Shown here: piece after piece, positions 1 to 37,292 of the stretch | Numbering within the stretch: position 1 is the first letter of the stretch | How the letters are laid out: each line of letters opens with the position of its first letter | Source of the DNA: a virus | Length of the DNA stretch: 37,292 nt | Virus record (IMG/VR): IMGVR_UViG_3300035171_000007 | Span: 1-37,292 of that record | Strand: one strand, 5' to 3' | Made by a program: the position numbers and the translations under genes | The notes under the pieces: model-generated | Told to the model about the DNA's origin: nothing | What the model saw: the letters and a program-made list of their open reading frames with translations, nothing else | The model's database searches: none

Positions 1-705
1 TGAAGCACTTTAAATAATCCAATGGTGGAGACTTTAACTCAGCCGACTACTCCTCAGTTACCGACTCCAACGCCTTTGAGTTTTCAACAAGCTATCCCGA
101 GCCGAGTTCAAAACATTCTATTTACTGCAAACACTTCGTTAGGATCAACACAGAATGCTACAGATGACGGAGCTGGTAATATCATAGGAGATGCTACCGG
201 GACTATTGATTACGCAACTGGAGCAGTTTCAATTACGTTTAATGCGGTTGTTCCTTCGGGTGAGAATATTCAAGTCCAATATAACCCAATGAATCCCGCT
301 CAAATGGCTATTCCGATAAGTATTATGTACTTCCAGAATCAGTTTACATTGCGCCCTGTTCCGGATAAAGGCTATACTGTCGAAATCACAGCTTATCGTC
401 AACCTAGCCAAGCATTGATGGGATCAACAGATCCAGACCAACCTAATTTGACAGGAAAGCCAGAATTAACGGAATGGTGGGAATGCGTCGCTTTTGGAGC
501 AGCCAAGAAGGTTTATGAAGATAGGTTAGACCCTGACGGTGTTGCGCTCATGGACAAGGGTCTAATGGAGCGATATGCTATTGCAGAGGTTCGTACCTAT
601 GCCCAAATCGGTAAAGCTAGAATCCCCACTTTATTTGCAGATCAATTACAACAATCTTACGGAAGCGGTGCATTTGGCTTCGGTAACTCAGTTTCAGGAG
701 CATAA
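1..705 (+). CDS. Tail adaptor / head-completion-like protein, C-terminal part (starts at 36779)
   Basis: This is the 3' portion of a 363-residue protein whose start codon is at 36779 across the circular join. The ATG at 22 is internal (residue 137), not the true start. The full protein has an alpha-helical N-terminus beginning MGIGTLSDIILKVRKLTG, a Pro/Thr-rich hinge, and a C-terminal part with a TEWWECVAFGAAKKVYEDR helix. The overall shape and its place between capsid and tail genes resemble the gp4-like adaptors of P22-type phages, which join the portal ring to the tail. That assignment rests on context and general resemblance, not on a catalytic motif. The next gene starts 2 bp downstream of the stop. 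Read literally, base 1 (T) would make codon 130 a stop, while the other copy gives Arg. Confidence 0.7.
2..127. repeat. Terminal direct repeat, left copy (circular contig overlap)
   Basis: Bases 2-127 are identical to 37167-37292. The repeat lies inside a single open structural gene that continues in frame through the join, so it is best read as the assembly overlap of a circular (or circularly permuted) genome, with a unit length of 37166 bp. Base 1 is T, whereas the corresponding base 37166 is C. Confidence 0.9.
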
Positions 706-707
706 AT

Positions 708-1331
708 ATGACATTACCATATAACATGGGTTTCCCGACAACAAATGACAGCCTAGGATCGACCAGAAACAAATTTTTCACTAATACAGCTTCAGTAAAG
801 ACATTTCTCGATGTAAACCATTATGATTTTGGAAATACACTGTATGGTAATCATAAATGGGTTTTATATGGTCGTCAAACAGGTACTTTTCCTGATACGA
901 CAACACCTAGCGCATTATCGATAGCCACCTATGGTTCTTCGGATGGTACAAGAACACAATTATGGTTTCAGCCTTCTAATGATGCCACAGGTGCAAAAGC
1001 AATTCAATTAACAGCTGGCGATGTTACTGCTGCTACTTTTTCAACGAATACTGCTTATGTAGCAAATCTGAATGGAGGGTGGACATTTCTTCCTGGTAAA
1101 ATGCTGTTACAATATGGTTCATTTAATCCAAATACCATTACCGCAATTACTTTTCCCATTGCATTTTCAATTGCTCCATACTCTTTAGTTTTTGGTGGGA
1201 GTACAAATGACAGTACGAGTGTAAGACCATCATATGCAGATGGAACATTAACAACTCTAGGATTCACTTTTAACGGCGCAACTAGTGGGCATATTAAATT
1301 AGTGACTTGGATAGCAATAGGTCCTGCATAA
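708..1331 (+). CDS. Tail-fibre-like protein with gp53-like C-terminal lectin fold
   Basis: This 207-residue protein has a C-terminal segment (about residues 120-207) that reads like the gp53-like C-terminal domain of phage tail fibres. It contains GGWTFLPGKMLLQYGS followed by a TFPIAFSIAPYSLVFGGS strand pair and a GFTFNG turn. Such domains bind host surface structures. The N-terminus has no recognisable anchor. It sits between the adaptor-like gene and the large tail gene, and its stop overlaps the next start (TAATG at 1329-1333), so the two are translationally coupled. A receptor-binding or tail-tip role is inferred from domain type and location. Confidence 0.6.
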   Translation: MTLPYNMGFPTTNDSLGSTRNKFFTNTASVKTFLDVNHYDFGNTLYGNHKWVLYGRQTGTFPDTTTPSALSIATYGSSDGTRTQLWFQPSNDATGAKAIQLTAGDVTAATFSTNTAYVANLNGGWTFLPGKMLLQYGSFNPNTITAITFPIAFSIAPYSLVFGGSTNDSTSVRPSYADGTLTTLGFTFNGATSGHIKLVTWIAIGPA

Positions 1332-3838
1332 TGCAACCGCTTCAACAATATTACATAGCTGGTTCTAAATCTGGTTACATTAACTATCAGAAGCCATTTC
1401 TTACTCCTGATGATGGTTACCAAACGTTAGAAAATGCTCTTGTCTATCGCGATAGAGTTATTGAAAGACCCGGATTGGAGTTTTTTGGTAGATTGAGAAG
1501 GGCTATAACTGCACAGAGCGCGGGGAATATTAGTTCTGTTAGCCCTACATTGAATCTAAAAACTGGATTAGGGATAATAGAAACAAATGCAGAAATAGCA
1601 CCAGGCACATCTAGCACAATCACTATTACTATCGGAGGACAAACTTTAACAGATACTACTGGAAACGGAACTTTAGTGGTAACCGGTGCAGGCCCAATAA
1701 CTGCTGCGACGATAAATTATGTCACGTGGGATTTAACAATTACAACTGGAGCTTTAGGAGCTACAGCAGCCATTGTAACTCTTATGTATTATCCAGGATT
1801 GCCCGTTATGGGTATCTGGCAAATCGAAACTTCTGATCTTAACAACGAAACATCTATATTTTTTGATACTAAATATGCTTATGTTAATCTTTCCGGTCTC
1901 GATGATGCTTTCAATGAATATTTACCTGCTTCCGCTGCCACATGGAATGGTTCTGATTCTGATTTTTTCTTAGGAACGAATTACAGGGGATCCAACGATT
2001 ATGATAGATTATTCTTTGTAACTAATTTCCATAATACAGTTGGCAGTCCAATGCGTTATAGTAATGGAGCTGTATGGACTACTTTTCAACCATTAGTTGA
2101 TGCTACAAATCTATTAACTCAAGCTAGAATCTTAATTCCTTATTATGGGAGATTGCTTGCCTTAAACACATACGAAGGCACTACAGTTGCTGGGGCTCAG
2201 AATTATTTTAATCGTTGCAGATTTAGCCAAATTGGCAGTCCTATAGCGGTAGACGCTTGGAGATCTGATCAATTTGGTAAAGGGGGTTTCATAGATGCAC
2301 CAACTGCAGAATCGATAGTTTCAGCTATATTTTATAAAAATACTTTAATAGTAGGATTTGAACGTTCCACGTGGCAACTTAGATATGTAGGAGAATATGG
2401 ATTACCTTTCATTTGGGAACGTATTTCTAGTGATTTCGGATGTGAGTCTACTTTTAGTCCTGTTTTATTCGATCAGGGCGTTTTACAAGTGGGCGATAGA
2501 GCCATAGTTTCGGCAACTGCAACTACTGTTCAGCGTATCGATGAACAAATACCGGATCTTATTTTTTCTTTTAAAAACGATGAATTTGGCAAGGGAAGGG
2601 TTTGGGGAGAAAGAGACTTTCAGAATGAACTTGTATATTGGAATTATGTCAATCCTGGATTACCCAGAGATGTGTTTAAATTCCCTAATTCTAATCTAGT
2701 TTACAATTACCGCAATAATTCCTATGCAATATGGAGAAATAATGTAACTGCTTTTGGAACCTATCAAAGTCCTATAGGTGTTTCATGGAGTAGTATGGAT
2801 ACATTCTGGAGAGATAGAAATATTTACTGGGTGGAAACAAACAATCCTGAATTTCCTTCTGTAGTTTGCGGAAATCAGCAAGGATATATCAGTTATTTTA
2901 CTGAAGCTTTATATGACGGAAACTCTATAGACGAACCGACTTTGTCAATTCATGGAATTGATTTTAGTGTTGTTCCTGCGCAAATAATAGTTCCTAATCA
3001 TAATCTTGCAACAGGAGATTGGATAAGGATAACATCGGCCTTATTTAATGCAGCTGATCCTGGATTAAATGGTTATATTTATAATGTAAAATATGTCGAT
3101 GAAGATACTTTAGAACTTACACAATGGAATATTGTTTCACAAAGTTTCGTTGATATGGACTTTACAAGCAGCTCTGTGACATATTTAGGACTTGGTGAAG
3201 TAACTTTCTATCCAGTCATGAATATAATGAGCAAGGATTTTAACCCATATCAACAACAAGGTTCACAAATTAAGTTATCATATATTGATTTTCTTGTTGA
3301 TGCACAGCCCTCAGGTCAGTTTTCAGTCAATTTATATATAAATACGTTCCTCGGAGATAGTGCTAACATAATTACAGGAAATAAGAATCTTGAAGAGTGG
3401 TACAGCCTCTTTGGATACATTACAAACATAATTATTGACATAACAAATGTTGTACCTTGTCGTATAACTAGCCCGGCACATGGTTTAAGAACGGGTCAGA
3501 CGATTAACATTACTAATGTTGTTGGAACAACACAAATTAATGAGCAGACATTCACTGTAACTTATATCGATGCAAATAACTTCTCAATCGCTGCGGATCA
3601 AAGTGCTTTTTCAGCTTATGTCGGTGGTGGGGATTGGCTTTGCGAACAAACAGACTTATTTCCTTATGGCAGTAATTATGCATGGCATCGATTCTTTGCA
3701 ACAACAACAGGTCAGTTTGTGACTTATCAGATTACATATAACAACGATCAGATGAGTAATTTATCAACCCAATACAACAATTTGACTTTGAACGCCGTGG
3801 CGCTTTATACACGATCCGGTTCTCGCAATGTTTTCTAG
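1331..3838 (+). CDS. Large tail protein, 835 aa, with FCCH-like beta domains
   Basis: The start is placed at ATG 1331, which overlaps the preceding stop; an upstream in-frame ATG at 1307 lies inside the previous gene. The protein begins MQPLQQYYIAGSKSGYINYQKPFLTPDDG, an N-terminus typical of large podoviral tail or stabilisation proteins. A beta-rich insert follows, and there are two C-terminal repeats of the form HNLATGDWIRIT..LNGYIYNVKYVDEDTLELT and HGLRTGQTINIT..INEQTFTVTYIDANNFSI. Those repeats match the small beta domain often annotated as E1-FCCH-like in phage tail proteins. In P22-like layouts a protein of this size after the adaptor forms the tail tube or hub. Its exact role is inferred. 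Confidence 0.6.
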   Translation: MQPLQQYYIAGSKSGYINYQKPFLTPDDGYQTLENALVYRDRVIERPGLEFFGRLRRAITAQSAGNISSVSPTLNLKTGLGIIETNAEIAPGTSSTITITIGGQTLTDTTGNGTLVVTGAGPITAATINYVTWDLTITTGALGATAAIVTLMYYPGLPVMGIWQIETSDLNNETSIFFDTKYAYVNLSGLDDAFNEYLPASAATWNGSDSDFFLGTNYRGSNDYDRLFFVTNFHNTVGSPMRYSNGAVWTTFQPLVDATNLLTQARILIPYYGRLLALNTYEGTTVAGAQNYFNRCRFSQIGSPIAVDAWRSDQFGKGGFIDAPTAESIVSAIFYKNTLIVGFERSTWQLRYVGEYGLPFIWERISSDFGCESTFSPVLFDQGVLQVGDRAIVSATATTVQRIDEQIPDLIFSFKNDEFGKGRVWGERDFQNELVYWNYVNPGLPRDVFKFPNSNLVYNYRNNSYAIWRNNVTAFGTYQSPIGVSWSSMDTFWRDRNIYWVETNNPEFPSVVCGNQQGYISYFTEALYDGNSIDEPTLSIHGIDFSVVPAQIIVPNHNLATGDWIRITSALFNAADPGLNGYIYNVKYVDEDTLELTQWNIVSQSFVDMDFTSSSVTYLGLGEVTFYPVMNIMSKDFNPYQQQGSQIKLSYIDFLVDAQPSGQFSVNLYINTFLGDSANIITGNKNLEEWYSLFGYITNIIIDITNVVPCRITSPAHGLRTGQTINITNVVGTTQINEQTFTVTYIDANNFSIAADQSAFSAYVGGGDWLCEQTDLFPYGSNYAWHRFFATTTGQFVTYQITYNNDQMSNLSTQYNNLTLNAVALYTRSGSRNVF

Positions 3839-3846
3839 AGGTTTAA

Positions 3847-4311
3847 ATGTCTTTTTCTAGTGATAAAGCTTTACAATCTAATCAATTAGCTTCGGATGTT
3901 CTTTTTGATGTAGAAAAAGAAGAGTTTAACGATGTATTGAATTTGCAATACCGTCGCATTGTTGATTCGGTTAACTCGAAAGAAGGGGCTTTCTACTTAT
4001 TGCAGGAAATGGCTAGTTTCAAGCAGCTTTACATTGTCAACAACCCACAAAGAAATCGCAATGTATATCGTTTGACTATTAATAAAACCAATGTTGCTCC
4101 AGGAGCGCTGGCGCCTTTTGCACATGGAATTAGCAGTGTCACCGATCCAATGCTAATTTATGCATCATGTAAAAGCGCTGATGCAATTCCAATTCTATTT
4201 ACTGTCGTATATCCTGATATTTATATGGATGCGACAAATGTTTATTTTACAAATCCATTGGGTGTTAATCTTACAACTGTTACGATTGTGCTTGAATACA
4301 CTAAAAATTAG
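3847..4311 (+). CDS. Conserved-type virion protein of unknown function (154 aa)
   Basis: I do not recognise this protein. The N-terminal half (about residues 1-70) is helical and charged, containing FNDVLNLQYRRIVDSVNSKEG. The C-terminal half is beta-rich and ends in a TVTIVLEYTKN strand, like a small trimer or decoration domain. It has an AGAGG ribosome binding site and lies 8 bp after the large tail gene and 8 bp before the next gene, within an unbroken virion operon. A structural role is therefore likely, but nothing more specific can be supported. Confidence 0.6.
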   Translation: MSFSSDKALQSNQLASDVLFDVEKEEFNDVLNLQYRRIVDSVNSKEGAFYLLQEMASFKQLYIVNNPQRNRNVYRLTINKTNVAPGALAPFAHGISSVTDPMLIYASCKSADAIPILFTVVYPDIYMDATNVYFTNPLGVNLTTVTIVLEYTKN

Positions 4312-4319
4312 AGGTCATT

Positions 4320-4832
4320 ATGTCACTTAGCAGTTTTTTATTCGGATCACGAGATAAATTAAAGAAAAAGCAGACATATACGCCTGGACAGATGCAATTT
4401 CTTGATCAGCTCCTTGGATCTCTTTCAGGAGGTGGTCAGGAAGGCGGTAACTTTCTTGATTACTTTAAGAATTTACTTGGTGGAGAAGAAGGCCAGGGAG
4501 ATTTCGAAAACTTTGCAGCGCCATATAAAGAACAATTCCAAAATGAAACAATTCCTATGCTCGCAGAACGCTTTGCAGGTGCAGGAGGAGGTATGGGAGG
4601 GGCTTTGTCAAGTTCCGGTTTCGGACAATCTTTAAGCAGCGCTGGAAGCAACTTCAATGCACAACTAGCACAGCTATATGCTGGTCTTAGACAAAATGCT
4701 GCTGGGCAAATGTCGGGATTGGCAGGGTTAGGTCTAGGTTCTCAACCTTATGCTTTTCAGCATAAACCAGCTTCACCGGGTTTTTTACAATCTGGATTAA
4801 GTGGCTTTATGCAAGGATTTGGAGGTAGATAA
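4320..4832 (+). CDS. Gly/Gln-rich ejection-type virion protein (170 aa)
   Basis: The protein is low-complexity, rich in Gly, Ser and Gln, with a helical middle (ENFAAPYKEQFQNETIPMLAERF) flanked by GAGGGMGGALSSSGFG and GLAGLGLGS stretches. This composition and its place as the first of three genes before the end of the virion operon resemble the small DNA-ejection proteins (gp7 class) of P22-like phages. Those leave the capsid with the DNA and help it cross the envelope. The assignment rests on order and composition. The stop overlaps the next ATG (TAATGG at 4830-4835). Confidence 0.5.
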   Translation: MSLSSFLFGSRDKLKKKQTYTPGQMQFLDQLLGSLSGGGQEGGNFLDYFKNLLGGEEGQGDFENFAAPYKEQFQNETIPMLAERFAGAGGGMGGALSSSGFGQSLSSAGSNFNAQLAQLYAGLRQNAAGQMSGLAGLGLGSQPYAFQHKPASPGFLQSGLSGFMQGFGGR

Positions 4833-6139
4833 TGGTACAAATTATAGAAAGAGGGCCTAGCTTAAGTTCACTAAGCGGTCAAATACTAGGACAATCACTC
4901 GGACAAGGTCTTGGACAATTCGTAGGTGATTATAGAGCAAATCAAGCCTTCGAAAAAGTGACTAATGATCCTGAATTAAAAAATAAATCTCTTTCTGAAA
5001 GATGGAATGCATTGAGTCAAGTTGCTCGTAAACATGGTTTACGTGGTGAGAATTTCCTAAAAAATCAATTACAACTTGAGCAACAGGCAGAACAAGAAAA
5101 GACACAAAAACGAGAATCAAAGCTCGTTCAAAAGCTTTTGAACGGGGAAGAAATTTCAGATACTGAGTTAGAAGGTACACGTCCTGAATTACAAATTATG
5201 GCCCATAAAGCACGACAGCCTAAAGCGCCCCCAGGAGGACTTTCAGGTCAACCTGTTCCTCCAGAAATTTCACAAAAAATACCTGAGATTTTAAATTCTA
5301 ATAAAGATAGATCTGCAGAAGAATTAGCCACATCTTTTGATGCTGCCGGAATACCTAGAACCTATTCTAATTCCTATATTGAATCTAGAAGAAGACAAGA
5401 AGAAACACAGGCTAAAACAGGTCAAAAAGGATCTGAACTTGAGAGAACGTATCAAACTCAAAGAGCAGCCCCCATTTTAAAGAAATATGATGAAATAGCT
5501 GCGAATTTACCATTCAAAGAAAGTGCTTTGAATACCATTGAACAAAACATGACAGATACCGGAATAAGTGATTTTATTGCTGATGCAACTGGTTTTGAAC
5601 CTCTCAGAAGTGCATCCGCTTCACGAGCAAAAACAGGATTGAAGGAATATTTACTTTCTAATTTAGTTCGAGCTGGAGCACGACCAAACCAATGGATTGA
5701 ACAACAAATAAATTCGGCTTTACCTAATTTTGGGCGTAATGCAGAAGCAAATGAAAGCGTTACAAGGATTTTAAGAAATCAATTTGATTTAGAAAAATCT
5801 AAAACTGATTTGATTTTTGATTTAGCCAAGAAAGATAGAGAAGAATATGGTTATGAGCATGGCGATTTAGAAGAAAGAGCCAATAAAGAGTTAAAACCTA
5901 TAATTGAAAAATTAAACGATAATCTGTCCTTTGATTTAAGAAAAATTTATGAAAAAAATAAATCAGATTCAGAACTCTTGAAAGTCAAAGAAGTACCGAA
6001 AGGAACACCATTAACTGTTAAAATGGCATCTCTTCTTATCAATAAATATAATGGAGATAGAGCAAAAGCTGAAAAAGAAGCTAAAATGCGGGGATTCACT
6101 GTAATGCCTGATGAATTTTATATGGGACAAGAACAATGA
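4832..6139 (+). CDS. Putative internal ejection protein (435 aa, charged, helical)
   Basis: The protein is long, highly charged and predicted to be largely helical. It opens with a Gly/Ser/Gln stretch (SLSSLSGQILGQSLGQGLGQ), followed by coiled-coil-like segments with many Lys, Glu and Gln residues. No enzymatic motif is seen. It is the second of three consecutive genes whose sizes and order mirror the P22 gp7/gp20/gp16 ejection set. It overlaps the next gene by 4 bp (ATGA at 6136-6139). The role is inferred from context. It shows no recognisable lysozyme-type domain. Confidence 0.5.
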   Translation: MVQIIERGPSLSSLSGQILGQSLGQGLGQFVGDYRANQAFEKVTNDPELKNKSLSERWNALSQVARKHGLRGENFLKNQLQLEQQAEQEKTQKRESKLVQKLLNGEEISDTELEGTRPELQIMAHKARQPKAPPGGLSGQPVPPEISQKIPEILNSNKDRSAEELATSFDAAGIPRTYSNSYIESRRRQEETQAKTGQKGSELERTYQTQRAAPILKKYDEIAANLPFKESALNTIEQNMTDTGISDFIADATGFEPLRSASASRAKTGLKEYLLSNLVRAGARPNQWIEQQINSALPNFGRNAEANESVTRILRNQFDLEKSKTDLIFDLAKKDREEYGYEHGDLEERANKELKPIIEKLNDNLSFDLRKIYEKNKSDSELLKVKEVPKGTPLTVKMASLLINKYNGDRAKAEKEAKMRGFTVMPDEFYMGQEQ

Positions 6140-7506
6140 CATCAGTTTGGGATATAGCTTTGTCTAAAAACAATCTTCCAGAGACAAATTTGCAAGAAGA
6201 TTTACTTAAAAAAACTTCTCCTGGTAACGTTTGGGATTTAGCTGAACATAAATCTGAAGAATTAACAAAGATAAAATCCCAAGAAGAATCTACAACAGAC
6301 AAATTAAAACGTGGTGTTGCAAGAACCGGTTCAAGAATAGCTGAAACAATTGTAGGACTTCCTGGTGATCTTTTGAATTTGGTTTCAAAAGGAGTCATAT
6401 ATGGGGCAGAGAAATTAAAAGGTGAGCCAATATCATCTAAATTCAAAGAAAGTTTGCAAGAAACGGCACCATTTAAATTACTTCCTACTAGCCAAAAATT
6501 GAAAGAATTCTCGGAAAAAGCTACTTCAGGATATACATCGCCCAAATCTGAAGGCGAAGAAGTCGGAGATGAGCTAACAGAACTTTCTACGGCATTATTT
6601 CAACCAGGAAAAGACCCTAATAAGTTTATAGGTTTGGTTAAGTCTGTAGGAAAATCATTAACTAAAGCTGCTGGTGCACTTGGTGCAAAAGAAGGCGCGA
6701 AACAATTGGGAGCAGCAGAAGGGGGCCAAGCAGCTGCCGAAGTTGGAAGTTTAATGCTAATGAGTCTATTAAAGCCAGGAACAACAAATAAATATCTTTC
6801 TGGTTTATACCAACAAGCTAAAGCAGCAGTTCCAAAAGGAAGCCTAGTAGATACAAGAAAATTCCTTGGATCATTAGGAGAAGTAGAGAAAGAATTAGAA
6901 AAAGGTGTTTCTACTGCCACTAAAAACATAGTTCTTAAAGATTTAAAAGAACTTCAAACTAAAGCAAAGGCTGGTCAAATACCTGTCGAAGATCTTGTTC
7001 AATCTTTTCATGATATTAATGAGACAATAAGCGCAAAAAACCTATTTGGAGAGTTATCAAAGACTGAACAGAAAAATCTGAAAATCAGATTCGATAAATT
7101 GAAAAATACAATTAGAGATGAACTTAAAGATTATGGTAAAAAAAACCCTGAATTTTACGAACCTTGGTCTAAAGCGAATGAAGGATATGCAGTCACAGCA
7201 CAAAGTAGACGTGTTTCAGATTTCCTTAATAAGAATATTTCAAAAGGATTAATAGGGGCTGGGGGTACTGGATTAGCATTAAAAGCCTTCGGAATAAGTC
7301 CATCTATTCCAGGTTCGGTGATTGGAACAATCGGGGGACTTGGTGCACTAAAATCTGGAGAATTAATGTATAGGATTTCAAAGAGTCCTGCGCTTAGAGA
7401 ACATTATAATAACGTAATAAAATTTGCTATAGAAGAAAATGTTTCAGCAATGAATCAGGCCTTAAAGCGTCTTGATATAGGCCTAGAAACGCTAAAAATC
7501 GATTAA
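6136..7506 (+). CDS. Putative internal ejection protein with amphipathic Gly/Ala-rich segments (456 aa)
   Basis: This is the third protein of the ejection-like set. It has two hydrophobic glycine/alanine-rich stretches, around residues 175-215 (KAAGALGAKEGAKQLGAAEG) and around residues 370-415 (GLIGAGGTGLALKAFG, GTIGGLGALKSG). Both could insert into or cross membranes, as expected for a protein delivered during DNA entry. Between them lies a long charged helical region. It is the last gene of the rightward block, and its stop codon (7504-7506) overlaps the end of the convergent gene at 7503-7583. No peptidoglycan hydrolase motif is recognised. Confidence 0.5.
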   Translation: MTSVWDIALSKNNLPETNLQEDLLKKTSPGNVWDLAEHKSEELTKIKSQEESTTDKLKRGVARTGSRIAETIVGLPGDLLNLVSKGVIYGAEKLKGEPISSKFKESLQETAPFKLLPTSQKLKEFSEKATSGYTSPKSEGEEVGDELTELSTALFQPGKDPNKFIGLVKSVGKSLTKAAGALGAKEGAKQLGAAEGGQAAAEVGSLMLMSLLKPGTTNKYLSGLYQQAKAAVPKGSLVDTRKFLGSLGEVEKELEKGVSTATKNIVLKDLKELQTKAKAGQIPVEDLVQSFHDINETISAKNLFGELSKTEQKNLKIRFDKLKNTIRDELKDYGKKNPEFYEPWSKANEGYAVTAQSRRVSDFLNKNISKGLIGAGGTGLALKAFGISPSIPGSVIGTIGGLGALKSGELMYRISKSPALREHYNNVIKFAIEENVSAMNQALKRLDIGLETLKID

Positions 7507-7583
7507 ATCCAAGGTGATTCTTCATAAGGATCTCCTGAAAAAACAAAGTAAAACAAACAGAGTGTAAATAAAATTTCAATCAT
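7503..7583 (-). CDS. Tiny membrane-type protein, 26 aa
   Basis: The reading frame is MIEILFTLCLFYFVFSGDPY..., with a hydrophobic N-terminal half and a short acidic tail ending SPWI. Its ATG overlaps the stop of the preceding leftward gene (ATGA at 7583-7580), the same coupling used elsewhere in this operon. Its own stop overlaps the stop of the rightward virion gene. It is very short, so the call depends on the coupling and on the hydrophobic character shared with its neighbours. Confidence 0.4.
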   Translation of the reverse strand: MIEILFTLCLFYFVFSGDPYEESPWI

Positions 7584-7747
7584 AAATCATCTCGATTGTA
7601 TTTGTAATTTTCAAGATATTCATCTTTCATGAATACTGATGTGTTTTTAATCACTTCTAGATTACTGTTTATAGATTCTAAAATTCCGAAAATCTTCCAT
7701 CCAATATAAACATATGCAAAAAATTTAAACCATGATTCATATCCCAC
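7580..7747 (-). CDS. Small membrane-type protein, 55 aa, GTG start
   Basis: It starts at GTG 7747 behind a GGAGG ribosome binding site. An ATG two bases upstream opens a different frame that stops after 23 codons, so GTG is preferred. The protein begins with an aromatic hydrophobic stretch (WFKFFAYVYIGWKIFGIL), followed by a polar helical tail ending KYNRDDL. The layout (N-terminal membrane segment, charged C-terminal helix) matches the neighbouring genes at 7851, 8058 and 8231. Function unknown. Confidence 0.5.
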   Translation of the reverse strand: MGYESWFKFFAYVYIGWKIFGILESINSNLEVIKNTSVFMKDEYLENYKYNRDDL

Positions 7748-7772
7748 ATAACCTCCGTGTTATTTTTTTAAA

Positions 7773-7838
7773 TTAAGAAGCCCAACGCTCAAGCCAAAGA
7801 AGAAGCAAAGCCCCGCCTAAAATTTCTAAAATGATCAT
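7773..7838 (-). CDS. Tiny hydrophobic protein, 21 aa
   Basis: The frame is MIILEILGGALLLLWLERWAS, preceded at the right distance by GGAGG on the minus strand (7843-7847). It is essentially one membrane helix with a short charged end. Such single-helix peptides occur in phage lysis or membrane-modifying cassettes, but no homology is claimed. The strong ribosome binding site and its place in the leftward operon are the evidence. Confidence 0.4.
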   Translation of the reverse strand: MIILEILGGALLLLWLERWAS

Positions 7839-7850
7839 AAAACCTCCTTA

Positions 7851-8045
7851 TTATTCTTTAATTGCCAATTCTGCCGGCATAACATTTTTCAGGATCAGGA
7901 CTGTTTTTATAATGGCCATGTCTTTTTCAAGATCAGAAAATCTTTGATCGATTTCAGTAAACTTGCCATTCATCCAGATAAAAGATGAAAATAAAGCCCC
8001 TAACACTACCATTGTGTCTGCATGTTTTTTAAAAAATTCATTCAT
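7851..8045 (-). CDS. Small membrane protein with helical tail, 64 aa
   Basis: It starts at ATG 8045 with GGAGG immediately upstream. Residues about 10-25 (TMVVLGALFSSFIWM) form a probable membrane segment. They are followed by a heptad-like stretch (FTEIDQRFSDLEKDMAIIKT) that could be a short coiled coil. This layout resembles XhlA-type or holin-accessory proteins, but sequence similarity is not strong enough to name it. It is one of a run of small membrane-type genes transcribed leftward behind the HTH gene at 8413-8616. Confidence 0.6.
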   Translation of the reverse strand: MNEFFKKHADTMVVLGALFSSFIWMNGKFTEIDQRFSDLEKDMAIIKTVLILKNVMPAELAIKE

Positions 8046-8057
8046 ATAACCTCCTTG

Positions 8058-8234
8058 TTATTTCCTGTTTTCTTTAAGCAAGTCCACGAACATTTCATAT
8101 AACCTGTCCGTTCTAGCAGATTGAATATCAACATCTTGACGTATCTCTTTCGTCCATTCTTTAAATTCAGAATGCATGTATTTAGCTGCGCCTAAAATTG
8201 AACCAACCAAAAGTAAAAATTGTATCCAAGTCAT
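8058..8234 (-). CDS. Small membrane protein with helical tail, 58 aa; paralogue of the gene at 19403
   Basis: The frame begins MTWIQFLLLVGSILGAAKYM (membrane segment) and ends RTDRLYEMFVDLLKENRK. That ending closely matches the C-terminus of the protein at 19403-19603 (RRTDDLYFKFIELAGKQK), so the two are paralogues in different operons. The start overlaps the preceding gene's stop (ATGA at 8234-8231). Function unknown; a membrane-tethered partner or holin-like role is possible. Confidence 0.6.
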   Translation of the reverse strand: MTWIQFLLLVGSILGAAKYMHSEFKEWTKEIRQDVDIQSARTDRLYEMFVDLLKENRK

Positions 8235-8413
8235 TTCTTATTCCTTTCCTCAATGGCACATAAGCGGCCATGAAAATCTTTCATTTCCGTCTGAATGCTG
8301 CGGATTTCATCTCTAATTCCCAAATGGAGAGATATACTTACCCCAAAAAATGTCAACATTATCAAAAGGTTAGAACCAATAATCGCAATAACTTGCATCC
8401 ATGTTTCGTTCAT
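8231..8413 (-). CDS. Small membrane protein with helical tail, 60 aa
   Basis: The N-terminal hydrophobic helix (about residues 6-31) is followed by a charged helix (IRDEIRSIQTEMKDFHGRLCAIEERNKK) with coiled-coil character. It starts at ATG 8413 behind GGAGAAAAATA. Its start overlaps the stop of the HTH gene (TAATG) and its stop overlaps the next ATG, so it is coupled on both sides. It has the same layout as its neighbours. No function can be assigned. Confidence 0.6.
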   Translation of the reverse strand: MNETWMQVIAIIGSNLLIMLTFFGVSISLHLGIRDEIRSIQTEMKDFHGRLCAIEERNKK

Positions 8414-8616
8414 TATTTTTCTCCATACATCAATGTTTGGGCCATTCTGTTTAATTCAACTCGAGGAATGCGCAAGGAACTTGTTTGTCCACCACCAGGC
8501 TTTAAGGCTATGATTTTCTTGGCCCGAATCGCCTTTCTAATAGTTTCAGGATTCATTTTAAGTAACTTAGCAAACTCTTTAACTGTGTAAAATTCTTCGT
8601 AATCTTTATATTCCAT
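8413..8616 (-). CDS. MerR/excisionase-type winged HTH DNA-binding protein (67 aa)
   Basis: Residues about 9-55 read FYTVKEFAKLLKMNPETIRKAIRAKKIIALKPGGG..LRIPRVEL, with VKEFAKLLKMNPETIRKAIR as the helix-turn-helix. This is the compact HTH_17/excisionase-like fold in which the helix pair is followed by a short basic wing. I chose the start at 8616 because the domain begins just after it. An upstream in-frame start at 8673 would read through the promoter and operator region. It heads the leftward operon of small membrane proteins. It probably acts as a transcription factor on the adjacent divergent region (direct repeats at 8622-8654, palindrome at 8689-8703); that is inference. Confidence 0.7.
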   Translation of the reverse strand: MEYKDYEEFYTVKEFAKLLKMNPETIRKAIRAKKIIALKPGGGQTSSLRIPRVELNRMAQTLMYGEK

Positions 8617-8621
8617 AGTCA

Positions 8622-8654
8622 AATAATAGCAAACAAGTGTAAATATTAGCAAAC
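8622..8654. promoter_or_regulatory. Two direct repeats, candidate binding sites for the HTH protein
   Basis: AATAATAGCAAAC (8622-8634) and AATATTAGCAAAC (8642-8654) differ at one base and are spaced 20 bp apart, about two helical turns. They lie directly upstream of the HTH gene start, which suggests cooperative binding on one DNA face and autoregulation. Confidence 0.5.
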
Positions 8655-8666
8655 TAAAAGAATCAC

Positions 8667-8695
8667 TTGACAATACTTTTCACTAGACTTAATGT
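8667..8695 (+). promoter_or_regulatory. Promoter for the adhesin operon
   Basis: TTGACA at 8667-8672 and TAATGT at 8690-8695 are separated by 17 bp, a near-consensus sigma70 promoter. It reads rightward into the large adhesin gene at 8734, which has AAGGAG in front of its ATG. Confidence 0.65.
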
Positions 8696-8703
8696 TACAT
8701 TAA
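8689..8703. promoter_or_regulatory. Perfect palindrome over the -10 element (candidate operator)
   Basis: TTAATGT-T-ACATTAA is a perfect 7-1-7 inverted repeat covering the -10 hexamer and the likely transcription start of the adhesin promoter. A protein bound here would block initiation. Confidence 0.5.
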
Positions 8704-8733
8704 ATTTTAAACTTACACTCTCAAGGAGTCACC

Positions 8734-11184
8734 ATGTCTATCAGAACAAAAATTCAGCAAGCAGTAGGACTTGGGGCCCCTTTTATCAATGTTTTTCCTG
8801 TTCCTATTATAGCTGAAAGAGCACCAACTTCTTCTGATAACCTTTGTCCGCAAGGGCAAGTATGGTTCGATAATTCAGTAAGTCCTCCCGCTGAATATGT
8901 TTTTGATGGAGAAAGCACTTGGAATGCTGGGGGTGCTAATCCGGCTACTACAACTACTTTTGGTACAGTCAAGCTCACAGACAACTCAGAGCCCGTGGCG
9001 ACTAAAGCCTATGCCGACGCCCTAGCTATAGCAGGTGCTCCAGCGGCTACAGAAGCTGTTGCAGGTATTGCAAAGCTATCTACAGCAATCATGGCGACCA
9101 CGGGAACTGATGACGCAACGATTATGACTCCTCTTAAAGTGGCCGATGCACTTGCTGGGGCTTCGTTACCTGGTTCGTTTACTACTCTAGCTACTAGCGG
9201 TGCAGCCACTTTTGGTGGGCTTGTAACAGCTAATGCGAGTGCTACTATTAAAACGGCTGGTACAACTCTTAATCTAGGTTCTGACAATGATGCCGGTGCA
9301 GTTAATCTGGCAGTTGGTACAACAGCACGAACCGTCGGAATTGCTAATTCGGCTGCAGCTCATCTAGTCACAATCGGATCAGTTACTGGTGCCGCAGCAT
9401 TAACTCTACAGGCGGGAACAGGTAACGTATTAATTACAGGTGCAACAACTACCACGATTACAGTTGGTAAATCCGATGGTACTGGAACAATCACTTTAGG
9501 ATCGTCTTCAGGTGCACAAACAGTTAATATGGCTGCTGGTAATGGTGCCGCTACAGTTGGAATCGGTGGAGGAACTGGCGGAAATACAATTTCTGTAGGA
9601 AGTGGTATTAATGGATCAGCACAGACGATCAATATCGGTACAGGTGCATCAGGTGCCGACCAAACAGTAAATATTCTTTCAGGTAACGGCACAGCTGGTT
9701 CACAGACTGTAAATATTGGTACAGGAACTAGACCATTAACAATCGATATTGGTACAGGTGCCGCGACAGCAGGTAACACAATTAAAATTGGTGATGGTGC
9801 TGCAGCAAACGTTATTACTATTGGTTCGGTTACTGGCGCAGCAAGTATGTTCCTTAAAGTTGGAACAGGTAATTTCCAATTAGATGGCGCAGCCGGTTCA
9901 ACCTATGCTATAGGGGCTTCGACCACTACAGGCACAATGACTATCGGTGGTACCGCTCAAACTGGAACTATGACTCTGGGTTCTTCTTCAGGAACTAATA
10001 TCGTTAATATTGCAAATGGTGCCGGTGCTGGAACTGTCAATATTGCAGCTGTACAAGTTGCAGGTGCCGTTAACGTAGGTACTGCAATGACCACTGGAAC
10101 CATAACTGTCGGGGGTACAGGACTTCAAACAGGTACTGTTTCTATCGCTCCTGGTACTGGCGCACAAACCGTTGCAATCGGTACTGGTGGTACCGGTGTT
10201 AAGACAATCAATATTGGTACAGGAGCAATAGGTAATATCATCACAATCGGTACAGTTACTGCAGCAGCCTCCCTTGCGCTAAAAGTAGGAACTGGTAACT
10301 TCACTCTTGATGGTAATGCAGCATCAACTTATACGATTGGAGCTTCGACCACTACAGGTACAGTGACAATAGGCGGAACAGCTCAGACAGGTGATATAGT
10401 CTTAGGTTCTTCTTCAGGTACTAATGCTGTTAAAATCATGAATGGGGCCGGAGCTGGTACATTAAGTCTTGGTGTTATTCAGATAGCTGGCGCAATAAAT
10501 GCTGGTACAGCAATGACAACCGGTACTATCACAATTGGTGGAACTGGTGCTCATACAGGTACAATCGGTATTGCTCCTGGAACTGGTGCCCAGACAATTA
10601 ACATTGCTAACTCTACTGGTGGTAAAACCGTCGCTATTGCGACTGGGGCCGGAGCTAATGCAGTCACATTGGGTTCTACCAATACAACTTCGACTACCAC
10701 AATCAACGCTGGATCGGGGAATATTGTTATGGTTGGTAACGTCACTAAGACTACCAATCCAGCATTCTTGGCTTATTTAGCAGTAACAGCAACTAATAAA
10801 ACAGGTAATGGAACAGCTTATACGATTGGTACAGACGCTTTAACAGAGGTCTTCGATAGAGGAAGTAACTTTAATACTAACGGGACTTTCACAGCGCCTA
10901 TCACAGGTCTTTATGATCTTAGAGCTCAAGTAACCATTACCGGGGCAACAATTGCGACAACATATGTTCTTTCGATTGTAACTACAACCAGAACCTATAC
11001 AAATACATTTATCAAAGCAGCGGGATCTCAGGATGAATCCATAAATATCAGTGCAATTTGCGATATGACTGCAACAAATACAGCGACTGTGACAATTACA
11101 GTAACTGGTGAAGCTGGCGATACTGATGATATCAAAGGTGGAGCTGCTCTCGAAACATACTTATGCGGTTGTTTAGTAGCATAA
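8734..11184 (+). CDS. Large repetitive adhesin / tail fibre with C1q-like tip (816 aa)
   Basis: The N-terminal segment (about residues 1-60) is unique and probably attaches to the virion. It is followed by a short region typical of tail fibres (GTVKLTDNSEPVATKAYADAL). Several hundred residues of Gly/Thr/Ile repeats such as TITIGGTG and INIGTG follow, consistent with a beta-solenoid shaft. The last 130 residues or so (AYLAVTATNKTGNGTAYTI..FDRGSNFNTNGTFTAPITGLYDLRAQV) match the C1q/TNF-like jelly-roll pattern, a trimeric binding tip. A 143-residue unit is repeated in tandem. It is the first gene of the rightward adhesin operon with its own promoter. A host-recognition role is likely. Confidence 0.75.
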   Translation: MSIRTKIQQAVGLGAPFINVFPVPIIAERAPTSSDNLCPQGQVWFDNSVSPPAEYVFDGESTWNAGGANPATTTTFGTVKLTDNSEPVATKAYADALAIAGAPAATEAVAGIAKLSTAIMATTGTDDATIMTPLKVADALAGASLPGSFTTLATSGAATFGGLVTANASATIKTAGTTLNLGSDNDAGAVNLAVGTTARTVGIANSAAAHLVTIGSVTGAAALTLQAGTGNVLITGATTTTITVGKSDGTGTITLGSSSGAQTVNMAAGNGAATVGIGGGTGGNTISVGSGINGSAQTINIGTGASGADQTVNILSGNGTAGSQTVNIGTGTRPLTIDIGTGAATAGNTIKIGDGAAANVITIGSVTGAASMFLKVGTGNFQLDGAAGSTYAIGASTTTGTMTIGGTAQTGTMTLGSSSGTNIVNIANGAGAGTVNIAAVQVAGAVNVGTAMTTGTITVGGTGLQTGTVSIAPGTGAQTVAIGTGGTGVKTINIGTGAIGNIITIGTVTAAASLALKVGTGNFTLDGNAASTYTIGASTTTGTVTIGGTAQTGDIVLGSSSGTNAVKIMNGAGAGTLSLGVIQIAGAINAGTAMTTGTITIGGTGAHTGTIGIAPGTGAQTINIANSTGGKTVAIATGAGANAVTLGSTNTTSTTTINAGSGNIVMVGNVTKTTNPAFLAYLAVTATNKTGNGTAYTIGTDALTEVFDRGSNFNTNGTFTAPITGLYDLRAQVTITGATIATTYVLSIVTTTRTYTNTFIKAAGSQDESINISAICDMTATNTATVTITVTGEAGDTDDIKGGAALETYLCGCLVA
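9838..10695 (+). repeat. Two tandem 429-bp units inside the adhesin gene
   Basis: The segment starting at 9838 (ASMFLKVGTGNFQLDG...) is repeated from 10267 (ASLALKVGTGNFTLDG...). The 143-codon offset preserves the frame, and long stretches such as IGASTTTGT.TIGGTAQTG and GTAMTTGTIT.GGTG are shared. The DNA has diverged mainly at silent positions, so the duplication is old. Confidence 0.7.
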
Positions 11185-11203
11185 TAACAAAAGGAAACGA
11201 AAC

Positions 11204-11398
11204 ATGATTAAGAATATAACTACACTAGAACACAAAATCGGCGAAAGAGTTTATCAATTTATATGTGATCCTCAAAGCCCTCTTGGTGAGCTTCATGATG
11301 CGCTTCACGCGATGCGCAATTTCGTGATTAGCAAAATGCAAGAGGTCGATAAAAAGAATGAAGAACAAGCATCAGAGGTGAAAGCCGATGTCTCGTAA
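11204..11398 (+). CDS. Small tail-operon protein, 64 aa
   Basis: The protein is charged and helical (ITTLEHKIGERVYQFICDP, HDALHAMRNFVISKM) with an acidic Lys/Glu-rich tail. It has an AAGGAAA ribosome binding site and overlaps the next start by 11 bp. Small helical proteins of this kind are common beside phage fibre genes. No function is recognised. Confidence 0.6.
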   Translation: MIKNITTLEHKIGERVYQFICDPQSPLGELHDALHAMRNFVISKMQEVDKKNEEQASEVKADVS

Positions 11399-11684
11399 TC
11401 AATTTATGCAGCGTGCGAATATCAGCACGCAGGGTATCCCTAGTCAAGATAGCTTCCTTGATGAGTCGTTTTATGGCGACTATCAAGGGGGTATTAACTT
11501 GATTTATAAGTGTTTTGCTAGACCAGGGTCTGCTACGTCGGCCCCGGTTTGGCAAATCGCTAAACTGACATATGACGGTAACAACAACGTAACATTGATT
11601 CAATGGCCGCTAAATAGTAGCGGTCTTTCATCAAATGCTTATGAGTTTTCTGTGGATTTGAGAACATCATATACGTATCAATAG
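11388..11684 (+). CDS. Conserved tail-operon protein of unknown function (98 aa)
   Basis: It contains the pattern GDYQGGINLIYKCFARPGS..PVWQIAKLTYD..NNVTLIQWP and ends with DLRTSYTYQ. I recognise this as the layout of a small protein repeatedly found between phage fibre genes, but its role is not established. It starts at ATG 11388 within the end of the previous gene, behind GAGGTG. A beta-rich structural part is likely. Confidence 0.6.
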   Translation: MSRNQFMQRANISTQGIPSQDSFLDESFYGDYQGGINLIYKCFARPGSATSAPVWQIAKLTYDGNNNVTLIQWPLNSSGLSSNAYEFSVDLRTSYTYQ

Positions 11685-11690
11685 GGAAAA

Positions 11691-14240
11691 ATGACGCTAA
11701 AGTTTAATCCATTTACCAATAAACTCGATATTACTGGAACTAGCGGTGGGGGAGGCGGTGACGTTTCTGGCCCAGGAAGTTCCACAGATAATGCTGTAGT
11801 TAGATGGAGCGGCACAACAGGAACTTTAGTCCAAAATAGCGTAGTAACTATATCTGATACAGGCGATATCATAGCCAATAGTATTGATTTGACGGTTCCT
11901 ATGGCAGTTGCTGATGGTGGTACTAATATCAGTAGTTATACCACAGGAGATCTTCTTTATGCCTCAGGGCCTGGTACCTTATCTAAATTAGCAATAGGAA
12001 GCGCATCAGACGTTCTTACAGTTAGTGGGGGATTACCTTCTTGGCAAGCGTCGTCAGGAGGAGGAACAGTCACTAGCGTCAGCGGAACAGCCAATCGGAT
12101 CACTTCAACAGGTGGTACAACCCCGGTTATTGATATCGCTGCTACTTATGTCGGACAAGCTTCCATTACAACTCTTGGAACAATCACTTCTGGGACTTGG
12201 AATGGCACTGCAATTGATTTAGCCACTTATGTCACTGGTAATCTTGGCGTATCTCATCTAAATTCCGGAACTTCGGCTTCTAACACAACTTTCTGGAGAG
12301 GTGATGGCACTTGGGCTACACCTGCAGGAGGAGGAACAGTTACAAGCGTATCAGGTACTCTGAATAGGATTAGTTCAACAGGAGGGGCAACTCCTGTTAT
12401 TGACATTGATGCGGCTTATGTGGGCCAAACCTCAATCACGACACTGGGAACGATTACTACAGGGACTTGGAATGGTAGTACTATAGATGTTTCTCATGGT
12501 GGAACTGGAAGAACTTCACTTACAAATCACGGCGTGTTAGTAGGTGCTTCTACATCTGCTATTACGCAACTAGCTGCAGGATCTGCAGGTCAGGTTCTAC
12601 AATCAGGAGGGGCAGCAGCCGATCCAGTCTATTCGACGGCAACTTATCCTTCTACAGCAACAGGTACTGGAACTCTGCTTAGAGCTGACGGTACAAACTG
12701 GGTGGCAACTACCTCTACTTATCCCAATACTAATGCTGTTAGTACATTACTTTATGCATCTTCATCCAATGTTATGGCAGCTCTTGCAACTGCAAATGAT
12801 GGTTTACTTGTAACAAGCAATACAGGTGTTCCTTCCATTCTTGCAGGCCCTGGTACTACGGGTAATATTCTTCAATCAAATGCCGCTGCCGCTCCTAGTT
12901 TTTCTACTGCCACATTCCCTTCAACAGCAACCGGAACCGGTACATTCCTTAGAGCTGATGGAACCAATTGGGTCGCATCAACTTCGACATTGCCAAATAC
13001 AAATGCTCAAGGCGATCTTCTTTATGGGTCAGCTTCAAATGTTTGGACATCTTTAGCTAAAGATACAAATGCCACACGTTATCTTTCGAATACAGGTACA
13101 ACAAATAATCCTGCTTGGGCACAGGTTAACTTAGCTAACGGTGTTACTGGCAATTTACCTGTGACTAACCTTAACTCAGGAACAAGTGCTTCAGCTTCAA
13201 CATTCTGGCGTGGGGATGGTACTTGGGCTGCTGCTGGTGGAGGGGCTTCTCCTCTAACTACAAAAGGTGATATTTATACTTTTTCGACCGTAGACGCTCG
13301 TCTGCCTGTAGGTTCAAACGGAACAATTTTAACAGCCGATAGCACCGCTACGACAGGCAATAAATGGACGACAGCCACATATCCAGCAACTGCAACCGGA
13401 ACGGGAACCATCCTTAGAGCCGATGGAACGAACTGGGCCGCTTCGACTGCGACATACCCCAACACAGCTACGACAGGAGACATCATCGTCGCAACGGGAA
13501 CTAATGCTTTAGGTTCTCTTGTACTCCCGTCAAATCCAGGTCAATATCTCGAATATAATGGAACAAGTTTATCATATTTTAATTGGTTAAGAGAAGTTCG
13601 TTTATCCGATGATTTTATTGGGACACGTTATAAAGCAATAGGAGCATTAAATTGGGAAACCTCTAATTCAGGAAGTGGGGATTTTAATGTTCCTATTGTA
13701 TGCGATTCAGGCCATCCAGGTCAGTTACAATTTACTACAGCAGCTGGATCCGGCGCATTTATCGGAATAATGTTGGGTGTTTCTAGCTTCCAACCAATGA
13801 ATTTAGGGGGTGGAGCATTAGATTTTTACTGGGTAATGAAATTACCAACTCTTTCAGTAGGCGGTGAATCATATACTATAAATATGGGCATGGCTAGTAA
13901 TTTTTCTATAACACCAACAGATGGAGTATATTTTAGTTATACGGAATCTCTTAATTCAGGAAATTGGCAGTGCATAACTAGAAGCGCAAGTACCTCAACA
14001 ACTACAAACACTGCAACAGCAGCAACAACCTCTTTTACAACATTTCGGGTATCAGTAGATGCGTCCGCAGCAAATGTAATTTTTTATATAAATGGATCTT
14101 CAGTTGCCACACATACAACAAATATTCCTACAGCTGGTATTTCACCAGCTTCTTTTATGCAAAAAAATTCTGGAACAACAGCGCGAACGATGAATCATGA
14201 TTTGTTTTACCTTTACCAATATTTAACCTCGGCTAGGTAA
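11691..14240 (+). CDS. Repetitive tail fibre with lectin-like C-terminal domain (849 aa)
   Basis: It opens with [22 protein letters not shown], a short anchor shared with the gene at 14243. The shaft consists of repeats such as [47 protein letters not shown] and [13 protein letters not shown], a type widespread in phage fibre proteins. The last 200 or so residues (from [12 protein letters not shown]) look like a concanavalin/LamG-type jelly roll, with [11 protein letters not shown] and [18 protein letters not shown] strands. It is probably a second receptor-binding fibre. It is followed after 2 bp by its shorter relative. Confidence 0.7.
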
Positions 14241-14242
14241 CA

Positions 14243-14773
14243 ATGCCATTTAAATACAACCCATTTACTAACAAGCTCGACATTAGCGCGACAAGCGGCG
14301 GTGGTGGTGGTGGAATTGACACAATTACCGGAAACTCAGGAGGCGCAATATCCCCGGATGGTTCTGGTAATATCAATATCATCGGCGGAGGATCAGTTAC
14401 AGTAGGCGGTAGTGGTAATACTCTCACTATTACTGTGCCAAGTACTTTCTTTTCCTGGTCAGTTATTACAGCTAATCAAATGGCGGTGGCATTCCATGGA
14501 TACTTCATCAATGGTGGATCTCGTGTTGACATTACTCTTCCTGTTACTAGCAGCGTTGGCGATACGTTCGAATTAGTTGATAAGGGCGGAAACTTATGGA
14601 GAATACTTCAAGCTGCGGGACAACAGATAAAATATAAGAATTCATCCTCTACATTAGGTTCTAGTGGTTCAATCACCTCACAGATTCAAGGTGATACCGC
14701 ATTGTTGGTATGTTCGGTTGCCGATACCGAATGGTGGATTATAGACTCAGTCGGAACATTCGTGGTGGTATAA
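14243..14773 (+). CDS. Short adhesin sharing anchor and C-terminal module (176 aa)
   Basis: The N-terminus ([22 protein letters not shown]) is a clear relative of the N-terminus of the 849-residue fibre upstream. The following [36 protein letters not shown] segment and the C-terminal domain ([38 protein letters not shown]) recur in the gene at 14773. It therefore links the two neighbours by module sharing. The stop overlaps the next ATG (TAATG). It is probably a tail adhesin subunit. Confidence 0.65.
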
Positions 14774-15858
14774 TGGCAGTACAAAATAGTCTAGGAATAA
14801 CAACGGCGGGAATGGTTGCTTTCGATGGGGCAGCGACATTCTATGGGAGAACGATTACGGCTGGCTCTGGCGTTACGATCTCTAATGGTGATGGCGTATT
14901 AGGTAACCCTACAATATCGGCCTCTGGAAGCGTTCCTATTTCGTTTGTAACCAATTCTGGAACCGCTACTCCATCCTTAGGAGTTCTTAATATAACTGGA
15001 TCGGGCGCTTTATCTACATCAGGATCTGGAAACACTGTTGCTATAGCATTTACTTTAAGTGGAGCTGGTACTATAGCCTCTGTTTTCAACACAGATTCAG
15101 GAAGCGCAACAGCCTCATCCAATACAGTTACACTTACAGGCGGCACAGGTATAACCACAGCAGGAAGCGGAGCAACAGTAACTTTTGCTTTTGCAGCTTC
15201 CGAAGTTCCCACTATTCCTACCTCAATTTCAACAGATTCCGGGACAGTTACTCCTTCAGGCAATAGTTTTGCCGTTGTAGGTGGGGAGGGGATTGATACT
15301 TCAGGTTCTGGGGCTACACTTACGATTGCCGGCGAAGATGCCTCGTCCACAAACAAAGGTATAGCCTCTTTTAGTTCATCTGACTTTACTGTCACCGCTG
15401 GTGCAGTTTCTCTTCTAAGTACTGGTGCTGGCAAGACAATTACAGGTGACTCAGGAGGTGCTTTAAGTCCTTCCTCTAACAACTGGAACATCCTTGGTGG
15501 CCCTGGAATTACAACTTCAGGTTCAGGAAGTACCCTCACGATCAATGGAATGACTTTCATCGATCAGGGCACATCAACGACGATGGCATCTGATACTGGT
15601 TACTTTGCAACAGCTCTTGTTACATTAACAATGCCTGCATCCCCATCTCAAGGCGAAAAAGTTATTGTTTTCGTTGATACAACAAGTACTGTCACTATCA
15701 CAGGAAATACTGGCCAAATTATACGATATGGAAACCTAGTAACCGCAGCAGCTGGAAGCATCAGCAACACCGCAAAGGGAGACTCCTTAACCTTTGTATG
15801 GCGAGCCAATGGCTCTGAGTGGAATACAATCGCAGCAATAGGGAATTGGGATCTATGA
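14773..15858 (+). CDS. Repetitive adhesin (361 aa)
   Basis: The start is at ATG 14773, overlapping the previous stop; an earlier in-frame ATG at 14710 lies within the upstream gene. The N-terminus ([41 protein letters not shown]) and repeated T.DSG..TPS...V.GG.GI.TSGSG.TLTI units suggest a beta-helical shaft. The last 100 residues or so ([41 protein letters not shown]) match the C-terminal module of the preceding gene. It overlaps the next gene by 4 bp. It is probably a virion adhesin. Confidence 0.65.
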
Positions 15859-16763
15859 CAACAAGACAAACGAGTACAAATAAATACGCGACGGCTAAAT
15901 GGATTGTTGACTCCGTATCAGCCGTAGGAACTCATACTACGATTGCAGCAGCATTAACAGCCGCATCTTCAGGAGATACCATTTTTATTCGCCCTGGAAC
16001 ATATACTGAGAACTTGACTTTAAAAGCGGGTGTTAATCTAGCAGCCTATGAATGTGATGCTATAACGCCTAATGTAACCATTATTGGAAAATTAACCGCT
16101 ACGTTTGCCGGAACATGCACAATTTCAGGAATATGTCTTCAAACTAATTCTGATTTTTTACTTGTCGTTAGCGGATCGTCAGCGACAATTGTTTATTTAA
16201 CAAATTGTTATCTCAATTGTACAAATAATACAGGTATTTCATATACGTCTTCTAGCAGTTCTTCTATGGTATGGCTTATTTATAGTGGTGGTGATCTGGG
16301 CACTACTGGAATAACATTTTTTGTTTCATCATCTGCGGGTATAATTGAATTTGATTGGTGTAGATTTGACAACTCGGGGGGATCATCTACTGCTTCCAGT
16401 GCATCCGCGGGTGTTATTGGTTCTAGATATTCTTTATTAGTTATTCCACTTTCTTCTACTTCTACTTCATATATGGATATTCGTTGGTGTCTAATTAATT
16501 CTGGTAATACAAATACTATTGCTCTCACATGTAACGGAAATGGTGCTGCACATCAAATTCATCACAATGTTCTCAGGAGCAACTCAGCCGCTTCAGTTTC
16601 TATCGGAGCATCTGGAAATGTAATTTTGATGACAAATATAATTACATCTACTGCTTCCAGTGTTATAGCAGGAACAGGAAGTGTGTCATATGGCGGAAAT
16701 GTTTACTCAATAAATAGCGGAAAAGCGGCAGGATTATCAAAAACAGCTCTTACAACAGACTAG
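15855..16763 (+). CDS. Right-handed beta-helix tail protein (302 aa)
   Basis: It starts at ATG 15855 (ATGA overlap). The N-terminal pattern [35 protein letters not shown] is the hallmark entry into a pectate-lyase-like parallel beta-helix, as in DUF1565-type proteins and many tailspikes. The rest consists of short hydrophobic strands with Ser/Thr/Asn turns. No obvious acidic catalytic cluster of a glycan-degrading spike can be assigned by eye. It may be a binding rather than an enzymatic spike. It is the last of the large adhesin genes. Confidence 0.65.
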
Positions 16764-16770
16764 AGGCACT

Positions 16771-17187
16771 ATGAAATACCAAGAATTAGATGAATTAATA
16801 ACTAAATTATACCCTTTGCAGCCTTATGATCTTGTATTAAATAAATCATGTATAGCTCGTATGAATTTTCGTTTCGACGAAGGCAGTAAAAACAGAGATG
16901 TATTTATAATTTATTACCGTGTGCTTGTCTCGGTGAAAAACATGGATCATTTTTATTTGGAGATTGAAGAACACCCAGCAATTTTGTCATGTGAAAAAGC
17001 CATTTCTATTTTGAATGATTCAGATATTTATATTTCCGAAGCAGATTTACAAGAATTGCGCGATTCAGATGTTAAACGCAACCTAAATCGTCCAAATCAT
17101 ATGCGTGATGAAATCTTAAAGCGTATCATTGAATATAGTGGAAAATCAGAGTCTGAGATTCTCAAACTTGCAGGACTCCCGAGCTAA
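16771..17187 (+). CDS. Hypothetical protein, 138 aa
   Basis: I do not recognise this protein. It is soluble-looking and rich in charged residues, with an N-terminal ELDELITKLYPLQPYDL helix, a beta-rich middle (FIIYYRVLVSVKNMDHFYLEI) and a helical C-terminus (RDEILKRIIEYSGKSESEILKLAGL). It has an AGAGG ribosome binding site and follows the beta-helix gene by 7 bp, so it is in the adhesin operon. A chaperone or assembly role for the fibres is possible but not shown. Its stop overlaps the end of the convergent gene at 17184. Confidence 0.6.
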   Translation: MKYQELDELITKLYPLQPYDLVLNKSCIARMNFRFDEGSKNRDVFIIYYRVLVSVKNMDHFYLEIEEHPAILSCEKAISILNDSDIYISEADLQELRDSDVKRNLNRPNHMRDEILKRIIEYSGKSESEILKLAGLPS

Positions 17188-17360
17188 TCATCATCAATGA
17201 TTATATCCTTAGGATCATAATGACAACCACAATCGGGATCATGTATGACAGAAGATTCATTGAAGATTAAATAATAGTGACCGTGATACCAATATTGGAC
17301 TACGCAGACATCGGCAAAAGCAGAGCTTGTAATCAATAACGGTAAAATATATTTTAGCAT
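17184..17360 (-). CDS. Small secreted protein with signal peptide (58 aa)
   Basis: The minus-strand frame starts MLKYILPLLITSSAFA, a clean signal peptide with an A-F-A cleavage site before DVC. The mature part is short, with three Cys, several aromatic and His residues, and an acidic tail (DIIIDDD). A GGGG stretch upstream could serve as the ribosome binding site. It is the only leftward gene in this stretch and is convergent with the previous gene (stops overlap). Function unknown. Confidence 0.5.
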   Translation of the reverse strand: MLKYILPLLITSSAFADVCVVQYWYHGHYYLIFNESSVIHDPDCGCHYDPKDIIIDDD

Positions 17361-17380
17361 GAAAACCCCATAGGATCAAT

Positions 17381-17563
17381 ATGACAATACAAAATAATAG
17401 AAAAGTGGTTTTGATAGCAATATTGGTTTTTCTCACTTCTTGCTGTACTCTATCTGTAAATAACGTTCAGACTCGCGGAGAAGCCCAAGATGTAGTTGAC
17501 AGCGATCCTGTTAATGATATAAAACCAAGCACTAGTTTAACAATTCCAGCGATAGGGAAATAA
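17381..17563 (+). CDS. Small lipoprotein (60 aa)
   Basis: The N-terminus is basic, then hydrophobic (VVLIAILVFLTSC), with a lipobox L-T-S-C at residues 18-21. Lipidation at Cys21 is therefore predicted. The mature part is about 40 residues, polar and Val/Asp-rich. Phage lipoproteins of this size can be Rz1-like spanin partners or superinfection-exclusion proteins. No overlapping inner-membrane Rz-type gene is present here, so the choice is open. Confidence 0.6.
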   Translation: MTIQNNRKVVLIAILVFLTSCCTLSVNNVQTRGEAQDVVDSDPVNDIKPSTSLTIPAIGK

Positions 17564-17564
17564 T

Positions 17565-17729
17565 ATGACAGAAACTAAAAAACAGAAAAGCAAAGTCAAA
17601 AAAGTAATGCATGAATTGAAAGCTGGTAAATTGCATAGTGGTTCAAAAAAAGGACCTGTAGTTACAAACCCTAAACAGGGGATTGCAATAGCTATGTCAG
17701 AAGCCGGAATCTCAAAGAAAAAGAAGTAG
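17565..17729 (+). CDS. DUF6496-type small basic protein (54 aa)
   Basis: The pattern KVMHELKAGKLHSGSKKGPVVTNPKQGIAIAMSEAG matches the conserved core of the DUF6496 family (VMHE.K.G.LHSGS...V.N.KQAIAIALSEA). These are small basic proteins common in phages and bacteria with unknown function. Lys-rich ends suggest nucleic-acid contact. It starts 1 bp after the lipoprotein stop. Confidence 0.65.
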   Translation: MTETKKQKSKVKKVMHELKAGKLHSGSKKGPVVTNPKQGIAIAMSEAGISKKKK

Positions 17730-17735
17730 GACATA

Positions 17736-17867
17736 ATGAAAGCAAAAAAGAAAGTTAAGACAGCCGCAAAACAAATCATGAAGCACCTAAAAGGTGATAT
17801 CCATGAGTCTAAGGAGTCGATGGCGGAAGACAAGAAAATGATGAAGAAAGTAAAAGGTCGCTGCTAG
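17736..17867 (+). CDS. Small Lys-rich helical protein (43 aa)
   Basis: The frame begins MKAKKKVKTAAKQIMKHLKGD and ends MMKKVKGRC. It is strongly basic and helical. Small proteins with a KHLK.DI motif often follow DUF6496-type genes in phage tail regions. Its 3' end overlaps the convergent Cys-rich gene at 17809-17997. Confidence 0.5.
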   Translation: MKAKKKVKTAAKQIMKHLKGDIHESKESMAEDKKMMKKVKGRC

Positions 17868-17997
17868 GCTTCGGCTCTTTGATCTCTTTCCAAGACTTCC
17901 AAGAGCATTCCTCGCATAATAAATACCTTTTCTTATGTCTTTCATATGGCCTGACAAGATTATTTGATCCGCATTGCCCGCAAATGAATATCTTCAC
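17809..17997 (-). CDS. Small zinc-ribbon-like protein
   Basis: The core FICGQCGSNNLVRPYERHKKRYLLCEECSW has two CxxC pairs about 20 residues apart, a zinc-ribbon spacing with basic residues between. I favour the GTG start at 17997, which overlaps the previous stop (GTGA), giving 62 residues. An ATG at 18039 would overlap the upstream gene by 46 bp. The Ser/Pro tail is antisense to the Lys-rich gene on the other strand. It is the last gene of the early leftward operon. Possibly a nucleic-acid-binding regulator. Confidence 0.5.
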   Translation of the reverse strand: MKIFICGQCGSNNLVRPYERHKKRYLLCEECSWKSWKEIKEPKPSSDLLLSSSFSCLPPSTP

Positions 17998-18266
17998 TCG
18001 TCGGATCTCTCTATATTCGAGTCTTTCGTTCTCTTCCATTTCCTGACCTTTATGCTGCCGGCTACATATTCAGCAAAGTTATAGTTACTAGAGTGAGCAA
18101 CGTTTGGTTTTACACATTCGCAAACATCACACATCGTTTTCATGGGAATAAATTCTACTCTCTTGCTTGCCTCTTTTTTAGAAGCGCAATCTTCGCATAT
18201 AAAATTAACATAATCAGGTAACCGAAAGCACCACTCGTTCGTGAATCTGATGTTTCTTGAGACCAT
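17994..18266 (-). CDS. Cys-rich small protein (90 aa)
   Basis: It has two CxxC-type pairs (FICEDCASKKE and MCDVCEC) about 20 residues apart, suggesting a metal-binding ribbon, and a basic C-terminus (KVRKWKRTK). The start at 18266 overlaps the previous gene by 53 bp; no better in-frame start is seen. It is probably an early-expressed regulator or host-interaction protein, but unrecognised. Confidence 0.5.
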   Translation of the reverse strand: MVSRNIRFTNEWCFRLPDYVNFICEDCASKKEASKRVEFIPMKTMCDVCECVKPNVAHSSNYNFAEYVAGSIKVRKWKRTKDSNIERSDE

Positions 18267-18429
18267 CTAATTCCTCTTTTAGCTCAATATAAAGCTTAGA
18301 AAGTTCGTTATGGCGAGCAAATAGCCCTCTTCGGACATTCTCGCTTCTAGCTTTCACCTCTGCAAGCTCAGCCCTAAGCATATCAAGTTCGCTGGTTTCT
18401 TCAAATAATTTAAGTTGTATCGCTGCCAT
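18214..18429 (-). CDS. Small coiled-coil protein (71 aa)
   Basis: Residues 8-55 (LFEETSELDMLRAELAEVKARSENVRR...LSKLYIELKEELDGLKK) have strong heptad and charged-helix character. The start at 18429 lies 11 bp beyond a hairpin palindrome (18440-18457), one of five such elements before start codons in this genome. Function unknown. Confidence 0.6.
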   Translation of the reverse strand: MAAIQLKLFEETSELDMLRAELAEVKARSENVRRGLFARHNELSKLYIELKEELDGLKKHQIHERVVLSVT

Positions 18430-18439
18430 TTTCTTTCTT

Positions 18440-18457
18440 TGTAAAGCGGTTTTACAT
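18440..18457 (-). promoter_or_regulatory. Pre-start hairpin palindrome, copy 1
   Basis: Read on the minus strand it is ATGTAAAACCGCTTTACA, with TGTAAA and TTTACA arms around a 5-nt centre. It lies inside the leftward operon between two genes, just upstream of the start at 18429. Four further copies lie at 26183, 26477, 26723 and 36015. Confidence 0.65.
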
Positions 18458-18564
18458 CAGACCCGAGGATCTTCCCACGAATTCAATTTTAATGATATCC
18501 CTATCACTATCGCCAGCGTCATGAGCTGCATAGTATAAAATCCAAAGATCATCCATCCCGGCAT
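18457..18564 (-). CDS. Tiny membrane protein (35 aa)
   Basis: The frame is MPGWMIFGFYTMQLMTLAIVIGISLK followed by a short polar tail: a single membrane helix. GGAG lies upstream of the ATG at 18564. A second in-frame ATG at 18552 overlaps the exonuclease stop (ATGA) and could equally be used. Its stop touches the palindrome at 18440-18457. Confidence 0.5.
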   Translation of the reverse strand: MPGWMIFGFYTMQLMTLAIVIGISLKLNSWEDPRV

Positions 18565-19406
18565 GTTATTCTCCATGATTCTGTCGGTTTCTTTCTGTAT
18601 CCATCCAAATCAAGTCCCTGCAAGACGTCGATGGAGGAATAATCCACGGAACCTTTTCGCATATATCTAGTAACCTGGACACCATTACCCCGTACACTTT
18701 TACCCCCAGCTTGATCAATGAGTCTCTGCTTAAGGGCTTCTTCTTCTTTTTCATATTTCTCCCTGAGGGCCTTCATATTTGCATATTCAAAGGCCGTTTG
18801 CTTCCATTCTAACGAATTCATTTCTGTGAAGTCACGGTCTGTTAAGGGAGGAGGATCAAAGTTCTGGAGTCTATTCCAGAATTCAGCCTCTTCGCGGTAA
18901 ATCGTGTCGATATAGTCGTTATTCCTCTCGATCTCAAGCACGATACCAGTAGACCCGTCAAAACAGAAGTAGAAAATACTTTGCAGCCCCGCTACTGCCA
19001 TTTGATGTTGAAGCTGGGCGTTGTAGTGTTCAGGGACTTTGCCGGCCATAGCGAGCTTATAAGTGGCCTCACCTGGCACTTTAATCTCTACCGCTGATTT
19101 ACCATCCTCGCTAACGCCATCCATACTAGCCATCATGTACTTAACCTCAGGATGAAACAAGACCTGCGGAGTCATCTTTATTCCCGTGACCTTCTCGAAT
19201 TCTTCCCTAGCATAGGGCTCCATTTCCTTACCGCGTCTCATCGCTGAATTCTCTACTGTCTTAACCAATCCGAGCTTTTCCTCGAAAAGGTCATAAGGTG
19301 TCTGAAAAGGGGATAATCGTAAGATTGTTCCTGCTTCTGAGGCACCTATATGATTCCGGCGCATTTTCAGCCAGGCTTCCGTGCCCTGTATAAGTTCTTC
19401 TTTCAT
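18549..19406 (-). CDS. YqaJ-family (lambda-exonuclease-like) recombination nuclease
   Basis: The 285-residue protein has the full PD-(D/E)XK signature of the YqaJ family. It shows GASEAG (21-26), RRGKEMEPYARE (57-68), the catalytic Asp96 in MMASMDG, the E-x-K pair Glu107/Lys109 in AVEIKV, and the HYNAQLQHQM helix (127-136). It should degrade one strand of linear DNA 5'-3' to make single-stranded tails for the RecT protein encoded two genes upstream. A helical C-terminal part with EKEEEALKQRL follows. It overlaps its neighbours by 4 bp (19403-19406) and 16 bp (18549-18564). It belongs to the early leftward operon and is typical of phages that replicate through recombination intermediates. Confidence 0.9.
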   Translation of the reverse strand: MKEELIQGTEAWLKMRRNHIGASEAGTILRLSPFQTPYDLFEEKLGLVKTVENSAMRRGKEMEPYAREEFEKVTGIKMTPQVLFHPEVKYMMASMDGVSEDGKSAVEIKVPGEATYKLAMAGKVPEHYNAQLQHQMAVAGLQSIFYFCFDGSTGIVLEIERNNDYIDTIYREEAEFWNRLQNFDPPPLTDRDFTEMNSLEWKQTAFEYANMKALREKYEKEEEALKQRLIDQAGGKSVRGNGVQVTRYMRKGSVDYSSIDVLQGLDLDGYRKKPTESWRITCRDG

Positions 19407-19603
19407 TTTTGCTTCCCTGCTAATTCTATGAATTTAAAATATAAGTCATCAGTGCGCCTTTCTTGCGCTTGAAGTCTTTGTTCCATCCTTGCATCGATCT
19501 TGTCGATCTGTACATGCAGGTATAAAACACCTGCGAGCACAGAACCGACTATGACGAACAAATCGAATATGTGAATCACAACATCCTTTTTGTTATCACT
19601 CAC
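19403..19603 (-). CDS. Small membrane protein between RecT and exonuclease (66 aa)
   Basis: It has an N-terminal membrane segment (VVIHIFDLFVIVGSVLAGVLYL) and a charged helical tail (IDKIDARMEQRLQAQERRTDDLYFKFIELAGKQK). The tail matches that of the protein at 8058-8234, so it is a paralogue located in a different operon. It overlaps RecT by 8 bp and the exonuclease by 4 bp, which implies co-translation with the recombination pair. A membrane-tethering role is speculative. Confidence 0.6.
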   Translation of the reverse strand: MSDNKKDVVIHIFDLFVIVGSVLAGVLYLHVQIDKIDARMEQRLQAQERRTDDLYFKFIELAGKQK

Positions 19604-20375
19604 TTGCCACCTCTTCCTGAGTTTCCTTCTTAAGCTCTTCCTGCATTTCTTCGAGTTTCTTGCTAACTCTCTCGTGCGTCTGATTGTAGAGTCCTAATGG
19701 GATCTTATCATCGACCAGACCGTGCTTATTCAGGAAGTCAATGACCTTGTTCTGATAATCCGCTGGAGTCCGTCCTATCATGTGTAGTAACTCATGAATA
19801 GCTTCTACAGAGGCCATTTCCTCGACGACTTCAGCATCTCCAGTTTTTAAATCCTTTTCCGAATCAACGATTTCATGAATCTCGTCAGGAGTGTAACCCA
19901 TTCCCATGATAATATCTGGATATAACTGGCGGGCTAACATACTCATAGCTCTGTTGTAAATCATGATTTCTTGAATTTTGTCATACATGTTTTTCTTCAA
20001 TCCGGCAGTTTTGGCATCATCAACACTATATCGAATTGTCCATGTATCTCCATTGTCAGCACGTTTCCCATGTAAAATACAGATATCTTTAGTCGATTTA
20101 GAATCTTTTATAATACTATGGCCCTTTCTACGGATCAAAGCTGCCATAAGCTCTGTATACATGCCAACTTTTCCCTGCAAAAAGTAAAAACCTTTGTTAA
20201 GACCAATAAGCGGATCGATACCTAATGCTTTTGACATGCGGATAATCGTAAAAATCCCTTCTTTCGTTAAAGTTTGATAATGTTTAGTGGCCATCAACAT
20301 CTCTGCTGCCTGTCTATCACTTTCAATTTCAGACAGGAAACTGTTGTTCTCTCTAATCGATAATTCTTTGCTCAT
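19596..20375 (-). CDS. recT: RecT-family single-strand annealing protein
   Basis: The 259-residue protein carries the RecT core: SKALGIDPLIGLNKGFYFLQGKVGMYTELMAALIRRKGHS (about residues 48-87) and a TWTIRYSVDDAKTAGL..MIYNRAMSMLARQLYPDI segment. RecT proteins coat single strands and anneal them to complementary DNA, working with an exonuclease; here that is the YqaJ protein at 18549. The C-terminus is acidic and Glu-rich. The gene has a GAGG ribosome binding site. Two hairpins lie in the leader between it and the upstream gene. Confidence 0.9.
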   Translation of the reverse strand: MSKELSIRENNSFLSEIESDRQAAEMLMATKHYQTLTKEGIFTIIRMSKALGIDPLIGLNKGFYFLQGKVGMYTELMAALIRRKGHSIIKDSKSTKDICILHGKRADNGDTWTIRYSVDDAKTAGLKKNMYDKIQEIMIYNRAMSMLARQLYPDIIMGMGYTPDEIHEIVDSEKDLKTGDAEVVEEMASVEAIHELLHMIGRTPADYQNKVIDFLNKHGLVDDKIPLGLYNQTHERVSKKLEEMQEELKKETQEEVASE

Positions 20376-20405
20376 ATTTCCTCAATTATGTTAATTTTAA
20401 GATGT

Positions 20406-20453
20406 CTCTGGTAAGGGACATTTAGTGGTTAGGGGGACTTAAAACGTCCCCCT
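20406..20453 (-). promoter_or_regulatory. Two hairpins in the recT leader
   Basis: AGGGGGAC (20431-20438) and GTCCCCCT (20446-20453) form a perfect 8-bp GC-rich stem with a 7-nt loop. On the minus strand there is no T-run after it, so it is not a full intrinsic terminator for the recT transcript. A weaker imperfect hairpin with ATGTC/GACAT arms lies next to it, closer to recT. Together they may act as processing or stability elements. Confidence 0.5.
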
Positions 20454-20457
20454 GCTT

Positions 20458-20700
20458 TTATACTAAAGCTGCTTGGAACTCTTCCATGAGATCCTGTTCA
20501 TATTGAGTAAATCCCTTCCAGAACATCCATGCTTTAATTTCGGTATCGTCGATTCCAAATTCTTCGAACATGTCGATTGCTTCTGTGCAATCTTCATCCC
20601 ACCACTCGACCCATAAGTCCAAAAAAGAAATGGTCCTTACATATTTTAGATATTTTATCTCCAGCCCTTTGGCTAGTGTCTCAACGTATAATTCAAACAT
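20458..20700 (-). CDS. First gene of the early leftward operon, acidic protein (80 aa)
   Basis: I chose ATG 20700, which has GGGAG at good spacing. A longer frame from 20736 would start inside the operator. The protein is acidic and aromatic (YVRTISFLDLWVEWWDEDCTEAIDMFEEFG, AWMFWKGFTQYEQDLMEEF). It is unrecognised; small acidic early proteins are often host-protein inhibitors or DNA mimics, which is a guess. It is transcribed from the promoter at 20755-20784. Confidence 0.6.
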   Translation of the reverse strand: MFELYVETLAKGLEIKYLKYVRTISFLDLWVEWWDEDCTEAIDMFEEFGIDDTEIKAWMFWKGFTQYEQDLMEEFQAALV

Positions 20701-20727
20701 ACTTTTCTCCCGCGATTTGTTTTTTGC

Positions 20728-20747
20728 TTGACACATTTACTTGTCAA
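20728..20747. promoter_or_regulatory. Operator 1 of the divergent switch, with rightward -35
   Basis: TTGACA-CATTTACT-TGTCAA is a perfect inverted repeat (6-8-6). Its left arm is also a consensus -35 for a rightward promoter (CATAAT at 20752-20757, 18-bp spacer) leading to the Cro-like gene at 20809. Confidence 0.6.
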
Positions 20748-20754
20748 TGTCCAT

Positions 20755-20784
20755 AATATAGCATGTTATGACAAATACTGTCAA
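20755..20784 (-). promoter_or_regulatory. Leftward early promoter
   Basis: On the minus strand, TTGACA (20784-20779) and TATATT (20760-20755) are separated by 18 bp, a near-consensus sigma70 promoter. It drives the leftward operon that starts with the gene at 20700 and includes recT and the exonuclease. Its -35 overlaps operator 2. Confidence 0.65.
20769..20783. promoter_or_regulatory. Operator 2 of the divergent switch
   Basis: TGACA-AATAC-TGTCA is a perfect 5-5-5 inverted repeat with the same half-site as operator 1 (TGACA/TGTCA). It covers the leftward -35 and follows the rightward start region, so one protein could control both promoters. The Cro-like product at 20809 is the natural candidate. 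Confidence 0.6.
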
Positions 20785-20808
20785 CCTCTAAATAAAAAAA
20801 GGATAAAA

Positions 20809-21072
20809 ATGCAACTTAAAGAATACATTAACCGTTATTGCATCATTCCAAGCCAAATGGCTAGAAAGATGAAAGCCTATCCAAATGCCATCTACAGGAT
20901 CATGCACCATGGAACTTTACCAAGTCTACAAATTGCACTGCGTATTGAAGATTTTACAGATGGTAAGGTAACCCCACGCGATATCTACAACGAATGTATC
21001 GAATTAAAAGAAAAGAAGAAAGAGCGCGACAAGAAGCGTCAAGAAAAAAACAGCGCCCAACCCAAGGAATAA
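20809..21072 (+). CDS. Cro/YdaS-like HTH regulator (87 aa)
   Basis: The start is at ATG 20809 behind AAAGGAT; an ATG further upstream at 20728 would be inside the operator. Residues about 13-45 (PSQMARKMKAYPNAIYRIMHHGTLPSLQIALRIEDFTDGKVTPRDIY) fit the Cro/YdaS type of helix-turn-helix ending in the usual G.VTP..L-like element. The C-terminus is very Lys/Glu-rich and probably unstructured. It is the first rightward early gene beside a two-operator divergent region, as Cro is in lambdoid phages. No partner CI-type repressor with a protease domain is encoded. Confidence 0.7.
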   Translation: MQLKEYINRYCIIPSQMARKMKAYPNAIYRIMHHGTLPSLQIALRIEDFTDGKVTPRDIYNECIELKEKKKERDKKRQEKNSAQPKE

Positions 21073-21133
21073 TGGCCGGAAGTCACACTCTTTTAGATAG
21101 ATAAATATTTCTTCTAATACCGCTTTCATAGCT

Positions 21134-21159
21134 AAACGCATATAACACCTGCGTTTTTT
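21134..21159 (+). terminator. Intrinsic terminator after the Cro-like gene (tR1-like)
   Basis: AAACGCA (21134-21140) and TGCGTTT (21150-21156) form a 7-bp stem with a 9-nt loop, followed by T-rich sequence to 21159. It lies about 60 bp after the Cro-like stop and 32 bp before the next gene, the place of tR1 in lambda. Confidence 0.7.
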
Positions 21160-21191
21160 ACTTGTACTAAAATTTTGATTATAGGGATCAT

Positions 21192-21542
21192 ATGAAAAAA
21201 CCACCGAGCGGAAAAGTGCAATTCGGAATTTGCGAACATTGCTATCAACACTTAAGCGCCAAGGGAGACCTTCTCACAGAAACCTTCCTTGACGCCTGTG
21301 TTTATCACATACACACAGGATATGCTATCCCGTACTCTATCCTCGAAGATCGATACCCAATTCACATTGAGTACATCATCAAGCAGCTAGAGATCGAAAA
21401 ATATATCATATCACACGAAACAGAGCAAGGGCTTTATGTAAAACCTCTTCTCTCTGGTAAACAAAACTCATTACCTATCTATTGCGCTAACCGTTTCCTG
21501 GGATGCTCCAAAGTGTTTTCGGAGCATAAAACTAATGAATAA
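21192..21542 (+). CDS. Hypothetical early protein (116 aa)
   Basis: I do not recognise this protein. It has Cys pairs near both ends (FGICEHCYQH and YCANRFLGC). The middle (LLTETFLDACVYHIHTGYAIPYSILEDRYPIHIEYIIKQLEIEKYIISHETEQGLYVKP) looks like a winged-helix arrangement. Its position between the Cro-like gene with its terminator and the replication initiator is the cII position of lambdoid phages, so an early regulator is plausible. AGGGA is close upstream of the ATG at 21192, directly after the terminator. Confidence 0.55.
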   Translation: MKKPPSGKVQFGICEHCYQHLSAKGDLLTETFLDACVYHIHTGYAIPYSILEDRYPIHIEYIIKQLEIEKYIISHETEQGLYVKPLLSGKQNSLPIYCANRFLGCSKVFSEHKTNE

Positions 21543-21545
21543 AAT

Positions 21546-21645
21546 GTTGCGCTATGCTACAAATGAGAAAAGCCCGAACGAATCGGGCTTTAATTAGCTT
21601 CGTTAAAAGCTATGATGTTGACTGGTACCTTCATCATAGCGCAAC
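21546..21645 (+). promoter_or_regulatory. Nested inverted-repeat element with hairpin terminator
   Basis: GTTGCGCTATG (21546-21556) pairs perfectly with CATAGCGCAAC (21635-21645), enclosing about 78 nt. Inside are a hairpin AAAGCCCG/CGGGCTTT (21569-21576 with 21584-21591, followed by TAATT) and a 9-bp pair GCTATGATG/CATCATAGC (21609-21617 with 21632-21640). The last pair uses bases also needed for the outer stem, so the two folds exclude each other. It sits in the gap before the replication gene. It could be an RNA switch with a weak terminator, or a structured part of the origin. Confidence 0.6.
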
Positions 21646-21672
21646 CCTTAATTACCATCAAGGAGTTTCGTT

Positions 21673-22551
21673 ATGTCAGATCATGAATTTCATAAACCAG
21701 CACACAAAGGCTATTGGATTCCTGTCGAATTAGATCGTTTTGGATTGTCAAATATTGAAAAGCTTTTGCTATCAATTATTGACAGTTTAGATGACCCAGA
21801 AAAACACTGCTATGCCAGTAATGGTTATTTATCCGAACAGATGGGACTTAGTATTTCAAGAATTTCCTTTTATCTTACAAAATTCAAAAAAATGAATCTT
21901 ATCGAGGAAGTTTCATTTTCTGGACGACAAAGAATAATTAGAGTTTGTAAAGAAAACTGGTACGTTAAAGAATTAAAAAATTCAAAAAAAGAATCGTACG
22001 TGAAAACAAGAAGGCAGACTACGTGTTTACAAGAAGGCAGACTACGTGAAAACACGCACCATATAGTAAAGTGTATAGAAAAGTTAGATCAACAACCCCA
22101 AACCCCTTCGCTCGTTGTCGTCGATTTTTATTCTTGTATTTCTCAACTAGATCTTCCTAATTCGGACAAGCAATCCCTAATGAAATTTGATGAGGATCGT
22201 GTTAGCCATGCCGTTGAATGGGCAACTCATAAAAAGACCAAAATTACGAAAACCCTCATTCAAGCCTTGATTTGGCATTGCAAGCAAGAGAATCCTCCGG
22301 CAATTCCGCTTGATGAAGACAAATTCACAAAAGCTAACGTTCCTGTAGAGGAGCATAAGTCTGCCGCACAAAAGTTACAAGATATGTTCAAAGTCGAACC
22401 TTCTTACCCGAATCGCTATATTTCTGCCACGGATTCAAGTATCACCTTCAAAGACAAAATCCGTGACATTTACCAAACAATTCCCTATGCTGATAGAGAA
22501 TTTTGGCCAAAATTCAAACACATGAAACAACTTTTTAATCTCAAAACTTAG
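21673..22551 (+). CDS. Replication initiator-like protein with HTH_36-type domain (292 aa)
   Basis: Residues about 15-95 (WIPVELDRFGLSNIEKLLLSIIDSLDDPEKHCYASNGYLSEQMGLSISRISFYLTKFKKMNLIEEVSF) form a winged helix of the HTH_36 kind used by many phage and plasmid replication proteins. The C-terminal half (DRVSHAVEWATHKKTKITKTLIQALIWHCKQ) is helical and could contact host replication proteins. No helicase or primase motif is seen, so it would recruit host enzymes. The gene contains 23-bp direct repeats at its centre, as lambda O does. AAGGAG lies upstream of the ATG. Confidence 0.7.
   Translation: MSDHEFHKPAHKGYWIPVELDRFGLSNIEKLLLSIIDSLDDPEKHCYASNGYLSEQMGLSISRISFYLTKFKKMNLIEEVSFSGRQRIIRVCKENWYVKELKNSKKESYVKTRRQTTCLQEGRLRENTHHIVKCIEKLDQQPQTPSLVVVDFYSCISQLDLPNSDKQSLMKFDEDRVSHAVEWATHKKTKITKTLIQALIWHCKQENPPAIPLDEDKFTKANVPVEEHKSAAQKLQDMFKVEPSYPNRYISATDSSITFKDKIRDIYQTIPYADREFWPKFKHMKQLFNLKT
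21997..22054 (+). repeat. Iterons: tandem 23-bp repeats, candidate replication origin
   Basis: Two consecutive 23-bp units (21997-22019 and 22020-22042) both begin TACGTG and end ACAAGAAGGCAGAC, differing only at three of the four bases after TACGTG. A third partial unit (TACGTGAAAACA) follows at 22043-22054, and a degenerate start TACGTTAAA lies upstream at 21961. The stretch just before (about 21966-21990) is A-rich and would open easily. Because 23 is not a multiple of 3, the repeat is not explained by repeated protein sequence. Confidence 0.7.
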
Positions 22552-22559
22552 GAGTATTT

Positions 22560-22859
22560 ATGAATCTTTTAGAATTTATCGAATTCACAAGTCGTTTGAA
22601 AAACGCAATGATCATAGCTATTAGGAAAAATCTTGAAAATCAATTCGGTTTAAGTAATGAAACAGCTAATGAATTGATAAACATTATGAAAACAAAAGAA
22701 AACGTTGAGACGATTAATCTTTTTTTGCGCATGTTGTGGAATTCAGGTGAATGTGATAGATATGGTCTTGAAGAAATTTTTTTAAAAAATATCACTGAAG
22801 ACGATTTTGGTGTTTTATCAAAATATGTCGAAAATTTAAAAGAAGCACATGAGATGTAA
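22560..22859 (+). CDS. Hypothetical protein (99 aa)
   Basis: The protein is helical and soluble-looking, with FGLSNETANELINIMKTKENVETINLFLRML. It starts 8 bp after the initiator gene behind GGAGTA, and its stop overlaps the RusA-like start (TAATG). By position it could assist replication or loading, but no motif supports that. Confidence 0.5.
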   Translation: MNLLEFIEFTSRLKNAMIIAIRKNLENQFGLSNETANELINIMKTKENVETINLFLRMLWNSGECDRYGLEEIFLKNITEDDFGVLSKYVENLKEAHEM

Positions 22860-23284
22860 TGATTGAGATAAGCCTGCCGATTCGCTTACAGAGTCCGAAT
22901 GTCAAGGAACATTGGACAAAGACGCATAAACGCAATAAGCGCTTCGCGCAGGTTATCGGTTTTATGCTTAGGACGAACGGAGACCTAGTTAGAATCGCAC
23001 AAAGTCTGAAGGTCGGTGCTTGGCCTTGGTATGGTAGAAAAAAGCCGACAGAGGGCTTTAAAATCAAAATCACTTTTATAAAGTTAGGTCGTGCCTTTGA
23101 CTTCGATAATTATGTTTATTCGGCAAAAAGTCTAAGAGATGCGACATGCGCCTTCTTCTTTCCAGATTTAGCACCCGGTCAAGCCGACTGCCAAAAATGC
23201 TTCGATATCCACTATTTGCAAGAAAAAGGCGGCTCTGGTATCAAAATCCTTTTGGAATTTAGTATCAATGATAAGGAAATCTAA
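22859..23284 (+). CDS. rusA: RusA-like Holliday junction resolvase (141 aa)
   Basis: The protein has RusA size and order. An N-terminal beta strand (IEISLPIRLQSPN) is followed by a basic stretch (KTHKRNKRF), and then the acidic core RAFDFDNYVYSAKSLRD with Asp81, Asp83, Lys90 and Asp94. A further Asp is in PDLAPGQAD. RusA enzymes use such a cluster of Asp residues to cut four-way junctions. Next to a RecT/exonuclease pair it would resolve recombination intermediates before packaging. The spacing of the acidic residues is close to, but not identical with, textbook RusA. Confidence 0.65.
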   Translation: MIEISLPIRLQSPNVKEHWTKTHKRNKRFAQVIGFMLRTNGDLVRIAQSLKVGAWPWYGRKKPTEGFKIKITFIKLGRAFDFDNYVYSAKSLRDATCAFFFPDLAPGQADCQKCFDIHYLQEKGGSGIKILLEFSINDKEI

Positions 23285-23323
23285 GGACTTATACCCACTT
23301 ATAGCGAGTTTTTACTATAACTT

Positions 23324-23515
23324 ATGATCGTTTTTTACCTTTGCGTTCAAGAATCTCCTGAAGATCTAGTCAATATCATTGACACTTTTGATTCCCTCGA
23401 TTCCGCAATCGAAGCTATGGACTTACTTTCCGAGCATTGCCCAACTTATCACTTTTGGATAGGCCAAGTCCCTTCACGTCTTCAACGCCTCGAAGCTGAA
23501 CCTATCCTGTATTAA
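23324..23515 (+). CDS. Hypothetical protein (63 aa)
   Basis: This is a short acidic protein (MIVFYLCVQESPEDLVNIIDTFDSLDSAIEAMDLLSEHCP) with an alpha/beta look. No clear ribosome binding site is visible before ATG 23324. Its end overlaps the convergent gene at 23512. No function recognised. Confidence 0.45.
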   Translation: MIVFYLCVQESPEDLVNIIDTFDSLDSAIEAMDLLSEHCPTYHFWIGQVPSRLQRLEAEPILY

Positions 23516-23733
23516 AGCGTGTCAATTTCGTATTCTGTCCAGTCTGCCACGTCGGTTCCATCCGCTATGTCTTCTTCCGAATATAATTTAGACCAGTAGA
23601 CCCAATATGTATATCCTTCTTTACAATTGGCAGTAGTTGAGTAGAATCTAACCCCTTCCCAAATATCTTTAAATGGCTGTCCAACCAAAGTTAAAGTTCG
23701 GCCTTTATAGAAAACCTCATCGCCTTTATTCAT
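23512..23733 (-). CDS. Leftward single gene, small SH3-like protein (73 aa)
   Basis: The start is at ATG 23733 with AAGGAGAAAT in front; a longer frame to 23820 would include the promoter. The opening MNKGDEVFYKGRTLTLVGQPFKD and later YTYWVYWSKL resemble small beta-barrel proteins, with an acidic tail (DGTDVADWTEYEIDTL). It is transcribed from its own strong promoter against the direction of its neighbours, a moron-like arrangement. Function unknown. Confidence 0.6.
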   Translation of the reverse strand: MNKGDEVFYKGRTLTLVGQPFKDIWEGVRFYSTTANCKEGYTYWVYWSKLYSEEDIADGTDVADWTEYEIDTL

Positions 23734-23756
23734 ATTTCTCCTTAGATTATATCCAT

Positions 23757-23786
23757 ATATTACCCTACCATGATCATTTCTGTCAA
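23757..23786 (-). promoter_or_regulatory. Leftward promoter
   Basis: On the minus strand, TTGACA (23786-23781) and TAATAT (23762-23757) are separated by 18 bp. The predicted start is about 17 nt before the ATG at 23733. Confidence 0.65.
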
Positions 23787-23871
23787 TATATAATCTTTTC
23801 TTTTCTTTCCACTTGCTCATTCATAGCCTCCATTGATATAAAAAGTCTAAATACACAACCCAGAGGTCACT

Positions 23872-24321
23872 TTGGCTCGTAAACGCATTCCCTTAGAACA
23901 GAAATTAACAGCTAAAGGTAAAATTAACGGTCGTCCCCTTGAATGGACTGACGAGTTAATCGAAATAGAAGCCGAAGAATTACAGTCATGGGCTATTTTA
24001 GAAAATTCTATTATGTTAACTAAGTTTTGTGCAAATAGATGCCTTTTTGAAGAAGATATATCAAATTTTGCTGCTAATAATTCAAAGTTTGATAAAGCTT
24101 TAAAATATGCTAAGATGCAAATTGCAGCTAGACGTGAAGAAATGACTAATAAAGAACAAATGAATTATGGCGTCTATCAACGCTATCAAGCCATGTATGA
24201 TCCTTTCATCCATAAACACGAACGCGCAGAGAAAGCCTACGAAGCTGAGTTAAAACGTCAGATCGTTGCTGGAGTCGGCGGAAACGTCACCCTTAATATC
24301 ACTGACTATGGCAAGTCATGA
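23872..24321 (+). CDS. terS: Small terminase subunit-like protein (149 aa, TTG start)
   Basis: It starts with TTG at 23872 behind AGAGGT. The N-terminus is basic (ARKRIPLEQKLTAKGKINGRPLEWT). The centre is a helix-turn-helix-like region (TKFCANRCLFEEDISNFAANNSKFDKALKYAKMQIAARREEM), and the C-terminus is beta-rich (VTLNITDYGKS). It overlaps the large terminase start by 4 bp. Small terminases bind the packaging start site and load the large subunit. The call rests on size, layout and adjacency. Confidence 0.75.
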   Translation: MARKRIPLEQKLTAKGKINGRPLEWTDELIEIEAEELQSWAILENSIMLTKFCANRCLFEEDISNFAANNSKFDKALKYAKMQIAARREEMTNKEQMNYGVYQRYQAMYDPFIHKHERAEKAYEAELKRQIVAGVGGNVTLNITDYGKS

Positions 24322-25655
24322 CCGAATTCGACATTCCCTATAAGTTCAAACCAAGGCCTTATCAGTTGCCTTTACTGAAAGCTTTGGACAGTGGTTATAA
24401 ACGCGCTGTAGTCGTCTGGAGTCGCGGTGCGGGGAAAGACCTCTGCGCTATGAATTACATGATTAAGCGGGCTTTACAGCATAAAGGCGTTTATCTTCAT
24501 TGCTTTCCTAATTACAACCAAGCAAAGCGTGCCATCTGGAAGTCTGTACATGAAACAGATGTAAAAGGTGAGCATGTCGCCTATCTAGATCACATTCCCG
24601 CTGAACTCATCAAATCAAAGAACTCTTCAGAAATGACAATAGAGCTTATCAATGGCTCTATCTATTGTGTGCTAGGGGTAGATGGAAAGAATGCGCAGAG
24701 AGCTCGTGGTATGAACCCCACTGGCGTTATCATGTCTGAGTATGCATTCATGGATGAAGATGCTTGGACAACGATAGAGCCCCGTGTTAAAGGCAATAAT
24801 GGTTTAGCTATATTCATATCGACCCCTAACGGTCAAAACCATTTCTATACGCTATACAATCATGCTAAAGCCAATCCTGATGATTACTTCAGCTCTTTAG
24901 TCACAATTAAAGATGTTGGCATCATAGGCGAAGAACATATCGAAGACCTTCGTGCTCGTAATGTGCCCGAGGATTTCATCCAACAAGAATACTATTGTAG
25001 CTTTACAAGAGGCGCAGAGGGATCATATTATGGAAAACTCATTCAAAGAGCCAGAGATGAAGGCAGAATTTGCGAATTGGCTATTGACCGAGATCTCCCA
25101 GTATATACAAGCTGGGATATTGGCTTCCATGATTCTACTTGCATATGGTGGTTTCAGATTAAGCCAAACGGTACATACAATTTCATTGACTACTACGAAA
25201 ACCATGGAGAGGGGCTAAGGCATTATATTGACAAGCTAAATGAATTTAAAGAAAACAATAAAATCATTTATGCAAACCATTATGTGCCTCATGATATGGG
25301 CAACGGGGAGTTTTCCAGCGGTGATACTCGTATCAATACCGCAAGAGAATTTGGCTACAACATGACCATTCTTGAAAAAAAACCTATTGCAGATGGCATT
25401 CAAGCCGTTCGTAGCATCTTAAATAACTCATATTTTGATGGACAAAAGTGCAAATTTGGGCTACAATGTCTAGACTTTTACCGTAAGAAGTGGAATGATG
25501 CTCTAAAAGTATACTACGACACCCCCCTTCACGACAAATTTTCGCACGGTAGTGATAGTTTTCGTTATGCCGCGATGGGCATAAAAACCTATGGTCACGG
25601 GGGTGGAAGTAGCGAGGATGACTTCAAGGCTATAGATAAATACTTTGGGAGATGA
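24318..25655 (+). CDS. terL: Terminase large subunit (445 aa)
   Basis: The ATPase domain has a Walker A-like motif WSRGAGKD (34-41), Walker B VIMSE (137-141) with a Tyr/Phe following, and the coupling motif FISTPNG (166-172). The nuclease domain has the RNase H-like acids Asp267 and Asp272 in SWDIGFHDS, Asp326 in HDMGNG and Asp413 in GSDSFRYA. It pumps DNA into the prohead through the portal and cuts it. The length is normal. It is translationally coupled to the small subunit and overlaps the next gene by 4 bp. Confidence 0.93.
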   Translation: MTEFDIPYKFKPRPYQLPLLKALDSGYKRAVVVWSRGAGKDLCAMNYMIKRALQHKGVYLHCFPNYNQAKRAIWKSVHETDVKGEHVAYLDHIPAELIKSKNSSEMTIELINGSIYCVLGVDGKNAQRARGMNPTGVIMSEYAFMDEDAWTTIEPRVKGNNGLAIFISTPNGQNHFYTLYNHAKANPDDYFSSLVTIKDVGIIGEEHIEDLRARNVPEDFIQQEYYCSFTRGAEGSYYGKLIQRARDEGRICELAIDRDLPVYTSWDIGFHDSTCIWWFQIKPNGTYNFIDYYENHGEGLRHYIDKLNEFKENNKIIYANHYVPHDMGNGEFSSGDTRINTAREFGYNMTILEKKPIADGIQAVRSILNNSYFDGQKCKFGLQCLDFYRKKWNDALKVYYDTPLHDKFSHGSDSFRYAAMGIKTYGHGGGSSEDDFKAIDKYFGR

Positions 25656-25969
25656 CTATGATTGATAAAGATATTTTAGAAACATCTATATCAATAGGCA
25701 AAAACAATATATTGAAAAATAAACATCTTGCTGAGCTATTAGATTCTATTGAAAAACTAAATGAAGCTCAAATTTGTAAGGAAATAGACACCGAAAAACT
25801 TGATATCGAAAAAGCTATTGCAAATGGAATAGAACAAGCTATCTTGAAACTTCTTGTTCAGAAATATGTGCTCGTGAATATATTATGTGCGGCGCTTGAA
25901 ACTTCAATATATAGTTTAGAGCTGTGCGATAGATGTAGACTTACCGGAGATAACCATGAACGAAATTGA
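25652..25969 (+). CDS. Hypothetical protein (105 aa)
   Basis: The protein is helical and acidic (LAELLDSIEKLNEAQICKEIDTEKLDIEKAIANGIEQAILKLLVQ) with four Cys in the last 40 residues. It is coupled to terL (ATGA) and overlaps the next gene by 14 bp. Unrecognised; first of a run of small accessory genes between terminase and portal. Confidence 0.5.
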   Translation: MTMIDKDILETSISIGKNNILKNKHLAELLDSIEKLNEAQICKEIDTEKLDIEKAIANGIEQAILKLLVQKYVLVNILCAALETSIYSLELCDRCRLTGDNHERN

Positions 25970-26183
25970 TAGACTGATCAATATTGGCCGCGCTCTCGAG
26001 AAGATAAGTGTCATTCTAGATAGGGATATTTTCGATGTCTTATCTAAACATGATCCTATCTGGGAACCAAAAACTCTAGAAGAATGTCATGATTTCCTCG
26101 ATGAGTTACGCCGCAACATCAATGGAATTAATGATGATCTTTCAGAAGCTTATTTCCTGATAAAAAAGAATGATGATGAGTAA
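25956..26183 (+). CDS. Hypothetical protein (75 aa)
   Basis: Short, acidic and helical (LINIGRALEKISVILDRDIFDVLSKHDP, ECHDFLDELRRNINGINDDLSEAYFLI). The stop codon (26181-26183) touches the hairpin palindrome at 26183-26201. Function unknown. Confidence 0.5.
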   Translation: MNEIDRLINIGRALEKISVILDRDIFDVLSKHDPIWEPKTLEECHDFLDELRRNINGINDDLSEAYFLIKKNDDE

Positions 26184-26201
26184 TGTAAAACCACTTTACA
26201 T
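26183..26201 (+). promoter_or_regulatory. Pre-start hairpin palindrome, copy 2
   Basis: ATGTAAA-ACCAC-TTTACAT is a perfect 7-5-7 inverted repeat, 5 nt before the start of the gene at 26207, with AGGAA between. Confidence 0.7.
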
Positions 26202-26206
26202 AGGAA

Positions 26207-26359
26207 ATGATGAAGTATAAGCCAATTTTTACGTTGATTTTTCTTATTTTAGCTATTCCACCAGCATGTTATCGTTTTAAGCATCCTGAAAAAACGGAAA
26301 CTCAACTTTTACTTGATTTTTTTAAATCTTATGAAGAGTTCTTTTTAAGAACATTATAA
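26207..26359 (+). CDS. Small membrane-anchored or lipoprotein-like protein (50 aa)
   Basis: MMKYKPIFTLIFLILAIPPAC is a signal-like stretch ending in Cys21, with a poor lipobox (P-P-A-C). About 29 residues follow (KTETQLLLDFFKSYEEFFLRTL). The start lies just behind AGGAA and a hairpin palindrome. It could be a lipoprotein or a single-pass membrane protein. Confidence 0.5.
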   Translation: MMKYKPIFTLIFLILAIPPACYRFKHPEKTETQLLLDFFKSYEEFFLRTL

Positions 26360-26379
26360 ATTCCCACTGAGGAAATGAT

Positions 26380-26472
26380 ATGACTCTACTTGAGTTTTTA
26401 GACAAAAACATCACGTTTTTAGGTTCCATAGCCTTTGGTTTTGTAGTTATGTGGGTTTTATCACGAAAATAG
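26380..26472 (+). CDS. Tiny membrane protein (30 aa)
   Basis: The frame is MTLLEFLDKNITFLGSIAFG followed by a hydrophobic stretch ending in LSRK, giving a single membrane helix with positive residues at the C-terminus. GAGGAAA lies upstream. A phage single-helix membrane peptide; role unknown. Confidence 0.45.
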   Translation: MTLLEFLDKNITFLGSIAFGFVVMWVLSRK

Positions 26473-26476
26473 AGGA

Positions 26477-26495
26477 ATGTAAAACCGCTTTACAT
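26477..26495 (+). promoter_or_regulatory. Pre-start hairpin palindrome, copy 3
   Basis: ATGTAAA-ACCGC-TTTACAT is a perfect 7-5-7 inverted repeat, with the same centre as copy 1 on the other strand. It lies between the stop at 26472 and the start at 26507. Confidence 0.7.
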
Positions 26496-26506
26496 GATGA
26501 TGATGA

Positions 26507-26728
26507 ATGAGTAGCGAATGGATAAAAGAACCTAATATTCCTGATGAAAATTTTAAAGACTACCATTACTGTGAGGTTCATTGCAGGCAACATCTTCGTG
26601 GAGCTGCTATAGATTATTGTTTTTTAGATATTGATGGATGTCTATTCGTGCAGAACGGTGAATATGGTTCGCAAGTAAACTTCTGTCCTGTTTGTGGATA
26701 TGAAGCAAAAATGAAAATAAAAATGTAA
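26507..26728 (+). CDS. Small Cys-rich protein (73 aa)
   Basis: It has YHYCEVHCRQH early and NFCPVCGYEAKM at the C-terminus, so two Cys pairs could bind zinc. The start is 11 nt after a hairpin palindrome, and the stop (26726-26728) is inside the next palindrome. Unrecognised. Confidence 0.5.
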   Translation: MSSEWIKEPNIPDENFKDYHYCEVHCRQHLRGAAIDYCFLDIDGCLFVQNGEYGSQVNFCPVCGYEAKMKIKM

Positions 26729-26741
26729 ATCAGCTTTACAT
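26723..26741 (+). promoter_or_regulatory. Pre-start hairpin palindrome, copy 4
   Basis: ATGTAAA-TCAGC-TTTACAT is a perfect 7-5-7 inverted repeat. It contains the stop codon of the gene before it and overlaps one candidate start (26740) of the gene after it. Confidence 0.7.
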
Positions 26742-26757
26742 GACCTACAGGTTTAAC

Positions 26758-27084
26758 ATGAAAAAGACTAAACGCAGAAAACAACTAGACAAACTTATGT
26801 TTAAGGGACCTATAGATATGAATGATGAAACAAAAAAATCTACAACTATTTCTTGCTACATGAGACATACCCTCCCTGATGAAAAAAAATTCATTCCGTA
26901 TTTAATAGATCATGGCAAAGAACAGGTAGATCTTGAAAGCTATATTATTTGTTTTGAAAGATTAAAAGTGGATCTTTATCGCAACCTTAAAATGAGAGAG
27001 GTGAAGATCACAAATAATGAACTAGCAAATATTCTCGGGGATTATTTTTTATTAATACTCGAAAGATGCTGCAAGAATGCCTGA
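26758..27084 (+). CDS. Hypothetical protein (108 aa)
   Basis: I chose ATG 26758 (AGGT at 6 nt); ATG 26740 lies in the palindrome and has no ribosome binding site. The protein is basic at the start (MKKTKRRKQLDKLMFKG) and then mixed alpha/beta (YIICFERLKVDLYRNLKMREVKITNNELANILGDYFLLILERC). It overlaps the next gene by 8 bp. No function recognised. Confidence 0.5.
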   Translation: MKKTKRRKQLDKLMFKGPIDMNDETKKSTTISCYMRHTLPDEKKFIPYLIDHGKEQVDLESYIICFERLKVDLYRNLKMREVKITNNELANILGDYFLLILERCCKNA

Positions 27085-27283
27085 CATAACCATGTGTAAA
27101 GGCGATCGGTGCCCATTGCGCGACAAATGCTTTAGATTCACGGCCATCCCCGGTAAGCATATGCAAGCCTATTTCACCGAAATCCCTTTCGATGCTATGA
27201 CTTTATCCTGTCGGCATTTTATGGACAATTCAGGAAGATTGAAAAATCAAAAGGAAATATATGACCCCGACATTTCCCGATAA
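27077..27283 (+). CDS. Small Cys-cluster protein (68 aa)
   Basis: The N-terminal MCKGDRCPLRDKCFRF and a later LSCRHF give four Cys in the pattern C-x4-C-x4-C...C. I recognise this layout from small phage proteins of unknown role that may hold a metal or iron-sulfur centre. Coupled to its neighbours by overlaps on both sides. Confidence 0.55.
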   Translation: MPDITMCKGDRCPLRDKCFRFTAIPGKHMQAYFTEIPFDAMTLSCRHFMDNSGRLKNQKEIYDPDISR

Positions 27284-27458
27284 TTGGTTTCCAAAACCTA
27301 ATCCGGTAGCAGCCGAATCACGCAATGAAGAAATTAGACAACCGAAGCCCCGGAAAGCTTATGAGAATCTTATAGAACGTATCGCAAGCCTCGATCCTGT
27401 ACCCCTGGTTCGTTGTTCAAGATTTCTGATCAAAAATGAAAAGGGGAGTCATGAATAG
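27261..27458 (+). CDS. Hypothetical protein (65 aa)
   Basis: A Pro/Asn/Lys-rich, largely unstructured N-terminus (MTPTFPDNWFPKPNPVAAESRN) precedes a short helix (YENLIERIASLDPV). AAGGAAAT lies before the ATG. It overlaps both neighbours. Unrecognised. Confidence 0.45.
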   Translation: MTPTFPDNWFPKPNPVAAESRNEEIRQPKPRKAYENLIERIASLDPVPLVRCSRFLIKNEKGSHE

Positions 27459-28092
27459 TTCTTTACTTGTCGGTATTTTTATTGGTACTGTGGTTAGTCT
27501 TGGATACGATATCTATCGAAATCAGTGCACAATACAAAGACTATTTTTAAGATTAATGATTTTTATAGCGCTTTTGTGTTGGGCTTTATTTTTTCCATCT
27601 AAAGCCGAAGCTTGGTGTGATAACTGCAAACCAATACCAAATCATTTAATTGACGGTGTTCTCGACATATATCGAAATGAAGGAGAAGCCTCAGAGAGAC
27701 TGATCCTAGAGATAAAAGAGATTACGGATAAATACGCTTTCGATGGTGATGATGCTTTCATGGTTTCTATAGGAGCGGGAATGAGTGCATTACCCTCTGG
27801 TGGAGATCCTAGAATAATCGCTGTTGCAGTCGTTTTAGCAAATTCCGCAACTTACTTCTGTAAGACTGTGATGTGTCATTGGAAGACTACTTATATGGTG
27901 AATGAGTTGGAATATCATCTTTATTATTACAAGCAAATCACTGAAGAGTTACTTCATAATCGTTTGATGTGCCCTGATTGCCATAAGATCTACTTCTGGA
28001 CGCATTACATGGGCAATAGTCGTCTTTATTTTAACCATTATCCTCCTTGCTCTTTTGAAAGCGAAGGATGTTCATGTGAAGAGGATAACTAA
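27451..28092 (+). CDS. Membrane protein with Cys-rich tail (213 aa)
   Basis: The start at 27451 follows GGGGAG; an upstream ATG at 27436 has no ribosome binding site. Residues about 4-20 and 33-50 are hydrophobic, the second ending in PSKAEA, which looks like a signal-peptidase site. The rest is soluble, with a CDNC motif, a hydrophobic patch (PRIIAVAVVLANSATYFC) and a C-terminal LMCPDCHKIYFWTH...CSFESEGCSC that could bind metal. It is probably exported or membrane-bound. No lysis motif is seen, but its location between terminase and portal and its membrane character keep a lysis or envelope role possible. Confidence 0.5.
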   Translation: MNSSLLVGIFIGTVVSLGYDIYRNQCTIQRLFLRLMIFIALLCWALFFPSKAEAWCDNCKPIPNHLIDGVLDIYRNEGEASERLILEIKEITDKYAFDGDDAFMVSIGAGMSALPSGGDPRIIAVAVVLANSATYFCKTVMCHWKTTYMVNELEYHLYYYKQITEELLHNRLMCPDCHKIYFWTHYMGNSRLYFNHYPPCSFESEGCSCEEDN

Positions 28093-28103
28093 CTAGGATT
28101 CTT

Positions 28104-28178
28104 ATGAGATATTTATTTTTGATTCTAATGCTTGTTCCATTAATTTCCCAAGTGATCACGCGACGGGGTAGTTACTAA
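28104..28178 (+). CDS. Tiny hydrophobic peptide (24 aa)
   Basis: MRYLFLILMLVPLISQVITR followed by four residues: a single hydrophobic helix with a basic end, behind a weak AGGA. It is 11 bp after the previous stop. Could be a small membrane peptide; low certainty because of its size. Confidence 0.3.
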   Translation: MRYLFLILMLVPLISQVITRRGSY

Positions 28179-28242
28179 ACGATATTGATGATCCAAAAAC
28201 AAATATTTATTTGGAACATAATGTAGATTATCAGACTACACT

Positions 28243-28458
28243 TTAATCATTTAATCCCATTTCTTCACTTAATTTAACAATCTCGTCTAGATTTTTTTCA
28301 ATTTCGGAGGGCATTTTTGGTCTAGATGCGCAAAATTTACAAGCGGAATCACCGCATTCTTTTTCATTCCAGATATTGCATTTCTTGCAGAAATAGGCAT
28401 CAAAGAACTCATCGTATTCGCATGACTTTGAGCATTTAGTGCATTTGTTGATTTTCAT
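28243..28458 (-). CDS. Small zinc-finger-like protein (71 aa)
   Basis: It has a dense Cys pattern (CTKCSKSCEYDEFFDAYFCKKC and CGDSACKFC), then a helical tail (EIEKNLDEIVKLSEEMGL). It is probably a double zinc ribbon. It is transcribed leftward, opposite to its neighbours. A hairpin with a T-run lies between its likely promoter and its start (28475-28547), so expression may be attenuated. Confidence 0.55.
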   Translation of the reverse strand: MKINKCTKCSKSCEYDEFFDAYFCKKCNIWNEKECGDSACKFCASRPKMPSEIEKNLDEIVKLSEEMGLND

Positions 28459-28474
28459 AATATCTACTGCAATA

Positions 28475-28547
28475 AAAAGGCCCCAGTTGCCCAGGGCCCT
28501 AGATTCTTAAAAGAGTCACCTCTAGGATGACAGCTTAATATTACGAA
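28475..28547 (-). ncRNA. Leader RNA / attenuator or small RNA on the minus strand
   Basis: From a promoter TTTACA (28582-28577), 17 bp, TAAATA (28559-28554), a leftward transcript would start near 28547. It would end after a GGCCC/GGGCC hairpin followed by TTTTTATT (around 28475-28498). Upstream the RNA can form GTCA(T)CC/GGTGAC or alternatively CCTAGA/TCTAGG; these use the same bases. It could be an attenuator of the zinc-finger gene or a free small RNA. Confidence 0.45.
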
Positions 28548-28570
28548 GATAGTTATTTATCTGCAATACA

Positions 28571-28598
28571 TTTACTTGTAAAATATTCCTTATATGGT
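28571..28598 (+). promoter_or_regulatory. Portal operon promoter with shared TTTACTTGTAAA element
   Basis: TTTACT (28571-28576), 16 bp, TATGGT (28593-28598) read toward the portal gene at 28624. The -35 is within TTTAC-TT-GTAAA, an inverted repeat that also holds the -35 of the leftward unit. The 12-mer ACATTTACTTGT (28568-28579) recurs in the early switch at 20733-20744. Confidence 0.45.
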
Positions 28599-28623
28599 AA
28601 ACTTGAATTTTATTTGAGGTTTC

Positions 28624-30648
28624 ATGAAGAATAGTGATCCCGTGTTTTTTCCCGGTTCTGAAATAGATTTATCTATCCGCCAGCAAATGAACCGAAATTA
28701 TGGCGATTGCATAAATATCCTTCAAACGGTGTGGTATCAGGCGGATGTTGATCAGCGTTTCAGTATGGCTGACCAAGATATTTGGGGCTTAATTTTCCCT
28801 GGAGTTGCGACATATCGTAGAAAGATTTTCAACTTCAATATTATTAATCCTATCATTCAGGCGATATCAGGCCATCAAAGGTCTACAAGAAAGAGTTCGA
28901 TAGTCATTCCAGTTCTACAGGAAAGCCAGAAGACAGCGGATCAGCTTACCAAGGCCCTTTATTACGTCCACAATCAATCGGGAGCCTATCAGGTATATTC
29001 AGATTGCTTTGAGCAAGGTGCACTCGTACAAGGCCTAGGATTCCTATCTATCTATCGCGATCTTACTGACGATCCAATAAGCGGCGACATTAAACTACGT
29101 TATATTGACATGAAATCGTGTCTCTTTGACCCGTACATGAGAAAACACGACATGTCTGACGCTCGGTTCTTCTGGACTCGTCAGTTTTTCGATAGAGAAG
29201 AGGCGGCCAGATCATATCCTCATTTCGCCGATAACATTCTGGCACTGCCCAAAGGGACATATCGCGATGATAAGTTCTATTATATGCCTGAAGTTTATCA
29301 AATCCAATTCCCGAATATGATTGCCTTTGATGAATATTGGTATTCTTCGACTAAAGAATGCGAGTATCTGGTTGATAGAGAGACTGAAGAATTACAAGAA
29401 TTCCAGGGTGACGAAGAAGATGCACGCGATATCATGCGCATGTTTGGTAAGCGTTTAAAGATCATCAAGGGTACTAAGAAGACAGTGCGTCGAACGGTAT
29501 TGGTTAATGACCGTGTATTAGTCGATGAAGCTGATCCTAATGGTATTGATCGTTATCCAATCGTTCCTATGCAGGCTTACTGCACTCCAGATACTCCGTA
29601 TTATGCCTACAAGTATCGTGGTGTCGTCAGAGATATGCGTGATGCCCAATATCTATATAACAGACTGAAAGTTTCTAACCTTGATATTTTAGATGCCCAG
29701 CAGCAGGGCATTAAAGTCAAGCAAGGTGCTTTAGTAACCCCAGAAGATAGTTTGAATCAAGGTCATGGTCGTGTTCTTTCGATTAAGAAAGAATATAGCT
29801 TAGATGATGTCCAGCCGATGCCTATTGTTCCTCCCAGCCCGGTAATGCTACAGATGGAAGAACAGCTTATGCAAATCGTTCACCGTATCGCTGGAGTTGA
29901 TCCTAGCGCCATGGGAATCGATGTTGATGATAAGGCTGGTATCATATCAATGATGAGACAAGCTGCTACTGCACGCAATCTACAAAGGCTTTTCGACCAA
30001 TTCGATGAAGCGCAGAGATTAGCAGGCGATATCATGTGCCAGATGATGATGAAAAACTGGACATATGGAAAATTTAAGCAAGTCCTTGGTGAAGAGCCAA
30101 CAGCAGAATTTGATAACAAAGCTTTCTTTAAATATGGTTGCAAAGTGGTTCAAGGAGTCCTTACAGAAACTCAACAACAACTCGAACTTGCTCAACTGCT
30201 CCATATGAAAGAAATCCTAGGCGATATTATGCCTAACGATGAGATCATAGAAGCAATGACCATCCAAAACAAAGATCGCATCGTAGAGAAGATTCAAGCT
30301 AATCAGAAAGCTATAACAGATCAGCAAAACAAAATGGCTGAGCTTCAGATGCAGCAAATGCAAGTTGACAATCAAACTAAGATGTCCTATGCACATTCAC
30401 AAGAAGGGTTGGCGGCTGAACGTGTCGCGAAAATCCAAACAGATAGAGCGGTGGCAGAGGATAAACTTAAGCGTGCACATGAGCAAGATACGCATGCATT
30501 GCTTAATCTTGTCAAAATAGCTAAAGAATTGAGAGGTCTCGATGTCGATCATCTCACCAAACAAGTTGAGCTTCTTAAAGAGCTTCAACCAGAAGAAAAA
30601 ACCGTTGAACAACCAACCCCCGGGGGAACAAATGGGCAATTACAGTAA
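28624..30648 (+). CDS. P22-type portal protein (674 aa)
   Basis: The length and sequence layout are those of the P22-like portal family. An N-terminal helical region (RQQMNRNYGDCINILQTVWYQADVDQRFSMADQDIWG) leads into FNIINPIIQAISGHQRSTRKSSIVIPV. A central stem region follows (AGVDPSAMGIDVDDKAGIISMMRQAATARNLQRLFDQFDEAQRLAGDIMCQMM), and the C-terminus is a long Gln-rich helical barrel (KMAELQMQQMQVDN...). It forms the dodecameric ring at one capsid vertex through which terminase packages DNA and to which the tail adaptor binds. GAGGT precedes the ATG. Its last 17 bp overlap the next gene. Confidence 0.9.
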   Translation: MKNSDPVFFPGSEIDLSIRQQMNRNYGDCINILQTVWYQADVDQRFSMADQDIWGLIFPGVATYRRKIFNFNIINPIIQAISGHQRSTRKSSIVIPVLQESQKTADQLTKALYYVHNQSGAYQVYSDCFEQGALVQGLGFLSIYRDLTDDPISGDIKLRYIDMKSCLFDPYMRKHDMSDARFFWTRQFFDREEAARSYPHFADNILALPKGTYRDDKFYYMPEVYQIQFPNMIAFDEYWYSSTKECEYLVDRETEELQEFQGDEEDARDIMRMFGKRLKIIKGTKKTVRRTVLVNDRVLVDEADPNGIDRYPIVPMQAYCTPDTPYYAYKYRGVVRDMRDAQYLYNRLKVSNLDILDAQQQGIKVKQGALVTPEDSLNQGHGRVLSIKKEYSLDDVQPMPIVPPSPVMLQMEEQLMQIVHRIAGVDPSAMGIDVDDKAGIISMMRQAATARNLQRLFDQFDEAQRLAGDIMCQMMMKNWTYGKFKQVLGEEPTAEFDNKAFFKYGCKVVQGVLTETQQQLELAQLLHMKEILGDIMPNDEIIEAMTIQNKDRIVEKIQANQKAITDQQNKMAELQMQQMQVDNQTKMSYAHSQEGLAAERVAKIQTDRAVAEDKLKRAHEQDTHALLNLVKIAKELRGLDVDHLTKQVELLKELQPEEKTVEQPTPGGTNGQLQ

Positions 30649-30826
30649 ATTAGGCGATAAGCAAGGCGATATGTCTCCTAAGGTGGAAGACTATCAAAGT
30701 CCTATGGCTTCATTTAGCCAAGAAGGCTTCAGCAAAACGACAGAATATATTTCTCGTCAAGACCAGCATAGAAATATGGCTGCAAGCGATGTGAAAAAGC
30801 AAGCCTATAAAGGGAGATATTCCTAG
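30632..30826 (+). CDS. Small virion-operon protein (64 aa)
   Basis: Polar and Gln/Ser/Lys-rich (MGNYSKLGDKQGDMSPKVED, KTTEYISRQDQHRNMAASDVKKQ). It starts inside the portal gene's end behind GGGGGAAC. Low-complexity composition suggests a disordered capsid-associated or chaperone protein. Unrecognised. Confidence 0.55.
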   Translation: MGNYSKLGDKQGDMSPKVEDYQSPMASFSQEGFSKTTEYISRQDQHRNMAASDVKKQAYKGRYS

Positions 30827-30827
30827 T

Positions 30828-30980
30828 ATGGCTAGAAAGATTGAAGTGCAAAAAGGGCCTATCGTGGCAGATCAGAAGACCATGAAGACCATGACTAGAG
30901 CAGAAATCAATCGTCAAGATGCCCAAGAGGCAAAAATGAGGGTTGACGGACAAACTCTAAAATTGCATACTCCTAAATAA
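30828..30980 (+). CDS. Small basic protein (50 aa)
   Basis: The frame is MARKIEVQKGPIVADQKTMK...AEINRQDAQEAKMRVDGQTLKLHTPK: short, basic and helical. It starts 1 bp after the previous stop and is the last gene before a strong terminator. Unrecognised. Confidence 0.5.
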   Translation: MARKIEVQKGPIVADQKTMKTMTRAEINRQDAQEAKMRVDGQTLKLHTPK

Positions 30981-31010
30981 CCGAAGCTTCATGATACAGT
31001 ATCTTCAAAT

Positions 31011-31046
31011 AGGGCCTCTAGCACAGTGTTAGGGGCTCTTTTTTTT
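31011..31046 (+). terminator. Intrinsic terminator of the portal operon
   Basis: AGGGCCTCTA (31011-31020) pairs with TAGGGGCTCT (31030-31039) over 10 bp including two G.U pairs, followed by eight T (31039-31046). Confidence 0.8.
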
Positions 31047-31063
31047 ACACAAAAGAGGAATTG

Positions 31064-31609
31064 ATGGAACATAAATCATTGTTTAGCGACAAGAGAAAGA
31101 CTGTTGGAGCTATCTCTAACGAAATACGCAATACTGATACAAAATCTATGCTAATAGGGGATATCAATCATGAAATGCTCAAGGGGTTCATTGATGATGT
31201 TAATTCGGCTCTCGATGATGGGAGAAAAGAGTTTCCAGGGCAAACTTTTTTTGTGTTGGTCACTGAGAAATGGGAATATCAAATGAAAAATGCGCTAGTG
31301 CGCAAGATTGCTATATTTAAGAAAAGACCTTATCCTGAGGCCAATACTATTTGTTTCAAATACGACCATCATAGCAAAGAAGTGCGCTATTGCTGGGATC
31401 TTCCAATGAGACATGAAATGGAAAATATCAAACTAAATCGTGATATCTTCGAATATGATGTCATTCAGGATATCATAGCATGGGAAAACAATCAGATGGA
31501 GCATTTTGGCCTGATGAAAGATAAGCTAGGTGATCATTGGATTGAGAATCCTCACTTCAAAGATCGTCCTATGGACAATGGAAACTTAAACTTCAAACTC
31601 ATTTCATAA
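31064..31609 (+). CDS. Hypothetical protein (181 aa)
   Basis: ATG 31064 follows AGAGGAATTG; a TTG three bases earlier is less likely. The protein is soluble and charged, with a mixed fold (GQTFFVLVTEKWEYQMKNALVRKIAIFKKRPYPEANTICFKYDHHSKEVRYCWDLP). It ends in a flexible part (NPHFKDRPMDNGNLNFKLIS). It lies between portal and scaffold but downstream of a terminator, so it needs readthrough or its own promoter. No lysozyme-like catalytic pattern is visible. Confidence 0.55.
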   Translation: MEHKSLFSDKRKTVGAISNEIRNTDTKSMLIGDINHEMLKGFIDDVNSALDDGRKEFPGQTFFVLVTEKWEYQMKNALVRKIAIFKKRPYPEANTICFKYDHHSKEVRYCWDLPMRHEMENIKLNRDIFEYDVIQDIIAWENNQMEHFGLMKDKLGDHWIENPHFKDRPMDNGNLNFKLIS

Positions 31610-31706
31610 AAAAAGCCCCATATCTTTAAAAAATATGAGGCTTAACGTATCGTAAAATATCTAAACTTGGCGGTTTGATTTACGAGACCCAAACCTTTAG
31701 TTTGTT
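31608..31706 (-). ncRNA. Candidate minus-strand small RNA 2
   Basis: Minus-strand promoter: TTGCAT (31741-31736), 17 bp, TATGCT (31718-31713), start near 31706. Terminator: an 11-bp stem with one mismatch (31613-31623 with 31633-31643), followed by seven U (31614-31608). Between them are several pairings: TTGGC/GCCAA outer, GGTTTG/CAAACC inner, and CGTAAA/TTTACG. No ribosome-bound reading frame is evident. Confidence 0.5.
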
Positions 31707-32006
31707 GCCAATAGCATATAATCAATGAAAAATAAATGCAATAAAAAAACCCTGTATTACTGAACTAACAGCAACACAGGGAGAACAAGGATCGCGAGAA
31801 CCTTGCGGAATCTTACTGGAGATGCTCATAAACTAGAGAATCCCTTACACTATATCCACCTTTCTATTTCCCTATCAAGAAAAATAATTATTTTCTAGTC
31901 ATTTAAATGTTTAATTAGTATTTTATGTTTATAGGCCCTGCACGCCTTGCAAGTGCATGAAAATCGGTTGCAACGCATCTCACCAATGCAAAGGAAAAAA
32001 CAAAAC
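31610..32006. other. Gene-free stretch before the scaffold gene
   Basis: Nearly 400 bp have no supported protein gene. They hold two tandem minus-strand promoter/terminator units (31608-31706 and 31743-31842), an AT-rich segment (31880-31930), and a short region with TTGCAA repeats (31947-31975) directly before the scaffold start. Confidence 0.6.
31743..31842 (-). ncRNA. Candidate minus-strand small RNA 1
   Basis: Minus-strand promoter: TTGATA (31878-31873), 18 bp, TATAGT (31854-31849), start near 31842. Terminator: CCCTGT/ACAGGG stem (31781-31776 with 31755-31750), extended by inner pairs (CTG/CAG), then seven U (31749-31743). A CAAGG/CCTTG hairpin lies at about 31786-31805. The only small frame inside lacks a ribosome binding site. 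Size about 100 nt. Confidence 0.55.
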
Positions 32007-32750
32007 ATGGATGAAGTCCAAGAGAATAGCGAAGTATCACAGGTCGCACCTGATCAGCAGACGGAAAACCATGAGCTAGTAGCTCAACAAGCACAATTAA
32101 AAGCGGACGATGAAAACCGCCAAGATCGTAATTGGAAAGCTGCTCGCGAAAGACAAAAAGAACTCGAAAGAGAACTAAAGCTACAGCGGGAAATGACTGA
32201 GAAGCTATTAGCTATGGCATCTCAACAAGCCCCAAAGGCTCAAGAAGTCGATGAATTTGACCAGATTGGTGACGATGAGTACATATCAAAAGGAAAAGTC
32301 AATGCCTTGGTGCATAAAAAAGCATCAAAAATTGCCGAAGATATCGCTCACAGAAAAGTGGAAGAAGCTCTTCAAAAAAGAGAACAAGCCAATTTCCTTG
32401 TCAATCTCAAGAGCAAATTTAACGACTTCGATGATGTCGTCAACGCTGATAGCCTAGCTCTCCTCGAACAACAAGACCCGGAGCTAGCGCAGACGATTGC
32501 AGACCTAAAAGATCCGTACAAAATGGGCGTTCAGTCCTATAAGTACATTAAAGCACTGAAACTAATTGATAAGGTCCCTGAAGCAAGGAGAGCCAAAGAG
32601 ATAGACCAAAAGCTAGAAAAGAATGCTAAAACCATTCAATCGCCCCAGGCTTTTGAAAAACGTCCTATGGCTCAAGCTTTTAAAATGACCGATTCAGATA
32701 AGACAGCTCTTTATCAAGAAATGATGGGTTTTGCCTCGCAAGCGTTCTAA
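32007..32750 (+). CDS. Putative scaffolding protein (247 aa)
   Basis: I chose ATG 32007 (MDEVQENSEVSQ); an upstream TTG at 31947 is possible but has no ribosome binding site. The protein is acidic at the start and then almost wholly charged coiled coil (QDRNWKAARERQKELERELKLQREMTEKLLAM). A short helical C-terminus rich in Ala, Lys and Met follows (KTALYQEMMGFASQAF). The position directly before the capsid gene and the composition are those of phage scaffolds, which guide shell assembly and leave before packaging. No protease domain is seen. Confidence 0.7.
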   Translation: MDEVQENSEVSQVAPDQQTENHELVAQQAQLKADDENRQDRNWKAARERQKELERELKLQREMTEKLLAMASQQAPKAQEVDEFDQIGDDEYISKGKVNALVHKKASKIAEDIAHRKVEEALQKREQANFLVNLKSKFNDFDDVVNADSLALLEQQDPELAQTIADLKDPYKMGVQSYKYIKALKLIDKVPEARRAKEIDQKLEKNAKTIQSPQAFEKRPMAQAFKMTDSDKTALYQEMMGFASQAF

Positions 32751-32771
32751 CTCCGGTTAACGGAGTGTTAA

Positions 32772-33200
32772 ATGACAGTTTCAATAACCAGTATGCCTCC
32801 GCAAATTCAGCAGAGGTATAACGCTAAGCTCTTGTCGACTCCAGAACGTAATTTGGTGCATATGCTTTTCGCAACACCAGTTGAACTTCCGGATAACCAA
32901 GGCTTTATCGATAGACAGTCACGTTATGACCGTCTAGATCTATTCCCTGTGCCTCTCGATGACGCCCAGGTCAATCCCCCGTCACAACAATTGAATCGTG
33001 TTGATGTTGACTGTAGAGTCAGGGTCTACGCGACTTACATCGTTTTGACCCGTCAAGTCACGATCACGAACGAAGATCCTGTCCTTAATAGCGCTGCAGC
33101 CCGTTTGGGTCAGGCGATGAGGGAGACTCAGGATTCTTTGGTTAGAGATAGTTTGGAAAGCTCCGCTTCTGTAGTAAACGCAGTAGGAGGCTCAAACGGT
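32772..33200 (+). CDS. Major capsid protein, N4-gp56 type, exon 1 (143 aa)
   Basis: The exon encodes MTVSITSMPPQIQQRYNAKLL, then the R-YDRLDLFPVPLDDAQVNPPSQQLNRVDVD..YATYIVLTRQVTITNEDPVLNSAAARLGQAMRETQDSLVRDSLESSASVVNAVGGSNG segment. That segment follows the N-terminal half of the N4-gp56 capsid family closely. It ends exactly with Gly143 (GGT at 33198-33200), where a group I intron begins. Joined to exon 2 the protein is 315 residues, a normal length. Without splicing, reading continues 18 codons into the intron and stops at 33257, giving a truncated protein. This is the main shell subunit. Confidence 0.9.
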
Positions 33201-33392
33201 AGATATGTTGCCGTTTTAAAATCAGACCTAATTGACTTAGAACTCCTCGCTGCGTGAGCAGACGGACGATAAGGCGGAACCCGAAAGGGACCGTGACAGA
33301 CTAAGGCGGTCAGACACTAGAAATAGTGAAGCGATAGTCGAAACTCATAGGAGACTATGAGAGGTGGCAGAAATGACCACCCGCTTAAATAG

Positions 33393-34286
33393 TTAAACAC
33401 CTTTGCGATTTAAAAGATGAACTTTATGGAAAATCAAATCACGTTGGGAAAGGATAGCAGAATACAATTCTGTGAAATGGTAGCTTTTTCTATCTCCTCC
33501 GTTCAAAATTGTGGTCTCGTAAAAGTTAATCAATTCTTCAGCGACAGGTTTTTTGTATTTGATATATTTAATCAATTTTGGAAGGACTTTAGCAAGGCGT
33601 TTGGAAGATATTCTCCAAGAAAGTTGATCATTATGTTTGTTGTTTTGTTCTTTTCTTTTTACAAGACGAAGACAACCACCAAATCTTTGCATCAACCAAC
33701 TGAAAACTGGCCATTTTGTATTATTGCAATGAAGATAAATTTTATAAAGAAAATTTGGTCTTTTGGGATCTTTACTTCTAGCAATTCCCAAGCTGCATTC
33801 TGCATCAATAAAACCAGCCAGGTAAGCATAATCAGTAGAAGAACATTCTTTAGTTTGAGACATTTTTTTGAATTCATCAACTTGCATTTGAAAAACAAGA
33901 TTTTGATGATTTTTGATTTGTTTCATTTCTTCAAACAAAAGCTGTCGTCCGGATTTGGAAGATGTTTTGAAATAATTCATGAAAAGAATAGCTTCATCTC
34001 GTTTTTCGACAAGATAAGGAAAAACTTCTTTGAATATTTCAATATTCTTGTTCTCCAAAATAAAATGGTATTGTGGCTTATGGGTGCTAATTTTATTTCC
34101 ACTCAATCTTACAACTCCTCCAAATATTTCTTTAAAAAAATACAAAATATTTGTGTCTGTCGAAGAAAGAATAAATTTGGCTTGATATTTAATATGGCCG
34201 GTATTCATTTCCTGTCTTCGGACATGAAAACAACCGTCTCCATCTATATATCCAGCACAATATGCAAGTATGTGTTTCTCAATCAT
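33393..34286 (-). CDS. Double-motif LAGLIDADG homing endonuclease, antisense in the intron (297 aa)
   Basis: Two LAGLIDADG motifs are present: YCAGYIDGDG (residues 9-18) and YLAGFIDAEC (155-164), about 145 residues apart, as in monomeric enzymes. In the second the final catalytic acid is Glu in place of Asp. Each motif is followed by a beta-rich DNA-binding half (KYQAKFILSS, YKIYLHCNN). It would cut intron-less capsid alleles and drive intron transfer. The gene runs against the intron and capsid gene, so it needs its own leftward transcript. A 6-5-6 palindrome overlaps its start codon (34286-34302), and no good ribosome binding site is seen. Confidence 0.88.
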   Translation of the reverse strand: MIEKHILAYCAGYIDGDGCFHVRRQEMNTGHIKYQAKFILSSTDTNILYFFKEIFGGVVRLSGNKISTHKPQYHFILENKNIEIFKEVFPYLVEKRDEAILFMNYFKTSSKSGRQLLFEEMKQIKNHQNLVFQMQVDEFKKMSQTKECSSTDYAYLAGFIDAECSLGIARSKDPKRPNFLYKIYLHCNNTKWPVFSWLMQRFGGCLRLVKRKEQNNKHNDQLSWRISSKRLAKVLPKLIKYIKYKKPVAEELINFYETTILNGGDRKSYHFTELYSAILSQRDLIFHKVHLLNRKGV

Positions 34287-34302
34287 GTTAAGAATTTTAA
34301 CA
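34286..34302. promoter_or_regulatory. Palindrome at the endonuclease start and intron 3' end
   Basis: TGTTAA-GAATT-TTAACA is a perfect 6-5-6 inverted repeat overlapping the minus-strand start codon. On the plus strand an alternative hairpin AACATT-TTTG-AATGTT (34299-34314) overlaps it. It could hide the endonuclease start or form a P9.2-like stem of the intron. Confidence 0.5.
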
Positions 34303-34340
34303 TTTTTGAATGTTTAAGTCATCAAAAAAGTAATAGATTG

Positions 34341-34859
34341 GACCTACCAACAGAAATGGCCCTTAGTGATACTGACGATATTGTTACTCTATTGCAGAAT
34401 AACAGTGCAGAATATATCACTAACATGATCCCAGGTGAATTGAAGATTGGTACTAGCCCCATTGGCGATGCCTATGGTTGTATGTTGACCACAAGAATGA
34501 TTCCTGTGCTTAACAACCTCCAAGGTTTCGTTCGTAAGTTCCAGTATCCGAACATTAGCGAAACTCTCCAGTCAGAATGGGGTGGTGTGAATAACATCCG
34601 CTTCTTCGTATCTGAACAGGGTTCCGTTTCACCAAATGCTTCTCTAGCTGGTAACGATGTGGCTAACTGCTTCGTTTCTGCTAAAGAGGCTTATAAAGTT
34701 GTTTGGCAGAGCGGTGGTAAGGCAAGATTTATTTACCTGCCTCCAGGGTATAACAACGACCCATGTATGCTTCGGCATACTGCCGGATGTTCCTTCTATC
34801 AAGGAAGTTGCATCACGAATGACCTTTGGATTCAAAACCTACGCTCAACCGGCATATAA
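34341..34859 (+). CDS. Major capsid protein, exon 2 (172 aa)
   Basis: The exon starts at GAC 34341 (DLPTEMALSDTDDIVTLLQ) and contains the family's IPGELKIGTSPIGDAYG, FVRKFQYPNIS..LQSEWGGVNNIRFFVSEQG and KEAYKVVW segments. These are the C-terminal half of N4-gp56-type capsid proteins. An ATG at 34355 could start a fragment, but no ribosome binding site is near it. The open frame upstream (33417-34340) is intron sequence antisense to the endonuclease and not part of the protein. The exon is in frame with exon 1 only after removal of the 1140-bp intron (380 codons, so phase is kept). Confidence 0.9.
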   Translation, partial: DLPTEMALSDTDDIVTLLQNNSAEYITNMIPGELKIGTSPIGDAYGCMLTTRMIPVLNNLQGFVRKFQYPNISETLQSEWGGVNNIRFFVSEQGSVSPNASLAGNDVANCFVSAKEAYKVVWQSGGKARFIYLPPGYNNDPCMLRHTAGCSFYQGSCITNDLWIQNLRSTGI

Positions 34860-34871
34860 GGAGGTGTAAAT

Positions 34872-35966
34872 ATGTTACCATATCAAATGATAGCTGGAGG
34901 CAAATTTGCAGCTTCTATAACTGGTGGAGTAGCTAGTGCAGTGAATGTACAGTGTATTAGCCAAAATCCGCCTGATTTTGTGATTGCGAGAGCGATTACA
35001 GGATGGGGTAGGGCGTCTCAAGTTAGCCCGATTGAATGGTGGTGGGAAAGGTCGATGGGGCAAGGGGCAGCCAAGGGACTTTTACAAAGTTCTGCAGCAG
35101 CTAACTCTCCAGCGGTAACAACATCGTTGATAGCTACTGGTGGAGGCGGTATATATTGTTTTGATACAGCAAATCCTCCGAGTTATGCAGCTTTGGCGAC
35201 AACAAATATTGCGGGTAATACCGGAACATTCGTTGTTACTATGGCTAGCACAGGGGATATTCAAGTTGGTGATTACGTTAGATTGTATAGCACAACTGGC
35301 GAATTACAGATTGCTGGATATAGTTTCCAAGTTACTGCTGTAACCGCAAATACTAGTATTACATTAGGCTATATGGCTTCGGCTGTTTCGGCTGGTGGAT
35401 TAGCTACATTTGCTGCGGCGGGAACAGCTGGTTTTGTCAAGAAGTACATTCCTGGCAGAAACTATCCTCGTGCAATGCGTGTTGCAATGATCACAAAAGC
35501 TGCTCAGGCAGTTGTTTATTTCACACGCAAGAATGATTTTACACCCGGTGAAATTGTTTCTTTCCGTGTTCCATCAGCATTCGGCATGATTGAAATTAAC
35601 AATAAAGCAGTGAGAGTGTTAAGTGTTACAAATAGCGCAACTGTATCTTCGATCACTATTGATTTGGATACAACTGGCTATACAACATTTGCATTCCCAT
35701 TGTCTGCAACGGCAGCCGCTGGTGTATCACCAGCATTTTGTGTTCCTGCTTCTTCTGGAGTAGTACCAGATAACGGCAGTGCAACAAATGCGCAGCAACC
35801 TCCTTCTACGAACTTATTAGATGCTTTTGATAACAGAAATACAAGAATTATCCAATTTGGACATGCCTTGTTTGATGTTACATCATTTAACATTGTAGAT
35901 GGTGATATCTGGATGTGGCAGGCCTTTAAGTATGATGACTATTCAACTTCCACAGTGACGTTGTAA
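34872..35966 (+). CDS. Capsid-associated protein (364 aa)
   Basis: It follows the capsid gene by 12 bp behind GGAGGTG. The N-terminus is hydrophobic and small-residue-rich (MLPYQMIAGGKFAASITGGVASAVNVQCISQ). A beta-rich middle follows (IQVGDYVRLYSTTGELQIAGYSFQVTAVTANTSITLGYM). The C-terminal 110 or so residues (DFTPGEIVSFRVPSAFGMIEINNKAVRVLSVTN...SITIDLDTTGYTTFAFP...LLDAFDNRNTR) have a paralogue as a free protein at 36423. It is probably a decoration or head-fibre-like protein. A strong terminator follows. Confidence 0.6.
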   Translation: MLPYQMIAGGKFAASITGGVASAVNVQCISQNPPDFVIARAITGWGRASQVSPIEWWWERSMGQGAAKGLLQSSAAANSPAVTTSLIATGGGGIYCFDTANPPSYAALATTNIAGNTGTFVVTMASTGDIQVGDYVRLYSTTGELQIAGYSFQVTAVTANTSITLGYMASAVSAGGLATFAAAGTAGFVKKYIPGRNYPRAMRVAMITKAAQAVVYFTRKNDFTPGEIVSFRVPSAFGMIEINNKAVRVLSVTNSATVSSITIDLDTTGYTTFAFPLSATAAAGVSPAFCVPASSGVVPDNGSATNAQQPPSTNLLDAFDNRNTRIIQFGHALFDVTSFNIVDGDIWMWQAFKYDDYSTSTVTL

Positions 35967-35985
35967 TAGGATCAGAAAGTTATTA

Positions 35986-36010
35986 CCGGGGGCTTCGGCT
36001 CCCGGTTTTT
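35986..36010 (+). terminator. Intrinsic terminator after the capsid operon
   Basis: CCGGGGGC-TTCG-GCTCCCGG forms an 8-bp stem (one G.U) with a UUCG loop, followed by five T (36006-36010). Confidence 0.9.
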
Positions 36011-36014
36011 GATA

Positions 36015-36033
36015 ATGTAAAACAGCTTTACAG
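36015..36033 (+). promoter_or_regulatory. Pre-start hairpin palindrome, copy 5
   Basis: ATGTAAAACAGCTTTACAG: TGTAAA and TTTACA arms around a 5-nt centre, 12 nt before the start at 36046 with GAGGAG between. It directly follows a terminator. Confidence 0.7.
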
Positions 36034-36045
36034 AGGAGCAGTAAG

Positions 36046-36423
36046 ATGAGAGTAACAACATTAGTGACCAAGAAGTTTGCAGTGCCAAACCCTAGTTTGA
36101 TTGAAGAAAAAGAGAAAAAGCTTAGGAAAGAGCATGAGAAGATAGTGAAAGGTAAATTTGAGTTTGTAGATGCCCAAGGTGGTTGGGTAGACTTTGCATA
36201 TCGTTGGTTTAAGGGTGAACCTATTCAGGTATATCGTTTGTTCCATGGGGAGATTTGCGAGCTTCCAATGGGAGTGGTAAGGCATTTGAATAACACATAT
36301 AAGAAAGTGCGTAATTTTGCGGCATCGACGCCAGATAAAGCAGCGGAAATGGTCGGAAGAGGAGTCCCATCAACATATGAAGTTCAGTCAAGAATACGAT
36401 TTACTCCGATGGAAGTCATGTAA
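36046..36423 (+). CDS. Virion-operon protein (125 aa)
   Basis: A charged N-terminal helix (EEKEKKLRKEHEKIVKGKFEF) precedes a compact middle (GGWVDFAYRWFKGEPIQVYRLFHGEICELPMGVVRHLNN) and a basic tail. The middle resembles small conserved proteins found after capsid genes in short-tailed phages, but I cannot name it. GAGGAG lies before the ATG. It overlaps the next start by 1 bp (TAATG). First gene of block A, which runs on through the circular join. Confidence 0.6.
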   Translation: MRVTTLVTKKFAVPNPSLIEEKEKKLRKEHEKIVKGKFEFVDAQGGWVDFAYRWFKGEPIQVYRLFHGEICELPMGVVRHLNNTYKKVRNFAASTPDKAAEMVGRGVPSTYEVQSRIRFTPMEVM

Positions 36424-36779
36424 TGGCAAATTATTCTTTCGTTCCAAAATATTTTTTGATACAAAGTATAACTAAGGGACAGAATACTGTCATAACATTT
36501 ACGGAAGATCATGATTACAGCGTGGGGGAATATGTTTCCTTACGCTGTGGAAAGCCTAACGGGATGGTAGAGATTAACGAGAAGCGGGGAAAAGTACTGG
36601 AGATGACCAGTGATACGATTACAGTGGATATTGATAGTACTAATTACACTGATTTCATGTTTGATTTGGGCGTGGCGATATTGCCAGTGGCTTGCCCGGC
36701 AGGATCTGGTGTTAAACCTGGTGAATATGTTCCTACAGTGATTTTGGAAGATTGTTTTGATAATATAAGGACGGATTAA
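36423..36779 (+). CDS. Small protein paralogous to the C-terminal domain of the gene at 34872 (118 aa)
   Basis: DYSVGEYVSLRCGKPNGMVEINEKRGKVLEMTSDTITVDIDSTNYTDFMF..PVACPAGSGV.P...LEDCFDNIRTD aligns along its length with the C-terminal domain of the 364-residue capsid-associated protein. The same small beta domain therefore occurs fused and free. It is probably structural. Coupled to the adaptor-like gene (TAATG). Confidence 0.65.
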   Translation: MANYSFVPKYFLIQSITKGQNTVITFTEDHDYSVGEYVSLRCGKPNGMVEINEKRGKVLEMTSDTITVDIDSTNYTDFMFDLGVAILPVACPAGSGVKPGEYVPTVILEDCFDNIRTD

Positions 36780-37292
36780 TGGGAATAGGAACGCTATCAG
36801 ACATAATATTAAAAGTTAGAAAACTTACTGGTAGCGGCACATCGAACCAGCTGACAGATAGTCAGATCATAGATTATATTAATTCGTTTTATTTATATGA
36901 CTTTCCAGCAGCATTCAGGAGCCTTAAACTTAAGGATAAGTACACTTTCAATACAATTAGGGGCATAGATACTTATGCTTTTGATAGCGAGCATTTCACA
37001 ACAATTGAGATGCCTTGCTACATAGCTAAAAGGGAAGTAAAGCTGTTTACAGACCCTTGGAGCTTTTATGGTGTAAACTACAATTGGCAATTCCAAGAGA
37101 ATATTACACAAGGGGATGGCACTGTTGGACCATATACAGCCGCTTTGCAGAATCCAAATATTATCCGAAGCACTTTAAATAATCCAATGGTGGAGACTTT
37201 AACTCAGCCGACTACTCCTCAGTTACCGACTCCAACGCCTTTGAGTTTTCAACAAGCTATCCCGAGCCGAGTTCAAAACATTCTATTTACTG
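36779..37292 (+). CDS. Tail adaptor / head-completion-like protein, N-terminal part (continues at 1-705)
   Basis: The start at ATG 36779 overlaps the preceding stop. The first 40 or so residues (SDIILKVRKLTGSGTSNQLTDSQIIDYINSFYLYDFPAAF) have the helical pattern at the N-terminus of gp4-like tail adaptor or accessory proteins of short-tailed phages, where DSQIIDYIN-like stretches are common. The frame stays open to the window end and continues in the same frame through the 126-bp overlap to the stop at 703-705, giving 363 residues. It is expected to sit under the portal ring. Confidence 0.7.
   Translation, partial: MGIGTLSDIILKVRKLTGSGTSNQLTDSQIIDYINSFYLYDFPAAFRSLKLKDKYTFNTIRGIDTYAFDSEHFTTIEMPCYIAKREVKLFTDPWSFYGVNYNWQFQENITQGDGTVGPYTAALQNPNIIRSTLNNPMVETLTQPTTPQLPTPTPLSFQQAIPSRVQNILFT
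37167..37292. repeat. Terminal direct repeat, right copy
   Basis: Identical to bases 2-127. The two copies close the circle in the middle of the adaptor-like gene. Confidence 0.9.

Follow-up and report, generated by a model that had tools for sequence, protein, structure and literature searches.

Evidence for a group I intron with an antisense LAGLIDADG endonuclease gene and a selected open sense frame in a phage major capsid gene

The window, i.e., the whole stretch of viral DNA analysed here (37,292 nucleotides), contains a major capsid gene in two exons separated by an insert with the anatomy of a group I intron. The opposite strand of this insert carries a gene for a LAGLIDADG homing endonuclease, across which one frame of the capsid strand is free of stop codons. 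The features of the locus are as follows, with the basis of their assignment in brackets.

32772-33200, plus strand: capsid exon 1, codons 1-143, 3' end AAACGGU (sequence, empty-site relatives, TIGR04387 on the spliced product)
33201-34340, plus strand: group I intron, 1140 nt, phase 0, between codons 143 and 144 (empty-site relatives, same-site introns in L083, L084 and L099, covariance model match)
33194-33216, plus strand: P1, 7 bp, exon AAACGGU (33194-33200) with IGS GCCGUUU (33210-33216), U.G at the 5' splice site (sequence)
33218-33342, plus strand: catalytic core P3-P8 (helices assigned from family covariation)
33225-28/33308-11, plus strand: P3 (family covariation)
33236-39/33270-73, plus strand: P4 (family covariation)
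33250-53/33258-61, plus strand: P5 (family covariation)
33255-33257, plus strand: in-frame UGA in the P5 loop, terminating unspliced exon 1 translation (position shared with L083 and L084)
33274-77/33291-94, plus strand: P6 (family covariation)
C33297 (A bulge) GACUA/UAGUC-G33340, plus strand: P7 (family covariation)
33315-19/33324-28, plus strand: P8 (family covariation)
33344-33361, plus strand: P9 hairpin (fold, sequence)
33363-33381, plus strand: P9.1 hairpin (fold, sequence)
33393-34286, minus strand: LAGLIDADG homing endonuclease gene (P0001), 297 aa, antisense to the capsid gene and 3' of the core, in the P9 region (Pfam, profile)
33417-34859, plus strand: sense-strand ORF of 480 aa, sharing the frame of exon 2 and the codon register of the antisense endonuclease (arrangement also present in L084, at 404-1927, and in some 40 diverged clusters)
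34341-34859, plus strand: capsid exon 2, codons 144-315 and stop (sequence, empty-site relatives)

Elsewhere in the window, at 18549-20375 on the minus strand, a lambda-exonuclease family protein (NCBIfam TIGR03033) adjoins a 259-aa protein that has no family match and can only be guessed to be a RecT-like annealing protein; these two are the main minus-strand genes apart from the endonuclease.

Joining position 33200 to 34341 yields a single 948-nt ORF (315 aa plus stop) whose junction reads ...SNG/DLPTE..., and the spliced product is an N4-gp56 family major capsid protein (NCBIfam TIGR04387, 118.6 bits with a cutoff of 60, positions 5-307), with a PHROGs match to the major head protein (E 3e-22). 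Uninterrupted homologues of the joined protein, 80-90% identical and essentially full length, are present at 80 IMG/VR loci. In nucleotide alignments across the joined exons the next codon exactly at the junction is GAY (Asp) in 75 of these loci, the other five being too diverged for alignment over the junction. Both the N4-gp56 assignment and the join restoring NG-DLPTE had been proposed in the original prediction, and both are borne out by the TIGR04387 match, the restored ORF and its uninterrupted relatives. An independent contig from a different sample is identical to the window over 4003 bases, intron included. Translation of the unspliced RNA would end at 33255-33257 after 161 aa, and production of the shell protein only after splicing is therefore compatible with the sequence, as an inference made in the absence of RNA data.

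The intron begins with AGATATGTTGCCGTTT, and its IGS, GCCGTTT, starts nine bases inside it (33210-33216). The P1 pairing is likewise present in L083, L084 and L099, and the last intron base is G34340; both the 7-bp P1 (AAACGGU/GCCGUUU, with U.G) and the terminal G had been called correctly in the original prediction. A possible P10, read from the sequence only, would comprise no more than 3 bp (GUU at 33207-33209 with GAC of exon 2). The first P7 pair is C-G in the window as against A-U, G-C or U-A in the family, with a bulged base between C-G and GACU, and such a bulged base beside the first P7 pair resembles known guanosine-binding sites. The fold of the 5' core was better than that of all of 200 dinucleotide shuffles (z -3.3).

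Rfam scans gave no usable match to the window intron and also missed other members of its family, RF00028 reaching only 12.5 bits on the window (gathering threshold 50). This miss is a detection limit of the general model and not the absence of a defining structural feature. Since Rfam gave no usable match, a family covariance model was built from an alignment of 45 cores from other introns, from which the window, L083 and L084 were left out. It gave a single match in the window, at 33218-33342 on the plus strand (76.1 bits, E=1.3e-15), and so the covariance search proposed in the original prediction succeeds with the family-built model and fails with the standard one. In the 45-core alignment 97.7% of cells are paired and both sides change in 21 of 31 pairs, supporting P3, P4, P5, P6, P7 and P8. 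Double-change cells number 214, the shuffles giving 56, and the covariation collapses once partners are shifted by a single column; none of 500 shuffles scored as high as the alignment on four of five covariation measures. The presence of a group I intron within the capsid gene is thus strongly supported by splice-site anatomy, by intronless relatives and relatives with an intron at the same site, and by covariation, splicing itself remaining inferred.

A sequence pattern of the P7-P8 region led to the same-site introns of two related capsid genes, L083 and L084, of which that in L083 is short and lacks an endonuclease gene. A second pattern retrieved at least about 120 loci, the majority with introns of the window's kind. 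Among 241 loci with complete capsid genes, intron-size gaps are absent in 80, with one gap in 94, two in 49, three in 14 and four in 4. These counts are not natural frequencies, as 80 of the loci were selected for being the best matches without interruption, and the others were reached via introns or endonucleases. The gaps are distributed over the length of the gene, with the window's site (143/144) among the common ones, and the capsid gene is an intron hot spot. Multi-intron N4-gp56 capsid genes, with up to four introns at many sites, include L083, L084, L103, L241, L242, L250 and L291; L084 has three capsid introns, and at least three are present in L083. The exon 1 frame of the window extends 18 codons into the intron, and the stop site is identical in the same-site introns of the window, L083 and L084 (...LAA followed by the stop). 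Capsid relatives in bacterial assemblies were limited to two contigs of about 40 kb, L365 and L366, binned as Verrucomicrobia and Acidobacteria and too weak a basis for naming a host; the capsid match in L366 exceeds the protein length, and there is probably an intron there too.

The endonuclease ORF (33393-34286, minus strand) is the sole endonuclease ORF inside the window intron. It carries two LAGLIDADG motifs, AYCAGYIDGDG and YLAGFIDAEC (Pfam PF00961, E=2e-14, 54.7 bits with a cutoff of 23.1, in two stretches), and a profile of P0001 and two homologues matches I-MsoI, I-CreI and I-OnuI chains. Neither the intron nor the endonuclease had a BLAST match among phage records. Among relatives found by protein similarity, LAGLIDADG genes lying between capsid exons are antisense in 103 of 106 cases and sense in three. 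HNH-type endonuclease genes adjoining the same kind of introns (L034, L083, L084, L130 and L141) are, unlike the LAGLIDADG genes, all in sense orientation. A gene on the opposite strand needs a separate antisense transcript; promoter-like (sigma-70-like) sites upstream of the antisense genes were found at chance level only. That the locus combines a group I intron with an antisense endonuclease is practically certain. The original prediction was right in placing a group I intron in the capsid gene but stopped short, missing both the antisense endonuclease and the open sense frame.

This sense frame is stop-free from 33414 to 34856, i.e., through the whole endonuclease gene and then exon 2. The codon registers of the two strands are aligned, and a sense stop therefore corresponds to a TTA, CTA or TCA codon of the endonuclease. 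Such reverse-stop codons account for only one of its 47 Leu/Ser codons, at 33411, just outside the sense ORF, and for none of 46 in the L084 endonuclease, which is 46% identical. In 20,000 recodings of the endonuclease, with codon usage taken from related sense endonucleases or from window genes, 16-18 reverse stops were expected and the minimum was 3 (1 observed), and the longest open run was 232 codons against 291 observed. The codons ATA, GTA, ACA, CCA and AAA are freely used in the same gene, and the remaining two sense frames across it contain 18 and 22 stops. Explanations by codon usage, composition or tRNAs are ruled out by same-genome controls and by these two other frames. It is highly probable that the open sense frame has been selected.

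The same signature recurs in relatives, for which test loci were gathered by protein similarity alone and not by the open-frame property. The counts of TTA, CTA and TCA are 85 of 2843 (3%) in the 103 antisense capsid-intron LAGLIDADG genes and 28 of 70 (40%) in the three sense ones. With clustering at 60% identity, the frame is open over 80% or more in 40 of 44 clusters and over 90% or more in 32. A first set, sorted by the open-frame property itself and hence illustrative only, gave reverse-stop fractions of 11/537 in 23 open-frame genes (last 25 positions excluded), 54/113 in six antisense exceptions and 130/381 in sense or free-standing relatives. In the endonuclease tree the majority of open-frame endonucleases form one broad LAGLIDADG clade; L169b, from a distant clade, has 0/33 reverse-stop codons, and L188, inside the open clade, has 9/15. 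The six antisense endonucleases without an open frame (L097, L101, L117a, L188, L194 and L296) lie mostly near capsid residues 87-94, and one capsid gene, L117, holds both an open-frame and a non-open antisense endonuclease. Rho-avoiding sense strands were considered as a reason for the six exceptions and rejected, as the exceptions are if anything more pyrimidine-rich.

What the open frame does was approached through its product, its phase and its start. Identity of the sense peptides between relatives is about that expected from synonymous-codon shuffles (mean z 0.43 for 109 long-gene pairs and 0.55 for 106 short-gene pairs); a coding function of the peptide is thus unsupported, conservation over the 215 pairs being no higher than the endonuclease imposes. 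The frame is in phase with exon 2 in 22 of 41 clusters (one third expected, p=0.006) and with exon 1 in 11 of 41, the chance level. It is open through into exon 2 in only 14 of the 41, and about half of the clusters are out of phase with that exon, on which grounds a general role of the frame in fusing the sense ORF with exon 2 was rejected. The best ribosome-binding-like start within the first 35 codons has a median of -5.4 kcal/mol as against -2.3 in control windows farther along the same frames (p=2e-11). The signal is weak for the window's own start (-3.3 kcal/mol). The start codons overlie conserved His codons of the endonuclease C-terminus, and the start signal is thus partly shared with the overlapping gene. 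Openness selected without selection on sequence suggests the passage of ribosomes. In E. coli and B. subtilis, antisense RNA that is not translated is suppressed by Rho (PMC13323073). Ribosome entry into an intron core normally hinders splicing (PMC3073962); passage would therefore have to occur rarely, at set times or within the loop only. The exon 1 frame of the window terminates in the P5 loop (33255-33257), upstream of most of the core.

The explanation that we favour is that an uncultured tailed phage carries a mobile group I intron in its major capsid gene. As inferred from its anatomy, the intron RNA would excise itself from the capsid pre-mRNA, and the endonuclease, as inferred from its family, would cut intronless capsid alleles, leading to the intron being copied in. 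The endonuclease would be made from its own antisense transcript, and the capsid pre-mRNA, crossing the endonuclease gene backwards, would constitute a long antisense RNA able to pair with the endonuclease mRNA. Ribosomes are proposed to initiate in the intron loop and then to move along the sense strand, the peptide being irrelevant. Their occupancy could shield nascent unspliced capsid RNA from Rho (the host and its Rho being unknown) or from RNase acting on the sense:antisense duplex. That translation is the reason for the open frame is considered likely, though without ribosome data, and protection from Rho or from duplex cleavage as its benefit is a tentative inference, slightly short of evenly balanced. 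The explanation as a whole—a sense strand translated for passage and not for product, probably shielding the capsid pre-mRNA—is held with moderate confidence only, in the absence of RNA, ribosome or protein data.

Four other readings have to be weighed against translation for passage. If the frame merely followed from the codon usage, the composition or the shared descent of the endonucleases in an otherwise ordinary mobile group I intron, the concentration of open-frame endonucleases in mostly one broad LAGLIDADG clade would be accounted for, but the bias persists at 45% identity, where synonymous sites are saturated, and TTA, CTA and TCA are freely used in sense-oriented endonucleases and in the same phages' other genes. 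Descent also fails to predict the open state of L169b in a distant clade (0/33) or its loss in L188 within the open clade (9/15), nor would it limit openness to one of three sense frames, and this reading is very unlikely. Selection on the product of the sense ORF itself, including read-through to exon 2, could be argued from the window and L084, in both of which the ORF stays open and shares the exon 2 frame, and from the enrichment of exon 2 phase across clusters (22/41, p=0.006). It is nevertheless considered unlikely, given that sense-peptide conservation stays within the level imposed by the endonuclease (mean z 0.43 and 0.55), that about half of the clusters are out of exon 2 phase and that only 14 of 41 reach exon 2.

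Ribosomes entering the intron might also delay or block splicing at times and so tune capsid output, the open frame then acting as a splicing regulator. Inhibition of splicing by ribosomes that enter the core is known (PMC3073962), and 14 of 41 clusters are open into exon 2, but such regulation needs a frame that reaches the core or exon 2, which is mostly so only by chance distance, and would be costly for the most expressed late gene; it appears improbable. That the insert is not spliced at all, the capsid being made as two pieces or the contig being misassembled, is hardly credible. It draws only on the lack of RNA data and on the failure of RF00028 to detect the insert, and it is contradicted by the identical 4 kb contig from a second sample, by introns at the same site in L083, L084 and L099 (one of them without an endonuclease), by strong family covariation and the model match, and by the exact restoration of a conserved protein on joining.

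In the capsid introns of this common phage group, LAGLIDADG genes are as a rule antisense, and a signature of the opposite strand being kept translatable is replicated among them. Under the preferred reading, translation of the sense strand for passage, they would offer a clear example of long overlapping frames kept for the passage of ribosomes and not for a product, and a single reporter could be used to test how intron mobility genes, transcription-translation coupling and splicing come into conflict. The chances are about even that widespread phage introns have met the transcription problem of an antisense endonuclease with a content-free, codon-aligned frame, started within the intron and selected only for passage. 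There is also a warning for gene finding, as annotation would turn the 480-aa ORF into a protein and these introns escape Rfam.

Capsid introns, several of them in one gene, and antisense endonuclease genes are each known separately. The combination of a phage group I intron, an antisense LAGLIDADG gene and a selected content-free open frame was not found described in the open-access literature, which is no proof of priority. Group I introns in capsid genes are known from gp13 of mycobacteriophage LittleE (PMC11855218) and from crAss-like Zeta and Delta phages, whose capsid gene can be in up to five pieces (PMC7886860). The likeness lies in the presence of self-splicing introns in major capsid genes, which in some phages contain several of them and here contain 0-4, at many sites; the present cases differ in their N4-gp56 capsid, their genomes of about 38 kb and their intron family. 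Neither an antisense endonuclease nor a guarded sense frame was found described for the LittleE or crAss-like capsid introns in the open-access literature.

Antisense endonuclease genes in group I introns were found described, within the same open-access scope, for nuclear rDNA only (PMC9548176), and the word antisense is absent from two reviews (PMC3984707 and PMC11878797). The nuclear rDNA introns with I-DirII and I-DsqI (PMC9548176) share with the window intron an endonuclease gene opposite the ribozyme strand, in a peripheral loop and with a separate antisense transcript, the gene in the Didymium squamulosum L2066 intron lying antisense in P9.2 (PMC9548176). However, they reside in eukaryotic rRNA genes, encode His-Cys endonucleases and have an untranslated host RNA, whereas the window intron has a LAGLIDADG gene, lies in a phage protein gene and shows a selected open frame on the ribozyme strand; it thus does not meet the criterion of the nuclear class (a His-Cys endonuclease in rDNA). 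ShiLan in phage methylase genes (PMC11855218) is similar in having a hidden endonuclease gene across which the host-gene reading is stop-free, but is a same-strand HNH gene in another frame, without an intron and with the insert translated within the host protein, while the window endonuclease is on the opposite strand, inside a group I intron. Finally, the T4 td intron with I-TevI is also a mobile group I intron of a phage; its endonuclease gene likewise sits in a peripheral loop, and translation and splicing are in conflict there (PMC3073962). In T4 td, however, a GIY-YIG gene lies on the sense strand with its ribosome-binding site hidden, in contrast with the window, where the endonuclease gene is antisense and the sense strand has an open frame of its own.
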